DNA of 30,352 bases, from positions 1-30,352 of IMG/VR virus record IMGVR_UViG_3300022861_000085; one strand, written 5' to 3'. Every line of letters begins with the position of its first letter. Within the stretch, counting starts at the first letter, position 1. The notes beneath the pieces were generated by a model. It saw only the letters and a program-made list of their open reading frames with translations. It made no database searches and was not told where the DNA came from. This stretch comes from a virus. Both the position numbers and the translations under genes were made by a program. This document shows positions 1-30,352 of this stretch, piece after piece.

Positions 1-1365
1 AAAGAATGCGGAGAAAGTGCAGTTCTCAACCACGCGGTAACCCTGCCACCAATTGGTGACCAGAGCTTGATTGAGGTTGGGGTCGCACGGCTGCCACTCA
101 CCCTTGAACGTGGCGGAGGTGTTTGAAGTGGAACCGTTCACGTTGATGGTGCTCACCGTTTCCGTGTTGCTCCACAGGTCGCCGGGCGTGTGCGTGCCAT
201 TGTCACTGGCGTAGACGATGCCTGAACCAGCAAAGCGATCGGTGGGCACCACAACCCACTTGGGCCAGGTCTGCGAACCGTCGCTGTGCGTGGTGGCAAC
301 GGTCTGTGTGTTGTTGGGGAAGAGTGGAGATGTCCAAGTGTTGGTGTTGTGCGGCGATACCTCAATCTTGTAAATCACCTTGAGCGGAACATCGTTGCCG
401 TCGCCGGTGATGCGGTAGAGGCCCGAGGGGAACTTGACGGTGATGTCGAGGCCCTGCACGTTAGTGCCCGTGCCCTGCACCACGATAGAGCCGTTCGAGA
501 TGAGCATTTCAATCTCTTGCGGGTATCCGTTGGTTGTGCGGTCAAAGCCATCGATAGGCGGCTGATTGTTGGTGCCCAGGCGTACCTGATACGAGCAGTT
601 ACTAAAGACGGAAATCGGCTGTTGGTTGATGAGCACGTTGGAAACGTTCTTAGCCTGGCCCCAGCCGTAGCAGACAAGGCAGTTAATGTAAGCGTCGGTG
701 CCGTCGAAGTTGACGTAAGACGAAATGACGTTTCCGCACCAGCCCATGGTGCCGTACGCCTTGGGAACGGGCACGCCGGGCTGTGCTAGGCCCTTAGGGC
801 CGGTGGGATCGTAGGTTGAGGACCACGATGGAGAGCTGGGCTGTCCCGGTGAGAAGGCCCAGGAGATGAGCATACTTCCGCCCATGAGAGCGGCGGCTCC
901 GATCAATCCGGCGGCGGTGCCCGACATGCCCATCATGGCCGCGAAGCCGGCAAAGCCCACGCCGACGCCGGTGAAGCACGCGACGAGCGTCAACAGGGCC
1001 ACCATGGAAATCATTTCCCACACCCGGCCGCCGGCGGCGCGCGGGAAAAGCACTAACTCGTCTCCCGGTTCGACGGCTGTTGACCATAACTCCTCATCCG
1101 GAATCAGTGAACCGTTGCGGCTGCATTTGTAATCGTCCAGATGGATTTCGGCGCGGGTCACAAGCGCGGCGGCGCTCTCATTGTCGAGCGGAGCTATCTC
1201 GATCACGCGGCGCTCTTCCACGTGGAAGGGATTCAGATTTTCAATGATGCGAACGGGGCGGAGGCTCAGCGTGGCCGGTAGATCGGGCAACACGTACGGC
1301 GCGGGCGCGGCCTCGGCGATAGAGACAATCTGCGGATTTAGAGCGGGGATGAGTCCTGTTTCCAT
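1..1365 (-). CDS. Tail tip / host-specificity protein J (TipJ-like), C-terminus off the left edge
   Basis: The frame is open from an ATG at 1365 to the window edge, giving 455 residues with no stop. Residues 1-115 resemble the N-terminal part of TipJ proteins: a beta-rich segment ending in a GDELVLFPRAAGG stretch. A long Gly/Ala-rich hydrophobic segment follows at about 119-171, as in the gpI-like part of TipJ proteins. After it comes a Pro/Ser linker, then a J-type domain with PKAYGTMGWCGNVISSYV near 190-215. In lambda-like phages this protein forms the central tip fibre and contacts the host receptor. The start overlaps the NlpC/P60 gene by 28 bases and has a GAGGG site about 11 bases upstream. 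The receptor-binding C-terminus is missing only because the window ends. The family call is by pattern recognition. Confidence 0.72.
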   Translation of the reverse strand, partial: METGLIPALNPQIVSIAEAAPAPYVLPDLPATLSLRPVRIIENLNPFHVEERRVIEIAPLDNESAAALVTRAEIHLDDYKCSRNGSLIPDEELWSTAVEPGDELVLFPRAAGGRVWEMISMVALLTLVACFTGVGVGFAGFAAMMGMSGTAAGLIGAAALMGGSMLISWAFSPGQPSSPSWSSTYDPTGPKGLAQPGVPVPKAYGTMGWCGNVISSYVNFDGTDAYINCLVCYGWGQAKNVSNVLINQQPISVFSNCSYQVRLGTNNQPPIDGFDRTTNGYPQEIEMLISNGSIVVQGTGTNVQGLDITVKFPSGLYRITGDGNDVPLKVIYKIEVSPHNTNTWTSPLFPNNTQTVATTHSDGSQTWPKWVVVPTDRFAGSGIVYASDNGTHTPGDLWSNTETVSTINVNGSTSNTSATFKGEWQPCDPNLNQALVTNWWQGYRVVENCTFSAFF

Positions 1366-1727
1366 CGATAGAAGCCCTCTATTCGAGCTTTCCATGGAAA
1401 CGAGTTATACCGCTCTTTTGCCACCCCCGCGCCCTCACGTGAATGCAGCATGTATCCATCTCCACAGACCACGCCGATATGCCAGCGCGGATTGAGTGAG
1501 CGAATCAGGATTGCATCTCCCGGTTGAGGATCGGTGACTAACTCCCAATCGGCAACCGCAAGCGCCACGGCGTCTACTTCGCTGGCGTACGCGGGCACCG
1601 GGAAGCCGAGACGGCGCTCAATCTCAAGAAAGAATCCGACGCAATCATAGGCATCCGGCCCACGTGCGTCCTCACGCCACGGCTTAGGTAGCAAGTCTGC
1701 CCACAGCGAATAAGGGATCGTCCTCAA
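1338..1727 (-). CDS. Tail assembly NlpC/P60 peptidase (gpK-like)
   Basis: A 129-residue protein with the NlpC/P60 pattern: Cys29 in DAYDCVGFF, His83 in PRWHIGVVC, and His95 as a possible third residue. Lambda gpK has a JAMM domain followed by NlpC/P60; only the NlpC/P60 half is present here. The family cleaves peptidoglycan peptides, and in tails it sits near the tip and is thought to help local cell-wall opening or tail assembly. The start is a TTG inside a TTGA overlap with the stop of the gpL-like gene, so translation is probably coupled. The position between L and J matches the lambda order L-K-I-J. Confidence 0.82.
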   Translation of the reverse strand: MRTIPYSLWADLLPKPWREDARGPDAYDCVGFFLEIERRLGFPVPAYASEVDAVALAVADWELVTDPQPGDAILIRSLNPRWHIGVVCGDGYMLHSREGAGVAKERYNSFPWKARIEGFYRWKQDSSPL

Positions 1728-2389
1728 TTCTGCGCCGCCAGCACTGTGCCGTTGGTTCCGATGCCGGGGAATGCTCCGAAGCGTCCGGCGTTGTTATGCA
1801 CCTGGCAACCGTTCGCGCCGTTGTACGTGCCATCGCAGTTAGTGAGCGGCCCGGTGTATCCACACCAGATGCTCTTGTAGTGCGAGACGTACATGCAGAA
1901 ATTGGCGCGGTAAAGGAACTTGGGAAAGAGTTGGCGCAATGGCGAGGGAGCGGAGAGAGAGAACGTGACCAGCTCCGCCGTGCATACAGACTTCATCACG
2001 GTTGTGGAGACGGCCAGATCAGGCTCACCGGCCGGGTGCGCTGTGTTGTACACGTATACGTTCGCAATGGCCCCGGCAATGCCGCCGTACTGCTCAATGA
2101 CGCCTTGCAGGATGCGCATGGTATTGGACGCCTTCAACACCATCGTGGGGAGTTGTCCAGAGCCTGGCTGCTCAGCGGAGAATTCAAAGTTGAAGGGCTG
2201 ATAAGTCTGCACGCCGTTGCCGTCTCCGGCATCGAACTGGATCGGGTCAACGTTGCGCGCAAAGCGCATGTGTTGCCCGTTCCAAATGATGTCGAGCAGC
2301 AAGAGCCAAGCATCTCCGGAAGCCAGCACGAACTTATCGCGCTGGGCAGCAAGAGAGAGAACGGCCATGGGAGAGACGGCGGTGGGCAC
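1724..2389 (-). CDS. Minor tail protein L (iron-sulphur tail tip protein)
   Basis: A 221-residue protein that resembles lambda gpL. The C-terminal third holds four cysteines in the expected arrangement: Cys165 (NFCMY), Cys176 (WCGY), Cys185 (NCDG) and Cys195 (GCQV), followed by a GRFGAFPGI stretch. In lambda gpL four such cysteines bind a 4Fe-4S cluster; the same role is inferred here. The start is a GTG two bases after the stop of the gpM-like gene, with GAGG about 7 bases upstream. An internal ATG at residue 8 is a possible alternative start. Confidence 0.82.
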   Translation of the reverse strand: MPTAVSPMAVLSLAAQRDKFVLASGDAWLLLLDIIWNGQHMRFARNVDPIQFDAGDGNGVQTYQPFNFEFSAEQPGSGQLPTMVLKASNTMRILQGVIEQYGGIAGAIANVYVYNTAHPAGEPDLAVSTTVMKSVCTAELVTFSLSAPSPLRQLFPKFLYRANFCMYVSHYKSIWCGYTGPLTNCDGTYNGANGCQVHNNAGRFGAFPGIGTNGTVLAAQN

Positions 2390-2391
2390 GG

Positions 2392-3330
2392 TTATACCTC
2401 CGTCAATTCGAGTTTGGCTCCGTACACTTTTACGCCGTTGCCCCAGCCGATGTCGGCAATTTCAGGCAGCGATGAGAAGCGCACAAGGCAGCCCAGCGGC
2501 TGCGATCCAACCATGCGGCCGTAGGGCGTGAGCGGGGTGAGCAAGCTACAGCCCACCGTGTCCCATGAGACTGAGGCGGAGCCGTCAAGCGTGATGGCCG
2601 AGGCGGTGGAGTTGGCAAGCGTGGCGAGGAGACTCACTTTGAAGCTGGCCGCACTGGCTGGCACGGTGAACTGATAGCCGTACGTCTGCCAGCCGACGCC
2701 GATGGTTGCCGCCGTGCCGTTGACCGTTGACAGCGCGCCGCCGGCGGCATTCAAGTAAGACACGCTCACTTGCGCGCCAAGCACGCCCGCCGCCAGTGTG
2801 CCTTGGATCGCATCCAAAGCCGCTGTGAAGACGTAGACCTCACCGGGGGTACATGACACCGCCTGATCGCACGTGAGCGCGCCTGTGACGGTTGTGTTCG
2901 CGGCAATGGTCTTTGTGGCCACGGTTCTGAACTTGATTGCCTGGGTGCCGTCCGCAACCGGAGTAGTGCCGACGCCGATGGACTCCTGAGCCGGCGCGCT
3001 GGAGACGGCCCACCCAAAGACAAGATCGGCGGCGGTGAGCGCCGGAAATTCAAAGGACCAATTGGGCAAGAGGTTGGGAAAGAGAAAGCTGTTGCCGCCG
3101 CGCGCCGCGTAGCTGGGTGACATGAAGAACTCATCCAATGCGCGGATGTCTTCCGCTACGAGGTTGCGGACGTTGAACGGCCAGGTGCGGCGGGCGCGGG
3201 TACCACGCGGGCGTGTGGAGACATACCCGCTCTCCGCCGGATCGCGGATCGTGTCATCCTCGGTTTTCTTCGAGGTGTCCATCGAAGGTTGGCGCGAAAG
3301 TGACGGAAAGATGAGCGGGAATGTCGCCAT
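2392..3330 (-). CDS. Minor tail protein M-like, with an inserted carbohydrate-binding-like beta domain
   Basis: A 312-residue protein. Residues 18-85 (GYVSTRPRGTRARRTW, then a segment ending GGNSFLFP) match the usual start of gpM/DUF2460-type tail tip proteins, and the last 40 residues (VRFSSLPEIADI to the end) match the usual finish. Between them, about residues 86-268, lies an extra beta-rich domain that begins NLLPNWSFEFP and ends with alternating small and hydrophobic residues. That opening is typical of CBM4/9-like jelly-roll domains. The core is thought to cap the tape-measure end of the tail tip; a sugar-binding role for the insert is inferred. The start codon is close behind a GAGGG site and carries the leader motif described at 3335-3347. 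Confidence 0.72.
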   Translation of the reverse strand: MATFPLIFPSLSRQPSMDTSKKTEDDTIRDPAESGYVSTRPRGTRARRTWPFNVRNLVAEDIRALDEFFMSPSYAARGGNSFLFPNLLPNWSFEFPALTAADLVFGWAVSSAPAQESIGVGTTPVADGTQAIKFRTVATKTIAANTTVTGALTCDQAVSCTPGEVYVFTAALDAIQGTLAAGVLGAQVSVSYLNAAGGALSTVNGTAATIGVGWQTYGYQFTVPASAASFKVSLLATLANSTASAITLDGSASVSWDTVGCSLLTPLTPYGRMVGSQPLGCLVRFSSLPEIADIGWGNGVKVYGAKLELTEV

Positions 3331-3375
3331 ACCCTCACTGTGCGGCGATTACGGGAAAGGCCGCAAAATAAGGCT
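3331..3375. promoter_or_regulatory. Short divergent intergenic region with a conserved leader motif
   Basis: These 45 bases separate the minus-strand gpM-like gene from the plus-strand gpZ-like gene, so each unit needs its own 5' signals here or inside the opposite gene. The 13-mer TCACTGTGCGGCG at 3335-3347 recurs exactly at 12568-12580, at the same distance (4 bases) from the start of another late gene. I see no clear -35/-10 pair. Confidence 0.35.
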
Positions 3376-4092
3376 ATGCAACTCAAGGCGACGGTGGATG
3401 TAAGTGAAGCGGTGGCCGGATTGAACGATCTGCAAAAGAGGCAGATACCGTTTGCCATGGCCAAGACGTTGACGGGATGCGCGAAAGCCGGACAGACCGT
3501 GGTGCAAGAGAACCTGGGCGGCAAGTTCACACTCCGAAACAACTTCACACAGCAAGGCATCCGCATCAAGCCGGCGGAAAAGAATGGCGCGGTGATCGAG
3601 GCCGACGTTCACACGGACACGGCCAACCGGGCCACGGGCGCGCCGGATTACCTTTTGCCTCAAGAGGACGGCGGAGAGAAAGTTCCCCATGGCGGCCGTG
3701 AATACCTGGCTGTGCCTACCCGCTACTTACGTCGGATGTGCCCAGGCGTCATTCCCCAGGAGCTGAGGCCCCGCAACCTGCTGGGAGCCGTTGGAGGCCG
3801 CTACACGGCCATCACGCGCAAGAAAGGCCAGATCGCACTGCGCAACCAAAAGCAGGTGCGCGGCTTTGTCTTTTTCCTACAGGACATCTCAGATGGGCAC
3901 AAGGCCATCATGGGGCGGTATTGGACAGATCGGGACGCCTACCCGTTTTACCTGCTCATTCCGGAGGCGCACATCAAGCCAAGGCTCGAGATGCAACGGG
4001 ACGTGGAACGCGCCGCACAATCGGCCTTCCCGGAGCTATGGGCGGGCACATGGCGTCAGATCATGGCGCGCGGGTTGCGGATCACATCGTAA
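3376..4092 (+). CDS. Tail completion protein, gpZ-like, on the opposite strand
   Basis: A 238-residue protein. The start (MQLKATVDVSEAV) follows AAGG at 3370-3373; an in-frame GTG at 3340 has no ribosome site. The N-terminus has the helical pattern of gpZ/gp10-like neck and tail completion proteins: a segment about residues 5-25, a conserved small-residue helix, then LRNNFTQQGI. The C-terminus (YPFYLLIPEAHIKP, then a helix with VERAAQ) parallels the end of lambda gpZ. Such proteins normally act at the head-tail joint and are encoded just before the tail terminator. Here the gene lies beyond the tape measure and is inverted relative to all other structural genes. The assignment is moderate; it could be a related structural protein of unknown role. 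Confidence 0.55.
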   Translation: MQLKATVDVSEAVAGLNDLQKRQIPFAMAKTLTGCAKAGQTVVQENLGGKFTLRNNFTQQGIRIKPAEKNGAVIEADVHTDTANRATGAPDYLLPQEDGGEKVPHGGREYLAVPTRYLRRMCPGVIPQELRPRNLLGAVGGRYTAITRKKGQIALRNQKQVRGFVFFLQDISDGHKAIMGRYWTDRDAYPFYLLIPEAHIKPRLEMQRDVERAAQSAFPELWAGTWRQIMARGLRITS

Positions 4093-4138
4093 CGGTTGGG
4101 GTGTGTGGTAGACTGCGGTCGCACTACGGAGGGTAGGC

Positions 4139-4354
4139 GTGAACGGAAGCTCAGTGGATGGGATCGTTTTGGTTGGGTTGATCGCTGTACTTTATTTTCT
4201 ACCCTTATGGGTTGCGGCTTCCCGCCGCTGCAAGGCTGGCGCGGGCATCGGTGTGGTGAATATCTTCCTGGGATGGACGTTCATCGGATGGGTGGTTGCG
4301 TTAGCCTGGGCTGCATGTGGAGAGCAAAAGCCAAAAGAACTCCCCGCCGATTAG
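4139..4354 (+). CDS. Superinfection immunity protein (Imm-like small membrane protein)
   Basis: A 71-residue protein with a GTG start preceded by GGAGGG at about 4127-4133. It has two hydrophobic helices, about residues 8-27 and 36-62. The second carries the signature of the T4 Imm superinfection-immunity family (PF14373): NIFLGWTFIGWVVALAWA, after a first helix with LYFLPLWVAA. In T4, Imm sits in the inner membrane and stops DNA injection by a second phage. An exclusion role here is inferred from the family; host members of the family also exist. It lies 46 bases downstream of the gpZ-like gene, on the same strand. Its stop codon is inside the hairpin at 4341-4360. Confidence 0.8.
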   Translation: MNGSSVDGIVLVGLIAVLYFLPLWVAASRRCKAGAGIGVVNIFLGWTFIGWVVALAWAACGEQKPKELPAD

Positions 4355-4360
4355 CGGGGA
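4341..4360. terminator. Bidirectional hairpin overlapping two stop codons
   Basis: A perfect 7-bp inverted repeat, TCCCCGC (4341-4347) and GCGGGGA (4354-4360), with a 6-base loop CGATTA. The TAG stop of the plus-strand immunity gene (4352-4354) and the TAA stop of the minus-strand DUF2846 gene (4351-4353) both fall in it. The downstream T-tracts are weak: GTTCTTTTGGCTTTT on the minus side and hardly any on the plus side. It probably serves both converging genes. Confidence 0.55.
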
Positions 4361-4761
4361 TTGTCGCTCATTGGCTTGAGCTTGGCAATGTCAAACGTAC
4401 CCTGCTCTGGCATCACCATTGTCAGCCGAAAATGACCTTTCCAGAATCCGGTCTGAAGATCAGTCCGAAAGTAATACTCTTTCCCCGGCTCAAGTGTGAC
4501 AACCGCTCCAGCCTGTTTGTCATTGGCATAAAACGTGTGGGGTCCAGGCGAAAGCTTGACATCGAACACAGTGCCACCCTGAATTCTCCCGACCTCATCC
4601 CCATCGCAGTAAATCGAAGGCTTGAGGAGGCTGCCTACATATTGCTTATAGCGGTAAAAATGGACCGTGGCATCCGCAACAGTAGCCTGTTGCGCATCGC
4701 AGACAGCGCACAGGGAACAAAGGACACACAAGAACAACAGAGTTTTTCGCATGGCCAGCAT
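4351..4761 (-). CDS. Secreted DUF2846-like protein
   Basis: A 136-residue protein starting at ATG 4761, four bases after a GAGG site; a second ATG three codons later is possible, and the upstream in-frame ATG would overlap the tape measure. The N-terminus is a signal peptide: MRKT followed by about 15 hydrophobic residues, with cleavage probably near CDA/QQ. The lipobox is poor because V or L sits before the cysteines. The mature part (FYRYKQYVGS, SIYCDGDEVGRI, LSPGPHTFYANDKQAG, then GFWKGH and MPEQGTFDIAKLKP) follows the DUF2846 pattern. I associate this version with Acidobacteriota chromosomes. The molecular function is unknown. It lies just after the tape measure and converges on the immunity gene, so it looks like an added cargo gene. 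Confidence 0.68.
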   Translation of the reverse strand: MLAMRKTLLFLCVLCSLCAVCDAQQATVADATVHFYRYKQYVGSLLKPSIYCDGDEVGRIQGGTVFDVKLSPGPHTFYANDKQAGAVVTLEPGKEYYFRTDLQTGFWKGHFRLTMVMPEQGTFDIAKLKPMSDNPR

Positions 4762-4774
4762 TATACCTCGACCG

Positions 4775-6934
4775 CTAGTGACCAAACATCCCTGCGAATC
4801 CTTGCGTGATGGCTCCATTGGTTTCCTGATCTTTCAATACAATTTGCAGGATCATCGCTTCCGCCTGGCCGCTCGATTGTTGGGTCGAATCCACCTGTTG
4901 GGGCGTGCCCATGTTGTTCAGGATGACTTGTACGCCGCCCGTTCCCGATCCGGCACCCTTCCCTACCTGCAAGGCCCCAGCAGCCGGACTGAGCACGGTT
5001 CCCGCCCCGGCGGTGCCGGTCCCATTCGATATCGGGCCGGATTTCTTTCCAAACAGGCCCTTCAGTAAGCTCTCTGCGCCGCCGATCCCTTGACCCACCA
5101 GGCCGTTGTGCCCTCCGGTGCCCGCCCCGTGTGCGCCGCTGCCATCCCAGCCCTTGCCTCCGCGCCCGGAGGGATCGCCGAACAGCTCACCGAAAAGCTG
5201 AGACTCCGCCGTCTGCCCAATGTCTTTGAGCATGTTGGTACGAATCTGTTTCCACTGCCTATCCCACTTTTCGCCCAGGTCGAAGAGCGGATCGAACAGG
5301 CCATGCGCGAACTTTTCCGCCTCGTTATCGATGCTTTGGGCGTTGTTCTTAGATATTGGCGCAGCTATCAAAGAGTTCGCAGCAGCCTCGCCGCCTAATG
5401 ATGTTATCTGATTCTGCACTTCGTTTCGCTTTTTACTTGTATCCCCGCCGCGACTTTGGATTTGCTCCAACTCGTTCAAGAGGGCATTGAGAACCACTAT
5501 GTCGGCTGCATATTGCTTGGCGCGGATCGATGCTACCGCTTGGGCGGCGGCCTCCTCACTGATCGATTTAGCGGCCTTGTCGTGCTCGACGGCAGCCTCG
5601 GCAACCTTAGCGGTGGCAGCGGAACGCACCTCTGCTGCGGTCGCCTCCGCCTGAGCTGATTCCTCTTGCGCTTTGAGGGTATCTTCCCACGTCTTTGTAA
5701 TCGCCTCAGTAATGTGGTCATTCTCGCTCTGTGCGTTCTTGGCGTCCGCAATCGATTCGCTCACAAATTCTGAGGTGATCTTCTTTTGTTCTTGAGCGTT
5801 CTTAGTGGCTACCTCCTTGGTGAGTCGGTTGATTTCGTTTAACGCTTCCAAGTATTGAGATGAGCCACGCTGAAACGCACCAATTCTCTTTTGCCAAAAA
5901 GCTATCTCATCTTCGATGGACATAGCGTGCTGGCGTTGTTGCTCCGCAAGCGATGTGCGATCAGCCTGCATACGGGCACGACTCTGTTTCTCTAGCACCT
6001 CGGGATCAGTAGGCGGCAGTTTCGCCGGGCCAGTTGGATGCGCCGTCGAGCCGGCAAGATTTTGCGCCGCGTGAAGTTGTGCCAGGTATTCATCGAGCGG
6101 GTGTTTGCCATCATCGGAAAGCCAGTGCCACATGTCTTTTGCCGAGGCGATGATGGTATCCATACCCTCGGAGAAATCGTTGACATAGGCGGTGATAACC
6201 GGGGCTGCTGTGCCGGTGATGGTGAGGCTTAGACGCTTCCATGCGGCGTCTAGATCGTTCAGGGCGTGGTGCATGTCCTCCATTTTCTTGAGGTCATCCT
6301 CGCTGAAAATGGGTGCCTCCGATTTCATTTTCTCAAGAGCCTCCGATCCTTGATTCAAAATCGGAATCATGTCCTGGCCGGCCTTGCCAAAGAGCTTGAC
6401 GGCGGCAACGTTCTTTTCGATGCCATCGGGCATCTGTTGAAATTTATCGGCAACCAACTCCATTACGCCGTACATGTCATTGCCCTTGGTTTTTACTTCT
6501 TCGGCGGAGATGCCAAGGATTTTGAAGCCCTCAGAGAGCTTGCCGGCGTCCGTCTCATGAATGGCCTCGGCAAGTTTCTTTCCCGATTTCGCCACCGTCT
6601 CAAACTCAACACCGCTGGCGGCGGCGGCGTACTTGAGCACCGAAAGGCTATCTGTCGAGATCCCGGTTTGTTGATGGAGTTTGCCTATCTGTACGCCGGC
6701 CTCCATCGTAGAGGTGACCATTTCCCTTAAGCCGTTGACAACCTCTCCGATGCCAACCGTGATGCCGGCATATTGGAGGCCCTGCATCAAGCTCTGTCCG
6801 ATACCTGCAAGGGAACTGGAAGCCTCTTTGGCTTTCGCCTCAGTCTCATCCAAGTGTCTCTTGATTGCGTTGAAGACTTCGCCGGTTTTGTCTTCGCCGG
6901 ATACGACAACGATCACGCCGCCCTTACTTGCCAT
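4775..6934 (-). CDS. Tail tape measure protein
   Basis: A 719-residue, largely helical protein. The N-terminal third has the standard tape-measure start: a VSGEDKTGEVFNAI segment, a hydrophobic Gly-rich stretch near 45-75, and the GISTDSLSVLKYAAAASGVEFE segment near 90-112. The centre (about 310-510) is rich in Glu, Lys, Gln and Ala and should form coiled coils. The C-terminus is Gly-rich. The protein sets tail length and is ejected with the DNA. By the usual rule of about 0.15 nm per residue the tail would be near 100 nm, which fits a siphovirus. The start overlaps the chaperone gene by 11 bases. Confidence 0.92.
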   Translation of the reverse strand: MASKGGVIVVVSGEDKTGEVFNAIKRHLDETEAKAKEASSSLAGIGQSLMQGLQYAGITVGIGEVVNGLREMVTSTMEAGVQIGKLHQQTGISTDSLSVLKYAAAASGVEFETVAKSGKKLAEAIHETDAGKLSEGFKILGISAEEVKTKGNDMYGVMELVADKFQQMPDGIEKNVAAVKLFGKAGQDMIPILNQGSEALEKMKSEAPIFSEDDLKKMEDMHHALNDLDAAWKRLSLTITGTAAPVITAYVNDFSEGMDTIIASAKDMWHWLSDDGKHPLDEYLAQLHAAQNLAGSTAHPTGPAKLPPTDPEVLEKQSRARMQADRTSLAEQQRQHAMSIEDEIAFWQKRIGAFQRGSSQYLEALNEINRLTKEVATKNAQEQKKITSEFVSESIADAKNAQSENDHITEAITKTWEDTLKAQEESAQAEATAAEVRSAATAKVAEAAVEHDKAAKSISEEAAAQAVASIRAKQYAADIVVLNALLNELEQIQSRGGDTSKKRNEVQNQITSLGGEAAANSLIAAPISKNNAQSIDNEAEKFAHGLFDPLFDLGEKWDRQWKQIRTNMLKDIGQTAESQLFGELFGDPSGRGGKGWDGSGAHGAGTGGHNGLVGQGIGGAESLLKGLFGKKSGPISNGTGTAGAGTVLSPAAGALQVGKGAGSGTGGVQVILNNMGTPQQVDSTQQSSGQAEAMILQIVLKDQETNGAITQGFAGMFGH

Positions 6935-7679
6935 CGGTTACACCGTCCTTTTCTGATTGTGCCCTGAATGCGGTTACCAGCGCACGTGCTTTAGCTTCGT
7001 CGCTCTCGAACACCGGCGCGGGCGTGCTGCGGCGCTTGCGGCCCATAAGCATGTCCGGTGTGAGAGGATCGGCGTCCTGTTTCTTGTGGGGAAGTAAGAG
7101 CCAGCTCACCATCCATGCGGACTCCTCACGGCGTTCGCGCGTCTCGCGCTTGTGACGGGCGGAGCGGCCCTCGAGAATAAGAATCAACTCGCTGTATTGG
7201 AGCCGATAGAACGCATCGGGCGCGAACCCCAGCTCACCACAGACGATGCGGAAAGCATCTTCCCATGTGGTTTGCTTGCGCGCGGCGCGCTTCGATTTAG
7301 CGGGCTTGGAGTTCGCCTGGGAAGCTCCGCCGTAATACTGATTGAGGGCACGGCGGATTGCCAAAACGCCTTGCTCCGCCCAGTTATGCCGCTCACTCAA
7401 CCATCGCAAGTCTTCCATGGTGAGCGTCTCGCTGTGCGCCTTTGCGTCCTCTTGCAGCGCCGCCCACAGGTAGAGACGGAGGTTGTCTTCATTGACGGCG
7501 AGCGCCCACTCCCGCTCACCCGTGGCCGGGTTGATGCGGTGGCCCACCTCTTCCCAGGCCGGGGCCTCTTTACCGCCGGCGTTGCGAATCAGTATCTCGG
7601 AGCCAAGATTGATTTCCACGCGCCGGCGGCGGTCGAAGTCAACAAAGATCGGTTCTTTGTAGAGCACTACGTTTTGCAT
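6924..7679 (-). CDS. Tail assembly chaperone, two domains fused in one frame
   Basis: A 251-residue protein directly before the tape measure. Residues 1-120 match a first chaperone domain (NLRLYLWAALQEDA, then TMEDLRWLSERHNW). A basic linker follows at about 124-138 (SKPAKSKRAARKQ). The second part has TWEDAFRIVCGELGFAPDAFYRL and a helical region with YSELILILEGR. In lambda and HK97-like phages these two parts (gpG and the T extension) are made as G and G-T by a programmed -1 frameshift. Here both are in one continuous frame. They bind the tape measure and recruit the tail tube. A GAGG site lies 5 bases before ATG 7679. The gene follows two hairpins that may lower its expression relative to the tail tube. 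Confidence 0.75.
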   Translation of the reverse strand: MQNVVLYKEPIFVDFDRRRRVEINLGSEILIRNAGGKEAPAWEEVGHRINPATGEREWALAVNEDNLRLYLWAALQEDAKAHSETLTMEDLRWLSERHNWAEQGVLAIRRALNQYYGGASQANSKPAKSKRAARKQTTWEDAFRIVCGELGFAPDAFYRLQYSELILILEGRSARHKRETRERREESAWMVSWLLLPHKKQDADPLTPDMLMGRKRRSTPAPVFESDEAKARALVTAFRAQSEKDGVTDGK

Positions 7680-7703
7680 TTGTCCTCACCAAACCACCCC
7701 GAA

Positions 7704-7741
7704 CAAAAAAGAGGGCCAGCCGGCTACAAGGCGGCTGGCCC
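7704..7741 (-). terminator. Rho-independent terminator after the tail tube gene
   Basis: A perfect 10-bp inverted repeat, GGGCCAGCCG (7713-7722) and CGGCTGGCCC (7732-7741), with a 9-base loop. On the minus strand it is followed by CTCTTTTTTG. This is the strongest terminator in the late region. It lies between the tail tube and chaperone genes, so it probably reduces read-through. Confidence 0.85.
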
Positions 7742-7751
7742 TTCCCTCAAA

Positions 7752-7780
7752 GCTCCCAGGTGAAGGCATAACCTGGGAGC
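7752..7780 (-). terminator. Second hairpin just after the tail tube stop codon
   Basis: A perfect 10-bp inverted repeat, GCTCCCAGGT (7752-7761) and ACCTGGGAGC (7771-7780), with a 9-base loop. It starts 10 bases after the stop and lacks a strong T-tract (GCTTTGAGGG). It may work with the next hairpin as a tandem terminator, or protect the 3' end of the tail tube mRNA. Confidence 0.6.
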
Positions 7781-7790
7781 GCCCATGAAC

Positions 7791-8534
7791 TTACTGTGCA
7801 GTGATAGTGAACCCTTGGTTGGCGGCGTTGGCAAGCGAGAATGTCGCGTCTTGCAAATCCTTCATCTTGCCACTCCACTTGTAGCTTGGAATGACCACCG
7901 TTCCCGCGTAAACGTCAACGCCGGAGCCGGTCCCCTGCAACGGAAAGAGATAGATTTGCAGCGGCGTACGGTTGATGAGCGCGGCCAGAAAGCCTTCCTG
8001 CCCGGCATCGCCGGCAATGTAATCGAGCTTGGCGGTAGCAGTGAAATCGAGCATCCCCAACATGCGACCCTTCCACGATCCGCCATGGTCGCTCGAATCC
8101 AACTCATCCGCCTTGAACTCGCCGTCAAGGTCCTTGAGACCGGCAAGAATCTGCATGGCTCCGCCGGCGGCCGGAACGTAGCCCAACTGCGCTTGATAGC
8201 CTTGCAGTTTTAAGGGCGTCACATTGACGGCGGTTACCGTCTCATTGGCCGTTCCGGTTCCGCCGGTATAAATAGCATCGCTAGTCACATCGGGTGTGTA
8301 GGTTGTGGTGAGTGCGTTGACGCCTACCGCCAATGCGCCTGGCGGGATGGCGATGATAGCGGAGCCGGCCACCAAATCCACGGCGGCGGATGCGAATGCG
8401 CCACTCACGATTTTTACAGCTCCGGTGGGTGTGGCACCTGTGCCGGTGACGGCAACAGTGACCGCAACCGCCTGCACTGCGGTGACGGTAGTAGGCGCTG
8501 GGGTGACGGTTACTGTAGGCACAAGCAAAGACAT
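7791..8534 (-). CDS. Major tail (tube) protein with N-terminal Ig-like domain
   Basis: A 247-residue protein with GGAGG 9 bases before ATG 8534. Residues 1-95 form a Thr/Val/Ala-rich Ig-like repeat of the Big_3 type: PTVTVTPAPTTVTAV, ATPTGAVKIVSG, PPGALAVGVNALTTTYTP. Residues 100-247 look like a tail tube fold, with LKDLDGEFKADELDSSDHGGSW, LDYIAGDAG, LQIYLFPL and SYKWSGKMKDL. Lambda gpV has its Ig-like domain at the C-terminus; here it is N-terminal. The gene sits between the tail terminator and the chaperone, as expected for a V homologue. Ig-like domains on virions often decorate the surface and may bind the host cell. Confidence 0.8.
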   Translation of the reverse strand: MSLLVPTVTVTPAPTTVTAVQAVAVTVAVTGTGATPTGAVKIVSGAFASAAVDLVAGSAIIAIPPGALAVGVNALTTTYTPDVTSDAIYTGGTGTANETVTAVNVTPLKLQGYQAQLGYVPAAGGAMQILAGLKDLDGEFKADELDSSDHGGSWKGRMLGMLDFTATAKLDYIAGDAGQEGFLAALINRTPLQIYLFPLQGTGSGVDVYAGTVVIPSYKWSGKMKDLQDATFSLANAANQGFTITAQ

Positions 8535-8551
8535 TTCTTATTCCTCCAGGC

Positions 8552-9004
8552 TCACAACTGAGAGCCGTACGTCTTATTGATTGACGGGTCATTCCGTCCT
8601 ACCTCTACTTCAACCCGGATCGTCATATCCACGCAAACTTGGTCGCTTGCAGACTTGTCCACGTAACCGATTTCGATGTTATCGACGTAGACATCTTCGA
8701 CAAGCTGGCCGAGGGTAGGATCGATGCGGATGCGTTGCCATGCCCACAGCACGATAGGATCGGCGGCCAGGTCAACTTCGCTGGTTGCGGCGATGCTGGC
8801 GCGTACCACCATCGTGGCGTCGATCTTTACGGAGTCCTGGGCGCATTCGTACTTGCAATCGATCTTGGTGGGGTATAGGTTGCCGGCGGTTTCAGTGTTG
8901 TCCACCGCCTCAAAGCGCGCCCGGTAGAACGTAGCGGGCGCGCCGTGGGCGTTGAGTGTGGTCATGATGGCCGTTGCGGCCTGGGTCCAAATGGTCTGAG
9001 CCAT
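8552..9004 (-). CDS. Tail terminator protein (gpU-like)
   Basis: A 150-residue protein directly upstream of the tail tube gene. It has an N-terminal helix (WTQAATAIMTTLNA), then beta strands with RARFEAVDNTETAGNLYPTKIDCKYE and VVRASIAA, and a C-terminal strand VDMTIRVEVEV. The size and place match tail terminators, which cap the tube and join it to the neck. The sequence similarity is weak, so the call rests on position and general fold pattern. The start has GGAG about 7 bases upstream. The 17-base gap to the tail tube gene holds that gene's ribosome site. Confidence 0.55.
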   Translation of the reverse strand: MAQTIWTQAATAIMTTLNAHGAPATFYRARFEAVDNTETAGNLYPTKIDCKYECAQDSVKIDATMVVRASIAATSEVDLAADPIVLWAWQRIRIDPTLGQLVEDVYVDNIEIGYVDKSASDQVCVDMTIRVEVEVGRNDPSINKTYGSQL

Positions 9005-9021
9005 AGCTCACTCCGTTCGCA

Positions 9022-9056
9022 GGGATCAGGGGTCAGGGGTCAGGGATCAGGGGTCA
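9022..9056. repeat. Heptamer tandem repeat, GGGRTCA x5
   Basis: Five consecutive 7-base units: GGGATCA, GGGGTCA, GGGGTCA, GGGATCA, GGGGTCA. The array ends one base before the stop codon of the SSB gene and fills the gap up to the tail terminator gene. It resembles short tandemly repeated (STRR-type) heptamers. Confidence 0.9.
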
Positions 9057-9057
9057 G

Positions 9058-9456
9058 TTAAAAGGCGGCGCTGTACGCTTCATCGGGAACTTTGGCCGGG
9101 CTTGAGTCCTTGCTATCGAGCAAGACAAGCTCCTCAGCAACGATGTTGGTTTTCCAGCGCTTCTGTTGGGTGTCGTCTTCCCAGGAGATGGTGCGCAGGC
9201 GGCCGGAGATGTAGACCTTGGAACCTTTGCGGAGATAGTCACGGGCGATTTCAGCCAGGCGGCCAAAGAGGATCACCGAATGCCACTCGGTGTGATCTTC
9301 CCACTGCGGCCCCGCCTTATCGCTGTTGGGAACTTTCTTCCGTTCGTTGGTTGCGATGGAGACCGTCGTCCGCAACGTTCCATTTTGCGATGCTTTGGTT
9401 TCCGGCGGCTGGCCTACGTTGCCCAACAGGGTGACTGAGTTCACGCTCTTGCTCAT
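9058..9456 (-). CDS. ssb: Single-stranded DNA-binding protein
   Basis: A 132-residue OB-fold SSB. The pattern is clear: SVTLLGNVGQPPETK, TTVSIATNER, HTEWHSVILFGRLAEIARDY, LRKGSKVYISGRLR, and a basic TQQKRWKTNIVAEELVLL segment. The start chosen is ATG 9456 (MSKSVNSV), with AGGA upstream; the longer frame would need a TTG at 9474. SSBs coat single-stranded DNA in replication and recombination. Two points are odd. The gene lies among neck and tail genes instead of the replication region, and the C-terminus ends DEAYSAAF in place of the usual acidic tip ending in IPF, which binds partner proteins. Confidence 0.9.
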   Translation of the reverse strand: MSKSVNSVTLLGNVGQPPETKASQNGTLRTTVSIATNERKKVPNSDKAGPQWEDHTEWHSVILFGRLAEIARDYLRKGSKVYISGRLRTISWEDDTQQKRWKTNIVAEELVLLDSKDSSPAKVPDEAYSAAF

Positions 9457-9515
9457 GGTTGACGTTCCTTTCAACGTGCAACATTCGATTCGTTAATCCG
9501 GTTTGCATGAATGCC

Positions 9516-9818
9516 TCATGTGCGCTTGAGATACAGCTCTGTAACCTGCATGTCGCGCGATTCAGGCAGGGAGTGGACGGTGTACGAGACACCGCCCACA
9601 GTGATGGGGTCAAGAGGTTTGGGCGTGGCCGTGAAAGCGTTGTACGGGATGTGCAGCACTATCGTGTTGCGCTCGAATCCGCCGGGGCCTCCGCCGTGTG
9701 AGAAAACATCGCTAGATGTATCAAGGATTCCGTTCACGGCCGGCTCGTTATTCCAGATCACTGGAGACTGTTGGCCAAAGTCATCGAAGAATACGTGCAG
9801 ATCGGAATCACCAAACAT
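9516..9818 (-). CDS. Head-tail joining protein (gpFII-like)
   Basis: A 100-residue protein with a beta-rich pattern: VNGILDTSSDVFS, then FERNTIVLHIPYNAF, then DPITVGGVSYTVHSL and a final TELYLKR strand. This order of strands (a GI-D segment, an isolated strand, a G-V-Y strand and a closing L-L strand) is what I expect of FII-type connectors, which bind the portal complex and receive the tail. It lies between the capsid gene and the tail genes, where such a connector belongs. Alternative: another small neck protein. Confidence 0.5.
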   Translation of the reverse strand: MFGDSDLHVFFDDFGQQSPVIWNNEPAVNGILDTSSDVFSHGGGPGGFERNTIVLHIPYNAFTATPKPLDPITVGGVSYTVHSLPESRDMQVTELYLKRT

Positions 9819-9826
9819 GAGCGCGC

Positions 9827-10087
9827 CTAGAAGTTCGGATTGTTGGTCAACGCGTCCTGCGTAGCGTTGAAGGTGGATTGATCGGCGGTAAGCTGGGTTT
9901 GCGCGGCGGCGACCGCAGCGGTGTCGGCTGCGATGGTTGCGGCGGTGACCGTGGCGCTTGTGGCCAGGACCGCGCGCCCGGCGGAGACGATCCAGGCCGC
10001 GTCTCCGTCGGACACGTCCACCGTGTCTCCAGCGTTGTGAATCTGGCCGTTAAAAACGCCGGCTTGGGTGAGGGTGATTGCCGTCAC
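9827..10087 (-). CDS. Small neck/capsid-associated protein with a helical tail
   Basis: An 86-residue protein with a GTG start one base after the stop of the preceding gene, and a purine-rich AAAGAAAGG site upstream. The first 40 residues (GVFNGQIHNAGDTVDVSDGDAAWIV) resemble small phage proteins that recur after capsid genes. The rest is an Ala/Thr-rich helix followed by a flexible end. No function is known; its site after the capsid gene suggests a structural or assembly role. The core pattern also appears in the neighbouring protein at 10089-10391. Confidence 0.6.
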   Translation of the reverse strand: MTAITLTQAGVFNGQIHNAGDTVDVSDGDAAWIVSAGRAVLATSATVTAATIAADTAAVAAAQTQLTADQSTFNATQDALTNNPNF

Positions 10088-10088
10088 G

Positions 10089-10391
10089 TTACTTGCCTTT
10101 CTTTGCGACGGCCAGCTCTGTTTCGAGGTTGGCAATGCGGGCCTTGAGAACTTCCTCGGTGGACGGTTGCGCGGCGCGCTTGGCGGCCTCTTCGGTGGAC
10201 TTGATTTCCGCCTTGACGGCGGCGACGTTCTCGCCCGTAGCCTCGGCCACGCGGTCGTGTTGGAGAAGGTACTTGAAGTTGTGGCCGGACATCTCAACCA
10301 CTTCGCCCTTTTCCATGCGCTCGCCGTCCACAACCATGTCAACCCGCAACACGGCCTTGACGGTTTTGTTTCCTTTGTTCGCTGTAAGCAT
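10089..10391 (-). CDS. Small neck/capsid-associated protein with coiled coil
   Basis: A 100-residue protein. Residues 10-50 hold VDGERMEKGEVVEMSGHNFKYLLQ, a beta pattern similar to that of the next gene and to other small proteins found after capsid genes. The C-terminal half (about 52-100) is charged and helical (STEEAAKRAAQPSTEEV, ARIANLETELAVAKKGK), probably a coiled coil. The start ATG 10391 follows GAGG by about 7 bases. The function is unknown; a role in neck or capsid assembly is inferred from position. Confidence 0.6.
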   Translation of the reverse strand: MLTANKGNKTVKAVLRVDMVVDGERMEKGEVVEMSGHNFKYLLQHDRVAEATGENVAAVKAEIKSTEEAAKRAAQPSTEEVLKARIANLETELAVAKKGK

Positions 10392-10402
10392 CGATCACCT
10401 CG

Positions 10403-10422
10403 GCGGGGCCTCGCGGCCCCGC
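10403..10422 (-). terminator. Intergenic hairpin after the capsid gene
   Basis: A perfect 8-bp inverted repeat, GCGGGGCC (10403-10410) and GGCCCCGC (10415-10422), with loop TCGC. No T-tract follows on the minus strand. It may act as an attenuator or an mRNA 3'-end protector between the strongly expressed capsid gene and the small neck genes. Confidence 0.4.
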
Positions 10423-10457
10423 AGTTGTCAGTTATCAGTTGTCAGTGGACAGTTACC
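10423..10457. repeat. Heptamer tandem repeat, AGTTRTC x5
   Basis: Five 7-base units: AGTTGTC, AGTTATC, AGTTGTC, AGTGGAC, AGTTACC; the last two are degenerate. The array lies between the capsid stop codon and the hairpin at 10403-10422. Read as TCAGTTR it is akin to the TCAGGGR array at 9022-9056. Confidence 0.85.
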
Positions 10458-10475
10458 GGGAAAGCATCACCCCGA

Positions 10476-12563
10476 TTAGCTGATTGCGATGTAGGGGTTG
10501 GCAACGAAAGCCGCAACGTGCCGGCAAGCGATGTCGTGCAGCGCGCGCTGGGTGACAACAATCGCGCCACTGGCGGCCTGGGTGTACGGATCGACGACCA
10601 CCTCACGCGCGCCCCAATCGGCAACGATCAACTGGCCCCAATCGCCAAACACGGCGTTGTGCAGGATGGAGCCGGTTACGCCCGCCTTGGTTCCGTTCTT
10701 GGCAAGCTGGTTGGTGACGGCCGCGCGATAGCCGGCGGGGCCTTGCGTGTCGATGCCCAGCGGGTCCTTGGGGCCGTCATCCCAGATCGGGAGAGCATAG
10801 CCGGATGCAAACTTCGGCGTTGCCTTGAGCTGGGCGCGTACTTCCGGCGTGAACATGAATCCGGAGGTGGCCACATCCGCGTTGGCGGCTGCAACGGTGG
10901 ATTCAAATGCCAGAATGTCAGCCCAGGTGAGCGGCTTGCCGCCATCACCGAATGCAGTACCGGAAGGCGAAAGCAGCGTGAGGCCGGTGAGGTTCATCAG
11001 GCCAACCGGGTTTGCGCCGCCGGTGGGACCACTGAGCGCGGCCAGGTCAAGGGCCAACAGAATCACCCTGTCCTGATCGGCGCGGGCCAGGCCCTCGATG
11101 TCGGGCGCGGTTTCCGCCAACAGTTCCACGGTCCATGCGGTCTGCGTCGAGATGCGGTGCGGGGTCACGGAAATAAAATCCATGGAGAGATCGGACGGAG
11201 TAACAGCCGCGCCCTCACCCACCCACTGCGCAGTGCCGGCACCGGACTGACGAGGCAACCGGATAACTCCGGTCAACCCACCCAGGCGGCGCGCGCCAAG
11301 CTGCTCAACGCGCGGACGATTGCGCAGAATCTCGATGACTTCCGGCCGCGTGTAGGTGGCTACGGCGGCGGCTTCGGAGGTTACCGCAATCTGGCCGGCT
11401 CCGCTACCGATGCCCTGCGTACCGAGAGCGCGCGACATGGAATCCGGAATCAGCGGGCCTTCCGTGGTGATCTTGAGGCGCTTTTTCAGTTCATCGCTGA
11501 ACTCACGCTCCAAGGCCGCATCGCAGAGAGACGCGGAAAACGAGCCGGGGCGGGCCGCATTGGTGAGTGAACGAACCAACCGGAACACGGAGAACCGCTT
11601 CTGATCAGACTTATCCATCTCGCCGAAAAGGTTGGTGCCGGCGGTGCCCACCTTGCTGGCATCGTTAGCGGCGCAAATCTTGCGCGAGACCAGATCGCGG
11701 AACTTGTCCGAGGAGGTGTTATCGGCGATGGCTTTCTGGGCCTCGTCAATGGTGACGTACTTGCGGAAATCGGAATCGGTCGCAACGGCCATGATGTCAT
11801 TGCGCCGCGCAAGCTCAAGTTCCGCTGCGGTTTTCTCAGCCGTTTCGGCCATGTTTCTTTTCTCCTGTGCGGGTGGAACAACGATTGCGGGTTGTGCAGC
11901 GGGAGCCGGATCGGCGCTCCGCCGCAAGACGGTTTCAAACTCAACCGGGAAATCTTGGTCACCGGACTCGGAGCGACCTTGGCCCACGGTGGGATCGGCG
12001 GGCACGGTGACAAGCGATCCGTCGAACGGTTCCCAATCGCGGACCTCGCAGCGGGCAATGCAATCACATGTGCTATCGCTGCAATTAGCGCAATCTCCGG
12101 CCTTGCACTCGTCGCAATCGCAAGTGCAATCCGGGTCCGCAGTGCGCACCATCTTGTGAACGCGATAACCCACCGAGGCGGAAGTGAGAATCTTGTCGTC
12201 GTAGTCCTGGCGCTTTTCCTGCGCAAACGCCGAGCGGCTGAACGGCCCCTCAACCACAAGCCGGCCGTCTTTGATTTCGTACTTATCTACAATGCCGAGC
12301 TGTTTGTTGGGGTCGTGATTGAAGTTATTGGGAACCTGGCCGGAATCGAGGCGCTCTGTGCGAATGCTCTTCTTATCGTGCTGAAGAACCTCATTGCCCG
12401 GACCAAACCAATAATTCCGCTGGTAAGGGGTTTCACTGGAGACGGCAAAGCGAAACCGGCCCGGATCGGGGCCGGACAGCCGTTCGCCCTCTTTCGGCTC
12501 CGCGTCTATTTTTGCGGCCCGATACTGCATCGGAAGCGCCGCCGGTATGCTCTTAGTGCTCAT
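10476..12563 (-). CDS. Prohead protease fused to major capsid protein (HK97 fold)
   Basis: A 695-residue protein starting at ATG 12563; a GTG at 12611 is less likely. Residues 1-195 form an HK97-type (S78) prohead protease: His83 in FNHDPNKQLG and Ser130 in SASVGYRV, then WEPFDGSLVTVPADP. A segment with nine cysteines (146-172) interrupts it. A Pro/Ala linker (215-235) and a helical delta-like region follow. The HK97 capsid domain occupies about 330-695, with VEQLGARRLGGLTGVIRLPR, WVGEGAAVTPSD and DWGQLIVADW. The protease normally trims scaffold and capsid inside the prohead and then destroys itself. A ribosome site and ATG at 11852 could give the capsid part alone (458 residues). Confidence 0.9.
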   Translation of the reverse strand: MSTKSIPAALPMQYRAAKIDAEPKEGERLSGPDPGRFRFAVSSETPYQRNYWFGPGNEVLQHDKKSIRTERLDSGQVPNNFNHDPNKQLGIVDKYEIKDGRLVVEGPFSRSAFAQEKRQDYDDKILTSASVGYRVHKMVRTADPDCTCDCDECKAGDCANCSDSTCDCIARCEVRDWEPFDGSLVTVPADPTVGQGRSESGDQDFPVEFETVLRRSADPAPAAQPAIVVPPAQEKRNMAETAEKTAAELELARRNDIMAVATDSDFRKYVTIDEAQKAIADNTSSDKFRDLVSRKICAANDASKVGTAGTNLFGEMDKSDQKRFSVFRLVRSLTNAARPGSFSASLCDAALEREFSDELKKRLKITTEGPLIPDSMSRALGTQGIGSGAGQIAVTSEAAAVATYTRPEVIEILRNRPRVEQLGARRLGGLTGVIRLPRQSGAGTAQWVGEGAAVTPSDLSMDFISVTPHRISTQTAWTVELLAETAPDIEGLARADQDRVILLALDLAALSGPTGGANPVGLMNLTGLTLLSPSGTAFGDGGKPLTWADILAFESTVAAANADVATSGFMFTPEVRAQLKATPKFASGYALPIWDDGPKDPLGIDTQGPAGYRAAVTNQLAKNGTKAGVTGSILHNAVFGDWGQLIVADWGAREVVVDPYTQAASGAIVVTQRALHDIACRHVAAFVANPYIAIS
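11850..11866 (-). promoter_or_regulatory. Internal ribosome-binding site and ATG for the capsid part
   Basis: On the minus strand AGGAG (11866-11862) lies 9 bases before an in-frame ATG (11852-11850) at residue 238 of the fusion, at the junction between the protease linker and the delta-like region. It looks like a working start for a separate capsid product. This recalls lambda C and Nu3, where the in-frame internal start makes the scaffold. Confidence 0.55.
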
Positions 12564-12607
12564 AACTTCACTGTGCGGCGGAATGGAAAAAGCCCGCCAA
12601 TTTCGGA
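12564..12607 (-). promoter_or_regulatory. Leader of the protease-capsid gene with the repeated motif
   Basis: On the minus strand CGCCGCACAGTGA (12580-12568) is followed four bases later by the ATG. The same 13-mer stands in the same position before the gpM-like gene. The GTGAAG next to the start is a weak ribosome site. No convincing promoter elements are visible. Confidence 0.4.
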
Positions 12608-13291
12608 TCACACAGTGATGAGCATTTCCTGGCTGAGCCGCTGAGCTGCGATTTCGCAGTAACGCTCCTCGCGCTCAATGCCGATGGCAGACAAGCCCAG
12701 GGCCTTGGCCGCTTCTAACGTGGTGCCACTGCCCATGAATGGATCGAGCACGGACTTACACGTATCGGGCGCTTGCAGGATGGCCCAGCGCATCACGTCT
12801 TGCGGTTTCTGCGTTGGATGTGTGCGCACATCTTTGCAGCCGGGCTGCACAAGAAACCCATTCCATCGATAAGCGATCCGGCGCACGGCTTTGTTGAGAT
12901 TGGTCCAAGCCAGTTCGCAATCGGCAAAGTCTGTATTGCCGCGCAACTTATCCCACACCAGCCAGCACTTGGAAGGTGGGAGTTGAAAGTAATTGCCGCC
13001 AAAGATGATCTGGTACGGCGCGCATGAGCGGATGAGGTCTATCAGCTCCGCATCGGGCGGAGAATCGTCCCAAGCACCGTCGCCGTAATCACGTTTGGCA
13101 ATCATCTTGCCGGCCGCCAAGCCGGTGTGGTGTTGCTTGACGCCGTGGCCGCCAAACTTATGTCGCGCCGCGCCGATGCCGTACGGCGGATCGGTGCAGA
13201 GGAGAGCAGCTTTTACGCTGCCCCCCCTTAACACCTCGCGACAATCCCCGCAATAGATGGTGATACCCGCGTGCTCATAGTACGGAGTCAT
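12608..13291 (-). CDS. DNA adenine-N6 / cytosine-N4 methyltransferase
   Basis: A 227-residue protein with the amino-methyltransferase motifs in the order IV then I: DPPYGIG at 34-40 as the catalytic motif, and VLDPFMGSGTTLEAA near 180-195 as the SAM-binding motif, followed by GIEREERYCEIAAQRL. This order fits the beta class. It would methylate adenine N6 or cytosine N4 in a short target; the target cannot be read from sequence. No matching restriction gene is present, so it looks like an orphan phage methylase that may shield phage DNA from host restriction. It is placed between head genes, 15 bases after the small secreted protein. Confidence 0.9.
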   Translation of the reverse strand: MTPYYEHAGITIYCGDCREVLRGGSVKAALLCTDPPYGIGAARHKFGGHGVKQHHTGLAAGKMIAKRDYGDGAWDDSPPDAELIDLIRSCAPYQIIFGGNYFQLPPSKCWLVWDKLRGNTDFADCELAWTNLNKAVRRIAYRWNGFLVQPGCKDVRTHPTQKPQDVMRWAILQAPDTCKSVLDPFMGSGTTLEAAKALGLSAIGIEREERYCEIAAQRLSQEMLITV

Positions 13292-13306
13292 TGACGCTCT
13301 TTCGAC

Positions 13307-13738
13307 TTAGCTGAACAGGTGGAAGCTGAAACAGCGCGGGTTGGTGGTAGGCGCGGTCGTGGTGATGGTGAAGCTGGTACCGATGACGCGCGCCGAGACG
13401 GTGGGCGGAGCGGTGGCCGGCGTGGTGTTACAGGTAACGCCCAGGTTGGTGCCGAGCGAGGAATCTTCCTGCACGATGATGTGCGATCCGGACGCAACCG
13501 CAGAGTCATTGACCACCACGGTAGTAGCGCCGGCCGCCACAACCACGGAGCCGGTGAGGTCGTTGGCACAGACCGCTGGGGCCGTCTTGGAGACGCAATC
13601 GAGACCGCCGTAGATGGGATGGCCCAGCGTGTCATAGGCGATGGGCGTCTGCTGTGCGCTCTGCGCGCTCGAAAATGAAACAGCCAACGCAAGCGCACAT
13701 GCACAGACCAAACCGAAAACCGCGAATTTCAATTTCAT
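13307..13738 (-). CDS. Small secreted protein of unknown function
   Basis: A 143-residue protein. AAGGAGGG lies 5 bases before ATG 13738, the best ribosome site in this area; the longer frame upstream has none. Residues 1-26 form a Sec signal peptide (MKLK, about 18 hydrophobic residues, then SSAQSAQQ). The mature part is Ser/Thr/Val/Ala-rich and probably all beta, with four cysteines. I recognise no family. It follows another signal-peptide protein within the head operon, which is unusual. Surface display, virion decoration after export, or host conversion are possible; none is shown. Confidence 0.7.
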   Translation of the reverse strand: MKLKFAVFGLVCACALALAVSFSSAQSAQQTPIAYDTLGHPIYGGLDCVSKTAPAVCANDLTGSVVVAAGATTVVVNDSAVASGSHIIVQEDSSLGTNLGVTCNTTPATAPPTVSARVIGTSFTITTTAPTTNPRCFSFHLFS

Positions 13739-13763
13739 ATTCCCTCCTTGGGAATGGGTTGAG

Positions 13764-13781
13764 GCATCGAGACCACGATGC
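13764..13781 (-). other. Small intergenic hairpin
   Basis: An inverted repeat GCATCG (13764-13769) and CGATGC (13776-13781) with a 6-base loop, placed just after the stop codon of the larger secreted protein. There is no T-tract. It may be an attenuator or an mRNA-processing hairpin. Confidence 0.3.
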
Positions 13782-13787
13782 GGTGGA

Positions 13788-14765
13788 TTAGTCAACCACA
13801 GTGCCGGCGCAAGTTTTGCCGTCATAACTCCACACCACGAGAGTGCTGAAATTAACCCAGGTGGGAATTACAAAGCTATTTCCGGACATGGACACATTTC
13901 CCACGGTCCATTGCCAGGTGCAACCCGATCCGAGAGTGACAGTCTGCGCACCGGCGGCCTCACCCATGGCATTGAGGACGAGCATGTAACGCCCTCCGGC
14001 CACCATGCCTGTGAGGTTGATGGTGCGCGCGGTGAGACCGTCCGCAGTCGGCACGCACGATTGCAGCGGCTCGGCACCGCAGTTGGTTTGCGGACCGGCC
14101 AGAGCGTAGAGCGGCAACGTCGCCGCGTTGAGGTTGGGATTCGTGGCGTTCCACGTGACCACCGCCGCATCGGTAAGCGCAACGGGCGTAATGGAACCCC
14201 CGGCGGTGATGTTATTGCTTACCATCGAATTCCACATGCCGATCATGTCTGGAGGCCCAGGCAATCCGGGGAAGCTGGTTTGCGGGAGAGTCAGCACGGG
14301 GATGTAGTTATCGAAGTTGCATACGCCGGCCTGGCACCAATCGGTTGGCGAGGTTGCGGTCCCGTGAGGTTGAACGCATGAGTAGCCCGGCCCCAGAACC
14401 TGTGTGCCGTTGAGCTGCGCGGTTACCTTGAAACAGAGGTCCGGAGGCGTAGTCAACGTGACATCGGGAAGGGTGATTGAAAACACGCCCGCCACAGCGT
14501 AGGTTGTGCAGGCTAGAGAGATGGACTGGCCGCCATTCGGCATCTGGTAACTTGCCGCTATGCCGTTCGCCAACGTCGGCTGGAAGGACACAATGCCCGT
14601 GAGAGGCGTCAAGCCGCCAAGATCGGAGGCGGTCACAGTGACCGTGCCTTGTGTGCCGGCAACCAAAGACGAACAGGGTACAGTCTTCACGGTCTGCGCG
14701 GGGAGCGATGCGATTCCGCAAAGCATTGCAAGCGTGATGAGGGTGATGCGAATCAGTGTCTTCAT
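13788..14765 (-). CDS. Secreted beta-rich protein of unknown function
   Basis: A 325-residue protein. Its ATG at 14765 overlaps the portal stop as ATGA, with GAGG about 9 bases upstream, so translation is coupled to the portal. Residues 1-24 are a clear Sec signal peptide (MKTLIRITLITLAML, cleavage near LPAQ/TV). Residues 25-150 look like an Ig-like or adhesin-like beta domain with paired cysteines. A short collagen-like GLPGPP stretch follows near 165-172. The C-terminal half is another beta domain (LTARTINLTGMVAGGRYML and onward). A Sec-exported protein encoded between portal and capsid genes is not expected for a virion protein that assembles in the cytoplasm. Possible roles are cell-surface modification of lysogens or infected cells. 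Confidence 0.7.
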   Translation of the reverse strand: MKTLIRITLITLAMLCGIASLPAQTVKTVPCSSLVAGTQGTVTVTASDLGGLTPLTGIVSFQPTLANGIAASYQMPNGGQSISLACTTYAVAGVFSITLPDVTLTTPPDLCFKVTAQLNGTQVLGPGYSCVQPHGTATSPTDWCQAGVCNFDNYIPVLTLPQTSFPGLPGPPDMIGMWNSMVSNNITAGGSITPVALTDAAVVTWNATNPNLNAATLPLYALAGPQTNCGAEPLQSCVPTADGLTARTINLTGMVAGGRYMLVLNAMGEAAGAQTVTLGSGCTWQWTVGNVSMSGNSFVIPTWVNFSTLVVWSYDGKTCAGTVVD

Positions 14766-16528
14766 TGTTCGTCCTCTTTCGTCAAGTCCCACAGCGCGGC
14801 GTTGGCGGGGTGCATTCCGCGCGTGAGTTCACGGGCTTTTGGTTTCGCGGGCGCGGGCTTGGTTTGGCCCTTCGGCTTGGCGGGTTTGCCGGTGCCTTGG
14901 GTGGCTGGCTTTTCGTCGCCCTCTTTCGGCTCTCCGCTGCCAGCATCCTCGGGCGTCTCATCTTCGTTGTTGATTTCGCTTGTGCCCTGGCCGCGAATAT
15001 CGGTGCCGAGCGCCAAGCCCATTTCGTCCGCGAGATCCTGCTCACGCTTCAGGCCCTCATAAACGTCCATCAAATCCAGGCCGCGCGCGTTGAGGTTTTC
15101 CTCGTGAGTTCCCAGCCCGTTTTGGATTTCAAGGGTGATGGCCTGTACGTCTTTGAGCGGGTCGAACCATGGCCAACGGCGCGGCTCCCACTTGAGGAAT
15201 TCACCGCAGAACCGCTTACGCTCCGCAAAGGGAAGAGCGATAGCTTGATTCAAAAGACCAGCGCCCAGCCACGCATCATAGACAAGCTCCAGCGCGTTAT
15301 CGATCATCGAGTACTGCATCCCCATGTAAAATTCGCGCGCTTCCATCTCGCCGATGCGGGCGGAACTCATGTTGACGCCGCTGAGATCGTTGAACAGCGA
15401 ATGATAGGGAACACCAAAGCCGGATGAGATGAGCCGTCCAGACTGCTTTGTAAACGGGTCAAAAGCGTTGGTGGGATGCGTGGGCGTGTGATTGTTGAGC
15501 GTGGCCCCCGTGCCGGTGAGGTCGAGGGCGCTGCCAATGCCGATGTCGATAGCCTTGGAGCCATCGGCGTTGACGCCGTCGCCTTCAATTTCGTCGGCGT
15601 CGGGATCGGCATCCTTGGCCGTCTCAATAGACATCACCATGGAAGCGCCGATGCGCGCGGCGGCCAACTCCGCCTGGAAGTAGCCGTCAAGCATCCGCAA
15701 CTGGCCCATGCCGGAAGCCATCCACGGGTAACCGCGCGTCTGGCCGGTGCGGTGCGCTACGACCCAGTGAATGATTTGATCGGCCGGCACGCGCACACGG
15801 TTGGAGCTGCCGAACGACGCCTCGTAGGGGTTTCCCTGGAAGATGTGATAGGCGAGGGGCTTTTGATTGGCATCCACCTCGACACCCATGCGTATCTGCG
15901 TTCCATCCGCGCGGCCCATGAGGTTGTAATTGTCGTCAAGCTGATCGGCGTCAATAAGCTGTATCTGAAAGCCGAACGGGTTGACGGTTTTAGGCACATA
16001 CACTTTCCGAATGATCTGCTCTCCGTCGCGGGCCGTATTCTCAGTGATGAGCTGCTGTACCTCACGCCACGAGTAGCGGCCACAGACGGTGCAGGAACCT
16101 TTCTTGCCCCATTCACGCCATGCGCGGCGCAACTCTTCATTGGCCTTTTCATCGAGGCCATTGCCGTTTTTGCTCTTACGTACCTGGGCAACCTTGAACG
16201 CCAGCTTGACACCGTGGCGGCCGGCTACGTTGGTGCGGACCATCTGTAAAAACTTGGCAGCGATGGGCGAGTTGATAGCCTGATCGCGGGCGCGGGCGCG
16301 GAGCTTGCGAAGATCGACTTGCAAGTCCTGATCGGCGGAGCGCGATGCGGAGGGCCAATCGAGATTCATCCGGTTTTGCTTTGCAGCCTGAAATCCGGAG
16401 TATCCGTTGGAACCGCCGAGCTGAGCCAGGGTGGAATCGGAAGTGAGCGAACGCTTGCCCATGAACGCATCGAGAGCGCCGCGAAACCGGGAAACGATGC
16501 TGCGATTGATTGGTTCAACGTGTGCCAT
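14762..16528 (-). CDS. Portal protein (lambda gpB-like)
   Basis: A 588-residue protein of the lambda-type portal family. It shows the usual order: an N-terminal arm, LRARARDQAINSPIAAKFLQM near 55-75, NVAGRHGVKLAF, the segment REVQQLITENTARDGEQI near 155-172, QLIDADQLDDN, and IIHWVVAHRTGQTRGYPWMA near 240-260. The last 100 residues are acidic, Pro/Lys-rich and probably disordered. The portal forms the dodecameric ring at one head vertex through which DNA is packaged and ejected. AAGGGAG lies just before ATG 16528. Confidence 0.93.
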   Translation of the reverse strand: MAHVEPINRSIVSRFRGALDAFMGKRSLTSDSTLAQLGGSNGYSGFQAAKQNRMNLDWPSASRSADQDLQVDLRKLRARARDQAINSPIAAKFLQMVRTNVAGRHGVKLAFKVAQVRKSKNGNGLDEKANEELRRAWREWGKKGSCTVCGRYSWREVQQLITENTARDGEQIIRKVYVPKTVNPFGFQIQLIDADQLDDNYNLMGRADGTQIRMGVEVDANQKPLAYHIFQGNPYEASFGSSNRVRVPADQIIHWVVAHRTGQTRGYPWMASGMGQLRMLDGYFQAELAAARIGASMVMSIETAKDADPDADEIEGDGVNADGSKAIDIGIGSALDLTGTGATLNNHTPTHPTNAFDPFTKQSGRLISSGFGVPYHSLFNDLSGVNMSSARIGEMEAREFYMGMQYSMIDNALELVYDAWLGAGLLNQAIALPFAERKRFCGEFLKWEPRRWPWFDPLKDVQAITLEIQNGLGTHEENLNARGLDLMDVYEGLKREQDLADEMGLALGTDIRGQGTSEINNEDETPEDAGSGEPKEGDEKPATQGTGKPAKPKGQTKPAPAKPKARELTRGMHPANAALWDLTKEDEQ

Positions 16529-16537
16529 GCGGCTCCC

Positions 16538-17182
16538 TTACAGACTCGTTGTGAAGCGGAAACCGATCACGCGGCGCGGGGCATACTCACCCTTGGCGCG
16601 GAGTTCGGATTTGTATTGAGCGCGCCAGAATGAACGCTCTTTGATGAGGTCGGCGCGGGGGAAACGGCGGAGTTGGCGGCCGTTAATCATGTACTCAGAG
16701 ACGCTAGGGTCGGTGTTGCCCAGGAGACATGCGTTGATGGCGTCGAGGTTTTTCTTGACATCGCTGCGCGTATCCACGGGGCCGGTGGCCTGGGCCAGGT
16801 TCGGCGACACGATCACATCTTGAAGTGGTGACGTGACTTGCTCACCGGCGGCCGTGGTGCCCGCAATGCCCAACAGGATAGCCACCATCTGATAAGTGTC
16901 AGATGGGCAGGTAGCCGTGAGCGTTGCGGGAGCTTGAATGTCGAAGGATTGACCGTCGCTATCGGCGGTAATGGGCGGGTTGGTGGCCAGCGTTCCATCG
17001 ATCACAAAGCGATTGGCGGGACTATTGAAGATGTACTTGAGCTGGTAAAGTCCGCTGGGATAATCGGGGAATACGCGCACCCAATTCCATGAGTCTCCGG
17101 CGCGAAGGTCGGTGGGCTCCAGCGGAACATCGGAGGCAAAGAATTGGTTGATCGGCGTAGCTGGATTGAGTAAGTTGCCCAT
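16538..17182 (-). CDS. Head-tail connector protein with gpW-like C-terminal domain
   Basis: A 214-residue protein directly upstream of the portal. The N-terminal 130 residues form a beta-rich domain (RAGDSWNWVRVFPDYPSGLY, LKYIFN, TCPSDTYQMVAILLG). The C-terminal part matches gpW-like joining proteins: DVKKNLDAINACL, SEYMINGRQLRRFPRADLIKE, then a helix (RSFWRAQYKSELR) and RRVIGFRF. Lambda gpW (68 residues) plugs the portal before tail joining. The longer form here joins a second domain of unknown role. The gene order TerL, W, portal agrees with lambda. The start ATG 17182 has GTCGAG upstream, a weak ribosome site. Confidence 0.6.
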   Translation of the reverse strand: MGNLLNPATPINQFFASDVPLEPTDLRAGDSWNWVRVFPDYPSGLYQLKYIFNSPANRFVIDGTLATNPPITADSDGQSFDIQAPATLTATCPSDTYQMVAILLGIAGTTAAGEQVTSPLQDVIVSPNLAQATGPVDTRSDVKKNLDAINACLLGNTDPSVSEYMINGRQLRRFPRADLIKERSFWRAQYKSELRAKGEYAPRRVIGFRFTTSL

Positions 17183-17310
17183 AACTCGACTATGGGCAAC
17201 ATTGCGAAAACAACGCTAATTTAGTCTGAGTTTAGAAGGAATAAGGCCGCATTAACATCCCACAGACTTGGACCTGTCTGCGGGAACCCTGTGTCACGCG
17301 GTCTTATCGG
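17183..17310 (-). promoter_or_regulatory. AT-rich gap with an imperfect hairpin; possible late promoter
   Basis: This is the most AT-rich non-coding stretch in the head region (17205-17255) and precedes the gpW-like/portal operon. An imperfect hairpin, CCCACAGAC (17259-17267) with GTCTGCGGG (17276-17284), follows the SprT-like gene; it has one mismatch and no T-tract. No clear -35/-10 pair was found. Confidence 0.3.
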
Positions 17311-17964
17311 TTAGGCGGCATTAGCCAGCATGGTTTGCGGGTCGCTGGGATCGTCCTCGAAACAGTTGCCGCAGATCAGCACGGCATCTGGCTTGGCCCA
17401 GGCATTCTGTTCGCACGATGGGCAGGTAAACTTTGTCTTGCTCTCGTTCTTGGCCTTGGCCTCGGCGGCCATCGGCGCGGGAGACTCCCAGCGGAGCTTG
17501 AGACCCTTGGCCTTGAGCTTGGCATAGGCGCGGGCGTAGGGTCCATCCTTCACAACAAAGTGGGTGACGTGTTGCCCTGTCTCTTTGCCATCGGCTCCGC
17601 CGGTTGTGGTGGGCTGCAAGCCAATGGCTTTCATCTTCCCCGCCCACTCGCGGTCGTGATAGCAGCGGCGCGGCGCGCGGCCGTGGGCTTGCTGCCACAG
17701 GTGAGCCATCTCGTGAGCTAAGGTGGAGAGAATGCGTTCGTCTGTCTCATCACAGAAGCAATCGGGGTTGAGCGCAATCTCATGGATGGTGACTTTGTTC
17801 CCGCGCCCGTGGAAGCGTTCCGGGGCGAAGTATCCGCGCGCCTTGGCGTGACGCTGGAGAGTGACAAGCACTTGAGGCAGCGAGTCCGCAAAGAGTTGAG
17901 CGTTGAAGAAATCGAACGCGGCTTGAAAATCGAGGTATTGCTGTTCTGTGATCTTGTCTTTCAT
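17311..17964 (-). CDS. SprT-like zinc metalloprotease
   Basis: A 217-residue protein. Residues 5-110 are a SprT-like domain: LDFQAAFDFFNAQLFADSLP at the start and the zinc site HEMAH at 84-88 in STLAHEMAHLWQ, with His103 (CYHDREWAGKM) as the likely third ligand. The C-terminus holds a zinc ribbon, CPSC and CGNC, near 180-202. SprT/Spartan-type enzymes cut proteins, in eukaryotes those crosslinked to DNA. Phage versions are common but of unproven role. Its start overlaps the preceding gene as ATGA. Confidence 0.88.
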   Translation of the reverse strand: MKDKITEQQYLDFQAAFDFFNAQLFADSLPQVLVTLQRHAKARGYFAPERFHGRGNKVTIHEIALNPDCFCDETDERILSTLAHEMAHLWQQAHGRAPRRCYHDREWAGKMKAIGLQPTTTGGADGKETGQHVTHFVVKDGPYARAYAKLKAKGLKLRWESPAPMAAEAKAKNESKTKFTCPSCEQNAWAKPDAVLICGNCFEDDPSDPQTMLANAA

Positions 17965-18194
17965 GCCGTCACCGCTTCATCGAGGTATCCGGCGGCCTCT
18001 TCAATGCTCTGGATTGCGCTGTCGATAGCGTCAACGGCTGTCTCTGCCTTTTGGCCTTTATCGCCTGTCTGAAAGCTCTCCGGCATATTGTCGTAATACT
18101 CTTGTTCCGCGTCTTTCAGTTCTTCCAAAACGCCTCTGAATTCCGCGATGCGCTCGTTGATTGTGGTGAGTGCTTTGCGCCTTGCGTTGTTCAT
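17961..18194 (-). CDS. Small coiled-coil protein of unknown function
   Basis: A 77-residue protein with a highly helical, acidic sequence: RKALTTINERIAEFRGVLEE, AEQEYYDNMPESFQ, then AIDSAIQSIEEAAGYLDEA. It belongs to a recognisable type of small phage protein with an NMPES-like central turn between two helices, and it probably makes a helical hairpin dimer. The function is unknown. GAGGG lies before ATG 18194. The gene is coupled to the SprT-like protease by an ATGA overlap. Confidence 0.75.
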   Translation of the reverse strand: MNNARRKALTTINERIAEFRGVLEELKDAEQEYYDNMPESFQTGDKGQKAETAVDAIDSAIQSIEEAAGYLDEAVTA

Positions 18195-18215
18195 GTCTTG
18201 CCCTCACTTTTTTGT

Positions 18216-18234
18216 ATCGTACGATGCAATCATA
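18216..18234 (-). promoter_or_regulatory. Possible promoter/operator with 10-bp palindrome
   Basis: In the 80-base gap after the large terminase gene, the minus strand carries TATGAT (18234-18229), a good -10 box, followed by the perfect palindrome ATCGTACGAT (18225-18216) where transcription would start, then the ribosome site of the coiled-coil gene. No good -35 box is seen. Confidence 0.35.
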
Positions 18235-18274
18235 CCTCGTGATGTGACAGCGAGCACAGCTCAAGAAATCCTTT

Positions 18275-20329
18275 TTAGAGGGTACGACCAAAGTTCCGGA
18301 GCCGGGATGCTGCGGAGGGCCGCCGGCGCATGGGAGCGGGTTTAGCTGCCTGGGTAAGCACCTCTGCGAGTTTCACAGCGGTGTCGGCTGTCTTCTGTGC
18401 CCAATCGGACGGCGTTTCGCTTGCAACTGATTCCCCATCCGATCCGATGTAATCCTCGGCGGGCGCGGGTGCCGGCATACCGGCGGCCTCGCGCTCCAAG
18501 CGAATCTTTTCCGCCGCGCGGAAGAGACTACGAGCGATCTTGCGGAAGTTTGGTCGGCGCACGGATACGGCGGCGCGCGCGTAGACGGCGCAATCGAGAG
18601 CCTCATTGCGTTCGCCGGTCTTCACCCAATTACCAACGGTCTGAAAGTCTTTTTTGGTGATGACGAACTTTTCCGCAGTGAGTTGACGGAAATACTCAGC
18701 ATCGAGCGCATCACTGAAATGGGTATATTGCGAACCGGGATTATGGACGCGCAACGACGTGAATACATCTTCCTTGGCGGTGTCTGTGCCCACGGTGTAG
18801 ACCAGCGTTTTATATGGGCCGACGCGATTTCCAGAGCTAATCAAGGGCTTGCCGATGCCGGCGCGGCCTACAATGGCGTGCCAGCGGCGCAACTCGTTTT
18901 TACGCGTGAATGCGTACACCCGTTCCGTGGCGTGGCCGGCGGAGTCAATGAGCGCGGTAGAGATGCGCATCGTCACACCCAGGGCGTGTTCCCAATCTTC
19001 CAACAGGTACTCGCGGAGCGCGGCCCACGGGCTGGCCGGATCGGTTTCAGGCAACGATGTGTCGCCGGGGAATACCTTGTGTTCGATGGCCCAGCGTTCA
19101 TCGTCAAGGCCCCATCCCCACACCGTAGATTCCAGGCGATTGTCCTGAGTATCCACGCCGGCGGTGAGCCACAGAACGCCGGAGGGGAGCGGTTCGCGTG
19201 CAAAACGCGGTCGCTTTTCCAGCTCTGTCATGTTCGCGCCGGTGCCACGAATCTCCCATGTCTCCGCGAGGTTCGTGTTCACAAAGACTTTCATCCGCTC
19301 AAGAGATGTCTGCGCTTCGAGCCATTCCTGAATGAGGTTCAACCAATCGACAACGCCGTAGAGCGCATTGAGATGGAAGCCGGCTGTCTTGCCGTCATGA
19401 CTCACGGCGGTGGCGCGCCACGATCCGCTGCGGATCATCTCATGCTTGGAGCGTTCGCGGATTTCACAACCGTTGACACAGACGTAGTACCAATCGACCA
19501 CGCGCGGCCGTGAGTTCACAGCGATGTCTTCGGTTTTCCATTTGAGGCGCCGCCACTCCAGCTTTTGCATCTCACCGCAGTGCGGGCACGGCACGTAGTA
19601 GTACCGTTTGTCGCTGGAGTCAAAGGCCCGCTCAATGCGGGAGAGGTTCTTGATATGCGGCGTCGAGGTGAGGACGATCTTGCGATTCCAGAATTTTGTA
19701 GATCGCTTTTTCGCAAGGTCAACCGGGTCGCCTTCCGTGCCGGCGGACTCCTCGTATCCGTCCACCTCGTCCATGAGGATGACGCGCGCAGGAAGGCCGC
19801 GCAGACCCAGCGGAGAGTTCGCGCCGACGATGACAAGAACGCCGCCGGGGAATTCCTTGTTGAGCAGCGTGTTGCCGGAATCCCGCGAGCGCGGCGAGGG
19901 AAACAGGTCGCGGAGCACGGGCGTATCGCGGATCATCTTGGCGATACGGTTCTTGGAAAACTTCTCCGCCTCGGCTAGGGTGGGCTGTACGCACAGGATC
20001 GGCGACGGCTCCCAATGGCTGTAGTAGCCGATGGGGTTGAGGTTGGCGCACTGCGTTTTGCCGGACTGCGCGGCCAGCATGAGGACAACCGTCTCGGTGT
20101 CCTGATCGGTGATGGCATCCATGATGCCGCGCTGATACTCCAGCGTGGAGGTGTGGAACTTTCCGGGAGAGGCGGAGTTTTCCTTGGGAATGTGGGCGTA
20201 CTCGTCTGCCCATTGGGAAAGTGTGAGCGGCGCGGGCGGCAAAAACATCTTGTGCGCCTTATTGAAAGCGCGGCCCGTGGCGGCCATCCCCTCGGGTGAG
20301 GTTTGGTAGGGCTGGCGGTGCCGGATCAT
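18275..20329 (-). CDS. Terminase large subunit (gpA family)
   Basis: A 684-residue protein of the lambda gpA family. The ATPase holds a Walker A variant AAQSGKT at 86-92 and a Walker B segment RVILMDEVD at 182-190. The nuclease half starts near WLTAGVDTQDNRLE, with STALIDSAGHATERVYAF further on as a second acidic site. A Cys pair (YYVPCPHCGEM) lies between. The enzyme cuts the concatemer and drives DNA into the prohead. The start chosen is ATG 20329, which overlaps the TerS stop as ATGA; a longer frame to 20410 would lie inside TerS. Residues 19-60 (AFNKAHKMFLPPAPLTLSQW) are the usual start of this family. Confidence 0.95.
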   Translation of the reverse strand: MIRHRQPYQTSPEGMAATGRAFNKAHKMFLPPAPLTLSQWADEYAHIPKENSASPGKFHTSTLEYQRGIMDAITDQDTETVVLMLAAQSGKTQCANLNPIGYYSHWEPSPILCVQPTLAEAEKFSKNRIAKMIRDTPVLRDLFPSPRSRDSGNTLLNKEFPGGVLVIVGANSPLGLRGLPARVILMDEVDGYEESAGTEGDPVDLAKKRSTKFWNRKIVLTSTPHIKNLSRIERAFDSSDKRYYYVPCPHCGEMQKLEWRRLKWKTEDIAVNSRPRVVDWYYVCVNGCEIRERSKHEMIRSGSWRATAVSHDGKTAGFHLNALYGVVDWLNLIQEWLEAQTSLERMKVFVNTNLAETWEIRGTGANMTELEKRPRFAREPLPSGVLWLTAGVDTQDNRLESTVWGWGLDDERWAIEHKVFPGDTSLPETDPASPWAALREYLLEDWEHALGVTMRISTALIDSAGHATERVYAFTRKNELRRWHAIVGRAGIGKPLISSGNRVGPYKTLVYTVGTDTAKEDVFTSLRVHNPGSQYTHFSDALDAEYFRQLTAEKFVITKKDFQTVGNWVKTGERNEALDCAVYARAAVSVRRPNFRKIARSLFRAAEKIRLEREAAGMPAPAPAEDYIGSDGESVASETPSDWAQKTADTAVKLAEVLTQAAKPAPMRRRPSAASRLRNFGRTL

Positions 20330-20898
20330 TCCTCTTCCGATTCCGGCTCCTGGGCGCGGGCCTGGCGGATGGCATCGATGTTGGCCAGGTTGCTGAGAAG
20401 CGAACGGCAACTCCGGTCGATCAGGTTAAAAATCTTCTGACGATCATCCATGCCGATCAGCTGGGGAGCCAGGCCGGCGGGCAGGGCGAGGACTTGGGTT
20501 TGGATGGAGCGGTTCGAGTTGGCGAGAACGCGCTCCAGATCGGTAATGGCCACAATCTGACCCTGTTCGCGGGCAAGTTGAAGCTCTTTCAGGTCCGCTT
20601 CGGCCATGGTTTTACGCAAAATGGCCTCTTCCAGCGTCTCGGTAGGCACTTCGGAACCATCGGAGCCAGGAATCGGGCGGCGATTTCCGCCATTTCCGAG
20701 GTTTTTGTCCGCCTGATAGGCCACGTACCACTTGAGCGTGGTGGGCCAGTCAAGCATCAGGCCGCGCGGATCGGACTTGGACTGTAAGCCTTTGTCTTTG
20801 ATCCAGTTGCGGACTTGCCGGTCAGTGACTCCAAGCAACTCCGCCACGTCCGAAACGGGCAACGCGGAGTAATTGCGCGGGTTTTCAGGCTTAGGCAT
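20326..20898 (-). CDS. Terminase small subunit (Nu1-like)
   Basis: A 190-residue protein. Residues 12-40 form a winged HTH (LPVSDVAELLGVTDRQVRNWIK) followed by SDPRGLMLDW, as in Nu1-type subunits, which bind cos DNA. A helical region with LEEAILRKTMAEADLKELQL follows, and the acidic end PESEEE may contact the large subunit. The frame is open up to 21138, but ATG 20898 is the sensible start because the upstream part is low in structure and lies in the repeat-rich gap. The start has no clear ribosome site. Confidence 0.85.
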   Translation of the reverse strand: MPKPENPRNYSALPVSDVAELLGVTDRQVRNWIKDKGLQSKSDPRGLMLDWPTTLKWYVAYQADKNLGNGGNRRPIPGSDGSEVPTETLEEAILRKTMAEADLKELQLAREQGQIVAITDLERVLANSNRSIQTQVLALPAGLAPQLIGMDDRQKIFNLIDRSCRSLLSNLANIDAIRQARAQEPESEEE

Positions 20899-21207
20899 AG
20901 GCGCGGAAACGGAAATGGGGTTAAAAATCCCTGGCGCTAGGGCACACGTGGGATGGCGCGTCACCCTCAGCGGGCCACACGGGGGAAGGACCCGCGCGCC
21001 CGAGAGCGGCTGAGGCCCATCTAGTGATGTACTCACATCGTGTTGTGTATCAAAGACTTGCCGTCGATAGTCCTCCAAAGAGTAAGCGTCTGGCCCGTGT
21101 GGGAATATGGATATGCAGGTAAAGCCAACACAGCGCACCGGGCCGCAACCCGTCCCATCCCGCAGACGCCCTCTATCTCTGTCTTACCTGTGCTCTCCGA
21201 AACCGCG
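20899..21207. other. Repeat-rich non-coding gap, candidate cos/pac region
   Basis: This is the longest gene-free stretch (309 bases). CACACG-type repeats occur at 20943-20952 (CACACGTGGG), at 20976-20985 (CACACGGGGG), and inverted at 21094-21103. Inverted repeats include CCTCAGC (20965-20971) with GCTGAGG (21009-21015), and CGGGC (20971-20975) with GCCCG (20998-21002). Lambda-like phages carry cos directly upstream of the small terminase gene. On the minus strand TTGATA followed by TACATC 16 bases later, near 21028-21055, could be a weak promoter. Confidence 0.4.
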
Positions 21208-22380
21208 CTAATTCTTCAACTTGTCCAGCCAATCAGCCCATGCTTGCAGCATCTCGGCTCTTTGCTTGGCATATTGGGCGCGGTTGTAAACACCACGCAC
21301 ACCCTTGAGCTTGTGATTGAGCGCCTTCTCAATCACGTCGGTGTTGTACTCTTGCTCACTCAGGTTGGTGGCTGCTGTGCGACGTAAGTCATGCACTGTA
21401 AAGTGTTCTATCTTCACAGGGATACGGCTCAACGCACGGTTGAGTGTGCTGGCTGCAATCGGTGTGTGATCGGCGGCGCGCATGGGAAACACAACGCTTG
21501 CGCGTGGATGCCGTTCGCGCTGTGCTCTCAGCAACTCCAATACCTGCCGTGGCAACGGCACGACAAGCGGCGTGTCTGTCTTGCTGTGCGCTTCCGGCAA
21601 AGCCCATTCCGCCTTGTCCAAATCGAACTCATCCCAGCGCGCGCGCCGTGCCTCGCCTTTGCGTGTCAACGTCAACAAAATGAACCACAAAGCTGCTTTC
21701 AGATCGGGGCGAATTCGGGCCATTTCAAGAGCTTTGAGAAACGCTGTGAGTTCGCCTGGCTTCAACGCTCGATTGCGTTCGCTCATCTCCGCCACAAACT
21801 TGGCTGGGATCGCGCTCAACGGATTCTTATCCGCAACGCCTCGCACAAGCGCGTAATCCCACAATCTTTTCAGCAAGTTACGGATAGCCAGCGCGCTTTG
21901 CGGCTTGCCCTCTTCGACGCGCTTGAAGATCAACTCCCGCACATCGTCTGTGTGGATCGAGCCGATTGCCCGGTTGCCGATCACCGGATACACGTCTCGC
22001 TCTAAATACCGGCGCATGGGCGCAATATCCCGCCTCCGTCGCTGCACATGCCCGGTCAAATACTTCTCGCCGAACGCTTTAACGGTTTCGCCGCGCTCTT
22101 CCGCAAGTTTTTCCTTGCGCCGCTGTTCGGCTGGAGATGTTCCCTCAGAGATGGCCGATAACAGCACGTCGCGCCTCTGTCGTGCGTCCGCAGGGCTCAG
22201 GTGAGGGAATCCACCCAGATTTATCTCTGTGCGCCGTCTACGGAGCGTGTAGCGCAAACGCCAAGTCTTTCTTCCGCTCGGCTGCACTTCCAAAGCCAGG
22301 CCTCGCCCATCTGTGACCTTGTAACGCTTCGCTTGAGGCTCCAATGCGCGGATTCGGGCAACTGTAAGGTTGTTTTTCAT
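21208..22380 (-). CDS. int: Tyrosine recombinase / integrase (P4 type)
   Basis: A 390-residue protein from ATG 22380; an ATG at 22431 would add 17 residues. It has the DUF4102-type arm-binding start (KRYKVTDGRGLALEVQPSGRKTWRLRY), a SAM-like core-binding domain (SIHTDDVRELIFKRVEEGK), and a catalytic domain with Arg in LTLTRKGEARRARWDE, HDLRR (His-x-x-Arg), LNHKLKGV (His), and the YNRAQY segment with the nucleophile Tyr. P4-type integrases mostly recombine at tRNA genes, and a tRNA-Arg gene lies 132 bases upstream. The gene is on the same strand as the rest of the phage. Confidence 0.95.
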   Translation of the reverse strand: MKNNLTVARIRALEPQAKRYKVTDGRGLALEVQPSGRKTWRLRYTLRRRRTEINLGGFPHLSPADARQRRDVLLSAISEGTSPAEQRRKEKLAEERGETVKAFGEKYLTGHVQRRRRDIAPMRRYLERDVYPVIGNRAIGSIHTDDVRELIFKRVEEGKPQSALAIRNLLKRLWDYALVRGVADKNPLSAIPAKFVAEMSERNRALKPGELTAFLKALEMARIRPDLKAALWFILLTLTRKGEARRARWDEFDLDKAEWALPEAHSKTDTPLVVPLPRQVLELLRAQRERHPRASVVFPMRAADHTPIAASTLNRALSRIPVKIEHFTVHDLRRTAATNLSEQEYNTDVIEKALNHKLKGVRGVYNRAQYAKQRAEMLQAWADWLDKLKN

Positions 22381-22473
22381 CTCTGGTAGCCATTGTGGTA
22401 ACCAAATCCCGAAACCGCGCAAGAAAGCCATTGTTTTCTAGGGCTGTCCATTTCTAGGTAGAGAAAATTCCCG

Positions 22474-22502
22474 TTTCTCGTCAATTGCGGCTCGGGTAGA
22501 CT
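22474..22502 (+). promoter_or_regulatory. Possible promoter of the tRNA-Arg gene
   Basis: TTTCTC (22474-22479) and TAGACT (22497-22502) are 17 bases apart. The -10 ends 9 bases before the tRNA. The -35 is weak. Confidence 0.35.
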
Positions 22503-22511
22503 GAAAACGGC

Positions 22512-22587
<76 letters not shown>

Positions 22588-22591
22588 CGCC

Positions 22592-22623
22592 CAAAAAAGA
22601 AAAGGCCCAGCCGGAGCCGGGCC
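22592..22623 (-). terminator. Rho-independent terminator after the early operon
   Basis: On the minus strand GGCCCGGC and GCTGGGCC form an 8-bp stem with one G-T pair and a 4-base loop (22623-22604). TTTTCTTTTTT follows. It lies 18 bases after the methyltransferase stop and should prevent read-through into the antisense of the tRNA. Confidence 0.8.
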
Positions 22624-22641
22624 GAAATCAATAGAGACGAA

Positions 22642-23411
22642 TCAATCTTCGGTCAGAAGCTCTTTGAGCCGGAGCGCAATGGCGTAGGGTATCTGCGGAA
22701 TTACTGAGTTTCCGTACGGTGAAACAAGCCGTCTGACCATCCCGACGGAAAGCCCATCGCTATGCGGTAGGCGTTGTATAGCTGCCGGAAGTTCGCTCCA
22801 CCTTCCAATAGCGTTGTGGCTAAACTGGGAGAATGCCGCCGTCGCTGGCTCAAGAACGCCTTGCCTGAAGAAACATCCCGCCCATCGCGTTTCGCGGGGG
22901 TAGGCAACGATCCATATCCTGTCTCTTTGGTGATCCGCGCCAACGGAACACGCTGGAATGCACTCCCATTCTGCGTCATACCCGCCCTCGGCCAAGGTTC
23001 CGAGTACACGCCCCAATCCCCGGTTAAGCAGAGCTGAGACGTTTTCCATGACAACTGCTCTTGGTCGTAACTCGCGAATGATTCTTGCCATGTGGAAGAA
23101 CAAGCCGGATCGCTCTCCGTCAAGCCCACGGGCCTCGCCCATCCAACGTTGGCAATGCTGAGGTCTTGGCAAGGGAAGCCGCCGGCGATAACATCAACCC
23201 TTTGGAGGTTTCTCCCCCCCCCGTATCGCACGTCTGTAACTTTTCTGTTTGCATGTGGGAAATTCGTCCTCAAGATGCGGCGGCAATCCGCGTTCTTTTC
23301 TACCTGCCAAACGGTTGTGAATCCGGCGCGCTCAAAGCCGAGATCGATACCACCGATCCCGGCAAAGGAGCTGCCAAGGGTTAGCGTTGAGGTAGTCTTT
23401 CCCGTTGTCAC
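22642..23411 (-). pseudogene. Cytosine-C5 DNA methyltransferase with a frameshift
   Basis: Two overlapping frames together make a whole C5 methyltransferase of about 257 residues. The first part, from GTG 23411 (GTGA overlap with the Gp37/Gp68 gene and GGAG 8 bases upstream), holds motif I (SSFAGIGGIDLGFERAG) and motif IV (GGFPCQDLS, catalytic Cys). The second part, ending at 22642, holds GLDGERSGLFF, motif VI (VVMENVSALL), motif VIII (QRDRIWIVAYP) and motif X (YGNSVIPQI). The frame must change by -1 near the GGG at 23140-23138, where one lost G explains it. A run of nine G lies upstream at about 23214-23222. It may be a sequencing error, a true mutation, or a switchable gene. The recognition part is short. 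Confidence 0.7.
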
Positions 23412-24310
23412 TTGGGAAACTCCATCCACTCATGTCTATCAAGTAGGTTACCGGCCGCTTTCTTGCCGACGTAACTCATGCACCGCTCAAGTGGGATTCC
23501 GCGCGCCTTCGCAATGCTTGGATCGGTGGTTGGCACCCATTCGCCCCACTGCTTGAAAAAGAATGGTATGCCGGCATGGGTGCATTGATCCCTCAACCGC
23601 CGCGCCCAATCCGCTTGCATCTGGCGTGCATCGTGGCCGCTCTCACCGCCCACGATCACCCATCCAATCAGCGGGCGGTCATTGATACGCGCCGTGGTCA
23701 GGTCCACCGCGCAATCATGGCCGGCGAGTTGGTTGGGTCCTGGCAGTTGAACCAACTGAAGATCGATTTCACCGACCAGCGGTTCGCAGCTCACAAAGAA
23801 CGGCAGGCAGTTCCGCACCGTCAACCGAAAGTCAAGAGCGATCTTTGCACGCTCTTCCCAGCGCGTCTGATCCTCAGCCGTGAATCCAAGGCGCACATGC
23901 GCGGGCCAATCGGAAAGCCAATGCGCGGGCAGGTACTTGAACCAATTCTCCGGCCGTTTCGTGAGCAATAAGAAATCAAGCCCATGAGCGCAACTTTCAA
24001 TCTCAAGCCAAAGCCGCTCACGCGCGTCAACCGGAGCCTCTGCATCGAACACATCGGCGAGTGAGGCCACAAACACGCGGCGGCGCACTCTCTCTAACAT
24101 CGCCTTACGGTCCCACTTGCGGAGCTGTGCCCAGTTGCCGTCGCTTGTGATGCGCCGCTCTGTGCCCGGCCCCCATGCGCCGCCATTCCACTTGTGAAAG
24201 TTGTTCTGCGTTTCTGCGTAGCAGTGCTGGCAGCCAGGCGATACGCGCGTGCAGCCGATCCACGGGTTGAACGTGTGATCGCACCACGCAATTTTCGTAA
24301 CTTCACCCAT
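23408..24310 (-). CDS. Phage Gp37/Gp68 family protein (DUF5131)
   Basis: A 300-residue protein from ATG 24310, with GAGGG upstream. The start shows the family pattern IAWCDHTFNPWIGCTRVSPG followed by CQHCYAE, with cysteines at about 10, 20, 27 and 30. Further on are RRVFVASLADVFDAEAP, LLLTKRPENW, LGFTAEDQTRWEER, FVSCEPLVGEI, WVIVGGESG and FFFKQWGEW. The cysteine cluster and fold pattern are thought to place the family near radical SAM enzymes, but I know of no established reaction. Its start overlaps the ASCH-like gene's stop by one base and its stop overlaps the methyltransferase start, so the three are probably expressed together. Confidence 0.88.
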   Translation of the reverse strand: MGEVTKIAWCDHTFNPWIGCTRVSPGCQHCYAETQNNFHKWNGGAWGPGTERRITSDGNWAQLRKWDRKAMLERVRRRVFVASLADVFDAEAPVDARERLWLEIESCAHGLDFLLLTKRPENWFKYLPAHWLSDWPAHVRLGFTAEDQTRWEERAKIALDFRLTVRNCLPFFVSCEPLVGEIDLQLVQLPGPNQLAGHDCAVDLTTARINDRPLIGWVIVGGESGHDARQMQADWARRLRDQCTHAGIPFFFKQWGEWVPTTDPSIAKARGIPLERCMSYVGKKAAGNLLDRHEWMEFPK

Positions 24311-24981
24311 CACGCACCCTCTTTCACGCGGCGCAAGGTCAACGCCCATAGCCACGGGTTTTCGTCCCATCCAAATCCGCGTTTCGCGTTGAGAGAATCC
24401 CACAGCTTAGCAAATGAAGTCCGGGCATTTCCGTACACAAAGCCGTGGTTGATGTCATGCCTCCATCCGCTGTGCCCGATGCCGCCGCCGTCATGGAATA
24501 GAGCGCCCTCAGCTTGCGCATCTTCCTCTGTGATTTCCTGCAACCGCTGCACACGAACATTGGTAATCTCAAGCGTGATCCGAGAAAACCTGCGGAACAT
24601 GAAGATTGACGGACGCCATTTCGCACCATTGAGCAATGTTCCGCCGTCTGCGGCATACACGCACTGTTCGGGGCCTTCGGTCATTCCCTCTGACGTGTAG
24701 GTTTTGCAGCGCCACGCGAAGTATGTTTCTTTCACCCAGAGCCGGTCGCCTACTTCTCCGAACGGGCAGACAAGAAGATGCTTCAAACTTTCAACCGTCC
24801 ACGGGACACGAATGATGCTTTTTTCACCCACTGTGTCGTATCCGTCCGGTCCAAAGCAATTGCGGCTTTGTTCTCTGTTGCCTACCGTGTCAAAGTTGAT
24901 TACTCGCCGCGTGTTCGTCTTGCGATCTTCAAGGAATGCGCGGACCATCGGGCCGCTGAATAAGATGGGACGTTCTTTCAT
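24310..24981 (-). CDS. ASCH/PUA-like phage protein
   Basis: A 223-residue protein. The N-terminus (KERPILFSGPMVRAFLEDRKTNTRR) and the later parts (CPFGEVGDRLWVKETY, WRPSIFMFRRFSRITLEI, VRVQRLQEITEEDAQAEG, FAKLWDSLN, WDENPWLWALTLRRV) fit the ASCH-like proteins often found in phages. ASCH folds are related to PUA domains and are thought to bind RNA or modified bases. The actual substrate is unknown. AAGGGAG lies before ATG 24981. The gene sits in one coupled unit with DUF5131 and the C5 methyltransferase. Confidence 0.8.
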   Translation of the reverse strand: MKERPILFSGPMVRAFLEDRKTNTRRVINFDTVGNREQSRNCFGPDGYDTVGEKSIIRVPWTVESLKHLLVCPFGEVGDRLWVKETYFAWRCKTYTSEGMTEGPEQCVYAADGGTLLNGAKWRPSIFMFRRFSRITLEITNVRVQRLQEITEEDAQAEGALFHDGGGIGHSGWRHDINHGFVYGNARTSFAKLWDSLNAKRGFGWDENPWLWALTLRRVKEGA

Positions 24982-24990
24982 CGTTCTCCC

Positions 24991-25569
24991 TTACGCGAAC
25001 AGCGCTAGTTGATCCAGCGCCGGCACAACCCGTGGCGCATCGAACAGAGGCTCCACGTCGTCTTGAGGCTCACGCGTGCTCAGCTCATCCAAGCGCGCCC
25101 AGGCCTCGTCATTGTCACTGTCCACAGCCTTGTCAATCACTTCGAGCAAGGCCGCTCTCTCCACATCCGGATCGAGTCCTAAAATCTGGCAGCACTCCGG
25201 AAAGCTCAGAAACTCATGCGATGCGCCCAGCGCGTACGCCCATGTTGGCGCGGCTTCCGACCGTGCAATCCAATCACGCGCAAGCAACGCCTCATCCGTG
25301 GGCTTGCCGGGATACTTCAACGCCGAGGCCGGCAACGGTTCATCGTCGGAAACAACCATGGGCACGGCCATCCCGCTCAACAGAGGCGGCGGAGCTGCGC
25401 ACGGCGCGGTTGCTGTCCTCTGCCCAGGCGCACTGGCCGGGTAGATGGTTCGTGCGTCAAGATACGCGACCTCGATCATCCGGAAGAAAAACCACAGCGC
25501 CGGTGTGTACACGAAACCGCACGTTGCCGCTTGCCATCTGCTCACGTCTAAACTGGATTGCTCTGCCAT
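24991..25569 (-). CDS. Unknown protein with C-terminal beta-clamp-binding motif
   Basis: A 192-residue protein from ATG 25569, which overlaps the preceding stop by one base. Residues 1-100 are poorly structured and Pro/Ala-rich. The middle (ARDWIARSEAAPTWAYAL, then FLSFPECCQILGLDPDVER) resembles a helical segment found in other phage and actinobacterial or acidobacterial proteins, possibly DNA-binding. The last seven residues, DQLALFA, match the QL-x-LF motif by which polymerases and other proteins bind the beta clamp. The phage encodes its own clamp about 1.5 kb upstream. A role at the replication fork is inferred; the enzymatic function, if any, is unknown. Confidence 0.6.
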   Translation of the reverse strand: MAEQSSLDVSRWQAATCGFVYTPALWFFFRMIEVAYLDARTIYPASAPGQRTATAPCAAPPPLLSGMAVPMVVSDDEPLPASALKYPGKPTDEALLARDWIARSEAAPTWAYALGASHEFLSFPECCQILGLDPDVERAALLEVIDKAVDSDNDEAWARLDELSTREPQDDVEPLFDAPRVVPALDQLALFA

Positions 25570-26024
25570 CACACCCTCGGTTTCGTGCCCTTGAAGCTGG
25601 GCCAACGCTCTAAAATTTCCGCTTCACTCTGGCCTGTGATTTCCATCCATCCGGGAACCATGCGCCAAAACTCTTGAATCTCCGCTTGCCGTTGCCCGGC
25701 CCGCTTGTTCTCTTCCCGCCGCCGTTCGCGTTTCCGTTCCAACGGCTCAACTAAATCGCCCAGGGCGGGGAAAGCTGTCTCACCCTCAGCGCGCTTGCGC
25801 ATGGCCAGCGTGCGCACCACATCCCGCACGTCGCCCGGCTCAAAGTCACACAGATGGGCGGAGTACAGCTTCAACGTCTCCGCGCTCACGGATGCTTGCC
25901 GGGCTTCCGCCAGTCCGGTCAAAATCACTTTGCATTGATCCCTCAAGGCTGGCTTTGAGAGCTTCGAGATTGCCGTTGGTTCTTGCCTGGCCACGATTGC
26001 CGAAACTGCCGCCTCCACGTCCAT
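25569..26024 (-). CDS. Small replication-associated protein, possible helicase loader
   Basis: A 151-residue helical protein with GGAGG just before ATG 26024. The pattern LKLYSAHLCDFEPGDVRDVVRTLAMRK, then FPALGDLVEPLE resembles helicase loaders and loader inhibitors of the G39P type, in which a helical bundle precedes FP and a helix. A charged segment (ERKRERRREENKRAG) follows. The assignment is weak; location next to the O-like protein supports it. Its 5' 179 bases overlap the end of the upstream gene in another frame. Confidence 0.5.
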   Translation of the reverse strand: MDVEAAVSAIVARQEPTAISKLSKPALRDQCKVILTGLAEARQASVSAETLKLYSAHLCDFEPGDVRDVVRTLAMRKRAEGETAFPALGDLVEPLERKRERRREENKRAGQRQAEIQEFWRMVPGWMEITGQSEAEILERWPSFKGTKPRV

Positions 26025-26736
26025 TGCTGCCTCCGTTTGCTGTCGTGAGCGGGAAGACTCCGCGCCAATCGTTGGTGATGCTTTGGTTGAGCACGTCTTC
26101 CGCGTGTTGTCCCGTCGCCTCGATCCGGACCAGATCAGCCACGATGTTGTTGCGGGCGTGGTCTGTCATCGGCTTTTTGATCTTCCGGCGCATCTCCTCG
26201 AAAGCGGCCCACACTTCTTTGGAAATCCAATCCGGCAACACAAACAGCGGAGCTTTTGGCGTAGCGGCCTTTGTTTTTGCTTTTGTCTCTGGCTCTGGTA
26301 CTGGTACAGGAACAGGAACTGGTACTGGCTCCGGTAGGCGGGACACCGTACCCGATTCGGGCTTTTCGTCCGTACTCTGTACACTCGCCGTACGTACAGG
26401 GTCTGTACAGAATCCGACATGAGCGCGGCCCAGGGCGTTCTTTGTGGCCTTGTCCGCGTGCTGTGCCCAGTCATGCACAAGCAGCCGGTGAACCGGATCG
26501 GCATCAAGCCATCCCGCGCCGACCAGGGCGGCAATCAGCGCGCCCGGCTCACCGTCCCACTCAACCCACGCCTCGATTGCCTGATCGGTGTACTTGCCAA
26601 GATTCCCTTGCGGAGTAAAGCGCCCGGTAAAGTGCCAGATAGCCTCAAGGCATCCAAGCGCCACGTACTTGGGACGGCCCAGCCTGGCTTTCAGGTCTGC
26701 GAATTTAGGGTGATCCGGTACAGCTCTGAGTGCCAT
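25846..26736 (-). CDS. Phage replication initiation protein (DnaD/O-like)
   Basis: A 296-residue protein. Residues 1-100 look like a winged-helix N-terminal domain ending in HRLLVHDWAQHADKATKNALGR. A Pro-Val repeat linker follows at about 133-150. The C-terminal domain (LPDWISKEVWAAFEEMRRKI, then PMTDHARNNIVADLVRIEATG, and VLNQSITNDWRGVFPL) is typical of phage replication proteins that load the helicase. The Gly/Asn/Arg-rich tail is probably flexible. It starts directly after the TAG of the preceding gene. The last 179 bases overlap the next gene. Confidence 0.75.
   Translation of the reverse strand: MALRAVPDHPKFADLKARLGRPKYVALGCLEAIWHFTGRFTPQGNLGKYTDQAIEAWVEWDGEPGALIAALVGAGWLDADPVHRLLVHDWAQHADKATKNALGRAHVGFCTDPVRTASVQSTDEKPESGTVSRLPEPVPVPVPVPVPEPETKAKTKAATPKAPLFVLPDWISKEVWAAFEEMRRKIKKPMTDHARNNIVADLVRIEATGQHAEDVLNQSITNDWRGVFPLTTANGGSNGRGGGSFGNRGQARTNGNLEALKASLEGSMQSDFDRTGGSPASIRERGDVEAVLRPSV
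26291..26338. repeat. Coding hexamer repeat for a Pro-Val linker
   Basis: Eight imperfect 6-base units of the form GGNWCN (for example GGTACT, GGAACA) read on the minus strand as alternating Pro and Val codons in the O-like protein. The number of units may vary between relatives. Confidence 0.8.
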
Positions 26737-27021
26737 CTACGCGGCCCTTTCTTTCTGCCGTTTGAGTTGGCCGATTCGTTCTGCCAACTCCATCATTCTG
26801 CGCACACGGCGCTTGTCTGCCTCGCGCGCAAGCGCCTGGTACTTGCGAGAGATGGAGGGTTGTCGGCCTCCATGCTCAGCGCGCCTGATTTCGGCACGCT
26901 TGGCGCTCACTGCCCATTCAGTACAGCCGAGCAAATCAGCTAGATAGGCACGTTTTGTGTTTGGATTCTCCCGGAGGCGCTGGATTGCCTCCGGGGTCCA
27001 TTGAAAGCGTCCGGATGCCAT
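26737..27021 (-). CDS. Small HTH DNA-binding protein
   Basis: A 94-residue basic protein. Residues 5-45 (WTPEAIQRLRENPNTKRAYLADLLGCTEWAVSAKRAE) form an HTH of the SANT/Myb-like or DUF-type found in phages. The C-terminal half is a basic helix (READKRRVRRMMELAERIGQLKR). It probably binds DNA, but the target is unknown. GAGGG lies before ATG 27021, one base after the clamp stop. Its stop adjoins the next start (TAGATG). Confidence 0.7.
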   Translation of the reverse strand: MASGRFQWTPEAIQRLRENPNTKRAYLADLLGCTEWAVSAKRAEIRRAEHGGRQPSISRKYQALAREADKRRVRRMMELAERIGQLKRQKERAA

Positions 27022-27022
27022 G

Positions 27023-28192
27023 TCACACCCTCATGGGCATCACGACGTAACCCAGCGTTTCGCCCTCGTGCGGGGTGGCCTTGATGAGCAACGGCGATTG
27101 ATTGGTGTCCGGTAGAGAGATGGTGATTTCGCCGTCAAGCCGCTTGACCAGGTCGGTCAGATACGCGCCGTTGACGCCGATGTATAGCTTCTGTTGCGGG
27201 TGACCTTTGCAGTCCACCGTTTCCGTAGCTTCGCCGCTCTGGCTGCTTGACGCCTCGATGGTGATCTGTTCATCGAACGTGAGCCGAACGCATCCCGAGC
27301 GTTCATCGCTGAGCAGCCCGCACCGCTCAAGGCTGGCAAGCATCTCTTTGGCGTTGACGGTGATTTCCGTGCGCTTTCCGGAGGGCATCACCGCTTCCCA
27401 GTTGGGAAACTGTCCGGTCAGTTTGGTTGACGCCACATAGACCCGCATGTCCGCGTCAATGCTGGAGAGAATCATCCGGTCGCTGAAGCACAGATCGACG
27501 CCGCCGTCTTCATCGTTGAGCAGCGGCAACAGAGCCTTGATGAACCGGCTGGGCAGTAGCAGAGTTATTTTCTCTGTGCATGGAAGCGTGTACGCCATGA
27601 GGCGGTGTCCGTCCGTGGCCACAAGCCGCAACCGCTCACCGTCACCTTGTAGCAGCACGCCGTTGAGCGTGTAGCGCGATTCCTCCTGGCACACAGCGAT
27701 CATGACAAAGCGCAGAGCGCGCGCAAAGTCACCCTGGGTGAGCGTGATGCCCTCGGCCTTCATTCCGTACACTTCATTGCTGGGCCAGCTCGCCGCCGGC
27801 ATCACCGGAAGCACGGCGCGCGAACGGCCGCATTGCATCGTGGCGCGCCGATCCGTGGCGCTGATCTTCACATCGTCACCGGCCAGGAGCTTTGTCCATG
27901 CGGTGAATTTCTCCGCAGGGATCACAACCGGCTTTTCAGGGCCGCCCAGCTCTTTCACAACCGCGCGAACATACACGTTAAGGGTCGTTGCTTCGAGCGC
28001 CAGGCCGTCCGGTATTTGCTCCATGCGGACGCATTGGAGAATCGGGATGGTGGCCGTACGTTCAATGGCCATGCCCACAATCTTGAGCGCCTGTTTCAGA
28101 TTGCTCAGAGAGATGGCCGCTTTCATAGGTGCGGCTTCCGGCGTCTCCGCCGCTTTCTTGGCCGCTAACTCTGGACTTACTGCTGTTGCCAT
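27023..28192 (-). CDS. dnaN: DNA polymerase III beta sliding clamp
   Basis: A 389-residue clamp. All three domains are present: ISLSNLKQALKIVGMAIERTATIPILQ at the start, TLNGVLLQGDGERLRLVATDGHRLMAY in the middle (the classic clamp signature) and the C-terminal end YVVMPMRV. It forms a ring on DNA that holds polymerases. It has about 22 extra residues at the N-terminus (Ala/Glu/Pro-rich) compared with usual clamps; this start has AAGGAG upstream, so it seems real. A phage clamp suggests a partly independent replisome. Few temperate siphoviruses encode one. Confidence 0.95.
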   Translation of the reverse strand: MATAVSPELAAKKAAETPEAAPMKAAISLSNLKQALKIVGMAIERTATIPILQCVRMEQIPDGLALEATTLNVYVRAVVKELGGPEKPVVIPAEKFTAWTKLLAGDDVKISATDRRATMQCGRSRAVLPVMPAASWPSNEVYGMKAEGITLTQGDFARALRFVMIAVCQEESRYTLNGVLLQGDGERLRLVATDGHRLMAYTLPCTEKITLLLPSRFIKALLPLLNDEDGGVDLCFSDRMILSSIDADMRVYVASTKLTGQFPNWEAVMPSGKRTEITVNAKEMLASLERCGLLSDERSGCVRLTFDEQITIEASSSQSGEATETVDCKGHPQQKLYIGVNGAYLTDLVKRLDGEITISLPDTNQSPLLIKATPHEGETLGYVVMPMRV

Positions 28193-28240
28193 GGTGCTCC
28201 TTCGTGACTTACAGGGTTGAGGGTGTGAGGGTAGCTCTGT

Positions 28241-28417
28241 TTACTTGAAGAATCCGCCCCAATAGAGCAGACCGAATGAGATTGCAGCCGAGAGCAGCTC
28301 GACAAAGATGTTGTATTTTCCGGTCTTTGGTTTCCCGTGCATCGTTGCAACGATGACCAACGAGAGGACCACGAGGGCGATGAAGATCAGTTGAGGAATG
28401 TGAACCGTGAACGTCAT
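28241..28417 (-). CDS. Small two-helix membrane protein
   Basis: A 58-residue protein from ATG 28417, with AAGGAG upstream. It has two hydrophobic segments, about 8-25 (LIFIALVVLSLVIVA) and 40-55 (LLSAAISFGLLYWGGFF), joined by a polar loop HGKPKTGKYN. Small proteins with the GKYN loop and a final LLYWGGFF recur in phage genomes; I do not know a proven function. It lacks the usual features of a holin cassette, since no endolysin gene is adjacent. It fills most of the gap between the clamp and the sigma-like gene. Confidence 0.75.
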   Translation of the reverse strand: MTFTVHIPQLIFIALVVLSLVIVATMHGKPKTGKYNIFVELLSAAISFGLLYWGGFFK

Positions 28418-28443
28418 AGCATCTCCTTTGGTTGAGGGTTGAG

Positions 28444-28899
28444 TTACTCGGGCAGGATGAGAAGTTCCGCCTCGATCAGCTTTGCGGTGAGGCGGTCCAT
28501 GGCCGCCGCGAATTTGTAAGACATCGTGCGCGTGGCCATGCCGAGCAACACGGCCGCCTCGGTTTGCGTGTATTCCTGAATCACCACGCGGTTGAGGATG
28601 TCCCTATCGAGTGAGGGCAGCGCCTTGATGCACTTCTCCATGTCGTGAACGAAAATCGCGGCATCTTCAAAGCACATGATTGGCCGGCTTGAAACCCATC
28701 CTCGGCCCACCGGGTCACGCAAAGTGGAACTGACGCGGCAAGGTTGCATGGATGCGTAGAGGTAGCGCCGCAACAGGCCGTGCGCATGGGCGCGGAGGAA
28801 ATACAACTCAATCTCTTCCGGCTCTTGCACGGGCTTGGCTTTCTTCTGTGCGGGCCGTGTGAGCGATGGTTTAGGCGTACTGGCGAATGCGCTCTTCAC
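28444..28899 (-). CDS. Sigma-region-4-like regulator
   Basis: A 151-residue protein. The C-terminal 70 residues have the region-4 HTH pattern: ALPSLDRDILNRVVIQEYTQTEAAVLLGMATRTMSYKFAAAMDRL. Phage proteins of this type (ArpU-like or sigma-like) often turn on late genes. The first 75 residues are basic then mixed and do not look like sigma region 2, so it is not a complete sigma factor. Start GTG 28899 overlaps the zinc-ribbon stop as GTGA, with GGAGG upstream. Whether it drives the late operon of this phage is inferred. Confidence 0.72.
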   Translation of the reverse strand: MKSAFASTPKPSLTRPAQKKAKPVQEPEEIELYFLRAHAHGLLRRYLYASMQPCRVSSTLRDPVGRGWVSSRPIMCFEDAAIFVHDMEKCIKALPSLDRDILNRVVIQEYTQTEAAVLLGMATRTMSYKFAAAMDRLTAKLIEAELLILPE

Positions 28900-29114
28900 G
28901 CGTCAACCTCCATGCGGATCGTGATTCCTTCGAGAGCAATGTTGCGCTTAAGGTGCTTCGTGGCAGGGCGGCCACGGCGCTTGCGGCTCTCCGGCGTCGG
29001 GAAGTCTTTCAGCATTTCCGTGCAACGCGCGCAGTAAGGGTTTGTCTGAGTGCTAGGGCGCGTGAAGATAGAGCCGCAAGCCTCGCATGTTTTCAACTCA
29101 ACGCAGGTGTCCAT
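28896..29114 (-). CDS. Small zinc-ribbon protein
   Basis: A 72-residue protein with two Cys pairs, CEACGS at about 10-15 and CARC at about 28-31, followed by a basic stretch (RKRRGRPATKH) that recalls an AT-hook. It probably binds zinc and nucleic acid. It is translationally coupled to the sigma-like protein, so the two may act together. No named family is recognised. Confidence 0.7.
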   Translation of the reverse strand: MDTCVELKTCEACGSIFTRPSTQTNPYCARCTEMLKDFPTPESRKRRGRPATKHLKRNIALEGITIRMEVDA

Positions 29115-29127
29115 GTCGCCGCCTTTT

Positions 29128-29787
29128 CTAGCTGATCTGTTGGGCGATGCGCTCTACTTTGCACGCCATTGTGAGGTAGTGGAATCGGCGGATGAATTCC
29201 ACCTCGGCGTGTTGCGGATCGAGCGGATAGATCGTCTCCGGCAACTGTTCGCTACCGCATTGCCATTGCTCCAAATCAGCGGGCGGAACATCCATCAGGT
29301 CGCGCATTTCGGTGTTGAGCAAGATGCAATCGGCGTGCTTCACCACAGCAGGCTCGTGTGGTGATAGGTCGAACCGCTCTTTGATAACTTCCATGAGGTT
29401 GCGCTCAAAGCCCTTGTAGAGCTGCCCCAGGCCAGGCGCGCGCTTGAGCGGGCTGGGCACATCGCAGAGATAAGCCTCTGAGGCATCGTGCAACAGACCC
29501 CACAGAGCCATCTCGCGGGCCGCCTTCACGCGGAGTGAGAGCGCACCGTGCTCTGCCATCGTCAACTGCTCTGCCAGCTTGCTCACGCGCAAGCTGTGAT
29601 CGGCCACGCTGTAAAAGCAGTAAGTGTGCCCCGTGAACCGGCAGACAAGAGAGAGAGCGTGGGCAATGTCTTCAATGTCCACCTCTTCTGGCGTTGGATC
29701 GAGCGGCCAGAATTTCTTGCCGGTGAAAGTGCGGATGAATGTGTCTTGGGTGCGGATCACGCGCGGAGATTCGGAGACCATTAGCAT
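29128..29787 (-). CDS. HD-domain nucleotidase (YfbR-like)
   Basis: A 219-residue protein with the HD pattern: His64 in VADHSLRVSKLA, His100-Asp101 in LLHDASEAYLCDVPSPLK, and an Asp in VKHADCILLNTE. The segment GKKFWPLDPTPEEVDIEDIAHALS is typical of phage HD enzymes. YfbR-type proteins remove phosphate from deoxynucleoside monophosphates, so a role in nucleotide pools during phage replication is likely. The start is ATG 29787 or the ATG two codons later at 29781, which overlaps the preceding stop. Confidence 0.85.
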   Translation of the reverse strand: MLMVSESPRVIRTQDTFIRTFTGKKFWPLDPTPEEVDIEDIAHALSLVCRFTGHTYCFYSVADHSLRVSKLAEQLTMAEHGALSLRVKAAREMALWGLLHDASEAYLCDVPSPLKRAPGLGQLYKGFERNLMEVIKERFDLSPHEPAVVKHADCILLNTEMRDLMDVPPADLEQWQCGSEQLPETIYPLDPQHAEVEFIRRFHYLTMACKVERIAQQIS

Positions 29788-30137
29788 GTGGCCGCCTCGA
29801 TCTTGACGGCGCGGTACTGATAGAGGCCGCTACCTGGGCGTGTGCGTTCGCGTTCAACCGTCCATCCGCGACGGCGCATATCCCGCAACCGCGCGCTGAT
29901 AGACGCCTCCCCGTGCTTGCTGCCAGGGTGACGGCGGCGGAGTTCGGTGCAGATGTTGGGCAGGGTGCGCCAGAAGCCATCGGCCATGACGGCCTCGACC
30001 TGGGCTTGCTGTGAGATGAGGCGTTGCCCGTCCTGTGCCGGTGCGTCACAGAAGAGTTGCGGCGTCTCGTTGGGGTTGAACAGGTTTCCGTGCAGGGGAT
30101 TCGCGCCAAGGGTTGAGCGGCTGTGTCCGAGTTTCAT
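29781..30137 (-). CDS. Winged-HTH DNA-binding protein
   Basis: A 118-residue protein. Residues 40-105 form a winged helix: QAQVEAVMADGFWRTLPNI, EASISARLRDMRRRGWTVERER, then SGLYQYRAV. Proteins of this form are common in phages and probably bind DNA or regulate; the target is unknown. ATG 30137 overlaps the preceding gene as ATGA. Confidence 0.75.
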   Translation of the reverse strand: MKLGHSRSTLGANPLHGNLFNPNETPQLFCDAPAQDGQRLISQQAQVEAVMADGFWRTLPNICTELRRRHPGSKHGEASISARLRDMRRRGWTVERERTRPGSGLYQYRAVKIEAATC

Positions 30138-30352
30138 TCCCGCACCGCCGATTCTTGGCTTGCCGGAACGAGCTTGACTTCATCCGGCAACCCGCATTGG
30201 TGCATGAATTCATCGAGCGCCCACTGGGCCTTGGAGACGGCGGCGGAGATTTCATCAAGCTCCGCTTTGCGTTGCCGATAGTGCGAAATGAGCACCCGGC
30301 GGGCCGCCTCACCGATGTCAACCTTGATGGTGATGCACGCTTGGCCGGCCAC
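30134..30352 (-). CDS. Small protein of unknown function, possibly incomplete at the right edge
   Basis: A 72-residue or longer protein that reaches the window edge. A GTG occupies the last three bases, but the true start may lie outside. The visible part is helical (GEAARRVLISHYRQRKAELDEISAAVSKAQ) and could form a coiled coil. No family is recognised. Confidence 0.6.
   Translation of the reverse strand: MAGQACITIKVDIGEAARRVLISHYRQRKAELDEISAAVSKAQWALDEFMHQCGLPDEVKLVPASQESAVRE

What the first reader, a model, noticed from the sequence alone, without database searches (positions are those of the whole stretch)
3376..4761. Inverted island inside the tail operon: gpZ-like gene, superinfection immunity and a DUF2846 cargo gene
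All other late genes run on the minus strand. Here two genes run on the plus strand and meet a third head-on, with one hairpin over both stops. One of the two plus-strand genes looks like an essential tail part, the other blocks superinfection in its family, and the third looks bacterial. Having an essential structural gene in the same transcript as an exclusion gene would link exclusion to late expression, or the gpZ-like gene may be misassigned.
Basis: partly seen in the sequence, partly recalled or inferred. Interest (0 to 1): 0.62.

Follow-up and report, generated by a model that had tools for sequence, protein, structure and literature searches.

The report
Inverted tail gene flanking moron slot
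In a family of temperate phages of soil Acidobacteriota, a tail-completion gene sits backwards in the tail operon, and the spot just behind it is a docking site for swappable small membrane proteins and phage-defence genes; in this phage the cargo is a superinfection-immunity gene plus a small secreted protein.

Summary
Z (3376-4092, +) and a superinfection-immunity gene (4139-4354, +) run against the late strand and meet a DUF2846 gene (4351-4761, -), with one hairpin over both stops. It is not a local accident. In every sufficiently complete relative with this tail module (about 35 viral contigs and 3 prophages of Acidobacteriota, down to about 45% identity in Z) Z lies inverted between the tape-measure gene and gene C. 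The one exception, L029, has Z in the same slot on the late strand and looks derived. Z belongs to the lambda gpZ tail-completion family by profile. The usual gpZ place (FII-Z-U) holds an SSB gene or nothing, so the inverted gene is the only candidate. The space between Z and the tape-measure stop is a variable cargo slot. It is empty in four relatives. Elsewhere it carries immunity proteins, other small membrane or secreted proteins, a BRCT-like protein, or a whole restriction-modification system. Cargo usually has its own promoter-like site starting at Z's stop codon, so exclusion need not be tied to late expression. Gene C has its own upstream element, shared with the capsid gene. Verdict: a real, conserved new variant of a known kind (moron / defence hotspot).

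The parts
3376..4092 (+). Z: gpZ-type tail completion protein gene, inverted
   Evidence: phrog_1924 4e-26; hhalign of family profile with lambda gpZ E 2.9e-6, six controls negative; dN/dS about 0.1; AF2 pLDDT 82
4109..4114 (+). TAGACT, -10-like hexamer of the cargo promoter, 17 nt after the Z stop (preceded by TGG, extended -10 type; no good -35 in this copy)
4139..4354 (+). superinfection immunity (Imm, PF14373) small membrane protein, GTG start
   Evidence: PF14373 1.1e-13; phrog_1039 4.2e-20; hydrophobic segment KD 2.57
4341..4360 (.). hairpin over the overlapping stops; T-rich tail on the minus strand only, so a likely terminator of the late-strand transcript
4351..4761 (-). DUF2846 secreted protein, on the late strand (start 4761, or 4752 if TATAAT is the promoter)
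   Evidence: PF11008 34.4 bits vs cut-off 34.3 from start 4752; dN below dS
4760..4765 (-). TATAAT, the only TATAAT/TATACT on either strand of the window, just before ATG 4752
3328..3373 (-). about 45-bp conserved element upstream of gene C, also found upstream of the capsid gene; likely promoter or leader of gene C
12561..12606 (-). second copy of the same element, upstream of a capsid-gene start at ATG 12563
   Evidence: nhmmer E 2.4e-6; sequence; same place in relatives
4775..6934 (-). tape measure protein, right flank of the slot
   Evidence: phrog_8462 2.9e-28, phrog_9570 6.1e-21
2392..3330 (-). gene C (tail-tip side, lambda M position), left flank
   Evidence: conserved neighbour in all relatives
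9058..9474 (-). SSB gene in the place where lambda has Z (between FII 9516-9818 and U-like 8552-9004)
   Evidence: PF00436 1.7e-29, PF05354 2.4e-7; phrog_4204
21208..22431 (-). tyrosine integrase: phage is probably temperate
   Evidence: PF00589 6.8e-23

Best explanation
Z is the phage's tail completion protein (lambda gpZ type), moved from its usual place beside the tail terminator to the slot behind the tape-measure gene and fixed there in reverse orientation, most likely before the cargo arrived. Because Z and the tape-measure gene converge, the gap between their stops is a neutral landing site, where accessory genes inserted without breaking a late gene. Most cargos have a sigma-70-like promoter whose -10 lies just after the Z stop, so they can be expressed in the lysogen. 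In this phage the cargo is an Imm-type membrane protein that most likely blocks DNA entry of superinfecting phages, plus a small secreted DUF2846 protein facing it. The hairpin between them stops the late-strand transcript, and gene C restarts late transcription from an element also found before the capsid gene. Shown: anatomy, conservation, family matches, variable cargo, enrichment of the -10 motif, repeated element. Inferred: expression in lysogens, the exclusion phenotype, Z in the virion, and the promoter/terminator roles.
For: Z inverted between C and TMP in all relatives with this module except L029. gpZ family: phrog_1924 matched by 68/68 and phrog_27 (tail completion/Neck1) by 28/68; hhalign to lambda gpZ E 2.9e-6 with gpU, FII, V, M, HK97 gp10/gp11 and T5 p143 as non-matches. 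No other Z: SSB or nothing between FII and U. Empty slot in L022, L038, L039, L107. Cargo set including MTase + Vsr + MvaI/BcnI + Imm in L020. -10 enrichment 9 vs 0.08; TTGACA-16-TATACT in L019 and L042. Most cargo has a hydrophobic N-terminus or TM. Element before C and MCP. Integrase in the window and 13 of 14 relatives; prophages in Acidobacteriota genomes.
Against: The window's own cargo promoter is weak (TAGACT, no proper -35), and L014, L028, L036, L037 lack a clear -10, so read-through from Z is possible there. No clear sigma-70 promoter was found upstream of Z. Pfam PF06763 is below its cut-off (16.4 vs 23.9 bits). No expression or phenotype data. The C/MCP element could act in translation rather than transcription. 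The hairpin is missing in most relatives.
Confidence: 0.75

Rival explanations
1. Z and cargo form one transcript, so exclusion is co-expressed with a late structural protein: Z's promoter drives both in the late phase.
For: Same strand, only 46 nt apart in the window; weak -35 in the window copy.
Against: -10 motif between Z and cargo in most relatives; Z exists without cargo; cargo changes independently of Z, e.g. Imm 98% but Z 81% identical in L016.
Confidence: 0.2
2. Z is itself a lysogenic cargo gene (a tail-derived decoy or exclusion factor) and not the virion's tail completion protein.
For: Off the late strand, beside exclusion genes; tail-targeting prophage defences are known (PMC10884400, PMC11364771; abstracts only).
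Against: Z is the constant part while cargo varies; it remains when the slot is empty; no other gpZ candidate in the late operon; dN/dS about 0.1.
Confidence: 0.12
3. Z is an invertible (phase-variable) segment; L029 shows the other orientation.
For: L029 has Z co-directional in the same slot and nests among inverted relatives.
Against: No inverted repeats flank Z in the window; one exception only, in one 4.5-kb contig; cargo would have to flip or be lost as well.
Confidence: 0.03

Closest known systems
Lambda gpZ / tail completion protein (TCP, Neck1) family
   Same: Profile homology over most of the length; AF2 topology (long N-terminal helix, beta region, C-terminal helix) fits the description of TCPs in PMC11661146.
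   Different: Known TCP genes lie between head completion and tail terminator genes on the late strand (PMC11099176); here it lies behind the tape measure gene, inverted.
HK97 gp15 moron (superinfection exclusion) and other morons
   Same: Small gene inserted among tail genes; HK97 gp15 is annotated as a moron just before the tape measure gene and known as a superinfection exclusion protein (Cumby 2012, cited in PMC11436027).
   Different: HK97 gp15 is on the late strand; here cargo is on the opposite strand, behind an inverted core gene, in a slot used by many unrelated cargos.
P2/P4 defence hotspots (PMC9122126)
   Same: Fixed core neighbours with swappable anti-phage cargo, including restriction-modification.
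   Different: Hosts are Acidobacteriota phages; the slot is inside the tail operon between convergent genes; most cargo is small membrane proteins of unknown function.
T4 Imm (PF14373)
   Same: Domain match above cut-off; small membrane protein; T4 Imm inhibits DNA injection (PMC11436027).
   Different: Temperate phage, moron setting; activity untested.

Membership tests
gpZ-type tail completion protein | Profile homology to the family | tested here: met
   phrog_1924 4e-26, phrog_27 in 28/68 members; hhalign to lambda gpZ E 2.9e-6, controls negative
gpZ-type tail completion protein | Pfam PF06763 curated cut-off (a detection threshold, not a biological trait) | tested here: inconclusive
   16.4 bits vs 23.9
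gpZ-type tail completion protein | Fold of the family | tested here: inconclusive
gpZ-type tail completion protein | Usual gene place between head completion and tail terminator genes (typical context, not required for membership) | tested here: not met
   SSB or nothing there; Z lies behind TMP, inverted
gpZ-type tail completion protein | In virions and needed for infectivity | not testable with these tools
   needs mutant and mass spectrometry
Imm superinfection immunity (PF14373) | Domain above curated cut-off and membrane segment | tested here: met
   51.3 vs 27.9 bits; KD 2.57
Imm superinfection immunity (PF14373) | Blocks DNA entry of a second phage | not testable with these tools
   phenotype assay needed
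moron locus | Present or absent between core genes of relatives | tested here: met
   empty in 4 relatives, different cargo in others
moron locus | Own promoter | tested here: met
   motif enrichment 9 vs 0.08 across relatives; weak in the window copy; not shown experimentally
moron locus | Own terminator | tested here: inconclusive
   hairpin in window, L016, L005; T tail only on the minus strand
moron locus | Expressed from the prophage | not testable with these tools
   RNA-seq needed
phage defence hotspot | Fixed neighbours and exchangeable known defence genes | tested here: met
   C5 MTase, Vsr, MvaI/BcnI in L020; Imm in at least nine relatives
DUF2846 (PF11008) | Curated cut-off | tested here: met
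   34.4 vs 34.3 bits from start 4752, 33.9 from 4818: borderline

The most novel reading that the evidence does not exclude
The tail completion gene was moved next to the tape-measure and tail-tip genes and fixed in reverse because the protein acts at the tail tip (as reported for T5) or needs low-level expression separate from the late operon; its converging end then became a dedicated defence/exclusion loading dock expressed in lysogens.
Probability: 0.2. Interest if true: 0.72.

Novelty: new variant of a known kind. Interest (0 to 1): 0.5.

Why it matters
Where tail completion proteins sit and how they act is disputed: inside the neck in 80alpha (PMC11661146), on the side of the tail tip in T5 (PMC11784142). 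A phage family in which the gene has left the neck cluster for the tape-measure/tail-tip border is a natural comparison. It also gives a simple route by which phages gain exclusion and defence genes without breaking the late operon (a convergent 'dock'), and a fixed address at which to mine unknown small membrane exclusion proteins of Acidobacteriota phages, a little-studied group.

Tried and rejected
PDB sequence search gave nothing. NCBIfam gave no hits. Flanking inverted repeats for a flip mechanism: none. The consensus promoter scan of the window alone found no significant promoters; the signal only appears by comparison of relatives. I first suspected the 45-bp element was Z's promoter; it stays with gene C in L029 and recurs before the capsid gene, so it was reassigned to C. 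A call to a non-existent RNA model and two malformed paper calls gave nothing; SPP1 was not held under the accession tried.

Full report
Observation. Late genes named by Pfam or PHROGs are all on the minus strand: head-tail joining, portal, capsid, FII, tail terminator, MTP position, TAC, tape measure, C, L-like, NlpC/K-like. The hairpin has a T-rich tail only in the minus direction, so it more likely ends the tape-measure/DUF2846 transcript than the Z/Imm transcript.

Identity of Z. Z matches phrog_1924 ('minor tail protein') over its full length, E = 4e-26. All 68 members of a family alignment match phrog_1924, and 28 match phrog_27, 'tail completion or Neck1'. A profile of the family aligns to lambda gpZ over 179 columns, E = 2.9e-6, probability 88%; lambda U, FII, V and M, HK97 gp10 and gp11 and T5 p143 give nothing. 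HK97 gp10 and T5 p143 are themselves tail completion proteins (PMC11099176), so the test places Z on the lambda gpZ branch and does not show kinship with the whole superfamily. The AF2 model (pLDDT 82.4) has a long N-terminal helix, a beta region and a C-terminal helix, as PMC11661146 describes for TCPs. Z evolves under purifying selection, dN/dS about 0.1 to 0.2.

Its normal place is vacant. Lambda has FII-Z-U. Here FII (PF05354) is followed by an SSB gene (PF00436, 1.7e-29) and then the tail terminator. In L008 FII and U are close neighbours with about 220 bp between their matches and no room for Z, and in L107 the SSB gene lies before FII, leaving FII and U adjacent. The inverted gene is therefore the only gpZ candidate found.

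Conservation of the inversion. Relatives from IMG/VR, from GTDB genomes (Acidobacteriaceae TAA 166, an Acidobacteria MAG) and from a further genome of that bacterial family (L107, in a 5.36-Mb contig) have A-B-C on one strand, Z on the other, then the tape measure gene. Z identities run from 95-100% to about 45%. Several of these contigs are short or near-copies of each other, and a few end before the tape measure gene. L029 is the single exception: tape measure-Z-C-L-K all co-directional, Z starting 2 nt after the tape measure stop, no cargo. In the Z tree L029 pairs with inverted L028 (support 88/94) and it keeps the element before C, so it looks like a reversion, although a lone 4.5-kb contig could be misassembled. 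L023 (Terriglobus MAG) has Z ahead of TAC and tape measure on the same strand. More distant homologues mostly sit upstream of terminase, and in L073 directly behind the tape measure gene. The family is thus mobile in its gene place.

The slot. Between the Z stop and the tape-measure stop, L022, L038, L039 and L107 have essentially nothing. Two of these are deep prophages, which suggests that the inverted Z predates the cargo. Elsewhere the slot holds Imm-type genes (window, L010, L015-L017, L020, L024, L025, L030, L036, L037), other small proteins with N-terminal hydrophobic segments, a protein with a weak BRCT-like match (L005/L006), and in L020 a C5 methyltransferase, Vsr-like nuclease and MvaI/BcnI-type endonuclease plus Imm. 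All cargo identified is on Z's strand except DUF2846. Convergent stops overlap by exactly 4 nt in 9 of 14 junctions checked. L016 carries Imm 98% and C 94% identical to the window but Z only 81%, so Z and cargo are exchanged separately.

Expression signals. TATACT is rare in these genomes, 24 in 636 kb of strand sequence, yet 9 of the 24 lie within 130 nt after a Z stop where 0.08 would be expected. Related contigs are not fully independent, but the cargos differ. In L019 and L042 it is a perfect TTGACA-16-TATACT, the -35 overlapping the Z stop in L019. The window has TAGACT with a TG before it and no good -35. The only TATAAT/TATACT in the window precedes ATG 4752 of the DUF2846 gene. A 45-bp element upstream of C recurs upstream of the capsid gene in the window (E 2.4e-6) and near the capsid start in most of eight relatives, from E 8e-9 (L098) down to hits too weak to count alone. 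I read this as a second late start that lets the tail-tip genes escape the interruption; a translational role is not excluded.

Lifestyle and host. The window has a tyrosine integrase, as do 13 of 14 relatives, and the same module sits in Acidobacteriota genomes. Only 3 of 200 genomes drawn from the family of TAA 166 had a match, one of them a distant homologue near terminase, so such prophages are not common there.

How it most likely works. Z is made as a virion part, perhaps at low level from its own start. In the lysogen, cargo is made from the promoter behind Z. Imm-type proteins would sit in the inner membrane and stop incoming DNA, as reported for T4 Imm (PMC11436027). None of these activities was tested here.

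Comparison with the known. Morons between tail genes (HK97 gp15) and swappable defence hotspots (PMC9122126) are known; TCPs are known. New as far as I could find is the combination: a relocated and inverted tail completion gene as fixed border of a cargo dock inside the tail operon. The paper searches turned up no description of it, but the library holds open papers only. The gene's new address at the tape measure/tail-tip border fits the T5 report that the TCP is at the tail tip (PMC11784142) and not obviously the 80alpha report of a TCP in the neck (PMC11661146); this is suggestive, not evidence of location.

Noticed in passing
L020 6858-10014: Complete-looking restriction-modification set (C5 methyltransferase, Vsr-like nuclease, MvaI/BcnI-type endonuclease) plus Imm in the same slot of a related phage.
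   Followed up: partly
window 22642-23429 (-): C5 cytosine methyltransferase match split over two overlapping frames (profile 6-77 and 71-169 of 324): looks frameshifted or broken.
   Followed up: no
window 27023-28192 (-): Phage-encoded DNA polymerase III beta clamp (all three Pfam domains), alongside the SSB gene in the head-tail region.
   Followed up: no
window 6924-7679 (-); L008, L010, L014, L018-L020: Tail assembly chaperone is one 251-aa frame in the window but two adjoining frames in many relatives, which suggests a programmed frameshift there and a fused form here.
   Followed up: no
window 10476-12611 (-): Capsid protein appears fused to its maturation protease (711 aa; matches to both families); real start probably ATG 12563.
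   Followed up: no
records of L010, L016, L017, L027, L033, L039: Two or more tyrosine integrase matches in one phage record, often near opposite ends.
   Followed up: no
L005 6748-7254, L006 6727-7254: Cargo protein with a weak BRCT-like match (DNA ligase phrog, PDC-S48) and, by eye, a WYL-like second half also seen in L014.
   Followed up: partly
window 23408-24403 (-): DUF5131 protein, strong match (4.6e-69), next to the split methyltransferase.
   Followed up: no
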